This document shows, piece after piece, positions 1 to 64,000 of a stretch of 64,000 nt of DNA (position 1 is the first letter of the stretch; each line of letters begins with the position of its first letter). This stretch comes from Geminisphaera colitermitum TAV2. GTDB lineage: Bacteria > Verrucomicrobiota > Verrucomicrobiia > Opitutales > Opitutaceae. The stretch covers positions 1-64,000 of the forward strand of contig NZ_ABEA03000135.1 in NCBI RefSeq assembly GCF_000171235.2, given 5' to 3'. Both the position numbers and the translations under genes were made by a program. Under the pieces are notes generated by a model. That model saw only the letters and a program-made list of their open reading frames with translations. It was not told where the DNA came from and did not search any database.

Positions 1-1
1 A

Positions 2-1318
2 TTATTTAGTGAATACGCCGGGCGGAGTGATTTCAGCGGGGACGGCATTCGCGCCGGGGAGCGTATTGACGAGCACTTTGTCGCCGCGATGGTTGAAAAC
101 CGGGTGATGGCAGATGCGGAGGGGATTTCGTCCTGGCGGTTCACGGTCGCCGATGAACTTGGGGAGTTCGATGCGCTGGATGGTTTGCCCGGTGCGTTTG
201 GAGATGAAGAGAACCGCGCCGCCCGTAGGCGTGCCTTCGTCGGTGACGATGAGATCGGAATCGAGCGGACTGACGCTTGGGTGCCCGCCGCTGGCGTGGT
301 CGCTGAGTTTGCGGTAACCGGTGCCGTCATAGCGGACTTCGGCGAGGCACTGGCGGGAGGGGTTTTGCGGGTCGGGTCCGTAGCCGATGAGGTGCTCGGC
401 GTCGGGTTGCCAGCTCCAGTGGACGCCGCGGCGTTCGTAGCTGAAATCAAGGGCGACGTGGATGTCGCGCAGGGTGCGGTCGGCAGTGAGGACGTAGGTG
501 ATTTTGGGTTCGCCACGTCCTTTTACGACGCAGTGGTTGCCGAAGAAAAAGAGGAAGCGGCGGGCGTTGCGCGTCCAGCGTGCGCAGTAGAGCATGAGCG
601 TGGCGGCATCGCCGTTGCCGAGTCGGGCAGCGAGTTCGCTGTCGGTGTTGCGTATGCGGTCGCGGGTGGCGGCGGGGAGTTTTTGAAGGACATCGTTGAT
701 GCTGAGTCGCAGCCGGGCAACAGGGGCATTTGGGATTTGGGATTTGAAATTTGGGATTTCGAGAGGGGGGGGGGGGGGGGGGGGTGGTGGAAAACTGTAT
801 TCAAAAAGTCCGTGTTTGTCGCGGGCTTGAAAGGGAACGGGGGCGGTGTCGGGTTTGTAGAGTCCGTCGCCGTAACCGGCGGCATAGAGCATGCCGAGGA
901 GTCCGGAGAGAATGGGTTCGCCGTCGGGGGGGGCGCCTTCCATGTCGCCTTCAATCTCGGTGGTGACGCCGGTGGCGAGGTCGTGGCGGCGGATGCGGGG
1001 CGCGGTGAGGCTGCCGCCTTGGAAATAAACAGCGCGGGCGTCGGGCGACCAGGTTTGCCAGTATCCGGTGTGCCAATACGCCTCGTTGACGGGGCCGGCG
1101 GGGAAACGGTTTTGGATGGCGCGGTGTCCGCTGGCATCGGCGGGGCCGAGGACGATGACTTCGCCGGTGCGGGTGGCGAGGTCGGCTCCGGAGAGAAGCA
1201 GGCGGTCGGAGCCGTCGGGCGCGTAGGGGCAGAGCGTGTAGTAGCTGTGGAGGCTCCAGCGGTCGGAGATGGGAAGCGGGCGAATGGTGGAGGGGGCGTT
1301 GGTGGCGTTGGCAGGCAT
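2..1318 (-). CDS. Beta-propeller protein, oligogalacturonate-lyase-like
   Basis: Encodes 438 residues with no signal peptide. Repeated propeller-blade fragments are visible (WSPDARAVYF near residue 90, WSWQPDAEHLIGYG near 300, a final HPVFNHRGDKVLV), as in TolB/oligogalacturonate-lyase-type propellers. It is a homologue in style and size of the protein at 15355-16620, and both lie beside an IclR regulator, so a role in uronic-acid or pectin-fragment metabolism is inferred. A run of nine prolines near residue 180 is encoded by a 20-base homopolymer, followed by an interspersed-repeat peptide (EIPNFKSQIPN); both look like insertions into a loop. The stop lies at the window edge, so the gene is complete. 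Catalytic residues were not identified. Confidence 0.7.
   Translation of the reverse strand: MPANATNAPSTIRPLPISDRWSLHSYYTLCPYAPDGSDRLLLSGADLATRTGEVIVLGPADASGHRAIQNRFPAGPVNEAYWHTGYWQTWSPDARAVYFQGGSLTAPRIRRHDLATGVTTEIEGDMEGAPPDGEPILSGLLGMLYAAGYGDGLYKPDTAPVPFQARDKHGLFEYSFPPPPPPPPPLEIPNFKSQIPNAPVARLRLSINDVLQKLPAATRDRIRNTDSELAARLGNGDAATLMLYCARWTRNARRFLFFFGNHCVVKGRGEPKITYVLTADRTLRDIHVALDFSYERRGVHWSWQPDAEHLIGYGPDPQNPSRQCLAEVRYDGTGYRKLSDHASGGHPSVSPLDSDLIVTDEGTPTGGAVLFISKRTGQTIQRIELPKFIGDREPPGRNPLRICHHPVFNHRGDKVLVNTLPGANAVPAEITPPGVFTK
727..784. repeat. Interspersed repeat plus G20 tract inside the propeller gene
   Basis: Positions 727-761 hold tandem variants of the unit TTTGGGATT, and 765-784 is an uninterrupted run of 20 G (C on the coding strand). 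Read on the coding strand it gives nine prolines followed by the KSQIPN-type peptide. A related KSQISN peptide occurs inside ispG at about 52245-52275, so this is a dispersed repeat, not native protein sequence. Confidence 0.8.
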
Positions 1319-1503
1319 GACGGGTGGCTAATATGAGGCCGGTTAAGATTAAAACAAATCCCGTTATTCGCGTCTTTAGCGCGGCTTGACGCGATTGGCA
1401 TTTTTTTGACCTGCGCAATGCATGTGAAAATGCGCGTGTCTGACGTTGACAGGCAGTGGGAGCGTTGATTCTTAATTAATCATTAGAAAATAAAAATTAA
1501 CCT
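1319..1503. promoter_or_regulatory. Divergent intergenic region upstream of IclR regulator and propeller gene
   Basis: This 184-base spacer separates two divergent genes. A TTGACA hexamer lies at 1446-1451, with AT-rich sequence downstream including the palindrome TTAATTAA at 1472-1479 and an A/T-rich stretch running to the ATG at 1504. No Shine-Dalgarno sequence is seen. An IclR operator in this spacer is plausible because IclR proteins often regulate divergent neighbours, but no site was proven. Confidence 0.35.
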
Positions 1504-2274
1504 ATGGTTAATCGAGCATTCAAACCTGTCCAGTCACTCCAGCGTGGTCTTGCCTTGTTTGAGGCGGTCTCCCGGCGAAAGGAGGGCGCTTCGCTCAAGG
1601 AGCTTGCGGCGGAGATTGGCTGCTCGGCCCCGGCGGCGTATCATCTGGTGCATACGCTGGTGGAGTGCGGTTACGTGCGGCGGCTGGAAAACCCGGCGCG
1701 CTATGTGACGGGAGACAAATGGTTGCAACTGGCCGAGGGACAGAGGCGGGATCGTTTTTATCACGTGGTTTATGACCAGATGCGGGGTCTGGCGCGGGAG
1801 TTGCCGGGGGTGTTGCTTTATTTTTCCGAATACATCGGAGACAGCGTCGTGGTGCGCGCCCACACGCCGGCAAACGAGCCGGAGGTGGTGCGCGAGGAGG
1901 TCAACCATGTGCTGCCGCCGTATGTGTCCGCGGGCGGGCTGGCGCATCTGGCGTTCTGGCCGCAGGAGGTGCGGGAGGCCTACGAGGCGCGGTATCCGTT
2001 TGATGCCTACGGGCTTCATTTTTGGGAGAGCCGGGAGGCGTTTGAGACGGCGTTGCGGGTGTTGCGCGAGACGGGTTTTTATTTGATGCCGGAGAAAACG
2101 CCGTTGCGGCTGAAACTCGCGCTGCCGGTTTTTCGTCCGGGCGGCGGTCTCGCGGCGGCGTTGACCGTCCAGTGGAATCTGAGGGAGCGCAAGGGGCTGG
2201 CGCAGCGTAAGAGGGAACTGATCGTCGCGGCCCGGGCGGCAGGCGCGGCGATCACACGGAATTTATCATCATGA
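1504..2274 (+). CDS. IclR-family transcriptional regulator
   Basis: 256 residues, the usual length for the family. Residues about 8-68 form the winged helix-turn-helix (QSLQRGLALFE, then LKELAAEIGCSAPAAYHLV), and the rest matches the IclR effector-binding domain. It overlaps the next gene by four bases (ATGA), so it is translationally coupled to the FAD oxidoreductase and probably controls it and the divergent propeller gene. The ligand is unknown; a sugar acid would fit the neighbours. The upstream region is A/T rich without a Shine-Dalgarno sequence. Confidence 0.9.
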   Translation: MVNRAFKPVQSLQRGLALFEAVSRRKEGASLKELAAEIGCSAPAAYHLVHTLVECGYVRRLENPARYVTGDKWLQLAEGQRRDRFYHVVYDQMRGLARELPGVLLYFSEYIGDSVVVRAHTPANEPEVVREEVNHVLPPYVSAGGLAHLAFWPQEVREAYEARYPFDAYGLHFWESREAFETALRVLRETGFYLMPEKTPLRLKLALPVFRPGGGLAAALTVQWNLRERKGLAQRKRELIVAARAAGAAITRNLSS

Positions 2275-3569
2275 ATGCTCAAACCTCGGCGGCGACGGCC
2301 GCATTTGTATCCGAACCGGAAAGACAGATTCCGCTTGATGCCGCGTATGACGTGGCGGTGGCGGGCGGCGGCATCGCCGGCGTGGCGGCGGCGCTGGCCG
2401 CCGTGCGACAGGGAATGCGCGTGGTGTTGATCGAAAAACAATTTGGTCTCGGCGGACTGGCCACGCTGGGGCACGTCGTAAAATACCTGCCGCTATGCGA
2501 CGGGTTCGGGCGGCAGGTGATGGGGGGCATCGCCGAGGAGTTGTTGCATCATTCGGTGGCGGAATTGAAGGGGGCGGGGCTGCCGGCGGCGGGTTTCGTG
2601 CCGGTGCCGGATTGCTGGAAGGCGGGGGAGGGGACGGCGGGACAGGAGGACCGGCGGAAAAAACGCTACATGTCGAGTTTCAATCCCTACGCGTTTCAGA
2701 TGGCGATGGAGCGTTTGCTGGAGGCGGAGGGCGTGACGCTCATGTACGATACGCGGGTGTGCCAGGTGCTGAAGCGGGGCGACGAGATTGCGCATCTGAT
2801 CGTGGAGAACAAGAGCGGGCGGCTGGCGATTGCGGCGGAGGTGTTTGTCGATGCGAGTGGTGACGCGGACCTGGCGTTTCTCGCAGGGTGTCCGGTGGAG
2901 ACTTACCGGCACAATGTGCTTTGTGGTTGGTATTATGAAATCAATGACGGCAAGGTTCGCCTGGTGTCATGGACAAATCCCTACGACAAGGAGCATCGCG
3001 GCGGGAACAACGCGGTGGGGCCGTTTTTTTCCGGCACGGATCACCGCGACGTCACGCGGCAGGTGATTGATTCGCGCAGGCTGCTGCTCGAAAAACTGGC
3101 GAAGAAGCAGGAGGCGTCGCCGGAGTCGGTGATTTATCCTTTCGCGTTGACGTCGATCCCAACGTTTCGCGTGACGAGGCGTTTGCAAAACCGGTTTTCG
3201 CTCGGCGAATGTCACCGCCATACTTGGCTGGATGACTGCGTGGGAATGACGGGCGACTGGAGGCGAAAGGGGCCGGTGTATCCGATTCCGTTGCGAGCGA
3301 TCCATGCCGATGATTGCCCAAATCTTTTTGTCGCGGGGCGGTGCATGTCGTCGGATCACACGGTGATCGACGTGACGCGCGCCATCGGCACGTGTGCCGT
3401 GACGGGTCAGGCGAGCGGAATGGCGGCGGCGTTGTTGATCCGCGAGCGGATTGAGGATCGGAGACGGATTCCAGTGGAAAAATTACAAGCGACGCTGCGC
3501 AAGGCGGGCGTCATCATTGATGCGGATCTGGCGAGGCCACATCCGGATGCGAATGCGGCAGGCGAGTGA
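2271..3569 (+). CDS. FAD-dependent oxidoreductase (FAD_oxidored type)
   Basis: 432 residues. The N-terminus carries a Rossmann dinucleotide-binding motif, GGGIAG at residues 32-37, ending with the acidic residue of LIEK. A second conserved FAD contact (FVDASGDADLAFLAG) follows mid-protein, and LFVAGRCMSSDHTVIDVTRAIGT lies near the C-terminus, the typical order for the FAD_oxidored family found in polysaccharide-utilisation regions. It starts inside the stop codon of the IclR gene. The substrate cannot be read from the sequence; oxidation of a sugar or sugar acid is inferred from context. Confidence 0.85.
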   Translation: MNAQTSAATAAFVSEPERQIPLDAAYDVAVAGGGIAGVAAALAAVRQGMRVVLIEKQFGLGGLATLGHVVKYLPLCDGFGRQVMGGIAEELLHHSVAELKGAGLPAAGFVPVPDCWKAGEGTAGQEDRRKKRYMSSFNPYAFQMAMERLLEAEGVTLMYDTRVCQVLKRGDEIAHLIVENKSGRLAIAAEVFVDASGDADLAFLAGCPVETYRHNVLCGWYYEINDGKVRLVSWTNPYDKEHRGGNNAVGPFFSGTDHRDVTRQVIDSRRLLLEKLAKKQEASPESVIYPFALTSIPTFRVTRRLQNRFSLGECHRHTWLDDCVGMTGDWRRKGPVYPIPLRAIHADDCPNLFVAGRCMSSDHTVIDVTRAIGTCAVTGQASGMAAALLIRERIEDRRRIPVEKLQATLRKAGVIIDADLARPHPDANAAGE

Positions 3570-3570
3570 A

Positions 3571-3615
3571 ATTTGCAGGGTCTGATCTCCTGACTTCGCG
3601 TCAGGTTCTGCAAAT
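3571..3615 (+). terminator. Two-part hairpin after the FAD oxidoreductase gene
   Basis: An outer perfect 8-base stem (ATTTGCAG with CTGCAAAT) encloses an inner 6-base stem (CCTGAC with GTCAGG, loop TTCGC). It begins right after the stop codon at 3569. There is no T-run downstream, so it is either a weak or factor-dependent terminator or an mRNA 3' stabilising structure. Confidence 0.4.
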
Positions 3616-3668
3616 GCGTAACAGCAGCTTTAGAGCATTTAGAGTTGAGATATAGCCGTTGTCTTAAT

Positions 3669-3844
3669 GGTAGGGAGGCCTTTGTGCCCTCTGCCGAGGG
3701 CAGCCCTTCGGGCCATCGCCTCCGGCGATGCCATCTCCGCGCTGCTGCGCTCCGTCCGAGGCCTCCGAAACCACGTTCCATCTACCTATGAATTTCGCAT
3801 TCTCACACTACGCACAGCGGAGGCCTCGGAGAGGCCTCCCTACC
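3669..3844. mobile_element. Interspersed palindromic element (GGTAGGGAGGCC family)
   Basis: A 176-base element bounded by perfect 12-base inverted repeats (GGTAGGGAGGCC and its complement) lies in the 339-base gap between two genes. The same termini and matching internal sequence occur at 51773-51879 inside ispG, where the element is 107 bases. This copy is longer because it contains an extra GC-rich stretch (about 3682-3760) with its own small hairpins, probably a nested insertion. It has no coding capacity, so it is MITE- or REP-like. The rest of the gap holds only the hairpin after 3569 and short flanks. Confidence 0.75.
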
Positions 3845-3908
3845 AGGTATCAAATGGCTACAGTTCAAATGAGATTGCTCTAGTTTCGGCTACGCCTGAC
3901 GCCGGGAA

Positions 3909-4898
3909 TCACTGCGGGATGCGCAATTCCATGCCGATTCGCAGTGTGGCGTTTTCGCCGGGCAACTGGTCGCGGTTGGCAGCGAGAATATCGCGCCAGC
4001 GCGAGCGGTTGCCGTAGTAGCGCTGGGCAAGGTTGTAGAGCGTGTCACCCTTGGCCACGACGTGGCGTTGCCCGCGCGCGGTTGTTGCGGGTGCTGCCGG
4101 CACTGGCGTGATGGACGCCGGTGAAGCCTGATGGGAGGGGGGGGGGGGGGGTGGGAGGGGGGCCGGAGTCGGCGGGGCATAAGTCGAGGTCACAGGCGCG
4201 AGCGGCACCAGCGGCACCGGATTGTTGCCATAAGTGGTCCCGGACGACTGCGCCGGGGGCTGCGCCTGCCCGTAGGCTTGCGACTGCCCCTGTCCCCCCC
4301 CCCCCGGCGGCGTTGACGTGCGGCTGGCATCGACGGTGAGCGGCGGCAATACGTTGCGGCTCGCGTCGAGGGCGGAGTTGCGGGCGATGTCGAGTTGATC
4401 TTTGAGCGAATCGATCTCGCGGCGAAGCTTGTTGTTTTCCTCGTGGAGTGAGGATTGCGGGGTCTGGTTTTCGATCAACTCGCCCGGCAGCGTGCGCGCG
4501 AATTCGCGGATGCAGGCATCTATTTGCTGGCGGGCAAAGTTGGCCTGTGGCGAGTTGGGCCGCAGTTCGCGGAATTTTTTGAAATGATAGATCGCCGAAA
4601 GCGGATCCTTCATGTGCTGCTGATAGAGAATCCCGAGTTCCAGATGAGACTCAGGGGCATTGTCACCGCGATCGGCGATCACGCGTAGAAACGACGAGAG
4701 CGCCTCGCGATTGCTCGCTTGTTTGGCGAATTCCTTGCCCCGGCGAAAATTCGGGTCATCCGCCTCTGCCGTGTAGATTGTCGCGGCCTGCCGCTCGCAC
4801 CCGCCCCACCAGCCGGATGTCACCGTCAACACCAGCAACAGCACGGCGACACGCAGGACGGGCGACGACTTGACAAACGAAAAACTCCTCATGGGCAT
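3909..4898 (-). CDS. TPR and LysM domain envelope protein
   Basis: 329 residues. An N-terminal hydrophobic segment ends at Cys34 (SGWWGGC), compatible with a lipoprotein or a plain signal peptide; the -3 position is atypical for a lipobox. Residues about 45-135 resemble a tetratricopeptide segment, a short coiled coil follows (EENNKLRREIDSLKDQLD), then a low-complexity Pro/Gly/Ala linker, and a LysM peptidoglycan-binding domain occupies the last 55 residues (VVAKGDTLYNLAQRYYG). The linker contains two homopolymer tracts, giving Gly4 and Pro6. It probably anchors to the cell wall. The divergent neighbour is kdsD. Confidence 0.85.
   Translation of the reverse strand: MPMRSFSFVKSSPVLRVAVLLLVLTVTSGWWGGCERQAATIYTAEADDPNFRRGKEFAKQASNREALSSFLRVIADRGDNAPESHLELGILYQQHMKDPLSAIYHFKKFRELRPNSPQANFARQQIDACIREFARTLPGELIENQTPQSSLHEENNKLRREIDSLKDQLDIARNSALDASRNVLPPLTVDASRTSTPPGGGGQGQSQAYGQAQPPAQSSGTTYGNNPVPLVPLAPVTSTYAPPTPAPLPPPPPPSHQASPASITPVPAAPATTARGQRHVVAKGDTLYNLAQRYYGNRSRWRDILAANRDQLPGENATLRIGMELRIPQ
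4137..4151. repeat. G15 tract in the LysM gene
   Basis: Fifteen G on the plus strand read as C15 (prolines) in the coding strand of the LysM gene, in the flexible linker; the reading frame is intact on both sides. Confidence 0.9.
4294..4305. repeat. C12 tract in the LysM gene
   Basis: Twelve C on the plus strand encode the Gly4 run of the LysM protein linker; in frame. Confidence 0.9.
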
Positions 4899-4986
4899 GG
4901 CTGAAAAACGGTAAAACGGGAAAATGGTTTGATGGACGTTGGTTTGCTCCTAAGTCTCGCAAGCTTCCCTCTGACTCAAATCCTAA

Positions 4987-5994
4987 ATGGCTCTGGCTTC
5001 CAAATCCGTTATCAATCACGCCCGCGAGTGTCTGCAAATCGAGCAGGACGCCATCGACGCCACCCGCGCCAGTCTCGACACCCAGTTTGTCAACGTCGTG
5101 CGCGCCGTGCAGTCCGCCATCGAGGCCGGTCGCAAACTCATCTTCACCGGCGTGGGCAAGTCGGCCCACATCTCGATAAAACTCGCAGGCACCTTCAACA
5201 GCACCGGCATTCCCTCGTGCTTCCTCGACGCCACCCAGGCCCTCCACGGTGACCTCGGCCTCTGCGCCGAAGGCGACGTTGTCATTCTCCTCAGCAACAG
5301 CGGCCAGTCCGACGAAGTCATCAAACTCGTCACTCTCCTCAAACGCTTCGGCGTCGTCATCGTTGCCTTTACCAGCAACCCCGACTCCGAACTCGCCCGC
5401 CACACTCCGCTGCGCCTCCTCTATCGCGTGCCCCGCGAAGCCTGCCCCCTCGGCATCGCCCCCACCGCCAGCACCACCGCCGCCCTCGCGCTTGGCGACG
5501 CGCTGGCCATGGTGTTGCTCAAAATCCGCGGACTCACTCGCAACGATTTTGCCCGCTTCCACCCCGCCGGCAACCTGGGCCGCATCCTTCTCCTGCGCGT
5601 CAGCGACATCATGCGCACCGGCGACCGCCTCCCCGTGGCTCCTGAAACCGTCACGTTGCAAGACGCCATCCTGCGCATGACCAAGGCCAAGAGCGGTTCC
5701 ATCGCCCTCGTCTCCACCGCCCGAAAGCCGGGGGGGGGGGGAGGCAAACTCACGGGCATCCTCACCGACGGCGACTTCCGCCGCAGCGCCCTCACCGGCC
5801 CCGATTTTCTCCAAAAGCCCGTCAGCGAATTCATGACTCGATCGCCCAAAACCATCCGCGATGATGCGCTTGGCGTCGATGCCCTCCGCGTTTTTGAACA
5901 ACACAAAATCGACGATCTCATCGTCGTTGACCGTTCCGGCCGTCCCGTCGGCCTCGTGGACGGTCAGGATTTGCCAAAACTAAAAATCGTATGA
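4987..5994 (+). CDS. kdsD: Arabinose-5-phosphate isomerase, KpsF/GutQ (KdsD) family
   Basis: 335 residues. It would interconvert ribulose 5-phosphate and arabinose 5-phosphate, the first step toward KDO for lipopolysaccharide. A SIS domain spans about 45-175 with GVGKSAH (55-61), SNSGQSDE (103-110) and the conserved HPAGNLG (192-198). Two CBS domains follow at about 205-265 and 280-333. This is the standard family layout and length. Inside the first CBS domain a G12 tract encodes five glycines between VSTARKP and KLTGIL, an unusual insertion in a conserved enzyme. It overlaps the next gene by ATGA. Confidence 0.92.
   Translation: MALASKSVINHARECLQIEQDAIDATRASLDTQFVNVVRAVQSAIEAGRKLIFTGVGKSAHISIKLAGTFNSTGIPSCFLDATQALHGDLGLCAEGDVVILLSNSGQSDEVIKLVTLLKRFGVVIVAFTSNPDSELARHTPLRLLYRVPREACPLGIAPTASTTAALALGDALAMVLLKIRGLTRNDFARFHPAGNLGRILLLRVSDIMRTGDRLPVAPETVTLQDAILRMTKAKSGSIALVSTARKPGGGGGKLTGILTDGDFRRSALTGPDFLQKPVSEFMTRSPKTIRDDALGVDALRVFEQHKIDDLIVVDRSGRPVGLVDGQDLPKLKIV
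5730..5741. repeat. G12 tract in kdsD
   Basis: Twelve G on the coding strand inside the first CBS domain, encoding Gly; the frame is intact in this sequence. It is one of only three coding tracts that are G, not C, on the coding strand. Confidence 0.9.
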
Positions 5995-7277
5995 GCAACA
6001 GCGTTCCTCCAATCCGCGTCGCAATCATCGGCATGGGCGGCTTTGCCGGCGTCCACCACCGCGCCCTCCTCGCGCTCGAAGAGCTCGGCCAGGCCCGGCT
6101 CGTCGCCACCTGCGACCCGCGGCCCGACGCCTTCGAAGCCGAGCGCGAACGCTGGCGCTTCGACGCCCGCGGCGTCCGCGTGTTTGAAGACTACCGCGCT
6201 CTGCTCGACGCCTGCGCCGGCCAGTTCGATCTCATTGTGATCCCGACGCCCATCGCCCTGCACGCCGAGATGCACCGCGCCGCCGTCGAACGCGGCATTC
6301 CCGTTTATCTCGAAAAACCGCCCACCCTCGACCCCGCCGAATTGGAGACGATGATCGCCACCGACCGCGCCGCCAAAAAGGCAACCCTCGTCGGCTTCAA
6401 CTTCATCATCGAAAAACCCCGCACCGAGCTCAAACAACGCATCCTCGCCGGCGAGTTTGGCGCCCTCACCGACGTGCGCCTCCTGGCCCAATGGCCGCGC
6501 ACCGCCAGCTATTTTTCCCGCAACAACTGGGCCGCCCATTTGCGCACTCCTGACGGGCGCTTGCTGCTCGATTCCTGTTTTGGCAACGCCATGGCGCACT
6601 ACGCGCACAACACCCTTTACTGGGCCGGTCCCGCCGCCGTGCTCGACTGGGCCGTGCTTGCCCAAGTCAAGGCCGAGCTTTACCGCGGCAATGCCATCGA
6701 GGGCACCGACACGTTTTTCACGCAGGCCGTCACCGCCACCGGCGTCACCATCCGCGTTGCCCTCACCCACGCCTGTCCCGAACCGCACATCCACCACGAA
6801 ACCCTCGTTCTGGAAAAAGCCCGCATTCGTTACGTCGTCGGCTCGCACTACGAAATCACCTGGAACGACGGCCGCACCGAGCGCGCCGCGCTCCCGCCCT
6901 TCGACACCCTCGTCGAAAACCACCAGCAATATTATCGCTACCTTCGCGGCGAGGTTGCCCGTCCCGCCACGCGTCTGGAGGACAGCCGGCCATTCGTCCA
7001 CTTCAACGGACTCTCCTATGTTTCCAGCGGCGAGATCACACCGATCCCTGAGTCGGCCCGCCGTTTCGTGCGCAACGAAAAGGATCAGCGCGACTACCTC
7101 GTGGTGACCGGCCTGACCGACGCCATGCAGACTTTTTTGGATACCGGTCGCTGGCCCAGCGAGACCTGCGGCTGGCCCCGCCGGCACGCCGCGAAGCCTG
7201 TTGCTCCGTCCGACATCGCCCATCTCGGCGAGACGATCACCCGCATCAGCGCCAGCGCCGCCGCGAATAATCCCTGA
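5991..7277 (+). CDS. Gfo/Idh/MocA-family NAD(P)-dependent oxidoreductase
   Basis: 428 residues. The N-terminal Rossmann fold begins with VAIIGMGGFAGVHH (residues 10-23), and the family signature EKP lies at 108-110 (PVYLEKPPT). The C-terminal half is the predicted alpha/beta substrate domain. Family members oxidise or reduce sugars and cyclitols. Its start overlaps the kdsD stop (ATGA), so the two are co-translated, which may link it to nucleotide- or KDO-type sugar metabolism. The exact substrate is unknown. Confidence 0.88.
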   Translation: MSNSVPPIRVAIIGMGGFAGVHHRALLALEELGQARLVATCDPRPDAFEAERERWRFDARGVRVFEDYRALLDACAGQFDLIVIPTPIALHAEMHRAAVERGIPVYLEKPPTLDPAELETMIATDRAAKKATLVGFNFIIEKPRTELKQRILAGEFGALTDVRLLAQWPRTASYFSRNNWAAHLRTPDGRLLLDSCFGNAMAHYAHNTLYWAGPAAVLDWAVLAQVKAELYRGNAIEGTDTFFTQAVTATGVTIRVALTHACPEPHIHHETLVLEKARIRYVVGSHYEITWNDGRTERAALPPFDTLVENHQQYYRYLRGEVARPATRLEDSRPFVHFNGLSYVSSGEITPIPESARRFVRNEKDQRDYLVVTGLTDAMQTFLDTGRWPSETCGWPRRHAAKPVAPSDIAHLGETITRISASAAANNP

Positions 7278-7294
7278 ATCAGAATCCCCGTCAA

Positions 7295-7364
7295 AAACAT
7301 CTCACGCGGAGAAAACCATCTGTTTCCAATCCTCCGCGCCTCCGCGTCCCCGCGTGAGATGTTT
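7295..7364. terminator. Perfect 15-base inverted repeat between convergent genes
   Basis: Positions 7295-7309 (AAACATCTCACGCGG) are exactly complementary to 7350-7364, with a 40-base GC-rich loop. It sits between the convergent Gfo/Idh and LacI genes, so a bidirectional terminator is likely. The CACGCGGAG-type wording also resembles a dispersed repeat common in this kind of genome. No T-run follows directly. Confidence 0.5.
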
Positions 7365-7408
7365 GAACCCATTATTCTACGTTCGGGAGGGAAGTGGTAT
7401 AAGACGGA

Positions 7409-8542
7409 TTATTCCGGGGGCTTTGTGGAAATTGCCCTGGTCGTTTTCCCCTGCACGAATTCCCCCTCCACCATCAAAATCCGCGGCACCCGCGGCACAC
7501 CGCGCTCATTGGAGTTCATCAACGTAATCAGCAAATCCACCCCCGCCGCGCCCACCTGCGGCGAGTTCTGGTTGATGCCCGTGACTTTGTGTTCCGCCAT
7601 GACCGGCACAAGGTCCACATTGGCCAGCCCGATATCGCGCGGCGTGCGCAATCCCAATTCCGCCAGCCAGCGCTCCACCTCGGGACCGGCGGTGACGACC
7701 ACGTCCGGCTTTTCCAACTCCAGCCACGCCGCGAAGCGATCCCGTGTCCAGTCCTCATGTAACAAAAAAGGCACTACAGGCCATCCCGGCAAAGGCGCGT
7801 CATCCGACATGAACCCGCCGCGCCAGTTGTGCCGCACGCGGTCGTTCTGATCGCGTTCCATCGCGAATCCGATCCGCCGGTAACCGCATCGCCAAAGCTT
7901 CGCCACCAGCAACTGCATTGACTGGAACTGGTGGTTGCACGCGCGGCAAAGCGCCGGCTGCACCATCGAATAGCCGAGTGCCACCGCCGAAAAGAATTTC
8001 CACGGAAATTCGTCAAACAACGGCTGCGCCCATGGAAACGGTGACACCACCACGCCGTTGATGCCACGATTGCGGATTACATCCCCCAGCCTCCGCGCCG
8101 TCATTCCCGGTTCTCCCAGCCAGAATTCTTCCAGATTGTACCCGCATTCAGCCGCCCGCCGCTCCGCGCCATCGTGATACGCCAGATGCGTGGGATGATT
8201 TCGCCATTCAAACCGGTTTTCGTGCGCCGTGATGTAGGCGATTGTAGTGGGCCGGTGACTACGTCTGCGCGCCCGGATCGAACCCATCACACGCGCCACT
8301 TCCGGGTCAGGCAGGTAGCCCAGCCGCTCCGCGTGCTCGCGGATGCGTGCCCGCGTCACTTCCGGGATCGACGAGTGATTGCGCAACGCCAGCGACACCG
8401 TCATCCGCGTCACCCCCGCCGCCTCTGCCACATCCTTGAGCGACACTCGCGGGACAGTCGGCGCTCCATGCGAAGACAAGGCGAACTTTGCCGCGGCGGG
8501 TCCGGAGAATGAGTCGGTGTCCTCTGATTTCATGCCCGGCAT
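7409..8542 (-). CDS. LacI-family transcriptional regulator
   Basis: About 377 residues from the ATG at 8542. Longer upstream readings would overlap the divergent gene at 8642 and add unconvincing sequence. Another ATG at 8533 is possible. The LacI helix-turn-helix lies at about residues 33-80 (VSLKDVAEAAGVTRMTVSLALRNHS cut here for length), followed by a periplasmic-binding-protein-like sensor domain. A possible AGGAAA ribosome site precedes 8542. It is divergent from the pilin-like gene and probably controls the following secreted-protein genes in response to a sugar. Confidence 0.85.
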   Translation of the reverse strand: MPGMKSEDTDSFSGPAAAKFALSSHGAPTVPRVSLKDVAEAAGVTRMTVSLALRNHSSIPEVTRARIREHAERLGYLPDPEVARVMGSIRARRRSHRPTTIAYITAHENRFEWRNHPTHLAYHDGAERRAAECGYNLEEFWLGEPGMTARRLGDVIRNRGINGVVVSPFPWAQPLFDEFPWKFFSAVALGYSMVQPALCRACNHQFQSMQLLVAKLWRCGYRRIGFAMERDQNDRVRHNWRGGFMSDDAPLPGWPVVPFLLHEDWTRDRFAAWLELEKPDVVVTAGPEVERWLAELGLRTPRDIGLANVDLVPVMAEHKVTGINQNSPQVGAAGVDLLITLMNSNERGVPRVPRILMVEGEFVQGKTTRAISTKPPE

Positions 8543-8641
8543 GGGAAGCCGGTTTCCTGTTACTATACAATAAAGTTTTACGATCATTGCGCCTACGGAA
8601 AGGCCGGGCAATCTTGCCGCAAACACCACACCACCCCGCCC

Positions 8642-9379
8642 ATGCAATCATCACGCTCAAACACGCGCCTTGTGCCGGTGAAAACACCACGTCCACCCCG
8701 CCGTGCATTTACCCTGATCGAGTTGCTCACCGTGATCGCGATTATCGGCATCCTCTCGGCAATCATTCTCCCCGTGACCGGCAAAGTTCGCCAGAGCGCG
8801 CGCACTGCCTCCTGCCAGTCCAACATGCGGCAAATTGCCCTTGCGATCATCCTCTACGCCAACGAACAGCGCAACAACACCCTCCCAGGCCCGCTCTACG
8901 GAAAAGTTTTCCCGGCCCATCTAAAGGGTAACGACAAGGGACGCCTCACCGGCTTCATCGCCTCGCAGTTTCAGACCAGATTGATCAACAACGAAGTCAT
9001 CATGGTGCCCATCATGATATGTCCCGGTTTCGCCTCCGCGCGTCCCGACCGCCTCACCGACAAACCGGATTCGGCCATCGTTTACGCTGTCAACACCCGC
9101 AGCGACGTCTTCTCTGACTACACCGGTACCGTCTGGGGCAATCCCGATGCTGGCGCTGGAACGCCTCAACAAAAACCCGTCTCCCTGCACTCAATCCCGA
9201 TGCCGAGTCGCGTCTGGATGCTTACCGACATGGATGCCGAACTCAGAAAAACATGGGCGTATGGGTGGGACGTCGCCGACATGGCGCCCTCCGTGCACAA
9301 CTCCAAATATAACCGCGCTTTCTTTGACGGCCACGTCGCCACCGTCGGGCTAAAAGAACCGCAGAAAACGTGGCCGTAA
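8642..9379 (+). CDS. Prepilin-type N-terminal domain protein with H-X9-DG ending
   Basis: 245 residues. A basic leader is followed by FTLIELL (residues 23-29) and a hydrophobic helix, the classic prepilin peptidase site with Glu at +5, though Ala replaces Gly at -1. The remainder is the globular domain common in large planctomycete and verrucomicrobial pilin-like families, ending in FFDGHVATV. It is probably assembled or anchored at the cell surface. It lies between a divergent LacI gene and secreted proteins, typical of verrucomicrobial glycan loci. Confidence 0.85.
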   Translation: MQSSRSNTRLVPVKTPRPPRRAFTLIELLTVIAIIGILSAIILPVTGKVRQSARTASCQSNMRQIALAIILYANEQRNNTLPGPLYGKVFPAHLKGNDKGRLTGFIASQFQTRLINNEVIMVPIMICPGFASARPDRLTDKPDSAIVYAVNTRSDVFSDYTGTVWGNPDAGAGTPQQKPVSLHSIPMPSRVWMLTDMDAELRKTWAYGWDVADMAPSVHNSKYNRAFFDGHVATVGLKEPQKTWP

Positions 9380-9383
9380 CCCT

Positions 9384-9393
9384 CCCCCCCCCC
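9384..9393. repeat. C10 tract between two secreted-protein genes
   Basis: Ten C starting five bases after the stop of the pilin-like gene and 22 bases before the next ATG (9416). It is non-coding but inside the leader of the downstream gene, where length changes could alter translation or spacing. Confidence 0.85.
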
Positions 9394-9415
9394 GCTCCCG
9401 ATCATTCGACGAACC

Positions 9416-10252
9416 ATGTTCATGCGAAAACCCAGCTCTGCTTCCGCTGCACCGACCCTGTTGATTGCGCTCATTCTCGCCGTTGCCCCGTTGATAGTTG
9501 CTGCTGCGGAAACGCGCACGGTCCTCGCCGACGATCTGGCGCAAGTCACCGTCAAGGACGCCCGCGCCAACCAGACTGCCACCTCCGACGGCGGCACCCT
9601 TTACGGCAATCTTGGCACCAGCGACATTTTCAAAAACTCCGGCACTGGCCTTCGCGTCAACGGAGCATGGGCGATCGGATACACGCGCTTCGATCCGGTG
9701 ACACTCGCGGCGCCCGGTGACTGCGTGACACTCCGCCTCACCATCCGCTACGAGAACGCCCCTGCCAGCATCGGCGGCGCGCTCCGACTCGGCCTTTACG
9801 ACAGCCGAAAAAATCCCGCCACGCTCTTCCCTCAAAACCCCAACACCAATCCTGCGGGAGACAGCGCGTCTGGATATTTCGTGACGCTCAACACTGGCGG
9901 TGCCGACCAGACCAATCTCTTTCGCGACCCCGGCGACAAAACCATCACCAAAGGCGCCGCCGTTTTCACAACGAGCGGAGACAACCGCATCATCGGCTTC
10001 AAAGGCGCGGCTTTCGGCACCGAACCGCAGCCGGTTGTCTTTACCATCGAATGCACAACCGCCGGCCTGAAATTTTGGGGCGAAGTTGCCGGAACGCCTT
10101 TCGTCATCAGCAACGAAAAACGCATCGGTATCCCGATTACCACTACGTTTGACACATTCATTTTCGGTTCCGGCAACCTCTCCGGCGCGTTCACGATCAC
10201 CGGCGTGAAAATCACGACCAACACGCCCCCCGCATCCCCTCTCTCTCCCTGA
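9416..10252 (+). CDS. Secreted protein of unknown function
   Basis: 278 residues. A signal peptide is clear: basic start, hydrophobic core LLIALILAVAPLIV, cleavage around AAAE. The mature part is rich in beta-forming, Gly/Thr/Asn sequence and looks like a single beta-sandwich; no catalytic motif was recognised. It stands between the pilin-like gene and a PEP-CTERM protein in the same orientation, with 36 and 42 base gaps, so it is probably co-transcribed. A carbohydrate-binding role is possible but unproven. Confidence 0.7.
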   Translation: MFMRKPSSASAAPTLLIALILAVAPLIVAAAETRTVLADDLAQVTVKDARANQTATSDGGTLYGNLGTSDIFKNSGTGLRVNGAWAIGYTRFDPVTLAAPGDCVTLRLTIRYENAPASIGGALRLGLYDSRKNPATLFPQNPNTNPAGDSASGYFVTLNTGGADQTNLFRDPGDKTITKGAAVFTTSGDNRIIGFKGAAFGTEPQPVVFTIECTTAGLKFWGEVAGTPFVISNEKRIGIPITTTFDTFIFGSGNLSGAFTITGVKITTNTPPASPLSP

Positions 10253-10294
10253 GATCAACCTTAATCCGAATCCGAAACCACCCGACCAAAACCT

Positions 10295-11662
10295 ATGAAA
10301 ACGACCCGCATCATCACTCTCGCGGCCCTGCTGTTCGCCAGCCTCGGGCTATTCGCTCTCAACGCCAGCGCCGCCAGTTACACATGGGCGAACCAAGCCA
10401 CTGGTGGCGACTGGAACACCGCCACCAACTGGACTCCAAACGGCGTGCCCAATGCTGACGACGCCGATGTTTCCGTCACCACGACCACCAGTGGACAAAA
10501 CATCTATCTAGGCAACGGCACCACCACCGTTCGCAACCTCTCCGCGACAACGAACGGCGGCACCAACCTCACCTTCAGTTCACCCAACACCGAGGGAAGC
10601 GCCACGCTGGCCATCACCGGAACCCTGACAAAAAACAATGGCAGCAGCTCCATCAACTTTGCCGACGACAACACGGGCCGTTACCTCAACCTCACGATCA
10701 ACAGGCTCAACTTTAACACCAACGGCAATTTTTACTTTGGCCGCAACGATGGCGGACGCCGGATCAACTCGCTCGCCATCAGCACGCTTGATATGGGCAA
10801 CAACAACAGCGGCTCACCAACCTCCATTCTGGCCTTCAACGCCACGCAAAACTACTCCCTTGGCGCCGTCACTTTCAGCGGCTCGAACACCAAAAACGTT
10901 TACCTTATCAATAACAACTCCACCGGCTACAGTCGCACGGCGACCATCAAAAGCCTCACGCAAACGAGTGGCACGGCTGCGACAATCTATGGTTCACAAC
11001 GCGCTGGTTCCAGCGGTTCCAACGCCGCCATGCTCAAAATCGACACCGATGCCGCCACCGCTTTCACCGCCACCACGATCCTTGCCGACGGCACCGGCGG
11101 CACGCTCGCCCTTCTCAAGACCGGCGCGGGCAAACAAACCCTCACCGGCGTGCTTACCCACACTGGTGGCACGCAAGTTGACGCGGGCACGCTTGTCATC
11201 ACCGGCAGCCTTGCCGCAACTGGCGACCTGACCGTTGCGAAAGACGCAACGTTTGTCGCGGGCGCGGCTCTGACCCTGAACGACGCTGCTTTCGCAAGCG
11301 GAGCCGTCCTCGGCCTCGACCTTGGAGCCAATGCAAAACTCAACCTCTCCGGCGACCTTACGCAAAGCGGCTCCGGCGAAGCCACCTTCGTGATTGATTT
11401 CCAGAGCACGGGAATCCTTGACCAAACCTACACACACCTCCTTTCCGTTGCCGGTGCCAACGCCTTCGCCGGTGCCACGCTCACCTACAAAAACTTCGGA
11501 ACACAAAACCTCTCCGGCACCTTGAGCATGAACGAACTGATCGGGAATTTTATCGTCACCTCCGGCGCCATTCCCGAACCCGCCGCGTGGGTTCTGCTCC
11601 TTGGCGCGGGCGTATTTTCTTTCGCCGCACTGCGCCGCTATCTGTACCGCGGGCTAATGTAG
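10295..11662 (+). CDS. PEP-CTERM surface protein with beta-strand repeats
   Basis: 455 residues. The signal peptide ends around NASAAS. The body begins with the SYTWANQATGGDWNTATNW type motif seen in autotransporter-associated beta-strand repeat proteins, and later has a typical KTGAGKQTLTGVLTHTGGTQV repeat (shortened: KTGAGKQTLTG). The C-terminus is a PEP-CTERM sorting signal: IPEPAAWVLLLGAG, a transmembrane stretch, then Arg residues. It is predicted to be processed by the exosortase encoded at 41430-43091. Function is structural or adhesive by family analogy. Confidence 0.88.
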   Translation: MKTTRIITLAALLFASLGLFALNASAASYTWANQATGGDWNTATNWTPNGVPNADDADVSVTTTTSGQNIYLGNGTTTVRNLSATTNGGTNLTFSSPNTEGSATLAITGTLTKNNGSSSINFADDNTGRYLNLTINRLNFNTNGNFYFGRNDGGRRINSLAISTLDMGNNNSGSPTSILAFNATQNYSLGAVTFSGSNTKNVYLINNNSTGYSRTATIKSLTQTSGTAATIYGSQRAGSSGSNAAMLKIDTDAATAFTATTILADGTGGTLALLKTGAGKQTLTGVLTHTGGTQVDAGTLVITGSLAATGDLTVAKDATFVAGAALTLNDAAFASGAVLGLDLGANAKLNLSGDLTQSGSGEATFVIDFQSTGILDQTYTHLLSVAGANAFAGATLTYKNFGTQNLSGTLSMNELIGNFIVTSGAIPEPAAWVLLLGAGVFSFAALRRYLYRGLM

Positions 11663-11758
11663 AATGAAGAATGATCAGGAGCATTTGCGCTCGTGGATTG
11701 GACATTCCGCATTCCACATTCTGCATTCTGCATTCTACATTGGTCGCCCCCCCCCCCC
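11659..11758. repeat. GAATGCAGAATG-type interspersed repeat ending in C12
   Basis: From the stop of the PEP-CTERM gene to 11746 the sequence is made of variants of CATTCTGCATTC, including a stretch near both ends that can pair (AGAATGAAGAATG against CATTCTGCATTCT). It is followed directly by 12 C (11747-11758), which end 12 bases before the ATG at 11771. The whole gap is this repeat, so no other gene fits. Confidence 0.8.
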
Positions 11759-11770
11759 TCCTATTTTCCC

Positions 11771-14700
11771 ATGCGATTCCCATGCGCACTCCTGTCCAGC
11801 CTTGTCTTCTCCTTCGCCATCATGGCCGCCGCCGAAGACACATTTCCGGCGGGCAACTGGCTTGCTGACGGCGGATTCGAGTTCCGCGCAGAACCCCGCG
11901 AAATCGGTCTCCCCTCCGGCTCCGACCGGCGCGACCTCGGCGAACTCTCTGGCTGGCGCTTCGACACCACCCGTGCATATGAAGGCCGCCGCTCGCTCGT
12001 GCTTCGCGGCGCGCGTCCCTTCACATGGCGCATCGCCCGCGACTTTCCCGGTGAAGCTGACGCCGTATTTTCCATCTACGCCCGCAGCGATCGGCCCGGC
12101 GTCGAAGTTGAGGCCGGCTTCGAGGTTTTCGCCATCGACGACCACTACAAGACCGGCCCCCGCGTCACCGGAAACCACACCGTCACGCTTACCTCCGAAT
12201 GGCAGCGCATCATTGTTCCCGTGCGCGTCACCAAAGCGACCGATCAGGGACACATCCGCGTCCATCTTCTCAAAACCTGGATACGTCCCCTCACGCCCGC
12301 GAAAGGCGACATCTGGATTGACGCCGCGCAACTCGAAGTGGACCGCGCCGAACCCGGTCCCTTCACCTCGATGATGCCCGCCTTCGCCACCGTCCGCGAA
12401 GAACGAGTGGTTTTGCGCGACTGGCTTGGCACATCCCCCGAAATAACCCCTCCCCCCCCCCCTCCCTCCGCCGTCAGTCTCCCGGCAGGAAGCGCGCCCT
12501 TCACTGTCACGGAAACCGCTGGCGCCGCTCGCCACGCCGAAATCGCCACCGGAGGCATCCCGCTCGCGCCCGGACAAGTTTATGACACGAGCGCACTCCG
12601 CGTAACCGACGCCGACGGCAATCCCGTCTCCGCGCAAACCACGATCCTCGCCCGCCGCCCACTCGACGGCAGCGCCATCTCCGTCCTCGTGGAACTGCCG
12701 GTCACGCTTGAATCGTATTCAATTAAAAATTACTTCCTGCATTACGCCCCGTCTTTTCCTGATACCCCCAAAACGAACGCCCCGCTCGCCATCGAGACTG
12801 CCGACGCAATCACACTCAACCTCAACGGGCGTCCTTTGCCCCTCTCTCGTAAACGCTTTTCCGGTTTCGAACTCACCACCATCGACGGACGTCGTTTTGT
12901 TTCCGACGCCATCGCGCCCGACATCGTCGAACTCGAACGCAACGGCCCCCTTCATGCCATCGTTCGCGTGCGCGGTCGCCTTCACGAATCCTCCCCCGCC
13001 AATGGCAACGGACGCACACTCGGCGTTGCCTACGACTGCCGCCTGCATGCCTTCGCCAATACCGATGCGCTCGAAGTCGAAATGAGCTACGAACAGCAGG
13101 AACGCGTTTCGCACCTCACCGTCCGCTCTGTCGGTCTCACATTGTCCGTGCCGTTCCCTCCCCCCCCCGCCGCTTCCGCCGGCTCGACCGTTCAAATCAC
13201 GCTAGCCAACGGCAACGCCCTCACGCTTCCCGCGCCCCGTCAATCGCTCACCCTCACGCAGCTACACCAGTATTTCGGAGAAGGTCGCTACGATCTTGTC
13301 ATCGATACCGACGGCGGCGCGGCTTCCGCAACCACCCAACGCCACGAATCCACCCGCGCCACCGGAACCGTTTGCTTCCCCGACGTCACGGTGGCTGTCG
13401 CTGATTTCGACAACATGAACCCCGCCGCCATCACATGGCGGCCCGGCAGCGTGACCGTTTATGCGCAACCTCCGCGTCACGCCACCTACGTCGAGCTTCC
13501 CTTTGGCATCAGCCAGACCTTTCGCTTTCTCCTCGCCCCCGCTGCTTCGGACTCCGCTGTCACCACCGCCGCATTGCGCACTGCGCAGGCTCGCATCACG
13601 CATCCACTTCGCGTCTTCCCTGATCCCGCCCATGTCGTCCGCACCGGCGTGTTTGGCGGCCCCTGGCTCACTGCCGCCGAGGCCCGCGGGAAATTCCCGC
13701 TCTTTGAACTCTCGCTGGAGGCATTCTTCGCCGCCTTCGCCAGGGATATCCAAAGACAGGATACAACAGGCGGCTTCGATTTTGGTGATGCCGGCGCGCC
13801 CAGTGGATGGAAAAATAACGAAACCTCGCTCATCGAAGCGCTCCTCATGCAATACCTGCGCGGAGGCGACCCGGCGCTCTTTCGTCGTGCCGCCATCATG
13901 ACACGGCAGTTTCGTGACGTCGCCATCCTGCATGCGTCCCAAAACTCCAAATGGATGCAGACCCACGCCGCCGGTCTCCACACCACGAGCCATTGGCACG
14001 TCGGCCACTACTGGAGCACCGGCCTCATCGGACATTACCTGTTGACCGGCGACCGCCGTTCCTACGAGGCCGCGCGCGGCACTGCTGCTGAACTCCTCTC
14101 ACGCCACAAGCTCCGCTATACCGGCCGCGAACGCGCCCGTGTGCTCCTGCACCTTGCCGAGCTGTATGAGATAACCCACTACAAACTCTTGCGCGACGCC
14201 TTCGAAACTCATCTCGCCCACGACGTGCCCATGGAAACCGGCGCCTACTACGCCGGCATCAATATCATGGCTCTCGAAAAATGGCGTGCAGTCACCGGCT
14301 CCACCCCTGCGCTTGATGCCCGCATCGCGGCCTACGGACGCCAGCTCCTCGACGTCACGGCCAAACGCGATCTCCTCGAAAACATTGGTGAGGATCGTGA
14401 CCAGTTTCTTTTCCAAGCCTCCGCGGCCTTGGCTGCGCGCACCAACGATCCCGCTTATTTGCAAGCGTTCGCCGACCGGCTTCCTGTGCAGGCAATGAGC
14501 GCGCATGGCATGGGCATCAACGCCGTGCGCGGAGCCATCTGGTTGCACGAAGCCGCCCGGCTCGGCGTCCCCCTCTCTCCACTTACGCCCGCGCATCCGG
14601 CGGGCATCGCGCTTCTCACCGGCCGCGCCGGAGGCCGTCACGATGCCGACCTCACATTCCGCATTCGCCCCACGGCCAGCGCTCCAATTGCACGCACTGC

Positions 14701-15346
14701 GCCTGCCGTTCGACTTTACAAACAGATCGGATTTCGCTCGGGTAAAAACGCAGCCGACGATGTTTTGGATTATCGACTCACCACTGACGATTCGGCCTTC
14801 ACCGAACTCGCTTCTGGCTCTCTTGCCGGCCCGAAATTTGAGGTTTTCGACCTGCCGCCGTTGCCATCATCCGCGTCCGCTGTCCGGCTGACTCTGCGCT
14901 GCGCTGGCGATGCCCAGGCTGAACTTTCCGCCGCCAACGCCGAAATATCGCTGGCTGCTAACAATTGGTTGTTTTTCCGCCAGCATCGTCACGGCAACGG
15001 ATTCGTCAGCTTTGACATCACGCCTGCGTCGTCTGGCGTGGATGTCTCCGTCGCGCTCGACTGGCGCTTCGTCGATTATGGATCGATTGCCGCGGTGGAA
15101 TTGCTGGACAAGCAGGGCAACGTCGTCGCGCACGCCCGCTGGGGGCGTCCTCTTGGTATTGATTGGGAGGATACAGGGAAGCCCTTGAATAACCGTGACC
15201 GACTTGTGCTGCGTGTCCCATCCACTGCTGATGCCACGATTCCCCTGCGCATGGAAATGCAGGCCGCCAAATGGCTCGGCTGGCGCGTGGAAACCGGCCT
15301 CCGCGAATCGTGGCTGGACATCCCGGATCATTCGGCGCAACCCTGA
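11771..15346 (+). CDS. Large secreted polysaccharide-degrading protein, exo-rhamnogalacturonan-lyase-like
   Basis: 1191 residues from the ATG at 11771, where a signal peptide begins (MRFPCALLSSLVFSFAIMAA). An earlier in-frame start would merely translate the repeat and C-tract. The middle has GGFDFGDAGAPSGWKNNE and a following helical region with paired His (HTTSHWHVGHYWSTGLIGHY) that resembles the YetA/PL26 exo-rhamnogalacturonan-lyase family; this assignment is tentative. N- and C-terminal parts look like beta-sandwich modules. C11 and C9 tracts fall in linker-like positions and stay in frame. It is followed eight bases later by a propeller protein that may act on its products. Confidence 0.6.
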   Translation: MRFPCALLSSLVFSFAIMAAAEDTFPAGNWLADGGFEFRAEPREIGLPSGSDRRDLGELSGWRFDTTRAYEGRRSLVLRGARPFTWRIARDFPGEADAVFSIYARSDRPGVEVEAGFEVFAIDDHYKTGPRVTGNHTVTLTSEWQRIIVPVRVTKATDQGHIRVHLLKTWIRPLTPAKGDIWIDAAQLEVDRAEPGPFTSMMPAFATVREERVVLRDWLGTSPEITPPPPPPSAVSLPAGSAPFTVTETAGAARHAEIATGGIPLAPGQVYDTSALRVTDADGNPVSAQTTILARRPLDGSAISVLVELPVTLESYSIKNYFLHYAPSFPDTPKTNAPLAIETADAITLNLNGRPLPLSRKRFSGFELTTIDGRRFVSDAIAPDIVELERNGPLHAIVRVRGRLHESSPANGNGRTLGVAYDCRLHAFANTDALEVEMSYEQQERVSHLTVRSVGLTLSVPFPPPPAASAGSTVQITLANGNALTLPAPRQSLTLTQLHQYFGEGRYDLVIDTDGGAASATTQRHESTRATGTVCFPDVTVAVADFDNMNPAAITWRPGSVTVYAQPPRHATYVELPFGISQTFRFLLAPAASDSAVTTAALRTAQARITHPLRVFPDPAHVVRTGVFGGPWLTAAEARGKFPLFELSLEAFFAAFARDIQRQDTTGGFDFGDAGAPSGWKNNETSLIEALLMQYLRGGDPALFRRAAIMTRQFRDVAILHASQNSKWMQTHAAGLHTTSHWHVGHYWSTGLIGHYLLTGDRRSYEAARGTAAELLSRHKLRYTGRERARVLLHLAELYEITHYKLLRDAFETHLAHDVPMETGAYYAGINIMALEKWRAVTGSTPALDARIAAYGRQLLDVTAKRDLLENIGEDRDQFLFQASAALAARTNDPAYLQAFADRLPVQAMSAHGMGINAVRGAIWLHEAARLGVPLSPLTPAHPAGIALLTGRAGGRHDADLTFRIRPTASAPIARTAPAVRLYKQIGFRSGKNAADDVLDYRLTTDDSAFTELASGSLAGPKFEVFDLPPLPSSASAVRLTLRCAGDAQAELSAANAEISLAANNWLFFRQHRHGNGFVSFDITPASSGVDVSVALDWRFVDYGSIAAVELLDKQGNVVAHARWGRPLGIDWEDTGKPLNNRDRLVLRVPSTADATIPLRMEMQAAKWLGWRVETGLRESWLDIPDHSAQP
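12452..12462. repeat. C11 tract in the lyase-like gene
   Basis: Encodes a short proline run between two predicted domains; in frame. Confidence 0.9.
13160..13168. repeat. C9 tract in the lyase-like gene
   Basis: Encodes prolines in a loop (VPFPPPPAASAG); in frame. Confidence 0.85.
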
Positions 15347-15354
15347 CCAGCCTC

Positions 15355-16620
15355 ATGTCGCGTATTTTCAAGACTCAGGACGACAGTGGAATGTCTCCGC
15401 CTGGCGATGCCGGCGTGACCGTGCGCCAGCTCACCGAGGGACCGATGAATCATTATTTTGGATACATCGGCCAGTGCCGCACGATTCCGTGGAACGCCAC
15501 CGGCCGTTATATTCTTTGCCTCGAAACGGAGTTTCAGGACCGCCTGCCCGAAGCTGGCGACCCTGCCGGTGTCTGCCTCTACGACACGACGACAAACACC
15601 TTGCGTGTCATTGACCGGACGCGCGGCTGGAATCCGCAGCAAGGCACGATGTTTTACTGGAATCCCAGGCATCCGGAAACGCAGTTTTTCTTCAACGACC
15701 GCGATGTGAAAACCGGCAAGGTTTTTACCGTGCTCTACGACATCACCGCCGACAAGAACGGCACACCCGGCAAGGGCGATGGCGCACGCGTCCGCGAATA
15801 TCGCTATGACGATTGCCCCGTCGCCAACGGCGGGGTCGCGCAGGATGAGCGCTGTTTTTTTGCCATCAACTATGCCCGTCTGGCGCGCATGCGTCCCGCA
15901 ACCGGCTACAAGGGCGCGACCGACTGGACGACGGGTGTCTCCGCGCCCGAGGACGACGGCATTTATCGCATCGAGACCGACACCGGCGAACGCACGCTCA
16001 TCGTCTCCTTCGCGCAACTCCGCGAAGCGATTCGCCCCATGGACCCGAAGCGCATCGACACGCGCCACCTCTTCATCAACCACACGCTTCCGAGTCGGGA
16101 CAGCGGGTTGCTCTATTTTTTTTGCCGCGCCGATTTCGAGACCGAGAAAGAGGGCTCGCGCATCAACATCGCCTTCACTGTTCGTCAGGACGGCACTGGT
16201 CTCACCGCGCAGCCGATCTTCATCGGCGGTCATCCCGACTGGGACACTGGCACCCGCATCATCGGTTCGCGCAACGGACGCCAGGTTATTTACGATACTG
16301 CCAGTCAAAAGATCGTCGGCGACCTCGGCGGGCCTGAACTTTTTGCCAATCCCGAAGGCGACATCGCCGTCTCTCCCGATGCGCGTTGGTTCGTCAACGG
16401 TGATCGCATCGGAAGCTGCAATCATTACGTTTTTCTCGACCGCGAAACAGGCCGTACCTTTAGGTCCCCCGGTGTTTACATGGCAGACTGGAGCACAAAG
16501 ACCGGCGCGCTTCGTCTTGATCCCGCTCCGGCGTGGAACCGTGAGGGCAACGCCATCGTCGTCCCCGGTATCGCCGCGGACGGTACCCGGCAGATGTTCA
16601 TGATTTCGCTGCCCGGTTGA
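15355..16620 (+). CDS. Oligogalacturonate-lyase-like beta-propeller protein
   Basis: 421 residues from the ATG at 15355, eight bases after the upstream stop; longer readings overlap the upstream gene. No signal peptide, so probably cytoplasmic. Features include NHYFGYIGQCRTIPWNATGRYILCLET at the start (the YFG...W...G blade wording of the oligogalacturonate lyase fold), DTRHLFINHTLPSRDSGLLYF and HPDWDTGTRIIGSRNG. It is the same kind of protein as the one at 2-1318. In context it would act on oligomers released by the upstream lyase-like protein (inference). Confidence 0.72.
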   Translation: MSRIFKTQDDSGMSPPGDAGVTVRQLTEGPMNHYFGYIGQCRTIPWNATGRYILCLETEFQDRLPEAGDPAGVCLYDTTTNTLRVIDRTRGWNPQQGTMFYWNPRHPETQFFFNDRDVKTGKVFTVLYDITADKNGTPGKGDGARVREYRYDDCPVANGGVAQDERCFFAINYARLARMRPATGYKGATDWTTGVSAPEDDGIYRIETDTGERTLIVSFAQLREAIRPMDPKRIDTRHLFINHTLPSRDSGLLYFFCRADFETEKEGSRINIAFTVRQDGTGLTAQPIFIGGHPDWDTGTRIIGSRNGRQVIYDTASQKIVGDLGGPELFANPEGDIAVSPDARWFVNGDRIGSCNHYVFLDRETGRTFRSPGVYMADWSTKTGALRLDPAPAWNREGNAIVVPGIAADGTRQMFMISLPG

Positions 16621-16678
16621 GTTTTCCGATCAAACGTTTGGATGGGAGCAGATTTGGCAGTCTGGCTGTTCCGTCTTC

Positions 16679-17524
16679 TCACAATCCCCGTCCGATTTCC
16701 TCCGCCGCGCCGCGGCAGAGGGTGAGGAGGCGTTGGCGGGTGCGTTGGGATGCGCTGTTTTCCACGTAGCCGCCCACCGCCGCAGCAAGATGACCGTCGG
16801 AGGCGAAAACAGGGACGGCGAGGCGGAACCATTTGCCGTCCGGGAAATCAGGTTGCGCGTATCCATAACGCACTACGTCCGCCAAAAATCCCTCCAGCCG
16901 CGCAAGGTCGCCCCAGAGGGCGCGGCCTTCGCGTTCGAAGGGATGTCGGCGGGAAAAGTCGTCGCGCTCATCAGGCGTCGCGTAGGCAAGAAACAACAAT
17001 GGACTCACCTTGCCGTAGGGATGGTGCAGCTTGGTGCGTCGGATGATCGGCACGCCGGGGCGGGCGGAGGTCACCCGCAGGCGCTCGCAGCTTTCGTGTG
17101 CGATTCGCTCCACCAGGCCAAGATTGCATCCGGGCAATTTTGCCTGCCAGCGCACGAGCACGCGGCTGGCGATGGCGATCAGGTGTCGGTCGTCATCGAG
17201 GTGTTTGAGTTCGCCCACGGCCGGGCCGATTAAAAAACGCACCGAAGACGCCGACGGCGCGGGCAACTGCGACCGCGAGGGAGATGTGGGCAGGGGGGGG
17301 GGGGAGGGGGGGCACGACGTGAGCGACGCAGGCGACGTGTGCCGCATTGCGCGTGCCAGCATGCCCGCACCTTCCAGTGTGCGCGCGAGACGGTAGGCGG
17401 TGCTCGGGTTGAGTTCGGTCGCGCGGGCGATTTGTTCAATGGTTCGCCCGTCCTCCGCCCCGGCCACGGCAAACAGGATGCGTATCGCGCGTTCGACGGA
17501 TTGGATGGGAGCGTTTTGGGCCAT
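16679..17524 (-). CDS. IclR-family transcriptional regulator with proline insert
   Basis: 281 residues from the ATG at 17524; a GTG 33 bases earlier is a weaker start. The helix-turn-helix lies at about residues 9-57 (QSVERAIRILFAV, IEQIARATELNPSTAYRLARTL), and an IclR effector domain follows from about residue 97. Between them about 35 Pro/Ser/Thr-rich residues are inserted, partly encoded by a C12 tract and a C7 run, where typical family members have a short wing and linker. It is convergent with the propeller gene and divergent from the GH113-like gene at 17652, its likely target. Confidence 0.85.
   Translation of the reverse strand: MAQNAPIQSVERAIRILFAVAGAEDGRTIEQIARATELNPSTAYRLARTLEGAGMLARAMRHTSPASLTSCPPSPPPLPTSPSRSQLPAPSASSVRFLIGPAVGELKHLDDDRHLIAIASRVLVRWQAKLPGCNLGLVERIAHESCERLRVTSARPGVPIIRRTKLHHPYGKVSPLLFLAYATPDERDDFSRRHPFEREGRALWGDLARLEGFLADVVRYGYAQPDFPDGKWFRLAVPVFASDGHLAAAVGGYVENSASQRTRQRLLTLCRGAAEEIGRGL
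17293..17312. repeat. G12-A-G7 tract in the second IclR gene
   Basis: Twelve G, one A, seven G on the plus strand; on the coding strand this gives the Pro-Pro-Ser-Pro-Pro-Pro linker between the DNA-binding and effector domains. A length change would truncate the regulator after its DNA-binding domain. Confidence 0.88.
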
Positions 17525-17651
17525 GTCGGTTTTTCCGCTCTGAGCAATGCTCAACACAAACCCGCGCTCAAGCCTTCCGTGACCTTGCCGGCGGACAACT
17601 TTCGGCGTGAGGTGGCACGCGACGATTCATCACGATTCACCACAGCTTACC

Positions 17652-18728
17652 ATGAACAACATCACGTCCGGCGCGCCTGTCGCTTCCAACGTTTCCCTCC
17701 CCCCCCCCCCTGCCAGCAATGCACGACGTCTCGGCGTGTCGTTTGGCTTCAATGCCCCCAACGGCTACTTTTCCTCCGATGCCGCGCGCGTCGAGGTGGA
17801 CCGCATGACGGCGCTGGGCGTGCGTTGGTGCGTACTCATTCCGACGGTGTTTCAGGACACCGCGAGCAGCGAGGTGCAGTATCGACATTTTACCTACACA
17901 CCGGACGATGCCGAGTTGCGGCGCGTGATCGACCTGCTGCACTCGCGCGGCATCCATGTGCATCTGCGCCCGATGCTCGAAACGCTCGATGGTCACGGAC
18001 GCAATCAGGTGTGGTTCCCCCCTGATCGCGAACGCATCCCGGGGCGCGTGTCGCGCCATCGCGCGGCGTGGTTCGATGGGCTTATCGCCCGCACTCTGCA
18101 CTATGCGCGCATTGCGCAGGAATGCGGTTGCGAGTGGTATGGACTCGACAGCGAACTCGACCGCATGGTGGACGAAAACGACCACTGGAAACGGGTCATT
18201 GCCGCTGCGCGTAGTGTTTACCGCGGGCCCATTGACTCGTGTCATACGCCGCAGGTGGATGTATTGGCGGAATTGCGACGCCGGGCCGACCATTGGTTTT
18301 ACGATCTCGACGGGTTGAGTGTGAGTTTTTACCGGCAGGCGGCTGACCACGCTGGGGCGACCGTGGACGAGATGGTCGCCAAACTTTCGTCATGGCTTCC
18401 CTACTACCGCGACGTGGCAACGATCTTCGCGAAACCGTTCTGGTTTGGCGAGACAGGATGCACGTCCTCGACCGGCGGCGCGATGTCGCCGAGCGGTTGG
18501 CGCGGTGACGGGCGTTATGCGCCTGACGAGCAGGCCAATTTCCTTGAGGCGGTGTGCCGCGTGTTTTCGCCGGAGCCGTGGTGGCGCGGATTTTATTGGT
18601 GGAAATGGGAGGAGCAGTCCGACCGTGTCCAATTCAAGGACGATCCGGCGGGCGACAAGGGTTTCATCCTCCATGGCAAGCCGGCGGCAGAGCTCTTTCG
18701 TTCGTGGACACAGCGACTGGGCGGGTGA
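17652..18728 (+). CDS. GH113-like glycoside hydrolase
   Basis: 358 residues from the ATG at 17652; no secretion signal, so cytoplasmic. It is a TIM-barrel protein: GVSFGFNAP near the start, WYGLDSELD with a candidate acid/base Glu, and PFWFGETGCTSSTGGA with a candidate nucleophile Glu, ending in GFYWWKWEEQ. This order matches GH113 mannanase-type enzymes. A C12 tract at residues 17-20 lies before the catalytic domain. It is divergent from the IclR gene and followed by a deacetylase, so the pair may process an acetylated glycan. Confidence 0.72.
   Translation: MNNITSGAPVASNVSLPPPPASNARRLGVSFGFNAPNGYFSSDAARVEVDRMTALGVRWCVLIPTVFQDTASSEVQYRHFTYTPDDAELRRVIDLLHSRGIHVHLRPMLETLDGHGRNQVWFPPDRERIPGRVSRHRAAWFDGLIARTLHYARIAQECGCEWYGLDSELDRMVDENDHWKRVIAAARSVYRGPIDSCHTPQVDVLAELRRRADHWFYDLDGLSVSFYRQAADHAGATVDEMVAKLSSWLPYYRDVATIFAKPFWFGETGCTSSTGGAMSPSGWRGDGRYAPDEQANFLEAVCRVFSPEPWWRGFYWWKWEEQSDRVQFKDDPAGDKGFILHGKPAAELFRSWTQRLGG
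17699..17710. repeat. C12 tract in the GH113-like gene
   Basis: Encodes four prolines near residue 18; in frame. A length change would abolish nearly the whole protein. Confidence 0.9.
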
Positions 18729-18737
18729 GCGGGAGGA

Positions 18738-18754
18738 GGGGGGGGGGGGGGGGG
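18738..18754. repeat. G17 tract between hydrolase and deacetylase genes
   Basis: Seventeen G starting nine bases after the stop of the GH113-like gene, inside the 134-base spacer before the deacetylase. It is non-coding. It could affect transcription read-through or form a G-rich structure in the transcript. Confidence 0.9.
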
Positions 18755-18862
18755 CGGCGGGTCAGGAAACCTGCCCTCCTTGGCCGAAACCGTCGCTCCG
18801 CTGGCTTGTCATGGTTGGGCGATGGTTCAGAGTGGCGGTTTTGTTTCACCGAATTTTCGCCC

Positions 18863-19768
18863 ATGAGCACGCTTTCGAATCCATGCACTGCCAATGCCGC
18901 CGCGACTGCAACGAAACCTTCGCGCGTTGAGATTTGCGCCTTCCCGGGAGGGAAACGCATCGCCGTCACCACGAGTTTCGATGACGGCCAGACGTTCGAC
19001 CGGCGCATCGTCGCCGCCTTCAACCAGTGGGGACTCAAGGGCACCTTCAACGTCAACTCGGGCAAACTCCAGCGCACCGGCAAGCCCGCCGTCGAACAGG
19101 CCGGGCGTGGCGTGCGCACCTACCTTGATGCCTCCGAGGTTGCGGAGCTTTTTCGCGGACATGAGGTGGCGGTGCATACGGTGACGCATCCGTGGCTGGA
19201 GCGGCTTGATCCGCTGCAAATCGCACAGGAGGTTTTGGAGGACCGGCGGGCGTTGGAGGAACTGGTCGGTTATCCGGTGCGCGGCATGGCGTATCCATTT
19301 GGCACCTACAACGAGCGGGTGATCGAGGTGCTGCGAGGGTTGGGCATGGTTTACAGCCGCACGACGCAAAACTCCGACAAGTGTTTTCCGCCTGCCGAAC
19401 CGCTGGCGTGGCCGGCGACGGCGCACCAATACAACGTGGATGCGGCGGGCGACGACGTGCCGGCGCGTTTCACGAAATGGCACGCCAATCCGCGCGCCAA
19501 CGGCGTGTTTTACGTGTGGGGTCACGCCTACGAGTTTGACGACCGCGACGACTGGGCGGGCGTGGAGCGCATTTACAAGCCGCTCTCCGGGAAGCCGGAC
19601 GTGTGGTATTGCACGAACATCGAGTTGTTCGACTACGAGGCGGTGCGTCAGCGGTTGGTGCTGTCGGCCAACCGTAATCTCGCGCACAACCCGAGCGCGC
19701 TCACGGTGACGCTCAATGTTGATGGCCGCTTGGTGGACGTGCCGCCGGGGCAGACGATACGGTTGTGA
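18863..19768 (+). CDS. Polysaccharide deacetylase (NodB homology) family protein
   Basis: 301 residues from the ATG at 18863; the open frame runs further upstream through the G-tract but that part looks non-coding. NodB motif 1 is TTSFDDG (about residues 34-40) and the metal-binding motif 2 is HTVTHP. MAYPFGTYN and the Trp-containing late motif (FTKWHANPRANGVFYVWGH shortened) complete the fold. Such enzymes remove acetyl groups from sugars. No signal peptide, so it is probably cytoplasmic and works with the GH113-like enzyme. Confidence 0.85.
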   Translation: MSTLSNPCTANAAATATKPSRVEICAFPGGKRIAVTTSFDDGQTFDRRIVAAFNQWGLKGTFNVNSGKLQRTGKPAVEQAGRGVRTYLDASEVAELFRGHEVAVHTVTHPWLERLDPLQIAQEVLEDRRALEELVGYPVRGMAYPFGTYNERVIEVLRGLGMVYSRTTQNSDKCFPPAEPLAWPATAHQYNVDAAGDDVPARFTKWHANPRANGVFYVWGHAYEFDDRDDWAGVERIYKPLSGKPDVWYCTNIELFDYEAVRQRLVLSANRNLAHNPSALTVTLNVDGRLVDVPPGQTIRL

Positions 19769-19814
19769 TCCTACGGCTTTGGGCACGTTCGTTGTCCTCG
19801 CCGGGTGCAACACC

Positions 19815-19970
19815 GTGATGTCAGGCACCGGAGGGCGGGTCTCCTGACCCGCCAGACGCGGCCGCAGCCGCGCCCATCCGTATCGTAATCCTGTATTCGG
19901 ATGGGCGAGGCTCGCTGACGCGAGCCTCGCCGTCGGGTCAGGAGACCCGCCCTCCGGTGCCTGACATCAC
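19815..19970. repeat. 156-base palindromic interspersed element
   Basis: A near-perfect inverted repeat: the left arm starts GTGATGTCAGGCACCGGAGG and the right arm ends with its complement, with an internal smaller hairpin (GGCGAGGCTCGC region). A second copy is at 45931-46093. It lies in the 385-base gap between the deacetylase and the giant gene; the rest (19971-20153) shows nothing recognisable. No coding capacity, MITE- or REP-like; it could also act as a terminator. Confidence 0.85.
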
Positions 19971-20153
19971 GTTGAGTTGCCCCGTCCTCGCCCGCGCATG
20001 GAATCCGATCTCGCTGTTCGATATTCAGGAAGTTTGCGTTGGGTTCATGCCCATCTGCGGGCAGTGTAATATCAGGCGTTTACCCGACTATGTTTTCGCC
20101 AGAGGGGGTGATAAGATCGGCTCCTTGGAAGCTCTGGAGCTACCACTGACATT

Positions 20154-23100
20154 ATGAGAACGCTCTCCTCGCATCGACCACTTACGCTACTATCCATTGT
20201 TTCATTCGCCAATGAATCGGCGATGCGCGCTCTCATGTTCGCAACCGCACTGGCAATGGCGTTTTTGCTCTCATTTATTGTTACTGGTCAGGCGATTGGC
20301 TCTACTTGGACTGGTGGGGCTGGAAACACCAATTGGTCGGCTGCGGGCAACTGGGACAACAGCATCGTCCCGAATGCGCCCGGTGCCAGCGCCGAATTCA
20401 ATTCCGCCACCACGCCCAGCCTCTCCGGGCAAACCATTGCGCTCGGGGCTGACCGCACGCTCGACGCATTTATCGTCAATCTTGCCGCTACTGCGCACAC
20501 GCTGAATTTCTCAAGTGCGAGCAACACATTGATCTTCAACAGCGGCACGGGGGCTCCTTCCAGTTTTACATTCAACGGCAACGGCTCGCTTACCATGGCG
20601 TCCAAGCTGGCGCTCGCCAACGACCTCAACCTCTTCAACAACAGCGGCGGCAGCGGCAGAATTACCTTTAACGGAGGCATCAATCTGGATGCCAACGCCA
20701 TGAATATTAACGTGCTATCGACCGGAGGACTCGTGACGATCAACGGCATTATCAGCGGCACGGACGGCACCCTTACCAAGACCGGCACCGGCACCCTTGC
20801 GCTCAACGGAGCCAATACCTTTTCCGGCGGCGTGACCTTGTCGAACGGCACCCTTCTGCTTGGCAACAACGCGGCTCTCGGCACAGGGCGCGTCTCTGTC
20901 AACGGCGGCGCATTTCAAATCGCCGCCAACCGCACCCTTGGCAACCTCTTCGATTTCTCGGCTGATTCCACGCCGCAGTTTCTCGGCAATTCCGGCAACA
21001 TCTACACCTTCGACGGCAGCGGTGCCTCCACTCTCGACGGCACATCCACATTCCAGATTGCCTACGGCGTCACCACGACCTTTGGGCCCAACCACGCCCT
21101 TGTCGATTCGACTGCCCCCGGCGCGACGCCCGGCAAGCTCGTCAAGGACGGCAGTGCAGGCACCCTGATTCTTTCCTCCGGCAATTCGACTTACTCAGGA
21201 GGCACCGACGTGCGTCTCGGCAAGCTCGCCACCGCCACCCTCGACAGCGGAAAAAACGTCACGCTTGGCGCGGCAAAAAACGGCGAAAACTACTTCGGTG
21301 TCGGCGATATCACGGTCAGTCAGCTCGGCACCACGCTCGACATCAACGGCGCCACCGCCGGCAACACCCGGGTCACCCTTGCTGGCAGCACCCTCACCCT
21401 TGCCGACAATGCCATCATGAAGATCAACAACGGTGCCAGTTTCGCTCTCAAAGGCGGCACCCTCTCCGGCGGCTCCTCCGGCACGGCAGGCGACCTCGTC
21501 CTCACCGGCAACCTGCTTTTCAATGGCACCAACCTTTCCAACACCGGGGGCATTGATTTTATTTTCGACTCCGTTGGTGCCACGGCCCGCACCATTTCCA
21601 CGGACATCTCCGGTTACGAACTCACAGACACCGACCTCAATCTCATCAAACGAGGCACCAACGTCCTCGCCTTTTCTTCCGCCCCTGCGACATCCCTGTC
21701 GAGCTTCCACACCCGCGGCGACGTCCGCGTCGAAGACGGCACGCTCGACTTCGGTTCAGTGACGACCCTTTCCGCCCGCCAACTCGCCCTTGCCAATAAC
21801 GCCACGGTCGCCTTCGGACGCGACAATCAGGTCTCTCTCGACACCGCTCTTGCCCTGCTTGCGCCGACCAACACCAGCACCACCCGAGGCAAGCTAACCC
21901 TCAACGACACCTCGCAAACCTTTGCCAGCCTCTCCCTTGCTTCCAATGCCAGCCTCGCCGTCACTGACTGGGGCAAAAACATTCTGGCCAACAAAACCAT
22001 ATGGGACGATGCCTCCGACAAGGCGCACATTTACGTACTGGCTGACCCCAACCTCTCAGCGGCAGAGCTTGCACGCATTTCTTTTACTGGCGTATCACGC
22101 TCATCAGTAGTGACCAACAATGGTGGCAAATACGAAATCGCCCCCTATCTCGCCGACATTTCCCGTTGGAATTCCTCCTCTGCTGGCAACACCTTCACTT
22201 GGCTCAATGAACAAGACTGGGACGGCGGTGTGCCCAATACCTCGGGAATGACGGCCAACATGACCTTCTCCGGTTCTACCGCCAGAACCATGTCGCTCGG
22301 CAGCAATACATTCCATGTCGCAAGCTTGGACTTTAATCTCTCTGGAGCCAGCACAAGCCTCACCTTCAACGGAACCAGCACCTCAAACCGAGGCATCCTC
22401 AAAATCGACAATGGCATCGCAGATAAAAATTCTGTGGTGAAATATGTTGGCAGCGCCACCTCCCAAGTGATTTTTGGCAACACCTCACGTGTTGATATCG
22501 ACGATACGGTTGAGTTTAATATTACCTCAAACAAAACCGCATCGCTCTCTAATCCCGCCTGCTACGACATCAATTTTACAGCCAATACGCTTTATGGAAC
22601 TGGCGACATTATCAAAACTGGCACCGGCTCACTCCGTATTGATACACAATCAGGTGCAGGAGCCTATTCTGGCACGATCCATTTGGTAGAGGGCATACTT
22701 TTTATTCCGGGTGGCAGCACGGGTGCAACGATCGGAAATGCTACCATTTCCATTGATGGAACAGGCACTGTTGCAATGGCCGCTCCTAATCTGCCAAACT
22801 TAAATAAGTTCATCATAAACAGCGACTTCACCGTTCAGCATAACGGCATGGCCGGCTCCCCTGTGATCTTTGGCTATTCCGGCGACGTGGCCCTCAATCA
22901 AGCTAGCACCACCATATCTGGAAACACAGGTCGCTATACCTTCAACTTCGATTTCGTCGATGGCGCTGATCAAACCGGAACGGTGCTCAGCTCCGCACTA
23001 ACATTCAAAAATGGGAATGGTACTATTGGACAGATTGATCTCAATGGAGACCATAGCACATTTTCCGGAGGTCTAACGATTGCCAAAGGTATCTACGCTG

Positions 23101-26100
23101 CGAATACAAACCTTCAAAACAATCTTTTGATCGGCAAGAGGGAAGGCACTCTTGTCGGATACACTGATTACACAAACTATCTTGGCAGCGGTGTGCTCAA
23201 TATCGGCAGCGGGCATAAAACATCAGGAACTTACGGCCTTTTTGTTAAAAACAACGGTTACGATACACTTGTTGCTGGCACAATAAACATGACAGATGAT
23301 GGCGCCCGTCTCAATTTTGTGAAGGGAAACTCCAGCGTCAGTGGCAACGTCCTTTTCAGTGGCGCGAACGCCAAATTCGTTAATACCTCCGGTGCTGGCA
23401 CCGTATTCCTTATTTCCGATGGCAACCTTACGTTTGAAAACGGGGCGTCTCTCAATTACGGAACTGGTTCAGTCGGGAACATTAACCTGGTAATGAATAC
23501 CGCTGGTTATGATACAGTGCTAAAAAGCGATGCTCCGCTCATCTTGGGTGGCTCATCGGCAGATTTAAAGTCGCATAGTGCCAGTTCAATGTTGAACAAG
23601 ACCGGGACTGGCCGCACCACTCTTGAAACCAGTCTGACTGCCTCTACCATCGCAGTAAATTATACACCATCTGGCGTCACTCCCGAACAAGGCAGCATCC
23701 TGGATCTTGGCAGTGCATCTAATGTTGTTTCCGGCCTCAACCACAGTAACAGTCAGCTTGTCGCTTACACCGGAGGTACCATCGAGACGAATCAGGCCAA
23801 TATTAATATTTACAAAGTCACGACCGCCGGTGGCACGATTCGTCTTGGTTCGGATAATAAAATATCTTCCATTATTGATGGAAGCATGACTAACACCAAT
23901 TTCGCGCTTTCACTCCAAGGCGGCAAGTTTGATGCCAATGGTTACAAACAACAATTTGGTAGGCTCAATATAACAACAACTGGATCCACTATCGATATCG
24001 GAAAGAACACAGGCGGACTCACCTTTGAGAGCCTTGTTATGGATGCGGCGCCCGGACTGCTCTACATGATGAATTCCGCTTCGGACGGAAAATGGGCATC
24101 CAATGCAAGCAACATTGATCAATATGGTTATTTCCGTATTTTAACATCTAGTCTGACTGGCACCTTGATCAATAATTTGCTGAACAACATGCATTTCGTT
24201 GGCTATGAAGATGCCGATACATTCACGTCTGGCAATTACACCTATTTTACTCCTGGCCAGAACCAACTCTTCGAATGGCTCGGAAACAACGACCTCGACA
24301 GCAATGGCTTCCAGCAAAACGACAACTGGTCTCCCGTTGGAGCCTCTACAATTCCAAATGCTGCTGGCTCGATGGCCTTGATTCACAACTATGATACAGC
24401 CCTGAATGGAAAAACCATCCTGCTCAACGGCACCAACACGTTTGGCGGCATCAATATCAAAGCCAATATCAACCAGGCCTTCACCATCGCTGGCACAAGT
24501 GGCAGCAAACTCATATTGGATAACAATGGCAACGGTGCCAAAATCAGTTATGATAACAAAGCCGTTTCTGCCAGTGCGCCTGTTATAGCAGCCGACTTGG
24601 AACTTCGGGATAATCTGACCATCGATACTATTGGTAATACAAAATCAGCCAATGCATCAGGCAATACCGGCGTCGGCGAAGACCTTTGGGGACGCCTCAC
24701 CACCACCGGTGTCATCAGTGGCAATTATGGAATCACCAAAACCGGTGTCGGTCTCTGGCAAGTGGGTGATAATCTGACCGCCAATTCTGTCCTCAATAAT
24801 ACCTACACGGGCGAAACGCTCTGGCTTGATGGTGGTATCGTCATAGGTGCATCAGGCACGCTCTTCGGCACCAATAGCCTGCATGTTTCCGGCCCGGGCT
24901 CACACATATTGCATGCCACGGTGGGTCGCAGTTATACCATTGACACACCATTATTTTTGGATGCGGATCTGCAATTCGCCTACACCACACGCCAGACGCA
25001 GGCCAATGCTCTTATCCAATTTGGCAGCCACGATCCCGCCAAGAATACCAATGGATTGATTGGCTCCGGAATAAAAACCATATCAAGCGCAACCAATGCC
25101 GGTGACGGAGCCTACCTCTATATTCGTCAAAACATGGTTGGTGTTGACGACACCAGTGGCCTGCGCGTCATGGGCAGGCTCGCACTGTCTGGCAATAATA
25201 CCTTCAAAGGTGGAGTTGAACTCGGTTCCGGCCACTTGTATATTGGCAGTGACACGGCGTTGGGTAGTGGCACCTTTACGATCACGGGCAGTCCGACGAT
25301 TCGCGCTATAGACGGAAAATCCAATGCAACAACTACGCCTCCTGTGACCACACGGATTCTGCAGAACCGCTTGGATTGGAGTGGCGGCGTCATGCTCAAT
25401 GGTGGCAACTTCAGCTTTACGCATGCTGGCACCAGTCGCCTTGGCAGTGGCATGTTCTCTATAACAAGCCAAAACTCTGTTGGCGGCCAAAATCTTGTTT
25501 TCGGCAAAGACCACATTTTCGTCGATGCTGGTGTGGGTGTCGCAAACAAGAGTGGATTCGAGATTACATCAATCTCCCAGAAATCACCGAACGACCGCCT
25601 GACCATGCGCTTTGAAGGCGGCGACAACACCTTTTCCGAGGGCCTTAATTTCCGTCAGGTCACGATGAGCGAGCAATTGCATGACAATGCCTTCAGTCTC
25701 CAACTCGGCAGCTCGTCTACAAGCAACGATAACGGACGCACCGTTGCCAAAGGTCCGATTGGTACTGGCACACTCACGCTCGGAGGCGTCAACACCGTCA
25801 TGGATGCAGGCGTTTATGCCTATAACAACGACGTCACTCTTCACAATAAGCTGGAGATCAACGTTGCCAGACTCCACACAGGCGTAATCAACGAAGCCAT
25901 TGGCACAGGCAGTAATTATAACAATTTCTCCAATAACAACGGACAGGTGCTCACCTTTGCCTACAATGGGGCGGTCAACCTCACACGCGACCTGACCATT
26001 GATGCCAAATCCGGCTTCACCGTCTTTTCTGCCGACACCCAGCTTACTGGAAACGCCAAACTGACCAAAACTGGCGAAGGCTACCTCCAGCTAATCGACC

Positions 26101-29100
26101 CCCACAACAACTATACAGGCGGAACGTCCATCAAGGCAGGCGGCATGATTGTTGGCGATGGTAACGTTCACGATGGCACAAGCGGAGACATCTCCATTGG
26201 TGCTAAACGCGTTGCTGGCACAGGCACCCCCCTGGGCATAGGCACCCTCTCTATTTCCGACAGCGGCCAAGGCCTTGCCATTCGTATTGCTGATGGCCAC
26301 TCCGCTTACCTGACCGACGCCAACTTACTCATCAAAGACGGCACAGGCATCCGCCTCGGCTCGTCCACCGCGCCCGGTGCCATCCTCCCCGGAGAACCCG
26401 CCTCCTGGGGTAACAACGCCCGCCTTGTTATCGGCACGCCAGATGGCACCGCGCAACGCATCGGACGCGCAGTTGACGACAACCTCAGTGTACTCGGCAT
26501 CCTTCGCACCGTCTCTGATACCAGTGCCATCGTTAAAACCGGCACTGGTGTAACCACTGCGGCTGTCAATTTCGACACCGCCAACCTCATCATCGAACAA
26601 GGCACGCTTGCACTCGACGCAACCAACCTCCTACGCGACACCCGCAAGCTCACCCTTGACGGCGGCACCCTTTCCCTTGGTGGCCACAACCAGACCCTTG
26701 CCGCCGGTTCGATCCTCGACATGACCAACAGTTCCCGCATCGACTTCGGCAACACCCCCTACGACACCAAACTCACCTTCTCCGACCTCGCGCTCGTCGA
26801 TACCGGCAGCAGCTACCTCTTTGGTTCCACTGGCAATGCCGACCTCATGTTTGACGTCACCAACTGGAACGGCCTCGCCAGCGGCAACGGCGTTGACCAA
26901 CTCCTCTTCACGAACTTCTCCGGCGAAGTTGATAAACGCATCCGCAACATCACTTTCAACTACGGCACCAGCGGAGCCAAAGTCATTGCCCTGGGCAACG
27001 GCCTCTACGAACTCGTTGCCACCTCGGTTACCTACGAATGGCAAGGCAGCTCCTCTTGGGAAGTGGACGGCGGCTGGACCCGCCCCGGTAACCCCAGCAA
27101 AATCGGCGACTCTGCCCTCTTTGGAGACCTCGATCCGGAGCTTAACGGCAAAACCATCAACACTGGCACCACCAAACAACTCGGTGCCATTGTCGTATCC
27201 AACACCATGGGAGCCGCCTTCACCATTGGTAACCCCGGCAGCCAGCTCACACTCCAAGGCGAACTCCCTGAAGACGACGTCCACATTCGCATCACTCCCG
27301 AATCCAACGCCTCCCCCACCATCGCCGCCAACCTGATCCTTGCCAACAACCTCCGCGTTAACCACGAAGGCACTGGCATTGCCACCCTCTCCGGCCAGAT
27401 CACCGACGCCGGCGTCGGCATCAACGCCCCAGCCAGCCTCACCAAACAAGGCGACGGCATCCTCCGCATCACAGCCGGAACCAGCACCTACCGCGGCGGC
27501 ACCATCCTCGAAGACGGAACACTCCAAATCGGAGCCAGCAGCTCCATCTCCGGCGGAGCCGTGACCAACGGCCCCCTTGGCACCGGCCCCCTCACCGTGA
27601 CCAACGGCACCCTCGAAGCCATCAACGCCGCCCGCACCCTGCACAACGCCATCGCACTCTCCGGCGACATCGCCATTGCCGGCCCCCGCGCCCTCACGCT
27701 CCAAGGTGCTGGCAACAGCGCCGCCACCCTTGCCGCCAGCACCACCCTCGACATCGCCAACCCCACCGGACGCCTCTCCATCGGCACCGGCTACGGAGCC
27801 AACGGACTTACCGGCGCAGCCAACGCCCGCCTCACCAAAACCGGCGCAGGCCTCCTCGATCTCCAAGGAGCCAACACCTATGCAGGCGGCACCACCGTGC
27901 AACAAGGCACCCTGCGCCTCGGCCACGGCTCTGCCGCAGGCACTGGCGACATCGCCCTTGCCGCCAACACCACCCTCAACCTCGACTTCTCCAACGGCAC
28001 CATCGCCAACACCCTTACCGGCACCGGCAGCACCAACATCCTGGGCCAGAACATCGCCCTCGCCACCAACGCTGCCAGCTACACCGGCAACTGGCACGTA
28101 GCCGCCAACGCCAGTGCCACCATTACCGACACCAACAACCTCGGCGCCGCCAGCACGCTCAACCTCAACGCCCCCACCGCGCGCCTCACCATCGCCCCCA
28201 CCGCCACCGGCAACTACACCTTTGCCAACACCCTCAAAGGCAACGGCACCCTCGCCGTCAACCTCGCCAACGCCACCGACACCTTCACCCTCGCCAACAA
28301 CCCCGCCACCTCCGCCTTCAACGGCACCCTCCGCCTCGACCGCTCCACCTTCGCCCTCGACGCTGCCGCCAGCACCCGCCTTGCCAACGCCACCCTCTCC
28401 CTCGGCACCGGCAACACCACCACCGTTACCGACGGCATCCAAACCACTGCCAACCTCACCCTCGACGGCGGCAAACTCATCTACCCCGGAGCCACCCTCC
28501 CCTCATCGACGATCTCGACCGGTATCATCAACACCACTACACTCGCGCTCAACAGCGGCAGCGTGCAACTCGACATCCGCGCTACCCCCCCCCCCCCCTC
28601 CTCAACGACCGACGCCAACCTCCTCGAACAAGACGACCGCGTCCTCGTGACCCTCATCAACGCCAACACCGTCACAGGCAACGCCGCCAACCTCACCCTC
28701 CTCGACGCCACCGGCACCGCCATCACCACCCCCCGCACCCAAGCCATCACCCAAACAAACACCCACGTCGCCAACGCCATCTACGACTACTCACTCGCCA
28801 CCACCAACGGCACTGGCTCCAACGGCCTCTACCTCAACTACGGCCTCACCCAAATCGACATCCTCAACGGCAAAGCGCTCACCCTCACCGAACGCGCCGG
28901 AGCCACAGGCAACGCCGCCGACATGAACGCCCTCATCACCGGCACCGGCGACCTCAACATCAACGCCACCAACACCATCTCCCTCTCCCGCCAAAACACC
29001 CACACCGGCGAAACCCAAATCACCAACGGTATCCTGCGCGCCAATACCACCGACATCATCGCCAACAGCACCCGCGTCACCCTCGCCAACACCGGCACCA

Positions 29101-30149
29101 CCCTCGACCTCAACCACCACGACCAACACATCAACAACCTCGGCGGCGCAGGCACCCTAGCCCTCACCGACGCCACCCTCACCGCCAACTACACCGACGC
29201 CACCACCACCCTCACCGGCCCCATCACCGGCGACACGAACAGCCAATTCATCAAAAACGGCAACGGCACCCTCGGTATCGAAAACAACAATACAAATTAC
29301 CACGGCACCACCACCATCAACGCCGGAGCCATTGAAATCGAAGCCAACCGCGGCCTCGGCACCGGTAACATCACCTTTGGCGGCAACTCCACCCTGCGCA
29401 CCTACAACAAACTCACCCTCGCCAACAACCTCACCAGCAACGCAGGCGTCACCGCCACCCTCGACATCACCAACGACCTCACCCACACCGGCACCCTCAA
29501 CGGCGCGGGCAACTTCACCAAAACCGGCGCAGGCAAACTCACCCTCACCGGCACCAGCACCGACCTCATCGGAGGCACCACCATCAACACTGGCGAACTC
29601 GCCCTCGCCACCACCGCCCGCCTCGCTGGTCCCATCACAGCCAATGCCAACACCACCCTCAGCGGCACCGGCACCGCCCTCGGCAACGTCTCAGTTGCCA
29701 GCGGCGCCATCATAGCCCCCGGCAACTACGCCGACACCGCCAACACCGGCACCCTCCACATCGGCGGCAACCTCAACCTCGCAGGCGGCTCCATCATCGA
29801 CTGGCAACAAGGCGACTTCATCTCCATCGCAGGCAACCTCACCCTCACCGGCACCGCCCTCGTCAACCTCGACGACTACGTCAACGGCACCACTGTTTAT
29901 CTGGCCAGCTTCAACCTCATCAACGGCGGCAGCATCGACCTCTACGACGCTGCCAACTGGTTTGCCCTCAACACCGCGCACAACGCAGCCTACGGCGATT
30001 ACACCGGCCACTTTGAATTCATCTCAGAGAACGGCAGCAACTACCTCATTTACACCACCCCCGTTCCCGAACCCGCCACCTGGGCGCTCATCATCGGCTC
30101 CACATTCCTAGGCTGGACCTGCATCTACCGCCGCAAACAACGCCGATAA
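20154..30149 (+). CDS. Giant PEP-CTERM surface protein with autotransporter-type beta repeats
   Basis: 3331 residues from the ATG at 20154; an ATG at 20223 would give a more standard signal peptide (MRALMFATALAMAFLLSFIV) and is a real alternative. The body is a long series of beta-helix-type repeats such as LTKTGTGTLALNGANTFSGG and related G-x-L-x-L-x-G-x-N-x-Y-x-G-G units, known as autotransporter-associated beta-strand repeats. The C-terminus is a PEP-CTERM signal (PVPEPATWALIIGSTF, then RRKQRR), so exosortase handling is expected instead of an autotransporter barrel. The last third is more GC-rich and more repetitive than the middle. Probable adhesin or matrix protein. Confidence 0.88.
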   Translation: MRTLSSHRPLTLLSIVSFANESAMRALMFATALAMAFLLSFIVTGQAIGSTWTGGAGNTNWSAAGNWDNSIVPNAPGASAEFNSATTPSLSGQTIALGADRTLDAFIVNLAATAHTLNFSSASNTLIFNSGTGAPSSFTFNGNGSLTMASKLALANDLNLFNNSGGSGRITFNGGINLDANAMNINVLSTGGLVTINGIISGTDGTLTKTGTGTLALNGANTFSGGVTLSNGTLLLGNNAALGTGRVSVNGGAFQIAANRTLGNLFDFSADSTPQFLGNSGNIYTFDGSGASTLDGTSTFQIAYGVTTTFGPNHALVDSTAPGATPGKLVKDGSAGTLILSSGNSTYSGGTDVRLGKLATATLDSGKNVTLGAAKNGENYFGVGDITVSQLGTTLDINGATAGNTRVTLAGSTLTLADNAIMKINNGASFALKGGTLSGGSSGTAGDLVLTGNLLFNGTNLSNTGGIDFIFDSVGATARTISTDISGYELTDTDLNLIKRGTNVLAFSSAPATSLSSFHTRGDVRVEDGTLDFGSVTTLSARQLALANNATVAFGRDNQVSLDTALALLAPTNTSTTRGKLTLNDTSQTFASLSLASNASLAVTDWGKNILANKTIWDDASDKAHIYVLADPNLSAAELARISFTGVSRSSVVTNNGGKYEIAPYLADISRWNSSSAGNTFTWLNEQDWDGGVPNTSGMTANMTFSGSTARTMSLGSNTFHVASLDFNLSGASTSLTFNGTSTSNRGILKIDNGIADKNSVVKYVGSATSQVIFGNTSRVDIDDTVEFNITSNKTASLSNPACYDINFTANTLYGTGDIIKTGTGSLRIDTQSGAGAYSGTIHLVEGILFIPGGSTGATIGNATISIDGTGTVAMAAPNLPNLNKFIINSDFTVQHNGMAGSPVIFGYSGDVALNQASTTISGNTGRYTFNFDFVDGADQTGTVLSSALTFKNGNGTIGQIDLNGDHSTFSGGLTIAKGIYAANTNLQNNLLIGKREGTLVGYTDYTNYLGSGVLNIGSGHKTSGTYGLFVKNNGYDTLVAGTINMTDDGARLNFVKGNSSVSGNVLFSGANAKFVNTSGAGTVFLISDGNLTFENGASLNYGTGSVGNINLVMNTAGYDTVLKSDAPLILGGSSADLKSHSASSMLNKTGTGRTTLETSLTASTIAVNYTPSGVTPEQGSILDLGSASNVVSGLNHSNSQLVAYTGGTIETNQANINIYKVTTAGGTIRLGSDNKISSIIDGSMTNTNFALSLQGGKFDANGYKQQFGRLNITTTGSTIDIGKNTGGLTFESLVMDAAPGLLYMMNSASDGKWASNASNIDQYGYFRILTSSLTGTLINNLLNNMHFVGYEDADTFTSGNYTYFTPGQNQLFEWLGNNDLDSNGFQQNDNWSPVGASTIPNAAGSMALIHNYDTALNGKTILLNGTNTFGGINIKANINQAFTIAGTSGSKLILDNNGNGAKISYDNKAVSASAPVIAADLELRDNLTIDTIGNTKSANASGNTGVGEDLWGRLTTTGVISGNYGITKTGVGLWQVGDNLTANSVLNNTYTGETLWLDGGIVIGASGTLFGTNSLHVSGPGSHILHATVGRSYTIDTPLFLDADLQFAYTTRQTQANALIQFGSHDPAKNTNGLIGSGIKTISSATNAGDGAYLYIRQNMVGVDDTSGLRVMGRLALSGNNTFKGGVELGSGHLYIGSDTALGSGTFTITGSPTIRAIDGKSNATTTPPVTTRILQNRLDWSGGVMLNGGNFSFTHAGTSRLGSGMFSITSQNSVGGQNLVFGKDHIFVDAGVGVANKSGFEITSISQKSPNDRLTMRFEGGDNTFSEGLNFRQVTMSEQLHDNAFSLQLGSSSTSNDNGRTVAKGPIGTGTLTLGGVNTVMDAGVYAYNNDVTLHNKLEINVARLHTGVINEAIGTGSNYNNFSNNNGQVLTFAYNGAVNLTRDLTIDAKSGFTVFSADTQLTGNAKLTKTGEGYLQLIDPHNNYTGGTSIKAGGMIVGDGNVHDGTSGDISIGAKRVAGTGTPLGIGTLSISDSGQGLAIRIADGHSAYLTDANLLIKDGTGIRLGSSTAPGAILPGEPASWGNNARLVIGTPDGTAQRIGRAVDDNLSVLGILRTVSDTSAIVKTGTGVTTAAVNFDTANLIIEQGTLALDATNLLRDTRKLTLDGGTLSLGGHNQTLAAGSILDMTNSSRIDFGNTPYDTKLTFSDLALVDTGSSYLFGSTGNADLMFDVTNWNGLASGNGVDQLLFTNFSGEVDKRIRNITFNYGTSGAKVIALGNGLYELVATSVTYEWQGSSSWEVDGGWTRPGNPSKIGDSALFGDLDPELNGKTINTGTTKQLGAIVVSNTMGAAFTIGNPGSQLTLQGELPEDDVHIRITPESNASPTIAANLILANNLRVNHEGTGIATLSGQITDAGVGINAPASLTKQGDGILRITAGTSTYRGGTILEDGTLQIGASSSISGGAVTNGPLGTGPLTVTNGTLEAINAARTLHNAIALSGDIAIAGPRALTLQGAGNSAATLAASTTLDIANPTGRLSIGTGYGANGLTGAANARLTKTGAGLLDLQGANTYAGGTTVQQGTLRLGHGSAAGTGDIALAANTTLNLDFSNGTIANTLTGTGSTNILGQNIALATNAASYTGNWHVAANASATITDTNNLGAASTLNLNAPTARLTIAPTATGNYTFANTLKGNGTLAVNLANATDTFTLANNPATSAFNGTLRLDRSTFALDAAASTRLANATLSLGTGNTTTVTDGIQTTANLTLDGGKLIYPGATLPSSTISTGIINTTTLALNSGSVQLDIRATPPPPSSTTDANLLEQDDRVLVTLINANTVTGNAANLTLLDATGTAITTPRTQAITQTNTHVANAIYDYSLATTNGTGSNGLYLNYGLTQIDILNGKALTLTERAGATGNAADMNALITGTGDLNINATNTISLSRQNTHTGETQITNGILRANTTDIIANSTRVTLANTGTTLDLNHHDQHINNLGGAGTLALTDATLTANYTDATTTLTGPITGDTNSQFIKNGNGTLGIENNNTNYHGTTTINAGAIEIEANRGLGTGNITFGGNSTLRTYNKLTLANNLTSNAGVTATLDITNDLTHTGTLNGAGNFTKTGAGKLTLTGTSTDLIGGTTINTGELALATTARLAGPITANANTTLSGTGTALGNVSVASGAIIAPGNYADTANTGTLHIGGNLNLAGGSIIDWQQGDFISIAGNLTLTGTALVNLDDYVNGTTVYLASFNLINGGSIDLYDAANWFALNTAHNAAYGDYTGHFEFISENGSNYLIYTTPVPEPATWALIIGSTFLGWTCIYRRKQRR
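28585..28598. repeat. C14 tract in the giant surface-protein gene
   Basis: Encodes a short proline run (IRATPPPPSSTTD) about 500 residues before the C-terminal sorting signal; in frame. A slip would remove the PEP-CTERM anchor. Confidence 0.9.
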
Positions 30150-30167
30150 CCGCCTTCGGATGATAAC

Positions 30168-31613
30168 GTCCGGAGTCTTGCGCACATTTTCTAAAGCTAT
30201 AGAGGCAGGGGAGATAACCCTGATGACAACAGAAACCACGAAGGAAGGTCGCGATGAAACCGCGACCGAAGACAAAGCAATGCCCGGCGGAGTAATCCGC
30301 GTGGACGAAAAGATGATCCAAAGCCACCTCGACAAGGTGGTGTTATCGACCGTGGAGCAAACGCTCAACGCGCTGCTCGACGCCGAAGCCGAACGCTTGT
30401 GCGGGGCAGGACGGTACGAGCACACCGAGGCGCGCAAAGACCAGCGAGCGGGCCATTACGAGCGGCAATACCACACGAAGGCGGGCGAAGTGACGCTGCG
30501 CATGCCCAAGCTGCGGAAACTGCCATTTGAAACGGCGATCATAGAGCGATATCGACGACGCGAAAGCAGCGTCGAGGAAGCTCTTGTGGAGATGTATCTG
30601 GCGGGCGTGTCCGTGCGACGCGTCGAGGACATAACCGAGGCGCTATGGGGCTCGCGCGTGAGTCCATCGACGCTGAGCGAACTCAACCAGAAGATCGCGG
30701 TGCAAATCGACACCTGGCGCGCCCGCCCGATCGAAGGTGAGCACGCCTATGTTTATCTCGACGGCATCTGGCTGAAACGCAGCTGGGGCGGCGAAGTCAA
30801 AAACGTAAGCATCTTGGTCGCAGTGGGAGTAAACACAGAGGGTTACCGCGAAGTGCTCGCCGTGGAGGAAGGGACGAAGGAAGACAAAGCCTCGTGGCAA
30901 AACTTTCTGCGCCGCATCAAAGAACGCGGACTCAAAGGCGTGAAACTGTTCATCTCGGACAAGTGCCTCGGTCTGGTGGAAAGCCTCGCCGAGTTCTATC
31001 CGGAGGCCAAACACCAACGCTGCGCGGTGCATTTTTACCGCAACGTGTGGTCGCTGGTACCCGCCGGCAAAGTGCGTGAGGTGGCGGCGATGCTCAAAGC
31101 GATTCACGCGAGCGAGGACCGGGCCTCGGCACGCATCAAAGCCGCGCAAGTGGGCGCGAAACTGCGCGAGATGAAACTGCCCGCCGCCGCGCAACTGGTG
31201 GAAACAAGCATCGACGAAACGCTCAACTATTACGACTTCCCGAGCCAGCACTGGCGTTCATTGCGAACGAACAACCCGCTCGAAAGGCTCATGCGGGAAA
31301 TACGACGGCGAACACGAGCCGTGGGAGCGTTTCCCGACGGCAACTCGGCCATGGTACTTGTGGCCGCGCGCCTGCGCCACGTAGCTGGAACGCAATGGGG
31401 CCAGAAACGTTACATGGACATGGCCCGGATTAACAACGCCGCGACGATGGAAGTCCAGGCGGCATGAAACTTTGGCTCGGGGCTGCGCTGCGGCCCGCCA
31501 AGCCGGGCCTACGCGCAGCCCCGAGCCCTCAACGAAAAACCATACAACAAAAACAACACAGAACCTTCCTGCGCCGAATATATGCTTCCCAAAATCTGCG
31601 CAACTTGACAGAC
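30168..31613 (+). mobile_element. IS256-family insertion sequence
   Basis: The element carries one transposase. Imperfect terminal inverted repeats are proposed at 30168-30190 and 31591-31613, sharing the core TTGCGCA-N-ATTTT and the outer GTC. The size of about 1.45 kb fits the family. No matching target duplication was seen next to these ends, so the insertion may be old or the ends slightly off. It begins 18 bases after the stop of the giant gene. Between transposase and right end lies a strong hairpin (arms at about 31475-31524). Confidence 0.7.
30223..31467 (+). CDS. IS256-family transposase
   Basis: 414 residues from the ATG at 30223, which has a GGGGAG ribosome site upstream, unusual in this window; longer readings lack one. 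The family's DDE residues are visible: Asp180 in YLDGIW, Asp246 in FISDKCLG and Glu354 in NNPLERLMREIRRRT. The YHTKAGEVTLRMPKLR and QRCAVHFYRNV blocks are also typical. The frame is full length, so the enzyme may be active. Confidence 0.95.
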   Translation: MTTETTKEGRDETATEDKAMPGGVIRVDEKMIQSHLDKVVLSTVEQTLNALLDAEAERLCGAGRYEHTEARKDQRAGHYERQYHTKAGEVTLRMPKLRKLPFETAIIERYRRRESSVEEALVEMYLAGVSVRRVEDITEALWGSRVSPSTLSELNQKIAVQIDTWRARPIEGEHAYVYLDGIWLKRSWGGEVKNVSILVAVGVNTEGYREVLAVEEGTKEDKASWQNFLRRIKERGLKGVKLFISDKCLGLVESLAEFYPEAKHQRCAVHFYRNVWSLVPAGKVREVAAMLKAIHASEDRASARIKAAQVGAKLREMKLPAAAQLVETSIDETLNYYDFPSQHWRSLRTNNPLERLMREIRRRTRAVGAFPDGNSAMVLVAARLRHVAGTQWGQKRYMDMARINNAATMEVQAA

Positions 31614-31743
31614 ACTACCCTTATAGATGAAGGATGGCGTATTTCCAGCGATTCGGCAAGTCCGTCCTTGATAAGGCGAGATTCACGGACCAGACACCTT
31701 CTGAAAATTTCACACGGAGGCACGGAGAAATACACCAGAAGAG

Positions 31744-32490
31744 CTATCCGTTATCTACCAATTCCTGAACCTGTAGTGTTTTGTCTTTTTCGTTTTGTCG
31801 TATAATCAGAAGCTTTCGGGCATTCAACCATGCCTCCGTATAGCCACGATAAAGGATTTTGAAGTCGTCCTGCCCTTGTTTTACCGCCAATCCCAACGGG
31901 AAACGGGGTGTCGATTTGTCATCCCTGTCCTTTAATAATTCCGGCGGATAGGGAATAGGATTGGATAGCAACTTGGGTAAAACAATATTGGTATTCCCAA
32001 TCTTGGCATAAAGTTCCTGCCCTGTAAGATTAAGGATTCGTGTGAAGTGGATCGGAAATGCGTCGATGCTGTCGTCAATCGGCATCCCCCTCACTTCCTT
32101 GCCGTTGGCGGATGGTACAACGGCAAAGAGAACAAGTGCATTTTTGGTTTGGCCTGGCCATGCTATTTCGCTGAGAGGTTTCCATGGCTTTTGGGTATTC
32201 TCGCCATCCTTGGCGACGAAGACCAAATGAATTGGCTTCTTTTTCAGGGCAATGGGTTGTGAACGGCGGTTGGTCGACAGTTTGACCATCGGAATATCGT
32301 TCGCGTTTATATAACAGTAAAAATTCTCCAGTATTTCATCATTTGCCAATGCGATGGCGCAAAATGAATAGGGATGGGTATCCTTCCCCTCGGTTCGTCT
32401 CTCTTTATCGGGGACTGATTGCGCAAATGTCGTCCAAAGTGGAGACAGGAATAAGACAAGCCGGATTAAATTTCGTCTGTGGTGAGCCAT
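31744..32490 (-). CDS. Secreted protein of unknown function after the pseudopilin cassette
   Basis: 248 residues with a signal peptide (RRNLIRLVLFLSPLWTTFA, cleavage near AQS). No domain was recognised; it has beta-rich blocks and a C-terminal EAWLNARKLLIIRQNEK. It overlaps the end of the Verru_Chthon protein A gene by 25 bases, so it belongs to the same transcript and may serve the same assembly. The base composition is AT-richer, like the cassette. The 130 bases between it and the insertion sequence hold only short repeat-like fragments. Confidence 0.7.
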   Translation of the reverse strand: MAHHRRNLIRLVLFLSPLWTTFAQSVPDKERRTEGKDTHPYSFCAIALANDEILENFYCYINANDIPMVKLSTNRRSQPIALKKKPIHLVFVAKDGENTQKPWKPLSEIAWPGQTKNALVLFAVVPSANGKEVRGMPIDDSIDAFPIHFTRILNLTGQELYAKIGNTNIVLPKLLSNPIPYPPELLKDRDDKSTPRFPLGLAVKQGQDDFKILYRGYTEAWLNARKLLIIRQNEKDKTLQVQELVDNG

Positions 32491-35411
32491 CGGAAGGAGA
32501 TTATCTTGAATTGTCGTCCAAATTTATAGCTGGCGGGAGGGTTTAATTCGTTATCGGTGCTGTATGAGCCAGAGGTGGGTTTCGTGAGATCGGGGACTCG
32601 CTGCACCGTTGCTTCGCACCATGCTCGCGATATAATCTCTTCGGTTATGGGATTCCTGACATCCCCATATGCTCTGACAAGAAACGTATCGGAACGCGCT
32701 GTTATGAATTGTGCCATTGATGCAACGACATCCGCCTGTGTCAAAGCACCCGCTGTATTGCGCAGATCGGCAGAGATGGAACTGTTTATTCCTTGGGTTG
32801 TAATCGCTCCTTCTATTACTCCAGAATTTATAAATTCTTTTAAGCTGTCAAATGGCTTATTATTTGAAGTTGTCCAACTCTGTATTTGATCTACGATCTT
32901 TTGTGCCAGATTCTGAATTGCGTTGGTTGCGTTTACTTGTCGTCCTGCGCCTTCAAGCGCATCCATATCACTTATGGAAGTGCTGCCATCAACAGGTTTC
33001 GAAAGTTGCTGCGCACCGTGTGGAAAACGAAAAAATACATCATCCAGATTAGGTTCTGTGCCTCCCTGATATTCCCAATCCGACAGTGCATTGCCCAGCA
33101 GCATTGTCCATGCATCCTTGGATGTTGAATTAATATTAAATGCGCCTTTAATCACTAAATAGCGTGCGGCTTTATCATATGCCTTTATGTCGGAACGAAT
33201 ATTGGCCTCTGACATTGCTGATTGGCCCTGAGGCAAATATATGTGTATGTAACGATTGGGTAATGCAAGCGGTGAGCCAAATCCCCAATTGCTGCTTAAT
33301 ACGATATCGTGCCCCTCTCGCGGTATAGTTGATACGAAACATTCATCCAATATGGCATTATCCCCCCCCCCCCAAGGACTACCAATAGAATATGCTTTAT
33401 TTTTTTTCAGATGAGTCAGCATTCCCAATGAAGTCACCTCCTGACGGGGAAGGTCAAAAAGTATGATTTTTGACTGACCAGCAAATAGGCCATCCACATC
33501 GCCGCTCAAACTCGATGGGGCTTTTGTGGATGCCAGAAGAGTAAGGTCTGTGGTCGGAGTGGCGCCAGTTATATCAATATTTACTCGTGGATCACTGCTT
33601 GTATGCGGCGTCCCAGATGAGTTTTCAGGATTTCCATTTGTCCATTGCTGGAGATTGTTGGCCAATATAAATCCATAACCAAAATCATAACTGCCTGAAG
33701 GTGATATGTCAGATTCATTATCGAATTCTAGATTATATGATTGAATTTCGGTATTTCCTATTTCGGCCATTCGCATTGTCACCTTTAGGTTGGAAACAGC
33801 TTCTACTTCGATTTTATCAATATCTGTGTCAGCAGTAGTTGTTTGTGTTAATACTGTTTGTGCCGCTCCACTCCCGCCCCCGACCGAAAGCCCGGCGCTG
33901 ATTGTTCCAGAAATTCCTTTGATTTCGCCGGGCTCCAAGATCAAGGTATTTGGTATGTTTATCGTTACAGGTGAGGCCAAGGAAATGACTGACGAATACG
34001 AAGGTATGGCATCATAACTTGGGCTCAATCCATTCTTTATTTTTATGACAGGTAATGCCCCCTCAACATAAAATTGAATGCCATTTGTACCGCCTATTTC
34101 CAATTTGGCCGCATATGGATTCCATAATTCTACATCAATAGCATACCCCATATCAATCACCAAACTGGTTGCGGTGCTGGAGGTGTGATTTTTCTTTATA
34201 GAAAATCGGAGTTTAAAATCTGTCACAATCGGGCCAATGGGCATAAGAGCATCAGGAACCGAGTTTTGTGTCCTAGGATAATATGTTGCCTCGTAAGGTG
34301 TGGCGGAACCCGGTTCTGGCCTTACGCGCATGAATTTAACAGCGTCGGAGTCTGCTGCTTCATTAAGTGGGGATAAATCTTTTTTTAATATCACATTCCC
34401 ATCCCCGTTATGTGATGCACTTAAGTTAACAAGCACTCCTTCACTTAATGGCGTTAAATTATGAAATTGCGTGCGAATAGCTTCTGCGCGATTGCTTGCA
34501 CTAGCAGTTGCATTTGGTAACAGACGCATTTGGGCTCGATTAGTGATCCGTGGCAAAAAGTTAATCGTATCAACATGGATGCTGTCATAGCTGCTGGGTG
34601 GGTCATTTAATGTTAACTCCAAACGTGGGCGTATTAAAGATAGTTGATTCAGGCGTTGGCGGTCTTTATTTGTATCAGCGGTGCCAACGGCTCCCCCTCC
34701 CCCCCAGTTTTGGCTGTATGTCCCAGAGTTATTATAATCGATACGATTGGCATAGTCTTTGCTGACTGCATCGGTCAGCGCAATGCTTGCCTTCATACCT
34801 TCATCGCCAATCCAGTAGGCATAATGGCCAATCGTTGCATCGGTAGTTCCACTCATGCCTGGTATGTCATCTTGCTTGATTTTGATCTTCTGCTTATCTA
34901 GCACAATGCGTTTTTTGATATTAGGTTCGCCCCAAACATCGTTGCCCGTCGTAGGTACAGAATACTCGTCAACCAAGGCAACTTCTCCACCGCCTCCCTC
35001 GGGTCCGGAGTTGGCGTCATTAAAGAGGTTATGCAAAGCCAATGAAGGAACCATCGTGGCTGGATCTGTCACAATAGAATTTTCATTTCCACTAACCAAC
35101 CAAGTATCAATAGTATTGGTATTTTTATTCCAAATGCCAGTCAAATAGGGTTGATTGACAGTGGCGCTTTGCCAATCTCCGCGAATTGTAATACGAGCAT
35201 CTGGCCCGGCGTATTTCTGGAGTTGGCCAACAGCTATATTGAGCGCCATCATCGCATTTTGACGGGCCTTGGCAACATCTTGCGAGTTCGAGGAAACTTG
35301 TGTCTCGACCCGCGTCAGCGTGGACATCGCAACCAAGATTAGCACCAAGAAGGCGATCAGCACGATTGTGATCAAAAGGGCGAAGCCGCATTGTTGTTTC
35401 TTCGTCTTCAT
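32466..35411 (-). CDS. Verru_Chthon cassette protein A (large GspK-like pseudopilin)
   Basis: 981 residues from the ATG at 35411. The N-terminus is pilin-like, with a basic leader, CG at 8-9, then the hydrophobic FALLITIVLIAFLVLIL without a Glu at +5, as in GspK-type minor pseudopilins. The long remainder is the export-side globular part. Gene order (D, B, C, A), length and N-terminus fit the Verru_Chthon cassette first noted in Verrucomicrobium and Chthoniobacter. A G12 tract (coding strand) encodes GGG near residue 680 without breaking frame. Confidence 0.8.
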   Translation of the reverse strand: MKTKKQQCGFALLITIVLIAFLVLILVAMSTLTRVETQVSSNSQDVAKARQNAMMALNIAVGQLQKYAGPDARITIRGDWQSATVNQPYLTGIWNKNTNTIDTWLVSGNENSIVTDPATMVPSLALHNLFNDANSGPEGGGGEVALVDEYSVPTTGNDVWGEPNIKKRIVLDKQKIKIKQDDIPGMSGTTDATIGHYAYWIGDEGMKASIALTDAVSKDYANRIDYNNSGTYSQNWGGGGAVGTADTNKDRQRLNQLSLIRPRLELTLNDPPSSYDSIHVDTINFLPRITNRAQMRLLPNATASASNRAEAIRTQFHNLTPLSEGVLVNLSASHNGDGNVILKKDLSPLNEAADSDAVKFMRVRPEPGSATPYEATYYPRTQNSVPDALMPIGPIVTDFKLRFSIKKNHTSSTATSLVIDMGYAIDVELWNPYAAKLEIGGTNGIQFYVEGALPVIKIKNGLSPSYDAIPSYSSVISLASPVTINIPNTLILEPGEIKGISGTISAGLSVGGGSGAAQTVLTQTTTADTDIDKIEVEAVSNLKVTMRMAEIGNTEIQSYNLEFDNESDISPSGSYDFGYGFILANNLQQWTNGNPENSSGTPHTSSDPRVNIDITGATPTTDLTLLASTKAPSSLSGDVDGLFAGQSKIILFDLPRQEVTSLGMLTHLKKNKAYSIGSPWGGGDNAILDECFVSTIPREGHDIVLSSNWGFGSPLALPNRYIHIYLPQGQSAMSEANIRSDIKAYDKAARYLVIKGAFNINSTSKDAWTMLLGNALSDWEYQGGTEPNLDDVFFRFPHGAQQLSKPVDGSTSISDMDALEGAGRQVNATNAIQNLAQKIVDQIQSWTTSNNKPFDSLKEFINSGVIEGAITTQGINSSISADLRNTAGALTQADVVASMAQFITARSDTFLVRAYGDVRNPITEEIISRAWCEATVQRVPDLTKPTSGSYSTDNELNPPASYKFGRQFKIISFRWLTTDEI
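33362..33373. repeat. C12 tract in the cassette protein A gene
   Basis: Reads as G12 on the coding strand (SPWGGGDNAIL); in frame. It stands out because the surrounding DNA is AT-rich. Confidence 0.9.
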
Positions 35412-35452
35412 AAATATTTTATTTAACTGATATTTACTGCCGGAGGGGGGAG

Positions 35453-36652
35453 TCACAGTGCGTTTGTTTTTAATGAAATGCGACGAGTGTAAACTTTTGA
35501 ATATTTTTCAGCGATTTCCCACCAATTTCCTGTTGTTATACGAGAGCGTTCAAAATCTTCCAAAATCTTGGAACCTTCTGGTGTTAGAATTCTCAACATG
35601 ATTTCTGCTGCAACAGGAATTCCCGTCCATGTTGATTGATAGTCGTTGCCATACCCTGTATAAGCTGCAGGATCAGAATTACTCGTCGGGTCAGGGTTTG
35701 AAGTTGCGACAAAGGTAAATGGCACTGATGATGGCGTAACATTCCCTGCTTTGTGAGGAAAAATTTCTTCCTCATAACCGGTTGTGGCGTTTCGTGCAAA
35801 AAAACGAATCCCAAAGTCAATGATATCATTGGCAATCACCAATGACGCTGCTGGACGCCGTATGATGCCTGGGTATCGGTAATTGCTGTCTCCATTCCCT
35901 ATGTCGTAAACATCCTTTCCTGCATTGCTGTTTGAACTATCTGTGTATGATCCGCGATAAATTATATTATATCCAGCTTTTATTGTGTTTTCAGCGCTAA
36001 CCTCAGAACGGAAAAACATATAGCGATATTGAGCACTCACGGCGGGATTTCCAATTTGGATGCGTATCAATTGATAAGAGACCGCACAGGGCTGACTTTC
36101 AATTGTGCCAGTCGTGAAAAAACGAAGCCAAACGCCAGCATGCCCAAATCTCCAATCTTCCAATTTATCACTGGTATCGATATCGAATGATTTATTATTA
36201 CCTAAAATTGTATTGTTGCTTCCTGACGCACTTGAACTAGGTTTCCTCGTCGTCGTTGTGCCAGATCCAGCATTGTTTATGGGGGTCCATTTCGTATAGA
36301 ATGGGGGTTTATCGCTACCTGATGCACTTACACCAATTTTTGTGTCGCCTGCTGTTGCACCACCACCAATGTCAACAGTTTGATCTCTTTGTACTGTTGC
36401 CGCAAGCCAATTATTCCCATCTTGTTTGAAGAGCATTCCTTCAAGATCGGTTGCTAATTGATTAAAAACGAAACGAGCTTGATTTTCTGTCGTGAGATTT
36501 GCAGCGGATTGATTCCATGCGTTTAGCACGCTCATAGTGATCGTCACCATCAAAGTTATCAGCATGGCGGTTATCCCAAGGGCGACAAGCAATTCAATAA
36601 TTGTAAATCCGTCTTTCCGCTTAATAAGATTTTTTTGAATAAACGATTCCAT
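35453..36652 (-). CDS. Verru_Chthon cassette protein C (GspJ-like pseudopilin)
   Basis: 399 residues. The prepilin site is G15/F16 with FTIIELL and Glu at +5 (residue 20), followed by a long hydrophobic helix. The body resembles J-type minor pseudopilins in length and in its early NQARFVFNQLATDLEGML block. It is 12 bases downstream of protein B and 41 bases upstream of protein A. It is expected to be cleaved by a prepilin peptidase not encoded here. Confidence 0.82.
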   Translation of the reverse strand: MESFIQKNLIKRKDGFTIIELLVALGITAMLITLMVTITMSVLNAWNQSAANLTTENQARFVFNQLATDLEGMLFKQDGNNWLAATVQRDQTVDIGGGATAGDTKIGVSASGSDKPPFYTKWTPINNAGSGTTTTRKPSSSASGSNNTILGNNKSFDIDTSDKLEDWRFGHAGVWLRFFTTGTIESQPCAVSYQLIRIQIGNPAVSAQYRYMFFRSEVSAENTIKAGYNIIYRGSYTDSSNSNAGKDVYDIGNGDSNYRYPGIIRRPAASLVIANDIIDFGIRFFARNATTGYEEEIFPHKAGNVTPSSVPFTFVATSNPDPTSNSDPAAYTGYGNDYQSTWTGIPVAAEIMLRILTPEGSKILEDFERSRITTGNWWEIAEKYSKVYTRRISLKTNAL

Positions 36653-36664
36653 AGGAGGTGGGTT

Positions 36665-37201
36665 TTAACGAACAATAGCCGAGGGGACGATCAAGGCGTT
36701 GCGTTGTGATTCTTCCACAGGACTTCCATCACCATCGGCAGTTGGCATATAAGCTGGCCATGAGATTTTCACATTAAATGCAATGAAACCAGAATTTGGA
36801 TCAGGATCTAGATTGTCATTTTTTAATAATTTAATTTCAAAAAATTTCTCTCCATTTTTCCCAGATGGCCACATGTCCTCCGTTCCTGAACCATCCTTTT
36901 TTGAAATCTTAGCCGTTCCAGATCCTATCTTTTCTCCACTTCGATTTGCATAGATTAGGGAAGATGGAGAATTTATAAAACTGACAAATGTCGAATAATT
37001 GCTGTGTTTGTATTCCTCTTGTAATCCGGCTTGAATACGTGTGAGAAGTCGGGATGCGTCATCACTTTCTTTATTTTCGACAATGGATTTGCTTGTGGCA
37101 GCCAAAACGCCCAAAACACTAACTACTGCCAATGCAAAAATACCAGTGGCCACAACCACTTCGACAAGTGAGAAACCAGTTTTTAATTCATTCGTTTTCA
37201 T
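36665..37201 (-). CDS. Verru_Chthon cassette protein B (GspI-like pseudopilin)
   Basis: 178 residues from the ATG at 37201; a TTG 15 bases earlier is less likely. The N-terminus MKTNELKTGFSLVEVVVATG shows cleavage after G9 with Glu at +5, as in I-type pseudopilins. It sits 11 bases after protein D and 12 bases before protein C. Small size and position match cassette protein B. Confidence 0.82.
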   Translation of the reverse strand: MKTNELKTGFSLVEVVVATGIFALAVVSVLGVLAATSKSIVENKESDDASRLLTRIQAGLQEEYKHSNYSTFVSFINSPSSLIYANRSGEKIGSGTAKISKKDGSGTEDMWPSGKNGEKFFEIKLLKNDNLDPDPNSGFIAFNVKISWPAYMPTADGDGSPVEESQRNALIVPSAIVR

Positions 37202-37212
37202 TTTAGAGTTTA

Positions 37213-37995
37213 TCAATCACCACCTGAACTGTCTGAATGAAAGGCATCTTTCTCATTCAAGAATGTAACGATGCCATATGTGCCAATTTTGAGGCCGAGC
37301 ACATTGTTTTCGTTTTCAAAGGAAATGTGCGCAGGAGATAGTAATTGTGCAGGAGCCAATGCGATGCGATCTCCTGAACTTATCCATGCGGGCCCAGTGC
37401 CGCCTTGTGCCGCTTCTTTTGTCTGACTTCGTAAACCACCCGACGTAAAGACGACCAATGGCTGATAATTTCCTCCTACAGTTTCGGACCCTGTGGCTTG
37501 CATTCGCATGTCTGTAATCGTATCTGCTTCAGTGCCTGCATCGGTTTTTAACACAGTGGAGATTGCAGCAGTCGGTAATGTCGTGGGCCAACTACTTGCA
37601 AGGGTCACGTTGCTACCGCTTGAAAATTGTCCATGACCAGGCACGATAAATATGCCTTTGGGAAGCGATGTTGCAGTACCAGTCGTCACCCATTTCCCTG
37701 ATGAATTTTCGTAAGCGACACGCAAGGTGGACAGAAACCCATTGGAGGCTTCATCATTGGTATTGGTGGTAACATTGACGAAGACACCCGCGCGGGCGTT
37801 TTTGAGTGCGGCTTGGGAGCGGGCGGCGGAGATAAGACTGTTGACAGTAGCTTGGGCGGCTTGGAGGGAAGTGCCGCCATCGTTTGTTTTTAGTGCAACC
37901 CCAATGCCTGCAGCCAGAACCCCAATCAGGCCTATCACCACCAACAGTTCGATAAGCGTGAACGCTTTTGTTTGTTTTATCGTTTTTTGATGCAT
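37213..37995 (-). CDS. Verru_Chthon cassette protein D (GspH-like pseudopilin)
   Basis: 260 residues. Leader MHQKTIKQTKA, then FTLIELLVVIGLIGVLAAG with Glu at +5, and an early helical block (AQATVNSLISAARSQAALKN) typical of H/D-type pseudopilins. Ala, not Gly, precedes the cleavage site, as in several pilins of this window. It is in one transcript with the neighbouring pseudopilins (gaps of 36 and 11 bases). Confidence 0.82.
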   Translation of the reverse strand: MHQKTIKQTKAFTLIELLVVIGLIGVLAAGIGVALKTNDGGTSLQAAQATVNSLISAARSQAALKNARAGVFVNVTTNTNDEASNGFLSTLRVAYENSSGKWVTTGTATSLPKGIFIVPGHGQFSSGSNVTLASSWPTTLPTAAISTVLKTDAGTEADTITDMRMQATGSETVGGNYQPLVVFTSGGLRSQTKEAAQGGTGPAWISSGDRIALAPAQLLSPAHISFENENNVLGLKIGTYGIVTFLNEKDAFHSDSSGGD

Positions 37996-38031
37996 GGCGT
38001 GCGTTGTAAGGAGGTATTCGAAGTGGGAGGG

Positions 38032-38679
38032 TTATTCCCAACTTTTCACGCCTTTGCCTTTGTCCCCAGCGGAATAGATGATGACACTAGCGCGAACTCC
38101 TTCAGTTGGAATACCCAGTTTGGCTTTTGTGAAAATTTCTCCATCATTGCCTGTTACGTCTTCAAAATCAGCAACATCTTTTTCGCTAGCTGTTCCATTC
38201 TTTGTAATCCGTCCGTCACCATTTTTATCAGAGATAATGACTATTTCCGTATTTCCAAACGCATCCTTTATTTTGTAGTCATTTGTAAGCTCATCCGTTG
38301 CAAATGAATAGAAACCAAGTCTTTTTCTGTTCCCACAAAGATTGTCTTTATCATCATCCTCTATTTTGGCACCATTTGGTTCTTTGCCTGTCAGTGCTCC
38401 AGCAAGTAATCTTGTCTCTGTTGCCCCAGTCAGCTTTTTAATGTTTGGAGTGCTCGTTGTGCTTGTGTAAAGAGATGGATAAAAGCCATATTCTTGTTTG
38501 AAAAGTTCGTAGGCTTGGATGATTTGCGAAAACTGGACTTTGGTTTTTGCCTTCTTGGCGGAAGTGCGAACAGAACCGACCGTCGGGATAATAATTGCAG
38601 CCAAGATGCCGATAACGGCAATCACGGTGAGAAGCTCAATGAGTGTGAAGGCTTTGTTCCTATGGATGAGATGTTTCAT
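38032..38679 (-). CDS. GspG-like pseudopilin
   Basis: 215 residues. MKHLIHRNKA is followed by FTLIELLTVIAVIGILAAIIIP, the classical major pseudopilin start with the Pro after the hydrophobic helix. The body has YELFKQEYGFYPS and DAFGNTEIVIISDKNGDGRIT, the latter resembling the calcium-binding end of GspG proteins. It lies upstream of protein D in the same transcript. Confidence 0.85.
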   Translation of the reverse strand: MKHLIHRNKAFTLIELLTVIAVIGILAAIIIPTVGSVRTSAKKAKTKVQFSQIIQAYELFKQEYGFYPSLYTSTTSTPNIKKLTGATETRLLAGALTGKEPNGAKIEDDDKDNLCGNRKRLGFYSFATDELTNDYKIKDAFGNTEIVIISDKNGDGRITKNGTASEKDVADFEDVTGNDGEIFTKAKLGIPTEGVRASVIIYSAGDKGKGVKSWE

Positions 38680-38723
38680 ATTTCAAAAAAATTGTAATGG
38701 TGAGGTTCGGACGAGGGGGGAGA

Positions 38724-39395
38724 CTATTCGTTGGCGTAGATATTATCAGCATTTTTATCATCGGAGGCGGTTGGTAAATCCCCGTTTGTGCCAGGTTGTG
38801 TGAAGGTCCCGTTCGGACCGGCTGAAAATAGAATATAAGATGGGTTTTTCCATGTACCGGGACTGGAACTGTTTTTATAGGAATACAGATAACGTTTTCC
38901 CCACGGGTCGAGGAAGGCATTGGCAACGGAAATTGTATTGCCTGATGTTGGCAAATTGGCAGTCTCCAGCGTGAACTTGCCAAGTTCCACAAAACTACGC
39001 CCGTCTATGGGATCGCCTTTGGGGCCAAGTTTTCCGGCAAGCGAATTGAAAAATTTACCCGATACACTGGTTTCGTTTAATGTAGCTGTAATTTCAGTCG
39101 CCGCGATACGATTTGTTTGCGGATAATCCCCATATTGCCGTTTATAGTTTTCCAAGGCAACGGACAGGGCGGCGAGTTCGGCTTTGGCTTGGTTAATGGC
39201 GGCGCGTTCATTGACGCCTTTTGTGATGCCGAAGGTGATGCCAGCCAAAATTCCGATGATTGCGATGACGGTAAGCAGTTCAATCAAGGTAAAGGCTCGG
39301 CGGGGGGGGGGGGGGAGGGGAGTTGAACGTTGACCGCTGAATGCTAAACGCTGAAGTGGCGGAGTGAGGCGATGATGGGAGAATTTTCGAAGCAT
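38724..39395 (-). CDS. GspG-like pseudopilin with repeat-derived leader
   Basis: 223 residues from the ATG at 39395; an ATG at 39494 would add 33 more residues and is less likely. The prepilin site is RRA/FTLIELLTVIAIIGILAG at residues 32-50. The leader before it is unusually long (34 residues) and is largely encoded by an interspersed repeat (LQRLAFSGQRST) and a C14 tract (PLPPPP). The body has ALENYKRQYGDYPQT and DPWGKRYLYSY, as in GspG. It is the first gene of the cassette transcript. Confidence 0.8.
   Translation of the reverse strand: MLRKFSHHRLTPPLQRLAFSGQRSTPLPPPPRRAFTLIELLTVIAIIGILAGITFGITKGVNERAAINQAKAELAALSVALENYKRQYGDYPQTNRIAATEITATLNETSVSGKFFNSLAGKLGPKGDPIDGRSFVELGKFTLETANLPTSGNTISVANAFLDPWGKRYLYSYKNSSSPGTWKNPSYILFSAGPNGTFTQPGTNGDLPTASDDKNADNIYANE
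39302..39352. repeat. G14 tract plus short interspersed repeat in pseudopilin leader
   Basis: Fourteen G (39302-39315) border variants of TTGAACGTTGACC / CTGAATGCTAAACGCTGAA (39320-39352). On the coding strand this is repeat then C14, placed just before the prepilin cleavage site. Confidence 0.8.
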
Positions 39396-39639
39396 AGGGG
39401 GAAAGCTGAACAGGGAAAGGCATCCGTTTTCGGGGAGCAATCGCAAAGATGGGCTTGGAGGGGGAAAAGGCATGGGTGACGTTGGGTAAGACACGCGGAC
39501 GGGGGAAAAGTTAACCGGAAAGCTGAAAAGTCAGGACCTGAAAATCCATTTTTTAACCATTAATGCACACTAATGGACTCTGATGGAAAACAGATTCACT
39601 GAAGTTACGTGACGGAGGATTGCAGAAAAAACGCGCGCC

Positions 39640-39868
39640 AACCCAAATCCCCGAAGCGGGCGGGACGCCCGCGCCATAGCGTAGCGCAGGCATCCTGCCT
39701 GCAAGTCAGTCTATTGCGCGAAGTGCCGCTTTCCCAAATAACACAATCAGCAAAAAGCAGAAGAGAGCACCGCGCTTCGCGCAACCTATGGATTGCAGGC
39801 GAGACGCCTGCGCTACGGGATGCACGTTGCGGGCGGGACGCCCGCGCCACGGACGCTTCGCGTAACAT
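39640..39868. repeat. Interspersed repeat cluster (GCGGGCGGGACGCCCGCGCC family)
   Basis: Two copies of the palindromic unit GCGGGCGGGACGCCCGCGCC (near 39656 and 39829) and inner units such as GCAGGCATCCTGCCTGC and GCAGGCGAGACGCCTGCGCT. It fills most of the 380-base gap between the pseudopilin cassette and the PEP-CTERM gene. Part of the same unit is found inside ispG at 52139-52163. The remaining sequence, 39495-39640, shows no gene. Confidence 0.8.
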
Positions 39869-39874
39869 CAGTTG

Positions 39875-41296
39875 TCAGACATGCTGGGCTTGCGCCTGCT
39901 TGCGCGCCGTCTGCCAACGCCTCCAGGCGAAGAATGCGATTCCTGAGCCCAGCATCATGAAGCCGTAGGTGGCGGGTTCGGGCACCGGAGCACCGGGAGT
40001 GATGAGACCGCCGCCCCAGGTGCCGGTGGCGTAAACGTTGCCGTTGTTGTCGGCGTATTGGATGTTCACTACAGGGGTGCCGGGATTTCTTCCGGTGAAA
40101 ACATCGCCCTTGGAGTCGTCCCAGTTGACGATGGTGATCGTGATGCCGTCAGCGATGGAGATGTTGCCCCACTCTTGAACATTAAGCTGGGAGCCTCCTT
40201 CGCCGAAATCGATTACCGAGTCTCCAGTGATGATCAGGTTGGCGATGGTTTGAGAGGTGTTGCCGAGGTGCAGCGTGCTGCCTTCGTTCAGCGTCACGGT
40301 TTGCCAGTTGGGAATCTGGTTGTTCTGCCCGAAGATGACAGTGCCGCCATTGTTGACGGTGAGCGTGCTGTTGATTGCGGCGCCATTGTGGTCGAGGACA
40401 AGCGTGCCGTTGTTCACGGTCACGGCGCCGGTGCTCATGCTGCCGTTGCCGCTGATGGTGGTGGTGCCGCTTCCATTCAGGGTGATGGAACCGCTGTTGA
40501 TGGAGCCGTTGAAGTTGACGTTGCCGCTGCTGGAAATGTTCATGCCGCTGCTGCCACCGGTGACCGGTCCCGTAAAATTGGCGTTGGCCGAGCCGCTGAT
40601 GTTAATGCCGCCGGTGGCCTGAACATTGGCAAAGTTGTTCGTGCCGGCGCTCATGTTCAGCGTGCCGACGTTGAGCTGGCCGTTGAAGCTGCTGGCGCCA
40701 GTGCCGGTAATATTGACTGTGGAGGCGGTGGTCTGAGTGCCGAACGTGCGGCTGCCGCTGCCGGTGAGGTTGAGCGTGGCGACAGAGCTGACCTGGCCGG
40801 AGATGGTGATGGCAGAGGAGCCCGCCAGCGTGAGGGTGTTGTTGCCACCGTTGAAATTGTCAGTGGAGACGATCGCGCCGACGGCGGCGTTCCATGTCTG
40901 ATTGGCTGAGAGGGCGATCTGGCTCTGGATTGTCTGGGTTCTGGTGCTGTTGTTGGTGACGCCGCCCGTGCCGATGGTAAACTGGCCTCCAGTGAGGGTG
41001 AACGCCCCGGCGGTGCTATTGAATGAAAGCGATTTGACCGTCCAACCCCACTCGACAGTGGGACTAAGGCGCGTGCTCCCGGCGAAAATCAAATCGGCCC
41101 CGGCTCCTTGTGCGGGAGCGCCATCGGGGTTCCAGTTTCCGGCCGTGGATAAATTGTTGTTGCTACCGCCTCCATCCCATGTGTAGGTCGCTGATTGCAA
41201 ATTGATTACAACCAACAGCCCCATCGCCAGAAGGGCTGCTGCGCGCATCGTGTGGTAGCTGATGCGACGCATCGAAAAGATGTGTCCCAAGTCCAT
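39875..41296 (-). CDS. PEP-CTERM surface protein beside the exosortase
   Basis: 473 residues from the ATG at 41296; the ATG at 41272 (MRRISYHTMRAAALLAMGLL) would give a more standard signal peptide. The first 18 residues are nearly the same as those of the protein at 44690. The body begins YTWDGGGSNNNLSTAGNW, typical of beta-strand repeat proteins, and is a Gly/Asn/Thr/Ser-rich series of short repeats. The C-terminus is PVPEPATYGFMMLGSGIAF, then WRRWQTARKQ, a PEP-CTERM signal. Likely a main substrate of the adjacent exosortase. Confidence 0.88.
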   Translation of the reverse strand: MDLGHIFSMRRISYHTMRAAALLAMGLLVVINLQSATYTWDGGGSNNNLSTAGNWNPDGAPAQGAGADLIFAGSTRLSPTVEWGWTVKSLSFNSTAGAFTLTGGQFTIGTGGVTNNSTRTQTIQSQIALSANQTWNAAVGAIVSTDNFNGGNNTLTLAGSSAITISGQVSSVATLNLTGSGSRTFGTQTTASTVNITGTGASSFNGQLNVGTLNMSAGTNNFANVQATGGINISGSANANFTGPVTGGSSGMNISSSGNVNFNGSINSGSITLNGSGTTTISGNGSMSTGAVTVNNGTLVLDHNGAAINSTLTVNNGGTVIFGQNNQIPNWQTVTLNEGSTLHLGNTSQTIANLIITGDSVIDFGEGGSQLNVQEWGNISIADGITITIVNWDDSKGDVFTGRNPGTPVVNIQYADNNGNVYATGTWGGGLITPGAPVPEPATYGFMMLGSGIAFFAWRRWQTARKQAQAQHV

Positions 41297-41340
41297 TTGT
41301 AAAAAATGAGTAAATGGATCATTGGGGTCTCGTCAATAGG
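41294..41340 (-). promoter_or_regulatory. Promoter-like region of PEP-CTERM gene, shared with 44690 gene
   Basis: Reading on the minus strand, TTGACGA (41336 down to 41330) lies 22 bases before ATTTTTTACAAATG. The same two blocks with a 23-base spacing precede the gene at 44690. TTGACG fits a -35 element; the -10 is less clear (TTACTC). Confidence 0.55.
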
Positions 41341-41399
41341 TATATCAGGTATTCACCCTACATTTAAATAGGGAGCATGCATCATCTCTCTCGTTTTCG

Positions 41400-41420
41400 C
41401 CCCCCCCCCCCCCCCCCCCC
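41400..41420. repeat. C21 tract after the exosortase gene
   Basis: The longest homopolymer of the window, ending nine bases before the stop codon end of the exosortase gene (41430) in the space before the PEP-CTERM gene. Non-coding. It lies upstream of the promoter-like region at 41294-41340. Confidence 0.9.
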
Positions 41421-41429
41421 GGTTCGCAG

Positions 41430-43091
41430 TCAGAGTCCGTAGGGACGGAGGAGGGCGAAAATTTCCTGAAGGAGCGGATCGTGCTGGATGGCGGACCAAG
41501 GGTGGTTGCTGGAGATGCGCACGAACCACTGGTCCCCGGCGGTGCGGAAGCCGTGCCGCCAGGCGAGTTTGAGGAGCGAGAGGGCCGAGCGTGGATCGGT
41601 TTGGGAGAGGGCGTGTCCGTCGTGCAGATGCCAATACCAGACGTTCTGGACGACGCCTGTTTGCGTGAACGAACGGTACGTGGGGGCGGGCAGCGATTGA
41701 TCGCCCACGAGGAAGGGCGCGGGCGGAGGTTCGGGGGAATTCATCTGCCAGCCGCCTGCGGGCCAGCAGGCATCGGGCGTGTGCATGGCCACCCGGCTTA
41801 CCGGTGCTTGTCCAGCAGGCCAGTAGGCAAGATAGACGGTGATCTGGAGAGGGCCGGGCGTCCCCGCCGATGGGGAGCGACGCACGTAGGTGCGCTGAAT
41901 GATGTATTGGGTTTCAAGGATGCCGCTGAAGCGGTGGAGATCCTCGGTGGCGACGAGATCCCAGCCGGGGGGGGGGTGGGACGGCAGGATGGCTGCCAGG
42001 TCGGGAGGCGGAGCGGGATTACGGGGAGGACTGCGGGTGTTGATAACGAAGAAAGCGACGAGCAGGGTGACGGCAATCGTGGCGGCGAGTGCATCCCAAG
42101 GGTGCCGGGAAGCCGGGCCGGCGGCGGGTGGGGCTGGCGATGGCACGGGTGGCGTGGCCGGCAGCTTGGCCGGCAGCTTGGCCGGCTGCATGGCTGGCTG
42201 CGGGGTGGAGGCTGGCCGGTTTTCGAGCATGACGGCGATTCCCGCAATGGCCGCGACGGTGATGCCGAGCACGGCGAAGCCCGTGGCATCGTGCCAGGTT
42301 CCGTTGATGTCCACGCCGGAGTTGGCCAGAAGCGTGAGAGCGAGCGAACGGAGGATGTTCATGCCAAACGCGAGCGGCGGGGCGAGGGCGATGAGGAGCA
42401 CGCGAGCCCAGGGACGGCGCACGAGCGTAGCGGAGAAAAACAGGGCGGCGACGATGCACGAGAGCAGGCTGCGAATGCCGCTGCATGCCTCCTCGACGCC
42501 CACGCTGGCATGGGCGAGGAGGATCACATTGCCGGCGGTGTCGGCGGGGATGCCGAGCAGGTGCAGCGAGGCAAGCACGAGGTCGGTTATCCAGAATTGG
42601 AGTTGGAGCGTGAGCCGGGAATAGGTGCCGGGGGGGATGGGTGCGCAGAGTGGCCAGAGCGCGATGGCGACGAGGGCCGGCCAGTTGAGCGGCAGGGCGC
42701 GCACGCGGTTGCCGGACAGCCAGAGGAGCAGTGCGAATTGGAGTGCCGAGAGGGCCAGGGACAGTGACAGGCTGACGAGGGGATGGGCCCAGTCCACGGC
42801 CGCCGCATAGAGTCCGGCAATGATGACCAGCATTACGCTGGCTGCGAGCGAAGCGCCGCGTAACAGGCGCAGGCCGGTCGTGTCGGCGTGATGTCTCCAC
42901 GGACCGTTGCGACGGCTTTCATAGAGCAGGATCAGGAAGAGGACGGGGGTCAGCAGGCCGTGCGAGAGGTCGGGATTGTGCGTCCATTCGGGCCACATGC
43001 GCAGGCAAAGGGCGAGCATGAGGCCAGCGGAGAGCACGAGCGTGATCCAGGCGGGTTTGGAGAGCGGAGGTGGAGGCGGGAGGCGGTTCAT
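41430..43091 (-). CDS. Exosortase fused to EpsI-like domain
   Basis: 553 residues. The N-terminal 290 residues are multi-spanning membrane sequence with the exosortase active-site residues: Cys203 in EEACSGIRSL, Arg249 in MNILRSLAL and His267 in TWHDATGF. A Pro/Ala-rich linker (including PAKLPAKLPAT) and one more transmembrane helix lead to a C-terminal EpsI-like domain (about 370-553). The enzyme would cut and process PEP-CTERM proteins, four of which lie in this window. A C10 tract encodes prolines at the linker (SHPPPGWD). It overlaps the upstream TPR gene by ATGA. Confidence 0.9.
   Translation of the reverse strand: MNRLPPPPPLSKPAWITLVLSAGLMLALCLRMWPEWTHNPDLSHGLLTPVLFLILLYESRRNGPWRHHADTTGLRLLRGASLAASVMLVIIAGLYAAAVDWAHPLVSLSLSLALSALQFALLLWLSGNRVRALPLNWPALVAIALWPLCAPIPPGTYSRLTLQLQFWITDLVLASLHLLGIPADTAGNVILLAHASVGVEEACSGIRSLLSCIVAALFFSATLVRRPWARVLLIALAPPLAFGMNILRSLALTLLANSGVDINGTWHDATGFAVLGITVAAIAGIAVMLENRPASTPQPAMQPAKLPAKLPATPPVPSPAPPAAGPASRHPWDALAATIAVTLLVAFFVINTRSPPRNPAPPPDLAAILPSHPPPGWDLVATEDLHRFSGILETQYIIQRTYVRRSPSAGTPGPLQITVYLAYWPAGQAPVSRVAMHTPDACWPAGGWQMNSPEPPPAPFLVGDQSLPAPTYRSFTQTGVVQNVWYWHLHDGHALSQTDPRSALSLLKLAWRHGFRTAGDQWFVRISSNHPWSAIQHDPLLQEIFALLRPYGL
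41967..41976. repeat. G10 tract in the exosortase gene
   Basis: Prolines on the coding strand at the junction between the exosortase and EpsI-like parts; in frame. A slip would leave the membrane exosortase core but remove the EpsI-like domain. Confidence 0.88.
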
Positions 43092-44575
43092 TGACCGGGA
43101 GGGGAGGGTGGCGGCTTGAGGCGGTCGAGCAACGCATAGGTTGTCTCAAACGGGAGTTGCCGCAGCGCGGGCAGATGGTTTTCGGCATGAACGTCTTCGC
43201 CTTTAACAAGGCCGCGCCCGATGATATCGAGGCTGCGGAATGGAACGCGGGCGATGGTCCTGATATGAACTGCGGCCCAGTCGAGCCGGGGCTGGTCGCG
43301 TCCGACGCCCGCCGCGCAAAAGAGCGCGAGATAGGCCGGGTAGTTTTCCGTGGTGTCGGGAAGGGGAGCTTGGGCGAGACGGTCAAACACGAGGGCAAGC
43401 CGGGCGGAGTCAGGATGGCGGATGAGGTGCGTGGCCAGCAGTTCCACGACGGCCGGCGTGGGATCGGCGAGGAGCAGGGAGCTGATTTCGTTGCGCAGAA
43501 TCGAGTCCCACCCGAGAGCTGCGAGGGCGTCGAAGCGCAACGAAACGAAGTCGCGCCGACGGAGCAGGCCGGCCCTGTTCTCCAGCAGAGTGATGACCTC
43601 GTGGGCGTGGCCGAGTTGGATGAGGCGGCGGCAGACGAAGAAGAAGGAAAACGGGTCGGTTGTGTTGCTGGCGATGGCAGCGAGGCGGGGGGGAATGGCT
43701 GCGGGCGGCAGGGTGCCCAGGTCTGCGTGGAGGGCGAGCAGGTCGGAGGCCCAGGCTGGCAGGTGAGGGGAATTGCGCAGAGTGGAGATTACGTTGCCGT
43801 TGCCGGTGCGGAGATTGGCAAAGAGGAGTGCGTGCATCCAGACGGCGGCCTGGTCCGTGGAGACTTGGAGGCGGGAGGCGGCCAGGGTTTCGATGGTCTG
43901 GAAATCACCGCGAACGATGAGAGCACGGAGCCAGAGTTGCGCGATGGCGGCGGCCTGCGCCGGGTGCTCGTTTATGAGTCGCTGGTGGACGTGGTCGGAC
44001 AGGCCGGGATTGCTGGCTTGGGACAGGTTGGCAAGGAGCAGGCCGACTTGGTAGTTGCGCGGATCCAGATTGTAGGCGGTGGAGAGCGCCATGAGGGCCT
44101 GCCGGTTGTCGCCCGCTGCCGAGGCATGGCGGTATTTTTCCAGAAAAAACTCGGCGCGGATGGCAGGGTATTTTTTCCAGGCGGGAGGCCAGAGCACACC
44201 GGGGTAGGTGACTGCGTAGCCGACCGTGCGAAGGAAGGTAAACGCCCCCAGTGTCGCCACGAGGTAGAGGACGAGCACGACGCCGCCGTGGAAAGCGAGC
44301 GCGCGACCCCAGAAGGGCCGCACGTCGGACCGGTTCACGGAACAGCGCCAGAGGCCGGCTTCGGTACGCTGGAGGAGTGGGCAGAGGCGGCGAAAGCGCA
44401 CGGGGCTGTTCCAGCCCGCCAGAGCTTCGCAACCGGTTTCCCACGCGCGGCCGGAGTCGCTGGGATGCTGGCAGGGACAGCGGCCCCGCGTGGAACGGAC
44501 CTTCCAAGCGGTTTTGCGCGCGTTCCAGTAAAAGAACCCCCATGCCAGTCGAAAAAAATCGGTGAACCACCCCAT
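43088..44575 (-). CDS. TPR-like membrane protein upstream of exosortase
   Basis: 495 residues. The N-terminal region is Cys-containing (RCPCQHPSDSGRAWETGC, then LCPLL), which could bind a metal. One transmembrane segment follows (VVLVLYLVATLGAFTFL), then helical repeat-like sequence such as HASAAGDNRQALMALSTAYNLDP, as in TPR proteins. It overlaps the exosortase start by ATGA, so the two form an operon and it may be a partner of protein sorting or exopolysaccharide export. The precise function is unknown. Confidence 0.75.
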   Translation of the reverse strand: MGWFTDFFRLAWGFFYWNARKTAWKVRSTRGRCPCQHPSDSGRAWETGCEALAGWNSPVRFRRLCPLLQRTEAGLWRCSVNRSDVRPFWGRALAFHGGVVLVLYLVATLGAFTFLRTVGYAVTYPGVLWPPAWKKYPAIRAEFFLEKYRHASAAGDNRQALMALSTAYNLDPRNYQVGLLLANLSQASNPGLSDHVHQRLINEHPAQAAAIAQLWLRALIVRGDFQTIETLAASRLQVSTDQAAVWMHALLFANLRTGNGNVISTLRNSPHLPAWASDLLALHADLGTLPPAAIPPRLAAIASNTTDPFSFFFVCRRLIQLGHAHEVITLLENRAGLLRRRDFVSLRFDALAALGWDSILRNEISSLLLADPTPAVVELLATHLIRHPDSARLALVFDRLAQAPLPDTTENYPAYLALFCAAGVGRDQPRLDWAAVHIRTIARVPFRSLDIIGRGLVKGEDVHAENHLPALRQLPFETTYALLDRLKPPPSPPGQ

Positions 44576-44648
44576 GTGCGAACAATATGGTAATGAGGAG
44601 ATTTCCGTTTCGGCAACTTCTTATATGGGGTAAAAGCCTTACTGATCT

Positions 44649-44689
44649 TTGACGAAATTCCCTGGGTGGGCTAAACTTATTTTTTACAA
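44649..44689 (+). promoter_or_regulatory. Promoter of the choice-of-anchor A PEP-CTERM gene
   Basis: TTGACG (44649-44654), a 17-base spacer, then TAAACT (44672-44677). The -10 lies only 12 bases before the ATG at 44690, so if it is used, translation may begin at the ATG at 44714. The block matches the one before the gene at 41296. The rest of the 114-base divergent spacer drives the TPR/exosortase operon on the other strand. Confidence 0.6.
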
Positions 44690-45904
44690 ATGAACTCAGG
44701 ACACATCTCTTCGATGCGTCGCATCAGCTACCACACGATGCACGCCGTGGCCTCACTGGCCACTCTGACCTGCGCCCTCATTGTCGCCCCAACAATCCGC
44801 GCATCAACGGCTAACGAAGCCATTATTAACTACGCCAGCGCCATCCAAGGCTACAATCTGGTCACCTTCGGCAACACCAGCATGGGCGGCAACAGCAAGA
44901 CCGACTCCGCCGTTGCCGTTGGGGGGGATTTCACCTTGGGCAGTGGCTCGGAGATCGCCCGCAAGGACGCTCTCTATCCGCAGAGCAGTTCCGCCCTTAC
45001 CCTGTATGTTGGCGGGCAACTCGCCTTGCAGGGGGAATCGAAACTCCGCAACGGTTATGCCTCCACGCCCGGCATGGCTGGCAGTTGGACTGACGTCTCT
45101 CCGAATTCCAACCAGATCAAATTCATGGCCGGCGGTCAGATTTTGAATCTGGAAAATTCCAAAGACCCCAACCGCTCCCTCAATCCTGGCACCAACGGAG
45201 CCAGCCCCAACTGGGCGTGGAACGACTTGCAGTCCACGTTTGCCGCCGCCTCCAAGACCTTGGCCGCCGTCACCGCCACCGCGTCAATCATCGTGACCGA
45301 CCAAACTCTTAGCGTGTCCGTGCCCAGTGGAGTCACCGGTATTGTCACGGTGACGCTCGATGCCAACCTCTTCGTTGGCAATCAGTACAACGGCCAGACA
45401 GTCAGTTCGGTCCGCATTGATGTGCCCGACGATGTAAACCTTGTGATCAACGTCACCAACGCCGCCGGACGCACGGTTATCGCCGCCTCTGGAGTCAATG
45501 TCCATGAAGGCACCAACAACGACCACCTGCTCTGGAACATCCTCCCCGGTTCCCTCACCGACACCAGCACCACCGTTCAATCCGCGACCCTTCTTGGCAG
45601 CAACTCCTCTCAATTTTACGGGAGCATCCTTGCCCCGCTGGTGGACCTTAACGTGGGCAACGCCACCAAGATTTACGGCCAGATTGTGGCCAATAGCTAC
45701 ACTCAGGGGCAGGGCGGGGAGCTTTATTACAACGGGGCCTTTACCGCCGCGCCTTCCGTTGCCTTTTCCCCCGTCCCCGAGCCTCAGACCTGGGGCATGA
45801 TGATGGTGGGTGCAGGCGCTTTTGTGCTCGGCCTCAAATCCTGGCGTGACCGCAAGCGCAAGCAGGCGGCCGCTTGCCCCGTGGCACTTCCCCAACAGGT
45901 GTAG
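44690..45904 (+). CDS. Choice-of-anchor A family PEP-CTERM protein
   Basis: 404 residues from 44690; the ATG at 44714 may be the real start. After a signal peptide (ending near TIRAS) the body fits the choice-of-anchor A family: ANEAIINYASAIQGYNLVTF, DSAVAVGGDFTLGSGS and the late FYGSILAPLVDLNVGNAT, GQIVANSYTQGQGGELYY. The C-terminus is PVPEPQTWGMMMVGAGAF plus a basic tail, a PEP-CTERM sorting signal. It is divergent from the exosortase operon and shares its leader with the gene at 39875-41296. Confidence 0.9.
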   Translation: MNSGHISSMRRISYHTMHAVASLATLTCALIVAPTIRASTANEAIINYASAIQGYNLVTFGNTSMGGNSKTDSAVAVGGDFTLGSGSEIARKDALYPQSSSALTLYVGGQLALQGESKLRNGYASTPGMAGSWTDVSPNSNQIKFMAGGQILNLENSKDPNRSLNPGTNGASPNWAWNDLQSTFAAASKTLAAVTATASIIVTDQTLSVSVPSGVTGIVTVTLDANLFVGNQYNGQTVSSVRIDVPDDVNLVINVTNAAGRTVIAASGVNVHEGTNNDHLLWNILPGSLTDTSTTVQSATLLGSNSSQFYGSILAPLVDLNVGNATKIYGQIVANSYTQGQGGELYYNGAFTAAPSVAFSPVPEPQTWGMMMVGAGAFVLGLKSWRDRKRKQAAACPVALPQQV

Positions 45905-45930
45905 CCCTCTCAAGTGCGGCAGGATTGGCC

Positions 45931-46093
45931 GGAGGGCGGGTCTCCTGACCCGCCAGACGCGGCGCAGCCGCGCCCATCCGTATCATAATCCTGTATTCGG
46001 AAGGGCGAGGCTTGCTGACGCGAGCCGAGCCTCGTCGGCAGAGATCGGCCGATCGTCCCCCCCCCCCCCTCGCCCCCCGGTGCCTGACATCAC
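45931..46093. repeat. Second copy of the palindromic element, with C13 in one arm
   Basis: Left arm GGAGGGCGGGTCTCCTGACC matches the copy at 19815-19970. The right arm is degraded and interrupted by a C13 tract (46057-46069) before the shared end GGTGCCTGACATCAC. The outermost part of the left arm is missing. It fills the space between the PEP-CTERM gene and uppS and could act as a terminator. Confidence 0.8.
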
Positions 46094-46175
46094 TTTGAGG
46101 CACCCCATCCCCATCGCCCCTTGCCTTCTGCGTTGAACAACCTCGTCGCGCCCCCCTAACTCCCGGGTTTCCTGC

Positions 46176-46982
46176 ATGTCCGACGCTCCTCCCGACGCCT
46201 CCTCCAACCTATCCACAACGACGACGCTCTCCCCCCCCGCGCCGCCCGTTCACGTGGCGATCATCATGGACGGCAACGGACGCTGGGCCCGCCAGCGCGG
46301 CCTGCCCCGCCTCGAAGGCCACCGCCGCGGAGCCGACGCCGTGCGGGCCGCCATCGAAGGCGCGCAAGCGCAAGGCATCCGTTATCTCACCCTCTACGCC
46401 TTTTCCTCGGAAAACTGGAAACGTCCCCAGGATGAAGTGGGCGGTTTGATGAATCTCCTGGAGCATTTCCTCAAACGCGAAACCAAGACCCTCGTCAAAA
46501 ATCGCATCCGCCTGCGCACCATTGGACGGACCGACGCCCTCCCCCCCCCCGTCCGCGCGCAACTCGCCGCCGCCATTGAGGCCACCGCGCCGTTTACCGA
46601 ACACACCCTCATCCTCGCGCTCAACTACGGCTCGCGTATTGAACTCACCGATACGGTTCGCCGGATCGCCGTCGATGCCGCTGCGGGCACGCTCACGCCC
46701 GATGCCATTACGTGGGACGCCATTGCCGCCCGTCTCGACACTGCGGACATTCCCGATCCCGACCTTGTCATTCGCACGTCGGGCGAGATGCGCATCAGCA
46801 ATTTTCTGCTCCTGCAAGCCGCCTATGCGGAGTTTATTTTTACGCCCGTCCTCTGGCCTGATTTTCGAGAAACCGACCTCGCCGCCGCCGTTGCCGAATA
46901 CCACCGCCGCGAACGCCGCTTCGGCTGCACCGGCGAGCAAGCGCGGGACGGAAAGGCTGAAAGCCTGAAGGCTGAAGGCTGA
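46176..46982 (+). CDS. uppS: Undecaprenyl diphosphate synthase
   Basis: 268 residues. It makes the lipid carrier for cell wall and LPS synthesis by adding isopentenyl units. Signatures are complete: HVAIIMDGNGRWA with catalytic Asp32, SSENW at 77-81, LNYGSR near 149 and DLVIRTSGEMRISNFLL at 196-212. A C10 tract encodes LPPP at 122-125, in frame. The last residues (KAESLKAEG) are encoded by a short interspersed repeat, so the natural C-terminus was probably replaced. First gene of the uppS-cdsA-dxr-rseP-ispG run. Confidence 0.95.
   Translation: MSDAPPDASSNLSTTTTLSPPAPPVHVAIIMDGNGRWARQRGLPRLEGHRRGADAVRAAIEGAQAQGIRYLTLYAFSSENWKRPQDEVGGLMNLLEHFLKRETKTLVKNRIRLRTIGRTDALPPPVRAQLAAAIEATAPFTEHTLILALNYGSRIELTDTVRRIAVDAAAGTLTPDAITWDAIAARLDTADIPDPDLVIRTSGEMRISNFLLLQAAYAEFIFTPVLWPDFRETDLAAAVAEYHRRERRFGCTGEQARDGKAESLKAEG
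46541..46550. repeat. C10 tract in uppS
   Basis: Encodes Pro-Pro-Pro in a surface loop; in frame. Confidence 0.9.
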
Positions 46983-47096
46983 AAATCCGAAATCTGAAAA
47001 AAACATCAACCCTCCATCTTCACCACCGTCCACATCCATCCTGTCGCCACTCCGCACTCCATCCTTCCGTTTTTTTTCAGCCTTCAGCCCTTTATT
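46949..47096. repeat. AGGCTGAAGG repeat bracketing the uppS-cdsA gap
   Basis: Tandem variants of AAGGCTGAA (46950-46988) cover the end of uppS, and the complementary CAGCCTTCAGCC (about 47079-47091) stands just before cdsA. The two can pair into a long hairpin across the gap. The same arrangement flanks dxr and rseP. Confidence 0.7.
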
Positions 47097-47101
47097 TTCC
47101 C

Positions 47102-48025
47102 ATGCTCAAACGCACACTCAGCACTCTTTCCCTCTGGGCCATTGTCATTGGTGTCCTCTGGTTTTTCGGCGCTCCCGGCGCGGTCGCGCTGGCCGTCCTC
47201 GTCGGCGCACTTACCCAGCTCGAACTCTGCCTGCTGGTCAGAAAAATGGGACACCGCCCCTTTGTTCGCACCAGTCTCCTTTTTGGCATTCTAATCATGT
47301 TCGCCCCGGCCGCCGAAATCGTCGCCAACGCCCTGTTCGCCAACTCCAGCTGGCAGATGGAGAGCGGCAGCTTTTTTCTCCTCCATGCGTGCCGGTTTGC
47401 GGGCAACCCCGCCAACCTCCTTGCCCTTGCCGCCATCGTTTGTGTTCTCCTCCTCCTCGCGCGCCGCGACATGGAAAACCGCGTCGAGTCCCTTGCATGG
47501 ACGCTCTTCGTTCTCCTCTGCGTTCCCTTCCTCCTCCATTACCTTGTCAGGATAATTTGCATCAACGTCCCCCATCCCCGTACCGGTGTTGTCCTTGCCC
47601 TTTGGCTCATTGCCACCGCCAAGTTCTGCGATGTCGGTGCGCTCCTCACCGGGCTGGCCTGCGGCAAACACAAAATGGCGCCGCTCACCAGTCCCAAGAA
47701 AACCTGGGAAGGCGCGGTTGGCGGTGTCCTAACCTCCGTGTTGGTCAGTGTTGTCATCGTCGCCTACTGCAGTGCATGGCTCCCCGACTCCCTCACTCCT
47801 GCCATTGCCGCCGCCATCGCCGTCCCCATTGCAATCCTCGGCATTGTCTCCGATCTGCTTGAGTCCGTCATCAAACGTCGGGCCGGTGCCAAAGATTCCG
47901 GCAACATCATCCCCGGCATCGGCGGAATATTTGACCTTACCGACAGCCTCCTCCTCGCCGCTCCCGCTGCTTGGTTCCTCCTGGCCTCCCCAATCGGACT
48001 CCTTCTCTTCGCCCTATTCCAGTAA
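47102..48025 (+). CDS. cdsA: Phosphatidate cytidylyltransferase
   Basis: 307 residues of mostly transmembrane sequence. It makes CDP-diacylglycerol from phosphatidate and CTP. The C-terminal family signature is present: SPKKTWEGAVGG near 197, SDLLESVIKRRAGAKDSG and PGIGGIFDLTDS near 268-279, where the usual HGG and DR appear as IGG and DL. Standard neighbour of uppS and dxr in many bacteria. No Shine-Dalgarno sequence precedes the ATG. Confidence 0.9.
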   Translation: MLKRTLSTLSLWAIVIGVLWFFGAPGAVALAVLVGALTQLELCLLVRKMGHRPFVRTSLLFGILIMFAPAAEIVANALFANSSWQMESGSFFLLHACRFAGNPANLLALAAIVCVLLLLARRDMENRVESLAWTLFVLLCVPFLLHYLVRIICINVPHPRTGVVLALWLIATAKFCDVGALLTGLACGKHKMAPLTSPKKTWEGAVGGVLTSVLVSVVIVAYCSAWLPDSLTPAIAAAIAVPIAILGIVSDLLESVIKRRAGAKDSGNIIPGIGGIFDLTDSLLLAAPAAWFLLASPIGLLLFALFQ

Positions 48026-48070
48026 ACCCCCTCCCTCCCCGCGCCCATCATTCAGCCTTCAGCCCATTAC

Positions 48071-49237
48071 ATGAAACGCGTCGTCCTCCTCGGAGCCACC
48101 GGATCGATCGGAGAAAACACCCTCGCCGTCCTTCGTGCCCACCCCGACAAACTCCGACTCATTGGCGTCGGAGCCTGTCGCAACGCGCAAAAACTTGCCG
48201 CCATCTGCCGCGAATTTTCCGTCCCCCACGCCGCCCTCACAGACCCCGTCGCCGCCAATGCATCCCCCCCCCCCCCCCCCCTCACAAAACTCCACACCGG
48301 CCCCGATTCCCTCTCCATCCTGGCAACGCTCCCCGAAGCCGACATCGTTCTCGTCGCCGTCGTTGGCACCGCCGGGCTTGCCCCCGCGCTCGCCGCCCTT
48401 GCCGCCGGCAAAGACCTCGCCCTCGCCTCCAAAGAAATTCTCGTCCTCGCCGGCCCCTTCGTCCTCGCCGCCGCGAAAGCCAGCGGAGCCCGACTCCTCC
48501 CCGTGGACAGCGAGCACAACGCCGTTTTCCAATGTCTCACCGGCCACTCTGCCGACGACGTCCGCCACATCCACCTCACCGCCTCTGGAGGAGCCTTCCG
48601 CGACTGGCCCGCTGCGCGCCTCGCCCACGCCACTCCCGCCGACGCCCTCCGGCATCCCAACTGGAGCATGGGCCCCAAGATCACCGTCGATTCCGCCACG
48701 CTCGCCAACAAAGGACTCGAACTCATCGAAGCCCAAATCCTCTTCGGCCTCCGCCCCGATCAATGTCACGCCGTCCTCCACCCGCAAAGCATCGTGCATG
48801 CGCTCGTTGAATACACCGACGGCTCAATCATGGCGCAAATGACCCCCCCCTCCATGACCTTCCCCATCCAGCACGCCCTGCTTCACCCCGACCGCGCCCC
48901 CGACGCCGCCCGCACCACGCTCGATTTCACCCAAACCCTCTCGCTCGACTTCCGCCCCATCGACCCCGCCCGCTATCCCATGCTCGGCCTCGCCCGCGCC
49001 GCCATGCACGCAGGAGGCGCGGCCCCTGCGGTTTACAACGCCGCCAACGAAATCGCCGTTGCCGCCTTCCTCGCCGGTCGGCTCCCCTACCTTGCGATTC
49101 CCCAAGTCGTGGAGCAGACTCTCTCCACGATCCCGATCGATATGATGACCACGCCCACCGAACTTTCCGCCGTCCTTGCGGCCGATGCCGAAGCCCGCCG
49201 AATCGCGGAGCAAAAGGCTGAAGGGCTGAAAGCCTGA
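48071..49237 (+). CDS. dxr: 1-deoxy-D-xylulose 5-phosphate reductoisomerase
   Basis: 388 residues. It performs the committed step of the MEP isoprenoid pathway. The NADPH-binding GATGSIG is at residues 8-14, and PVDSEHNAVFQ, ASGGAFRDW and HPNWSMGPKITVDSATL hold the metal and substrate ligands. A C18 tract encodes five prolines near residue 66 (NASPPPPPLT), a C8 run lies later; both are in frame. The C-terminus (EQKAEGLKA) is encoded by the AGGCTGAAGG repeat. Confidence 0.95.
   Translation: MKRVVLLGATGSIGENTLAVLRAHPDKLRLIGVGACRNAQKLAAICREFSVPHAALTDPVAANASPPPPPLTKLHTGPDSLSILATLPEADIVLVAVVGTAGLAPALAALAAGKDLALASKEILVLAGPFVLAAAKASGARLLPVDSEHNAVFQCLTGHSADDVRHIHLTASGGAFRDWPAARLAHATPADALRHPNWSMGPKITVDSATLANKGLELIEAQILFGLRPDQCHAVLHPQSIVHALVEYTDGSIMAQMTPPSMTFPIQHALLHPDRAPDAARTTLDFTQTLSLDFRPIDPARYPMLGLARAAMHAGGAAPAVYNAANEIAVAAFLAGRLPYLAIPQVVEQTLSTIPIDMMTTPTELSAVLAADAEARRIAEQKAEGLKA
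48264..48281. repeat. C18 tract in dxr
   Basis: Eighteen C inside the NADPH-binding domain coding region; in frame here. A one-base slip would end the protein early. Confidence 0.92.
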
Positions 49238-49355
49238 AGGCTGAATGCCCCCGCCGCGATAATACACAAACGAACACCAACAACCTCCCATTACCAACTC
49301 CACCCTTCAGCTTCCACCATCCACCCTTCAGCCTTCAGTCCTTCAGCCTTTTCCC
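49213..49355. repeat. AGGCTGAAGG repeat bracketing the dxr-rseP gap
   Basis: AAAGGCTGAAGGGCTGAAAG-type units at 49213-49245 cover the end of dxr, and complementary TTCAGCCTTCAG units at about 49302-49355 run up to the rseP start. They can pair across the 120-base gap. A shorter CAGCCTTCAGCC unit (48052-48063) precedes dxr. Confidence 0.7.
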
Positions 49356-49357
49356 AC

Positions 49358-50845
49358 ATGTCCATCACCACCGTCCTCTCACTCCTCTGGGCCCTCGTCC
49401 TCATGGCCCTCTTTTTTGGCGGCTCGATCTTCGTTCACGAACTCGGCCACTTCCTCGCCGCCCGCCGCCGCGGGGTGAAAGTGGACCGCTTCTCCATCGG
49501 ATTCGGCCCCAAAATCTTCGCCTGGACCGGCAAAGACGGCGTCGAATACCGCCTCTCCTGGATACCCCTCGGCGGCTACGTTGCCCTCCCGCAACTCGCC
49601 GACATGCGCGGCATTGAGGGCGAACCCACAAGCGTTGCTTCCGATTTGGATGTTGGACGTTCGACGTTGGACGTTGGATGTTCGGGGCGAAGCCCCGCCC
49701 CCCCCCCCTCCTATTCCACCAAAATGCTCGTCTTCGTCGCCGGAGCCGTCTGCAACATCATCTTCGCCTTCGCCCTCGCCTCCATCCTCTGGATCGCCGG
49801 ACTCCCGCAGGAGGAACCCACCCAAATCGGCTACGTCGCCAGCACCCTCGTCACGACCGATGGCAACAAAATCCCCTCTCCCGGTGCCACCGCCGGCCTC
49901 CGCCCGGGCGACATCATCACCCACGTTGACGGCAAAGCCGTGTCCCGCTTCCGCGAAATCGAAGACCTCGTCATCCTCGGCTCTGGACGCACCCCCGACG
50001 GCTCCCCCGAAGTCGCGCTCACCGTCCTGCGCGACAACACCCCGCTCACCCTCAGCCTCATCCCCGCCTACGTCGGCCCCGAACGCATTCGCTCCATCGG
50101 CATCGCCCCCTCCGCCAACCCCGCCGTGGACAGCTTCTCCGCCGACAGCGCCGCGCGCGACGCCGGCCTGCGTATCGGCGACATCATTACACACATCGAC
50201 GACCGCGCCGCCTACTATGTCGGCTCCATCTCCGACTACCTCCGCGAACACGGAGCCAAGCCCGTCCGCGTCTCCGGCCTGCGTGACGGCCAGCCCTTCA
50301 CCCTCACCGTCACCCCGCGTCTCGTTAACGACGAAAACACCGGCCAGCCCGTCCCCCGCATCGGCGTTCTCCTCAACCCCCACATCCTCAACGCCCCCCT
50401 CGTCCACATCCCCCCGCACGAACAAATCGCGCGCCACATACGCACCACCTGGCGCACGATCGTCAGCCTCGTGAGCCCCAAGTCCGACATCGGCGTTTCC
50501 AAACTCAGCGGCCCCGTCGGCATCGCCCACGTCTTCATCCGCCTCGCCCAAGTCGATCTGCGCAGCGTCATCTGGTTCACCGTTCTCCTCAACATCAACC
50601 TCGCCATCTTCAACCTCCTTCCCATCCCCGTCCTCGACGGCGGGCACATGATGTTTGCCACCATTGGAAAACTCCGTGGCCGCCCCCTTCCCATGAAATT
50701 CGTCATGAACACCCAGGCCGTTTTCATGGCCCTGCTCCTCACGATGATCCTCTACGTGTCCTTCTTCGACATCCGCCGCGTCAAACGCGACATCATGCCC
50801 GACACACCCGCCGTCGAACAACCTGCGGACGCTCCAGCCAAATAA
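49358..50845 (+). CDS. rseP: Site-2 membrane metalloprotease, RseP/RIP type
   Basis: 495 residues. The zinc motif HELGH is at 27-31 in the first transmembrane region, and LLPIPVLDGGHMM with the third metal ligand lies near residue 420. Two PDZ-like domains are in between (GLRPGDIITHVDG near 175; GLRIGDIITHIDD near 268). It would carry out regulated intramembrane proteolysis in envelope stress signalling. Residues about 92-120 are an interspersed-repeat insertion (SDLDVGRSTLDVGCSG plus a poly-C peptide) just before the second transmembrane segment; in frame. Confidence 0.92.
   Translation: MSITTVLSLLWALVLMALFFGGSIFVHELGHFLAARRRGVKVDRFSIGFGPKIFAWTGKDGVEYRLSWIPLGGYVALPQLADMRGIEGEPTSVASDLDVGRSTLDVGCSGRSPAPPPSYSTKMLVFVAGAVCNIIFAFALASILWIAGLPQEEPTQIGYVASTLVTTDGNKIPSPGATAGLRPGDIITHVDGKAVSRFREIEDLVILGSGRTPDGSPEVALTVLRDNTPLTLSLIPAYVGPERIRSIGIAPSANPAVDSFSADSAARDAGLRIGDIITHIDDRAAYYVGSISDYLREHGAKPVRVSGLRDGQPFTLTVTPRLVNDENTGQPVPRIGVLLNPHILNAPLVHIPPHEQIARHIRTTWRTIVSLVSPKSDIGVSKLSGPVGIAHVFIRLAQVDLRSVIWFTVLLNINLAIFNLLPIPVLDGGHMMFATIGKLRGRPLPMKFVMNTQAVFMALLLTMILYVSFFDIRRVKRDIMPDTPAVEQPADAPAK
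49643..49708. repeat. TTGGATGTTGGACG repeat plus C11 inside rseP
   Basis: Variants of TTGGACGTTGGATG (49645-49683) are followed by a small hairpin (CGGGGCGAAGCCCCG) and 11 C (49698-49708). Together they form an in-frame insertion of about 28 codons. Confidence 0.85.
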
Positions 50846-50881
50846 CATCCGGCTTACGGATTACCGATTACTGCTCCCAGC

Positions 50882-53000
50882 ATGAACTATTGTTCATCCC
50901 GCTACGCCACCGTTCGCCGTTTCACGACCGAAGCCAAGGTCGGCGCCGTTGGCATCGGACACCAAAATCCGGTGCGCGTGCAGTCGATGACCACGACCAA
51001 CACGCAGGACGTCGAGGCGACCGTAAAACAATCCATCGCCCTCGCCGAAGTCGGTTGTGAAATCGTCCGCGTCACCGCGCCCAACCACGCCGCCGCCCGC
51101 GCCCTCAAGGACATCCGCAAAAAACTCACCGCCGCCGGCTTTGGGCACATCCCGCTCGTGGCCGACATCCACTTCCTGCCCTCCGCCGCGATGGAGGCCG
51201 TCGAGCACGTCGAAAAAATCCGCGTCAATCCCGGCAACTACGCCGACAAGAAAAAATTCGCCGTCAACGAGTATTCGGATGCCGAATACGACCGCGAACT
51301 TCAGCGCATTTACGAAGCCTTCACCCCGCTCGTTCTCCGCGCCAAAGCCCTTGGCCGCTCCCTTCGCATCGGCACCAACCACGGTTCCCTCTCCGACCGC
51401 ATCATGAACCGCTATGGCGACACCCCGCTTGGCATGGTCGAGAGCGCCCTTGAGTTCCTGCGCATCTGCGAAAGCCACAATTTCAAAAACATTGTGCTCT
51501 CGATGAAGGCGTCCAACCCCAAGGTCATGATCCAGGCCTACCGCCTTCTCGTCGCCCGCATGGATCAGGAAAACATGCACTACCCGCTCCATCTCGGCGT
51601 GACTGAGGCGGGCGACGGTGAAGACGGCCGCATAAAAAGCGCCATTGGCATCGGCAGCCTCCTCCACGACGGACTCGGCGACACCATTCGCGTCTCCCTT
51701 ACCGAGGACAGCGTTTACGAAATCCCCGTCGCCCAAAAACTCGCCGCCAAAGCCCACGCCATCTGGGCAAATGGTAGGGAGGCCTCTCCGAGGCCTCCGT
51801 CGTCGTACCAGTTGAAGGAATGCGAAACGCATAAAAATTCGGCGCGCAATTGCGGAGGCCTCGGAGAGACCTCCCTACCGAATACTGCCTCCTCGACCAC
51901 CGATAGCATCGACCCCTACCACTACACCCGCCGCGAAATCCTCCCGCAAAAACTAGCCTGCGGAATCCCTGTCGGCCCCGACCATCCCCCGCGTGTCTTC
52001 ACCCGTGACGTTTACCCTCCCCCCCCCCCCCCCTCTGCCGACACTCCCATCGAAGGCCGCATCATCGCCATCCCTGACACCGCCACCCTAACCGCCTTCG
52101 TGGCGCGGGCTTTTTCTGCCAAACGCCCACACCCCTTTCGTGGCGCGGGCGTCCCGCCCGCAACCCTTGCCCCTCAGCCAAAAACCGCCGACCCCCTGCC
52201 GCCCCCATTCGTCCTCGACCTCGCCCCATCCATCACGCTCGCCGAACTCAAATCTCAAATCTCCAACCCCGAACTCCCGCCGTTAATCCTCCTCCGCTCT
52301 TTCACCTCCTCAAACACCGACGCCACCGTGCTGCGCGAATTTGCCGCCTACGCTCACGCGCAGCACCACACCCTCGCCATCGCAACAACCGCCGACGCCC
52401 TTGCCACGCTCGCGCCCACACTCCGCACGCTTCCACCCGACCAACGTCTCATCTTTACCCTCCCCCCCCCCCCCCCCCCCCATTTCGCATCCCCAAGATT
52501 TTCTTTCGCGACTCCTCGACGCCTCGATCCTCACCGGCGCTCTCCTTTGCGACGGCATTGGAGACATTGTGAGCATTGAAACTGACCCCGACCCCACCCG
52601 CGCCACCAAACTCGCCTACAACATCCTGCAAGGCGCTGGAGCCCGCGTATCCAAAACCGAATACGTAGCCTGTCCTTCCTGCGGACGCACCCTCTTTGAT
52701 TTGCAAACCACCACGCAACGCATTCGTGAAAAAACCGGCCACCTCAAAGGCGTGAAACTCGCCATCATGGGCTGCATCGTGAATGGCCCCGGCGAAATGG
52801 CGGATGCCGATTTTGGATACGTCGGAGGCGCACCGGGGAAAATCAACCTCTACGTCGGCAAAACCTGCGTCCAATACAACATCCCCCAAGCCGAAGCCGA
52901 CGCCCGCCTCATCGCCCTCATCAAAGAACACGGCAAGTGGATGGAGCCCGCCGATGCCGTGCCCGAAGCTCCCGTCCCGGTGCCTTCTGGTTCAGGCTGA
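50882..53000 (+). CDS. ispG: 4-hydroxy-3-methylbut-2-enyl diphosphate synthase, frame broken at C20
   Basis: This is the long form of IspG (about 705 codons if joined), acting late in the MEP pathway. The TIM-barrel domain (residues 1 to about 290) is intact and typical ([53 protein letters not shown]). The iron-sulfur domain ([33 protein letters not shown]) is encoded at about 52485-53000 but in the next frame. The switch is at the C20 tract 52462-52481: the first frame runs to a stop ending at 52579, the second to 53000. One C fewer or two more would join them. The insert region 51760-52490 contains three different repeats and a C15 tract. Confidence 0.88.
51773..51879. mobile_element. GGTAGGGAGGCC-family element inside ispG
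   Basis: A 107-base element with the inverted termini GGTAGGGAGGCC / GGCC-variant CTCCCTACC, matching the intergenic copy at 3669-3844. It is translated in frame as part of the IspG insert (start [15 protein letters not shown]). It lies at the end of the TIM-barrel domain. Confidence 0.85.
52019..52033. repeat. C15 tract in ispG
   Basis: Fifteen C encoding prolines in the inter-domain insert ([13 protein letters not shown]); in frame. Confidence 0.92.
52099..52163. repeat. GCGGGCGTCCCGCCCGC repeat copies in ispG
   Basis: CGTGGCGCGGGC occurs at 52099-52110 and again at 52139-52150, the latter continuing as GTCCCGCCCGCAA to 52163. It is the complement of the unit at 39829-39850 between other genes. 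It is translated in frame. Confidence 0.8.
52462..52481. repeat. C20 tract at which the ispG frame changes
   Basis: Twenty C. Upstream the good frame is [10 protein letters not shown], downstream it is [20 protein letters not shown] in the +1 frame. This is the only coding tract in the window at which the frame is not continuous. Confidence 0.93.
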
Positions 53001-53229
53001 CCGGTAAACGACGGGGAATTATCGGAAATCCTGTGTCCGGGCTCCGTGTTCTGCAAAGTCGTTTTGGAAGAACAAAGGCGTGAAGCCGCAAAGAGAAGTG
53101 CCTGCTTGACCTCGGCTTCGGAAAACGCCAGACAACGCCCTTCTCTCGTCGCATCGACGCAATTTTCCGCCAACTCATTCAACCCAGGCATCACTTAACC
53201 CGGAAACCACTAACCCAAAATAACTCTAG

Positions 53230-53391
53230 TTTTGCGTAGCTTCGGCTGCTGTCGTTATCGAAACCTTGGAAATTTCGAGATAGAGAGGCCGCGCTGGAGA
53301 TGCGCCCCGTGCTGGGGCGCATTGAAAGCGTCTTCTCTATGGGCCTTCCAAGGTGCCCGATAACGGACGCAAGTAAATGCGTCCCTTTTTT
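53230..53391 (+). ncRNA. Long irregular hairpin RNA candidate (6S-like or attenuator)
   Basis: Successive stems pair over 140 bases: 53232-53237 with 53367-53372, 53253-53260 with 53358-53365 (CGTTATCG/CGATAACG), 53263-53271 with 53346-53354 (ACCTTGGAA/TTCCAAGGT), 53280-53286 with 53334-53340, 53292-53295 with 53327-53330, and an apical stem 53300-53308 with 53314-53322 (ATGCGCCCC/GGGGCGCAT). An AGC-TTCG-GCT mini-hairpin sits at 53238-53247. A terminator follows. A weak promoter (TTAACC, 17 bases, AAATAA at 53218) would start it near 53230. The 6S family is suggested by shape only. The other sequence of the gap, 53001-53229, shows no convincing gene. Confidence 0.6.
53365..53391 (+). terminator. 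Intrinsic terminator
   Basis: A 7-base GC-rich stem (GGACGCA / TGCGTCC) with loop AGTAAA is followed by C and six T. Its left arm overlaps bases that can instead pair with 53232-53237, so the two structures are mutually exclusive. Confidence 0.75.
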
Positions 53392-53476
53392 GTATCCAAG
53401 TAACAAGGGTTTTCTCCTCGCCCTTGAATCAAGGGTACATCCAAGGACATTGGCAAAAGCGCGTTCCTTTTGCCTT

Positions 53477-54178
53477 ATGAACACAACAGTTCCAAAATTT
53501 ATAAAAGAAGACCACTCCTTGCGTGAGGAATGGTTTAATTCCTACAAAAACCCGGATATTGATTTTATCTACGATGGCGCAACAGACCCGACGCTGTGGA
53601 TCGAAAGCCGCTGGCGGATCATGTGCCTTTTGAAAGAGGCGCATGGAGGTGGGAAGTGGAATCATGCGGAAGCCATCAAGGAGGCCGACGGTTTGCTTCG
53701 TGTTGGAGGAACCGCAAACCAAGCCACCCATTACAGAATGATCGAATGGCTGCATGCGATCGAATGCACGTTGGATCAAGCCGATCCGAATATCGAAAAG
53801 GACCGGAAGGAGGATTACCGGGAGGCGCGGAAAACCATGCTCCGTTCGGCTTGGGTTAATATAAAAAAAGCAAACGGCGTGGCGACATCCGATTATGACG
53901 ACTTGAACCATGTCGTAAAGAAGGATGCCCGATTTCTCCGCCAGCAGATCGACCTGTTGAGTCCACGTCTGATTCTGTGCGGAAACACCTTCGGGCTTGT
54001 AAAAGATGAATTGTTTCCCGGATACAAGCGGATCCCCGGTGCAGACTGCAGTTATCATCAGGGACAGGATCGTATTATGATCGACTATTGGCACCCTGCA
54101 CGGAAATCAAAGGATTCCTGGAAACCTCTCGTCGAGGAAATCCGATCAATTCGTAAAGCCGGTTTCTTGCTGAAATGA
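53477..54178 (+). CDS. Uncharacterised protein, possible uracil-DNA-glycosylase-like fold
   Basis: 233 residues from the ATG at 53477; longer readings run through the RNA/terminator region. No signal peptide. Two features resemble the UDG superfamily: an early hydrophobic block RIMCLLKEAHGGG and the pair SPRLILCGNTF and YWHPARKSKDSW near the end. This is a weak resemblance, not an assignment. Base composition is lower in GC than the neighbours and it stands alone, so recent acquisition is possible. It follows the terminator by 85 bases. Confidence 0.65.
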   Translation: MNTTVPKFIKEDHSLREEWFNSYKNPDIDFIYDGATDPTLWIESRWRIMCLLKEAHGGGKWNHAEAIKEADGLLRVGGTANQATHYRMIEWLHAIECTLDQADPNIEKDRKEDYREARKTMLRSAWVNIKKANGVATSDYDDLNHVVKKDARFLRQQIDLLSPRLILCGNTFGLVKDELFPGYKRIPGADCSYHQGQDRIMIDYWHPARKSKDSWKPLVEEIRSIRKAGFLLK

Positions 54179-54257
54179 TACTCCGCCCGACATCAACCGA
54201 CAAACCGTCATCAACTCGATAAAACACAGCAACGGAGCACCTGAATTATCATTCGCT

Positions 54258-57200
54258 ATGAATACAAAAATTAGCACCAATCGCGTACTCGCTGTGCTGC
54301 CCCTGTTACTTCTGTTTGCGAGCACAGCAGTAGCGATAGCAGCCTCGGCCATCAGCCTGTCAGGCGACCTGTCCTTTGGTAACGTCATCGTCGATCAGAC
54401 CACAACACGCACGCTGACAATCCGCAATACCGGCAGTACCTCCCTTGCGATATACAGTATCACTTACCCGAATGGTTGTTTTTCCGGCGACTGGAGCAGC
54501 GGAACCATCGCTGCTGGCGGAACGCGCAACGTAACCATTACCTTTACACCCACTGCAGCCCAAAGCTATGGAGGCAACATAACCATCGTCTCCAACGCCG
54601 CCAGCGGCACAAACACCCAGGAAGTTTCTGGCTCTGGCATTGCGTTCGCCCTCTCCGGTGACTTGTTTTTTAGCAACGTTTTGGTGGGGCAAACCGCTAC
54701 GCGCAAGCTGACGATCAGCAACACCGGCAACACTTCCTTTGAGGTAATGAATATCACCTACCCGGTTGGCTTTTCCGGCAACTGGAGCAGCGGCACCATT
54801 GATGCCGGTGAGACCCGCAATGTGACCGTCTCCTTTGTACCCGCTGCCACCCAGAGGCACGAAGGTAATGTGACTGTCGTCACCAATGCCGTCGGCGGCA
54901 CAAAGACCCGAAGTGTTTTCGGCAATGGAATCCCGGCGGCAGGATCTTCTATAGTCGCAGTCTCCGCTGGCAATCACTCCTTGTTTCTATCCAGTAACGG
55001 CATCGTCTGGGGTTCCGGTTGGAATGATGGCCAGCTTGGCGATGGCACCACGACCCATCGCAGCATACCGGTACAGATCACGAGCGACGGAGTTGCCATT
55101 TCGGCTAGCCTCGGCCACTCACTTTTTCTGAGGAACGACGGCACTGCCTGGGCTTCCGGTTCCAATTACTATGGCCAGCTTGGTGACGGCACAAAAATCG
55201 ACTCCCATACGCCGGTGCAGATTATGACTGACGTTGCTGCAGTTTCTGTTGGTGCTTGGCATTCCTTATTTCTGAAGGTTGACGGCACCGCTTGGGCCTC
55301 CGGCTATAACTACCTTGGGCGACTTGGCGACGGCACCACCACCAACCGCAGTACGCCGGTACAAGTCATGCGCGATGTTGCTGCTATTTCGGGAGGCGGT
55401 TCTCACTCCTTGTTTCTCAAAAGTGACGGCACCGCTTGGGCCACTGGTTATAACGGTTCCGGCCAGCTTGGCAATGGCACGACGACCAACCGTAGCACGC
55501 CGGTACAGGTCATGAGAGATGTAGTCGCCATTTCGGCCGGTTCCTCTCACTCCTTGTTTCTCAAAAGTGACGGCACCGCTTGGGCCACTGGTTATAACAG
55601 TTCCGGCCAGCTTGGCAATGGCACGACGACCAACTGTAGCACGCCGGTACAGGTCATGAGAGATGTAGTCGCCATTTCGGCCGGTTCCTCTCACTCCTTG
55701 TTTCTCAAGAGAGACGGTAGCGTCTGGGCCTGCGGTTCCAACGAGTATGGGCAACTCGGCGACGGCACCACCGACAACCGGACCACACCGGTGCAGGTCA
55801 TGAACAAGGCAACTGGCATTTCTGCAGGCAACCAACATTCCTTATTCCAGAGGTCCGATGGGACTGCCTGGGCTTCCGGTTCCAACGGTTCCGGGGCGCT
55901 TGGCGACGGCACCACTATCCCCAGACGTAGCGCGGTTCGGTCAGATATTGAAGCCACGCGCATTGTCGCATTCTCTGGCAATCTGTCTTTTGGCAACGTT
56001 ACTGTTGGGCAAGCGGCCGTCCGAGTGCTTGAGATTACCAACGTCAGTGCCTCCACCCTCAACGTGACCGGGATCATCTATCCCTCTGGCATCACTGGCG
56101 ATTGGAATGGTCAGATCATCCCACGGGGAGAGACCGAAATCGTGACCGTGATGTTTAAGCCGACTGCCGCCCAAAGCTACGGCGGTGATGTAGCAATCCG
56201 GGTCAATCACTCTGGCGACACCGATACTCGCAGTGTCTCCGGCATTGGCATTGCCGCCGAAAATGCTCCCGACGTGGTTGTTGTTTCTGCAGGCAGTTCC
56301 AGTTCTTTTTTTCTCAAAGCCGACGGCACGGCCTGGGCTTCTGGTAGTGCCTCCGGTATGACAATTCCTGTCCAGATCATGAATGACATGGTCGCCGTTT
56401 CAGACAACTCTCACTCCTTGTTTTTGAAGAATGACGGTACCGTCTGGGCCTCCGGTTCTAATGGCTTCGGCCAGCTTGGCGATGGCACGAGGACTAATCG
56501 CTCTACGCCGGTGCAGGTCATGGATGGCGCGGCTTCTATTTCTGCAGGCGGTAATCACTCTTTGTTTTTGAAGGCCGACGGTACTGTCTGGGCCTCCGGT
56601 TACAACAGCGACGGCCAACTCGGTGATGGTACCAAGACCGACCGTGATACGCCCGTGCAAGTCATGAGTGACGTGACTGCCGTTTCGGCTGGTTACTCGC
56701 ACTCCTTGTTCCTGAAAAGGGACGGCACCGTCTGGGCTGTCGGTTCCAACAATTTCGGTCAGCTTGGTGACGGCACCAAAACCGATCGCTCTACGCCAGT
56801 GCAAACCATGAGTGGCGTTATGGCTATTTCAGCAGGTGATTCTCACTCCTTGTTTTTAAAGAGGGATGGCACCGTCTGGGCCTCTGGTATCAATGAGTCT
56901 GGTCGGCTTGGCGACGGCACCACCACCAATCGCAGCACGCCAGTGCAGATCATGGGGAATGTGGCTGCTATTTCAGCAGGCGGCTCTCACTCTTTGTTTT
57001 TGAAGGCCGACGGGACCGTCTGGACTACCGGCTGGACCTTTGAAAACTATGCGCCAGTGCATATCATGAGCGAGGTCACGGCTATTTCCGCTGGTACCTC
57101 TCATTCATTATATCTAAAAAACGATGGTTCTGCCTGGGCTTCCGGTTACAATTACTATGGCCAGCTTGGTGATGGCACCAGGACCAAACGTGATGAACCA

Positions 57201-59330
57201 GTGCAAGCCATTGCCCCCGTCCCCACTCGCGTGATCGCGCTGTCGGGCGATCTGTCCTTCGACAGCGTGATAGTGGGACAGACGGCAACGCAAACTCTGA
57301 CCATCAGCAATACGGGCACTGCATTCCTCACCGTGACAGGCATCAGCTTCCCGTCCGGCTTCAGCGGCGATTGGAACAGCGGCACGATTACGGCAGGCGG
57401 CACTCAGGCCGTGACAGTATCCTTTAAGCCGACAGCGGCATTGAGCTATAGCGGCAAGGTGACGATCCTCTCCGATGCGACCAGTGGAACGAACACATGT
57501 GTAGTCAGTGGAATCGGGACGACTTTTTCAGTTTTCCCCGTTATCATGACACAGCCTGTATCACAAAACAAATGGCAAGGCGAAAGCGCAACCTTCTCGG
57601 TGAGCGCCACCGGTCAAGGCACGTTGAGTTATCAATGGTATTTCAATGGCAAGGCGATCAAGGGCGCGACCGGTTCCAGCTACACTATCGCCAAGGTTGT
57701 CGCGAAAAACGCGGGCAACTACACCGTCACGGTCAAAAACGCCAATGGCACGGCCACCAGCGACGCCGCCAGCCTCACTGTTAACGTGCCGCAAAAGCCG
57801 AAGGTCACCAGCAAGCCGACCTCGAAAATGGAAACCGGGCTCGGCAAATCCGTGACGCTCTCCGTGACCGCGACGGGCAACCCGCCACCGACCTTCCAGT
57901 GGCTGCTCAATGGCAATCCCATCTCCGGCGCGACGGGAGCAACCTGTACCATCGAGAACGTCGGCGAGCAAAACCTCGGCAGTTACAGCGTGGTGGTCAC
58001 CAGTGGACCGAACACGATCACCAGCAAGGTGACGACGCTCAGCGCCATCCTGCCGCCGGTCATCGAGACTCCGGCTGCCGGTGAAAGCGACTTCACCTAC
58101 GCATTGGCAACCAAAGGCGCGAAACTCACCGTCAAGCTCGCCAAAAACAAGGCCAAGCCGACCTACCAATGGTTGCTCGACGGCAACCCCATCCCCGGCG
58201 CAACCAAGGCCAGCTACACCGCGAAGACCGATGGCCAGTACAGTGTGCGCGTGACCAATGGCGCGGGCACGGTCGAGCGCGTGATCGCCAACGTTAAGCT
58301 CATCGTGCCGCCAAAATTCGATGCGAAGGCCGGCTTGATTGCCGACAGGACGGAGATTGTCGCCGACGTCGGCCAATCGGTGACGTTCACCGCGAAACTC
58401 GCCGAGGGCACCGGCCCGTTCACTTGGACATGGCTGGACGGCAAAACCGTCCTGAAAACACACATGAGTAGTTCGCTCACCGATACCTTCACCCTGACCA
58501 ACGTCGCCAAGGCGCAAAAAATCAGCGTGCAGGTCGAGAGCGTGAAGGACGCGAAGGGCAAGCCGCTGGCCAAGGCGAAGAGCAAGGCCGTGGTGATCAA
58601 GATCGTGCTCCCGCCGCAAATCGTGTCGCTCACGGTGAAGCCCGGCGAAGAAATCGCCCCCGGTAAGACCGCGACCCTCACCGTCAAGGCGACTGGCACG
58701 AAGAAACTCGTTTACGAATGGCGCGGTCCCGATGGCGAGGTCATTCGAGATGCCAGGGGACCGGTCAACAAGGCGTCGCTGACGCTCAAGCCGGCGTCCA
58801 AAACCGCCACCGTCACCGCCGGGACCTATGCCGTTCGCGTGAGCAACGGCGCGGGCGATAGCTACGCCAGGACCGCCAGCGTGACCATCAAGGTGCAGGC
58901 TTCCGCCGCCACGGCGAAAACGGCCGGCATCTCCGGTATCACCGCACTGTCGTCAACCGCGGAGTCAACGTCCTCCGGGTCCAATGCCGCTTCCGTGACA
59001 GGCCGCTTGCCGACCGCCGCGGATACGCTCCGCCTCACCGACCTGATTACGGGCGAAACCAGTCTGCTCGACCTTGGCGACAGTTCGCGGCAAAACCTCC
59101 GCAGCGAATGGCTGGTCCACGGCACGGTGCGCGTGAGCTTCGATCAACTCAGCGGCCACGCTGTCGGCGAGGATACCATCTGGGAAGCCGTCACGCTGGA
59201 TCTGACCTTCGATGGCGACGATTCCGGCTTATACATGATGACGTCCGTCCGGGTTCGCGTCGCCGCCAACGGCGACCTCGTTGAAGACCCCGAGTCCGGC
59301 ACCGGCTTCGGCGTGTTCGAGCTGGAGTGA
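54258..59330 (+). CDS. Secreted RCC1-repeat and Ig-like repeat protein
   Basis: 1690 residues. After a signal peptide (VLAVLPLLLLFASTAVAIAA) come two choice-of-anchor D domains (about 31-225: SLSGDLSFGNVIVDQTTTRT), a block of about seven RCC1 repeats (AVSAGNHSLFL, WGSGWNDGQLGDGTTTHR), a third anchor-D domain near 570-665, a second RCC1 block, a fourth anchor-D domain near 1010-1100, several Ig-like domains (PVSQNKWQGESATFSVSATG start) and a C-terminal domain. RCC1 blocks form beta-propellers. It is likely a surface binding protein. Two adjacent 48-residue RCC1 repeats are almost identical at DNA level. No PEP-CTERM or other anchor was seen. Confidence 0.85.
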   Translation: MNTKISTNRVLAVLPLLLLFASTAVAIAASAISLSGDLSFGNVIVDQTTTRTLTIRNTGSTSLAIYSITYPNGCFSGDWSSGTIAAGGTRNVTITFTPTAAQSYGGNITIVSNAASGTNTQEVSGSGIAFALSGDLFFSNVLVGQTATRKLTISNTGNTSFEVMNITYPVGFSGNWSSGTIDAGETRNVTVSFVPAATQRHEGNVTVVTNAVGGTKTRSVFGNGIPAAGSSIVAVSAGNHSLFLSSNGIVWGSGWNDGQLGDGTTTHRSIPVQITSDGVAISASLGHSLFLRNDGTAWASGSNYYGQLGDGTKIDSHTPVQIMTDVAAVSVGAWHSLFLKVDGTAWASGYNYLGRLGDGTTTNRSTPVQVMRDVAAISGGGSHSLFLKSDGTAWATGYNGSGQLGNGTTTNRSTPVQVMRDVVAISAGSSHSLFLKSDGTAWATGYNSSGQLGNGTTTNCSTPVQVMRDVVAISAGSSHSLFLKRDGSVWACGSNEYGQLGDGTTDNRTTPVQVMNKATGISAGNQHSLFQRSDGTAWASGSNGSGALGDGTTIPRRSAVRSDIEATRIVAFSGNLSFGNVTVGQAAVRVLEITNVSASTLNVTGIIYPSGITGDWNGQIIPRGETEIVTVMFKPTAAQSYGGDVAIRVNHSGDTDTRSVSGIGIAAENAPDVVVVSAGSSSSFFLKADGTAWASGSASGMTIPVQIMNDMVAVSDNSHSLFLKNDGTVWASGSNGFGQLGDGTRTNRSTPVQVMDGAASISAGGNHSLFLKADGTVWASGYNSDGQLGDGTKTDRDTPVQVMSDVTAVSAGYSHSLFLKRDGTVWAVGSNNFGQLGDGTKTDRSTPVQTMSGVMAISAGDSHSLFLKRDGTVWASGINESGRLGDGTTTNRSTPVQIMGNVAAISAGGSHSLFLKADGTVWTTGWTFENYAPVHIMSEVTAISAGTSHSLYLKNDGSAWASGYNYYGQLGDGTRTKRDEPVQAIAPVPTRVIALSGDLSFDSVIVGQTATQTLTISNTGTAFLTVTGISFPSGFSGDWNSGTITAGGTQAVTVSFKPTAALSYSGKVTILSDATSGTNTCVVSGIGTTFSVFPVIMTQPVSQNKWQGESATFSVSATGQGTLSYQWYFNGKAIKGATGSSYTIAKVVAKNAGNYTVTVKNANGTATSDAASLTVNVPQKPKVTSKPTSKMETGLGKSVTLSVTATGNPPPTFQWLLNGNPISGATGATCTIENVGEQNLGSYSVVVTSGPNTITSKVTTLSAILPPVIETPAAGESDFTYALATKGAKLTVKLAKNKAKPTYQWLLDGNPIPGATKASYTAKTDGQYSVRVTNGAGTVERVIANVKLIVPPKFDAKAGLIADRTEIVADVGQSVTFTAKLAEGTGPFTWTWLDGKTVLKTHMSSSLTDTFTLTNVAKAQKISVQVESVKDAKGKPLAKAKSKAVVIKIVLPPQIVSLTVKPGEEIAPGKTATLTVKATGTKKLVYEWRGPDGEVIRDARGPVNKASLTLKPASKTATVTAGTYAVRVSNGAGDSYARTASVTIKVQASAATAKTAGISGITALSSTAESTSSGSNAASVTGRLPTAADTLRLTDLITGETSLLDLGDSSRQNLRSEWLVHGTVRVSFDQLSGHAVGEDTIWEAVTLDLTFDGDDSGLYMMTSVRVRVAANGDLVEDPESGTGFGVFELE

Positions 59331-59361
59331 GTTCCCGGTCCGAAAGGCTGTCCCGAGCCAA

Positions 59362-59973
59362 TCACCGCGCAGACCTCGTTCCGGATTCCGGGGGAATGAG
59401 AGTTTTGCTCCGTCCCCGTCCGGCATCGTGCAACAAACGCTGCCGGTAACACCGCTGCCGCTCCGCCGCCTTGGCCCGCTGTTCACTCGCGGGAACGGTC
59501 GGACGTCCGGCCCGCTTTTTGAACAACTGCCGCGCCGCCACCGGCACATAAAAAACATTGAACGCCCGGAAACATGCCGGCGCGAAACGCAGCGCGTCGA
59601 TCCTGTCCAGTGCGCTTGCATTGTGCCCCTCCGCATATCCGCCCTGAAACCACGGACGAGCCAAGGCCGGTGTTGCTGTTACCCATCCGGGAACCGGCGT
59701 CCCGGCGTGCAGGCAAAGATGCGCCACATGCGCCGCAAGCAAAGCATCCGCCAGACCTCCAGACTTCCTCTCCGCAAAAACCTTCCGACACGCGCGTGGG
59801 CGCTCGGCAACACGCCGGGCCAGTTCGGCGCGCGAATGAACATGTCGGAACTCGTGCAACCAATCCGTGAGATTGAGCGAGAATTCCGGCAAATCATGCG
59901 CCCACGCCGCCACCTCCGCCGCCGTGCGCGGGCGACGATTGACGTTGGTTTTGTAAGAGGTCGAAACAGACAT
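59362..59973 (-). CDS. Uncharacterised partner of the nucleotidyltransferase
   Basis: 203 residues, Arg/Ala-rich, no signal peptide. It follows the nucleotidyltransferase gene by 14 bases on the same strand, so they form a two-gene unit. No domain was recognised; blocks such as WLHEFRHVHSRAELARRVAERP and PRPWFQGG-like sequence look like a genuine protein. A toxin-antitoxin-like pairing is inferred from the neighbour only. Confidence 0.6.
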   Translation of the reverse strand: MSVSTSYKTNVNRRPRTAAEVAAWAHDLPEFSLNLTDWLHEFRHVHSRAELARRVAERPRACRKVFAERKSGGLADALLAAHVAHLCLHAGTPVPGWVTATPALARPWFQGGYAEGHNASALDRIDALRFAPACFRAFNVFYVPVAARQLFKKRAGRPTVPASEQRAKAAERQRCYRQRLLHDAGRGRSKTLIPPESGTRSAR

Positions 59974-59987
59974 TGCAGAAAATGGTT

Positions 59988-60560
59988 TCAGGAAGGCGCG
60001 TGCGCTTTTTCGATAATCGCTTCGATGACCAAGCGCGCCGTGTCATTGAGGATGTAGTCGGGGAAAAACTCCTCAAGGATCTCGTCCACTTCGTCTGCCG
60101 AGCGGATGTTTTCGTGACGAAACAGCACGGCAAGATCCTCGCGATCTCCCGCGATGCCCGGAAGCGGACGCCGCAATGCCCGCGCTTTCATTGCGATGAG
60201 GTATCGTGGCGAAGGCGCGCTGATTCGCAACCCTGGCGCCTCCCGCAATTCGGTCGGAAGCACAAACGGCGTGACGCGCGCGCGGGCACCGCGTGCGGCG
60301 AGTTCGTTGGACAAAAATTGTCGCACCTCGTCGTTGATCCAGTTGTCCGGAAGATCGAGTTCGGCCTGAACCTTGCGTGCCAGCGTCAGCGTTTCCGCAC
60401 GCGGGCGAAAGATGGCATCGATGTCCTTGGTCGCCTGTCGCGAGTCGAAATGGAGCATCATTGCCACTCCACCATAAACGGTGATCTCAACCATGCTTCC
60501 CTCGGCTGCGGCGAGTTCACCGAGCCGCCGCAAAGCCTGAATGAGAATCTGCTTTTTCAT
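59988..60560 (-). CDS. Nucleotidyltransferase-fold protein (DUF6036/AbiEii-like)
   Basis: 190 residues. The nucleotidyltransferase signature is clear: VYGGVAMMLHF with Gly-Gly at 30-31, then ATKDIDAIF with Asp46 and Asp48 as metal ligands. LIAMKARALRRP and DREDLAVLF follow, as in DUF6036 or AbiEii-type proteins that often act as toxins in two-gene modules. The downstream gene is its likely partner. Substrate unknown. Confidence 0.8.
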   Translation of the reverse strand: MKKQILIQALRRLGELAAAEGSMVEITVYGGVAMMLHFDSRQATKDIDAIFRPRAETLTLARKVQAELDLPDNWINDEVRQFLSNELAARGARARVTPFVLPTELREAPGLRISAPSPRYLIAMKARALRRPLPGIAGDREDLAVLFRHENIRSADEVDEILEEFFPDYILNDTARLVIEAIIEKAHAPS

Positions 60561-60893
60561 AATTTTACGTCACGTTACGGAAAATAGCCAATGATGCAAG
60601 GATTCGCCTCCGGTTAATCCCATTGTCAGTTCCAGCGCATGCCCCGCGTGGTGGTCCGCCTCCCGCAATTTGCGGGCCAATGCCAGTTGGGCAACTGGGT
60701 ATGGACCAGAAAACTCATGCAGGTTGTTCCTGCGACGCCCGCCGCTTCCTTGCCGTTAACCAGTGTAGGAAAAATACCCTTGCGATGGTAATGGACAGGT
60801 TGGACGGCTCGCGGTTGTGGTGAATTGAATAGCCTGGCTGCTGCGTTGGATTGCTGCCGCCGGACAACAATCCCGACAATAACCCTGTCACCC
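60561..60893. other. Intergenic region without a recognised gene
   Basis: 333 bases between divergent units. It contains a small palindrome (CCCGCAATTTGCGGG at 60662-60676) and a partial palindrome TTTACGTCACGTTACG near 60563. No gene, tRNA or clear promoter was seen. Confidence 0.5.
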
Positions 60894-63800
60894 ATGTCCC
60901 ACCACACGTGCCCTTCCCGTCCCGTTTCCATTACGTTCATTTGGCTTCTCGTTTTTACGTTATCCCGCCTGTGCGCGCAAACATCGCCGTCAGGCATGAC
61001 CGCCCGTCTTGATTCCGAAGGCGTGCTCATCACGGCCGATATCGCCGGCCAGTTCGTCATGGAAATGCCGCGCCTCATGATGCGCCCCGACGATTATGAA
61101 GGCCGCAAACCCGCCCTCGCCATTGAAACCCCTGTGCGCGCAACCGCTCGTTATCCCGGAGGCGGAGAAATGCGCATCACCATCGACGGACTCCGTATCG
61201 ACTATGCCTTCTCCGGTCTTCCCGCCGATGCACAGCGGTTCCGCGTCACCACTCTCATCCCGATCAAATTCGCGCAAGGCGGCGCCTTTGCCCTCATGCC
61301 CGGCATGGCCGGCCCCCCCCCGCCCTCTGCCTTGCCCTCCGCTTCCGATTTTCATCCCTTTCCCGCCGCGAAGAATGTCCAAAATATTGCCCAAAACAAT
61401 GGATGCGGGCTCGTGCTTCGCGATCCGGCAGACGCGGGGTTCAGCGTCACCACGCCATACGGTTTTCAGGAGTTGCAGGACAACCGCGTCTTCAACTGGC
61501 CCGTGTTTGCATGGATTTTTAACTACAAGTTCGATGAGCACGCCGGCGAAACCGGATTCTCGATTCAACTTGCCCCGCTCCAGCCAACACTTTCGTCAGC
61601 CCCCGCCTTTTTCATCGATCGATTCGGTCAGTTTGTCCGACGCGATTATCCCGGAAAAATCACCAATGAACAACAACTGCGCGACGATGCCGCCAGCGAT
61701 GCCGCCAGCCTCGCCCGCCTTTCGCGCGCTCCCCGCGACCCTTGGGGGGGCCTGCCCGGCAGCCGCCAAAAACATGATCTCCGCGCCACGGGATATTTCC
61801 GCACCGACCATGCCGGCGGCCGCCAGGTGCTGGTCACGCCCGACGGCAACGTTTTTTTTCAACTCGGCGTCTGCTGCATTGGCACCAACGAAAGCATGAC
61901 TCTCGTCCGTGGACGCGAACGCATCTTCGAATGGCTGCCCCCGCGCCAAGGCAAGTTTGCCGGCGCCTGGTTCCCAGACGACCCAACCGGCGTCGTGTCG
62001 TTTTACACCGCCAACATCGTTCGCAAATATGACGCCCCGTGGGACGAAGAAAACGAGTCGGGCCGCGCCGTCGAACGCCTCCGCGCCTGGGGTTTCAACT
62101 CCGCCGGAGCCTGGTCCACGCTTACTCGCACAATGAAAAATGCCCGCTTTGCCGGCACGCCCCAGCTTCCCTTGGAACCCTGGATGGCTCCCGGCCTGCG
62201 CCCCATGCAAGGCGCTACGCGCACCTACGATCCCTTCCAGCCCGGCGTCGAGGAGATCATCGACCGCGCCTTCGCGAAAAACGTCGCGCCTCACGCCAGC
62301 GATCCTGCCATCATCGGCTGGTTCATCGAAAACGAAGTGCTTTACGAAAACATCCCCAAGGTCGTCCCCGCGCAGAAAAGCGATTCGCCTTCAAAACTTC
62401 GCCTCGTCGAATTGCTGCGTGAAAAATACGACGGCGCCATTGACCGCTTCAACGCCGCCTGGGGACTCGGCGCCGCTCCTTTCGCCAGCTTCGATGAACT
62501 CGCGGACACTCCCCTTTTCGCAACCACGCCGGCCTCCGCCGCTGACATGCGCGACTTCATGGCGCTCTTTCTCGAAACCCACTATTCACGAGTCGAACGC
62601 CTCTTTCGCAAACACGCCCCCAACCATCTCCTGCTCGGTTCCCGCTGGCAACCCGGCACCGCTGCCAGCGAGCAACTCGTCCGTATCGCCGCTCGCAATA
62701 CAGACGTCGTCAGCGTCAACTATTACACGGACAAAATCGACCCCGCCTTCCTGCGCCGCATTCACGAATGGAGCAGCCAAAAACCGCTCCTCCTCAGCGA
62801 ATGGCACTACACCGCCGCGGATCAGGGACTTGGCGGACACCAGGCGGTTGCCAGCCAGAAAGAACGCGGCATGGCTTATCGCAACTACGTGGAAAAGCCG
62901 CCGCGCTTCCTTTCGTCGTCGGCAGCCAATGGTTCACCTATACCGATCAGCCGACCACGGGCCGCTGGTTTGAAGGATTCAACGGCGAGGCCGCCAACAC
63001 CGGCCTGGTCAACGTCGCCGACCGCCCGTATCAAGAATTCATTACACAATGCAAGATCGCCAATGACGCCATTTATGACCTGATGTTTGGCGGTGGCACA
63101 TCCTCGAGACCCTTTCGCCCCGACACGCCCTTGGGCGCGCCGGTGAAATTGGAACGCGAAAAGCTGAAGCTGACATTTGAGGAAAATTTCCGGGTGCCGG
63201 TTGATTTTTACAACCCCGTCAACGACAGCGGACGTTGGAAAACGAACTACTGGTTCGGCTGGCAGCAAAGCGCCTCATCGCGCACCTATGCGGCGGCGAA
63301 AGAGATTGCGGTGTACGAGGCTTACGCGGGCATAAACCCCTTTTCGCAAGACGGCCATTCGCTGGAGATTCACGTCAATCCCGCGCCCGCCGGCGACCCG
63401 CGCATGGACGGTAAACTTTACACAGGCGGCACCCTCACCACGGAAAAAAGTTTCGCCCAGCGCTACGGTTTTTTCGAGGCGAGCATCACGATGCCAGAGG
63501 GCCCCGGATTCTGGCCCGCGTTCTGGCTCTGGTCGCGTCAGGGGCCGGACAGTCTGGGGAACGAAATTGACATCGTGGAAGGCCAGACCGTCAACCCAGC
63601 CAAGACCTGGCATTCCCTGCATCTGCGAGCGCGACCGGGCTTGGATGGCAAACCGGTCTCTGTCCCGGAAAAACCGGACACGGCGGAGGCCGCCGCGGAG
63701 GACATTGCCCGGCCACACACCTACGGATTGCTTTGGACGCCGGAGGAAATCGTCTGGTTTGTGGACGACAACGAGGTGGCGCGGCGTCCCAATCCGGGAT

Positions 63801-63925
63801 TTCACGATGAGATGTTTCTGATTTTGAGCGTGGGCGTTGGCGGCTGGGAACCGGGGAATGCGCTGCCTGAAAAATTCCCGGGCAAGATGCGCGTCCACTT
63901 TGTCCGTGTTTATCAGTTGCGATGA
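60894..63925 (+). pseudogene. Secreted agarase-like glycoside hydrolase fused to GH16, frame broken
   Basis: About 1010 residues if joined. Start at the ATG 60894, with a signal peptide (ITFIWLLVFTLSRLCAQ). The first part is a clan-A type hydrolase resembling agarases: YFRTDHAGGRQVLVTPDGN, an acid/base Glu in GWFIENEV (residue 479) and a nucleophile Glu in LLLSEWHYT (residue 636). The frame breaks at the A4 run 62893-62896; one more A would read RNYVEKAAALPFVVGSQWF. The second part (to 63925) ends in a GH16 domain with EIDIVEGQ at 63563-63586. It may be a true mutation or a sequencing error. A C9 tract (61313-61321) is in frame. Confidence 0.75.
61313..61321. repeat. C9 tract in the hydrolase fusion gene
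   Basis: Encodes prolines (MAGPPPPSAL); in frame. Confidence 0.85.
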
Positions 63926-64000
63926 GAGGTCGGCGCGCCGCCGAACAGCTAACCAGTGTTAGCGTCGCCTTGCTTTCCTTGCCTCATCTTTTCAGCAGAC

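What the first reader, a model, noticed from the sequence alone, without database searches (positions are those of the whole stretch)
727..784. Poly-C tracts sit at the end of interspersed repeats
At least four places show a short dispersed repeat joined to a C-run: 727-784 (propeller gene), 11659-11758 (intergenic), 39302-39352 (pseudopilin leader) and 49643-49708 (rseP). This suggests the tracts arrive with, or grow on, the repeat, for example as a homopolymer tail left by the insertion process. The mechanism is speculative.
Basis: inference. Interest (0 to 1): 0.68.

Follow-up and report, generated by a model that had tools for sequence, protein, structure and literature searches.

The report
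Poly-C tracts beside heptad repeats
This termite-gut-type bacterium (Opitutaceae) carries about 1,400 long runs of C across its genome, even inside essential genes; a real but small share sit next to a short 7-bp-period repeat, so the runs look like a genome-wide slippage phenomenon rather than tails left by inserting repeats.

Summary
The four sites are real: each joins a 7-bp-period repeat to a C/G run of 11-20. The association exceeds chance: 18 of 41 heptad arrays lie within 60 bp of a run >=8, versus 3.0 expected with genic/intergenic matching. Genome-wide, at least 27 loci read array - stem-loop - C-run and 15 read C-run - array, but only 1 reads array - G-run, so the two share a strand. 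Other dispersed palindromes show only weak association.

The 'tail' reading fails as a general explanation. Only 17 of 226 runs >=10 have an array within 200 bp; 23 of 41 arrays have no run; the run lies on either side (13 vs 8); the 34 period-7 arrays sampled in the congener TAV5 have no run >=8 beside them.

The larger fact is about 1,390 C/G runs >=11 in 5.67 Mb, with essentially none expected. TAV5 has very few, and A/T runs are normal. C lies on the sense strand, frame is kept in 77 of 88 coding cases, and essential genes are invaded (uppS, dxr, rseP, ispG). I favour C/G-specific slippage expansion of C-rich sense-strand seeds, with heptad+hairpin elements a separate repeat that shares tolerant sites and may locally favour growth. 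The cause of the C/G-specific instability is unknown.

The parts
728..759 (+). period-7 array (ATTTGGG)4.6
765..784 (-). C20 tract (G on + strand), inside ORF 2-1318(-), C on the coding strand
11703..11743 (+). period-7 array (CATTCTG)5.6 between a PEP-CTERM/PATR gene and the next gene
11747..11758 (+). C12 tract, 3 nt 3' of the array
39302..39315 (-). C14 tract (G on + strand) just upstream of the N-methylation motif of a T2SSG-like pseudopilin, ORF 38724-39494(-)
39322..39356 (+). degenerate heptad series GTTGAAC GTTGACC GCTGAAT GCTAAAC GCTGAAG
   Evidence: read by eye; below the scan threshold
49646..49682 (+). heptad element body (TTGGACG)5.3, GTTSGAY family
49683..49697 (+). stem-loop CGGGGC(GAA)GCCCCG at the 3' end of the heptad body
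49698..49708 (+). C11 tract; aligns to Pro codons CTGCCGCCGCCC in the TAV5 orthologue; in frame in rseP (Peptidase_M50 + PDZ)
46541..46550 (+). C10 tract in uppS (undecaprenyl diphosphate synthase); same length as TAV5 CTGCCTCCCG, i.e. made by substitutions
48264..48281 (+). C18 tract in dxr, in frame, no array nearby
52019..52033 (+). C15 tract in ispG (GcpE), no array nearby
52462..52481 (+). C20 tract in ispG at a 146-bp shortening relative to TAV5; reading frame breaks here in the deposited sequence
41400..41420 (+). C21 tract, longest in the window, no array nearby
18738..18754 (-). C17 tract (G on + strand), no array nearby
28585..28598 (+). C14 tract inside a 3331-aa ORF, in frame, no array nearby

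Best explanation
Two separate things overlap. (A) In this species, short C-runs on the C-rich sense strand have expanded genome-wide past about 8 nt, mainly by slipped-strand length changes, specifically at C/G and not A/T. They survive where length change is tolerated (intergenic leaders, protein linkers, poly-Pro stretches), and selection keeps most of them in frame. (B) Independently there is a dispersed element of about five 7-bp units (consensus ATTGGAT-GTTGGAT-GTTCGAC-GTTGGAT-GTTGGAC) usually ending in GTTC plus a GC stem-loop with a GAA/GCA/AAA-type loop and a different stem in many copies. It lies in the same tolerant places; where its 3' stem-loop abuts C-rich sense-strand DNA, the C-run grows unusually often. 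Shown: number, length, strand, frame, C/G specificity, association, strand concordance. Inferred: slippage as the growth mechanism, selection on frame, and the direction of cause between element and run. Unknown: why only C/G runs and only this species.
For: About 1,390 runs >=11 in 5.67 Mb (6243 11-mer minus 4853 12-mer hits); in the 756-kb sample runs reach 27 while a second-order Markov model gives a maximum of 10, and A/T runs stop at 10 as expected. TAV5 1.6 Mb: 75 runs >=8, 11 >=10, so the state is lineage-specific. Frame kept in 77/88 coding tracts, 27/36 of those >=12 (P=4e-7 vs 1/3). C on sense strand in 97 of 119 intragenic and 63 of 75 co-directional intergenic tracts, similar to the strand bias of short C-runs in both genomes, so it follows from C-rich seeds. 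Orthologue alignments show C-rich seeds at several expanded sites (TAV5 TCCCCCCG -> C14, ACGTCCCCCCCTCC -> C14) and short tracts made by substitutions at fixed length. Element/run association 18/41 vs 3.0 matched; REP-like palindromes only 18/119 vs 8.9. Element anatomy.
Against: No read-level or strain-level data show that these tracts actually change length. Several long tracts have no C-rich seed in TAV5 and sit in lineage-specific indels, so insertion cannot be excluded for them. The base 5' of long runs is T in 75-85% versus about 30% next to runs of 3-5, which simple slippage does not explain. Twelve heptad bodies without a run are not in C-rich surroundings (31% C downstream), which weakens 'the element prefers C-rich targets'. 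The GTTSGAY family has no counterpart in TAV5 (0 hits), so the test against a run-free copy of the very same element is weak.
Confidence: 0.58

Rival explanations
1. The C-run is part of the mobile repeat: a poly-C tail added to the 3' end of the copied repeat (after its stem-loop) during insertion.
For: At least 27 loci have array - stem-loop - (CCCT)C-run in one order and strand, with different stems (20 of 27 with stem >=5 vs 2.0 in shuffles); strand concordance 42:1.
Against: Only 17/226 runs >=10 have an array; 15 loci have the run on the other side; arrays without runs are in the majority; at rseP the run aligns to Pro codons present in TAV5; the 34 period-7 arrays sampled in TAV5 have no run >=8 beside them.
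Confidence: 0.1
2. Selected contingency-locus system: tracts maintained for phase variation.
For: Length range 8-21 overlaps known switching tracts (PMC6321876: poly-G/C of 8 or more switch in C. jejuni); some tracts are out of frame in the deposited sequence (11/88); many lie just before start codons.
Against: About 1,390 tracts >=11 against a median of 20 phase-variable tracts per C. jejuni genome (PMC6321876); they lie in essential housekeeping genes (uppS, dxr, rseP, ispG); 88% of coding ones are in frame.
Confidence: 0.12
3. Substitution hotspot: G-run followed by T mutates to G (GnT hotspot), extending runs without indels.
For: A immediately 5' of long C-runs is depleted to 3-6%, as PMC12344412 would predict; several short tracts arose at fixed length.
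Against: Aligned TAV5-G000 sites show no excess A->C next to C-runs of 4 (1/105) or 3 (25/457); long tracts involve length changes.
Confidence: 0.07
4. Sequencing or assembly artefact (for example poly-G base calls).
For: In G002, G003 and G056 the poly-C hits I could inspect are at contig ends and look artefactual. Frame breaks at the ispG and priA tracts may be length-call errors.
Against: In G000 tracts are internal, 37 bridge orthologous flanks, keep frame in 77/88, and sit with C on the gene's sense strand, which a sequencer cannot know.
Confidence: 0.06

Closest known systems
Homopolymeric phase-variation tracts (Campylobacter poly-G, Neisseria G/C tracts)
   Same: C/G homopolymers of 8 or more, expected to slip; in ORFs and upstream regions (PMC6321876, PMC5084427).
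   Different: Here about 70 times more tracts than the C. [quoted passage not shown]
Heptameric repeats of Xanthomonas and Nostoc (GGGAATC / GGGGA(T/C)T)
   Same: Dispersed degenerate 7-bp-unit arrays, mainly intergenic, many copies, often about four units (PMC4692102).
   Different: Different words, not G4-forming; the GTTSGAY family usually ends in a stem-loop with variable stem; several word families in one genome.
REP-like palindromes of the same genome (GCGGGCGGGACGCCCGC etc.)
   Same: Dispersed short GC stem-loops in intergenic regions and linkers.
   Different: Only weak association with C-runs (18/119 vs 8.9 expected).
GnT mutational hotspot (PMC12344412)
   Same: Predicts G/C-run extension and the depletion of A at the 5' edge of C-runs.
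   Different: No substitution excess seen here at aligned sites; long tracts involve indels.

Membership tests
SSR phase-variation (contingency) tract | Homopolymer of at least 7-8 C/G beyond chance | tested here: met
SSR phase-variation (contingency) tract | Tract length differs between cells or strains | not testable with these tools
   no reads or second strain of the species held
SSR phase-variation (contingency) tract | Concentrated in surface or modification genes with ON/OFF frames | tested here: inconclusive
   77/88 in frame, present in essential genes, but no full annotation was compared
Insertion-tail (retroposon-like) origin of C-run | C-run always on the same end of the repeat | tested here: not met
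   13 vs 8 in the sample; 27 vs 15 loci genome-wide
Insertion-tail (retroposon-like) origin of C-run | Target-site duplication around repeat + tract | tested here: inconclusive
   none seen at rseP against TAV5; divergence of about 20% limits the test
Heptameric repeat arrays | Period 7 over-represented against neighbouring periods | tested here: met
GnT hotspot product | Excess A->C at the 5' edge of C-runs against an orthologue | tested here: not met

The most novel reading that the evidence does not exclude
This lineage has lost or changed a factor that specifically stabilises C/G homopolymers (candidates: a MutL without its C-terminal domain, which is missing from the assembly, or a replication/repair helicase or polymerase change), so that more than a thousand C-runs grow across the proteome, and stem-loop-ended heptad elements act as local starting points for growth.
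Probability: 0.25. Interest if true: 0.78.

Novelty: new variant of a known kind. Interest (0 to 1): 0.6.

Why it matters
If the tracts are real and slip, this would be a bacterium whose whole housekeeping proteome, including the MEP isoprenoid pathway, is exposed to poly-C frameshifting on a scale far above known phase-variable genomes, with A/T runs untouched. Comparing it with its run-poor congener TAV5 would make the question 'what keeps C/G runs short in bacteria?' directly testable. The 42:1 strand concordance with stem-loop-ended repeats is a concrete lead on what seeds tract growth.

Tried and rejected
GnT substitution: rejected as main cause. General dispersed palindromes as partners: weak. 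Other 'poly-C-rich' relatives: in G002, G003 and G056 the hits inspected are contig-end runs, so not counted as parallels. Mismatch-repair loss: MutS is intact; the MutL N-terminal domain is at the end of contig C11 and the C-terminal domain is not found in G000, but A/T runs are not expanded, so simple MMR loss does not fit by itself; kept as a lead. IMG/VR locus L253 looked like an independent genome carrying array + stem-loop without a run, but is 100% identical to G000 and was dropped as independent evidence. Literature searches found no report of this in Opitutaceae in the held library; the main TAV2 paper is not held.

Full report
Where it is. The window is contig C91 of a 5.67-Mb, 225-contig genome (G000). 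Its only congener in the set, G001, has a 7,317,842-bp chromosome, the exact size of Opitutaceae strain TAV5 (PMC4358385). G000 is therefore a close relative of the termite-gut TAV strains; that it is TAV2 is my inference only.

Observation. All four places show a 7-bp-period repeat next to a C/G run: (ATTTGGG)n + G20, (CATTCTG)n + C12, a degenerate GTTGAAC-type series + G14, and (TTGGACG)n + stem-loop + C11. Period 7 is by far the most over-represented tandem period in the genome (27.8 arrays per Mb; other periods at or below 4 apart from 14 and 21).

Is the join more than chance? Yes. Strict arrays: 16 of 28 within 60 bp of a run >=8, 1.4 expected, maximum 5 in 200 random placements. Adding the GTTNRAY arrays and matching for genic/intergenic position: 18 of 41 against 3.0, none of 20,000 simulations reached it. 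In the densest class (co-directional gaps of 60-500 bp) the chance is 0.143, i.e. about 6 of 41. As a specificity control, 119 copies of six REP-like palindrome families have 18 near runs against 8.9 matched.

Whole-genome anatomy of the main repeat. The word GTTSGAY three times in a row occurs 164 times (overlapping hits) in G000, 0 times in TAV5 and at most once in any of the other genomes searched. With a C-run >=8 within 30 nt downstream it forms at least 27 distinct loci; upstream, 15 loci; with a G-run downstream, one locus (distinct loci counted by me from the listings; a G-run upstream was not searched). The body is usually five heptads with the third often GTTCGAC, followed by GTTC and a GC stem-loop: in the 27 listed C-run loci 20 have a perfect stem of 5 or more against 2.0 in shuffles, with 15 different stems and mostly GAA, GCA or AAA loops. 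A window of 26 nt after the arrays gives stems >=5 in 32% against 3% in control windows (an underestimate because part of the stem is often counted as a heptad).

But C-runs are mostly elsewhere. Subtracting 12-mer from 11-mer hits gives about 1,390 C/G runs >=11 in the genome. In 756 kb there are 226 runs >=10, and only 17 have an array within 200 bp. A second-order Markov model gives a longest C/G run of 10; observed lengths reach 27, with a shallow hump at 13-14. A/T runs end at 10, as expected. In 1.6 Mb of TAV5 there are only 11 runs >=10, and its 34 period-7 arrays, mostly of other words, have no run >=8 within 60 bp.

Nature of the runs. Coding-potential analysis finds 77 of 88 coding tracts in frame (27 of 36 for length >=12; P=4e-7 against one third). 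Of the 11 others, several lie at junctions between neighbouring genes, so true in-gene frame breaks are fewer. C is on the sense strand in 97 of 119 intragenic tracts and 63 of 75 between co-directional genes; short C-runs in both genomes have a similar bias, so orientation follows from C-rich sense strands. C-runs >=8 are about seven times denser between co-directional genes than in genes. Against TAV5, short tracts (8-11) often arose by substitutions at fixed length, while long tracts sit in lineage-specific length changes; several have C-rich seeds in TAV5, others have none. The window shows tracts in four neighbouring essential or housekeeping genes: uppS, dxr, rseP and ispG. In ispG the C20 tract coincides with a frame break and a 146-bp shortening; a PriA-like gene has a similar frame break at a C20 (gene name from a sequence motif, my reading). 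These may be wrong length calls, switching, or slippage-tolerant expression; the data cannot tell.

Mechanism. I take slipped-strand expansion of C-rich sense-strand seeds as most likely (about 0.58), with frame kept by selection, and the heptad + stem-loop element as a separate dispersed repeat that shares tolerant sites and, by position and strand, seems to favour run growth next to its 3' stem-loop. At rseP the C11 aligns to Pro codons present in TAV5, which argues that the run grew from host sequence beside the element and was not carried in by it; this is one case. The GnT substitution hotspot (PMC12344412) would explain why A is depleted 5' of runs, but aligned sites show no such excess. 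The strong T preference 5' of long runs remains unexplained.

Comparison with what is known. C/G homopolymers that slip are well known as phase-variation tracts: a median of 20 phase-variable tracts per C. [quoted passage not shown] in meningococci homopolymers of 8 or more are mostly variable (PMC5084427). Heptameric dispersed arrays are known in Xanthomonas and Nostoc (PMC4692102). What is unusual here is the number, the C-on-sense orientation, the occurrence in housekeeping genes, the C/G-only character, and the strand-locked company with stem-loop-ended heptad elements. I therefore file it as a new variant of a known kind, not as a demonstrated phase-variation system and not as an insertion tail.

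Limits. No reads, no second strain, a fragmented assembly, and sampled rather than complete sequence for most statistics. The missing MutL C-terminal domain may simply be an assembly gap.

Noticed in passing
window 50882-53000: ispG (GcpE) is split into two ORFs at the C20 tract (profile 1-246 in the first, 209-342 in the second), in an essential pathway gene.
   Followed up: partly
G000 C11:39797-40871 (L230): mutL runs off the contig end in its Pro-rich linker; its C-terminal domain is not found elsewhere in the assembly, while TAV5 and G003 have it. The gene next to mutL in TAV5 sits on another contig (C146, L251).
   Followed up: partly
G000 C50:18031 (L040): A PriA-like gene changes frame at a C20 tract.
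   Followed up: no
sampled G000 contigs and TAV5 stretches (L031-L050, L123-L222): REP-like palindromes (GCGGGCGGGACGCCCGC x23, GGAGGCCTCGGAGAGGCCTCC x20 in 756 kb) are abundant; TAV5 has partly the same and partly other families (CACGGGCTGGAAGCCCGTG x45 in 1.6 Mb).
   Followed up: partly
L123-L222 (TAV5): TAV5 has its own period-7 arrays with mostly different words (GGTTCAG, CATTCGT, GGAAGTTTGAAGTT), some next to stem-loops: the array class is shared in the genus while the words differ between species.
   Followed up: partly
G002, G003, G056 contig ends (L236, L240, L242, L247): Long poly-C/G runs at contig ends look like assembly or sequencing artefacts and inflate poly-C counts in these genomes.
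   Followed up: yes
all runs >=9 in the 756-kb sample: The base 5' of long C-runs is T in 75-85% (often CCCT), against about 30% for runs of 3-5; the 3' side is much less biased. No explanation found.
   Followed up: partly
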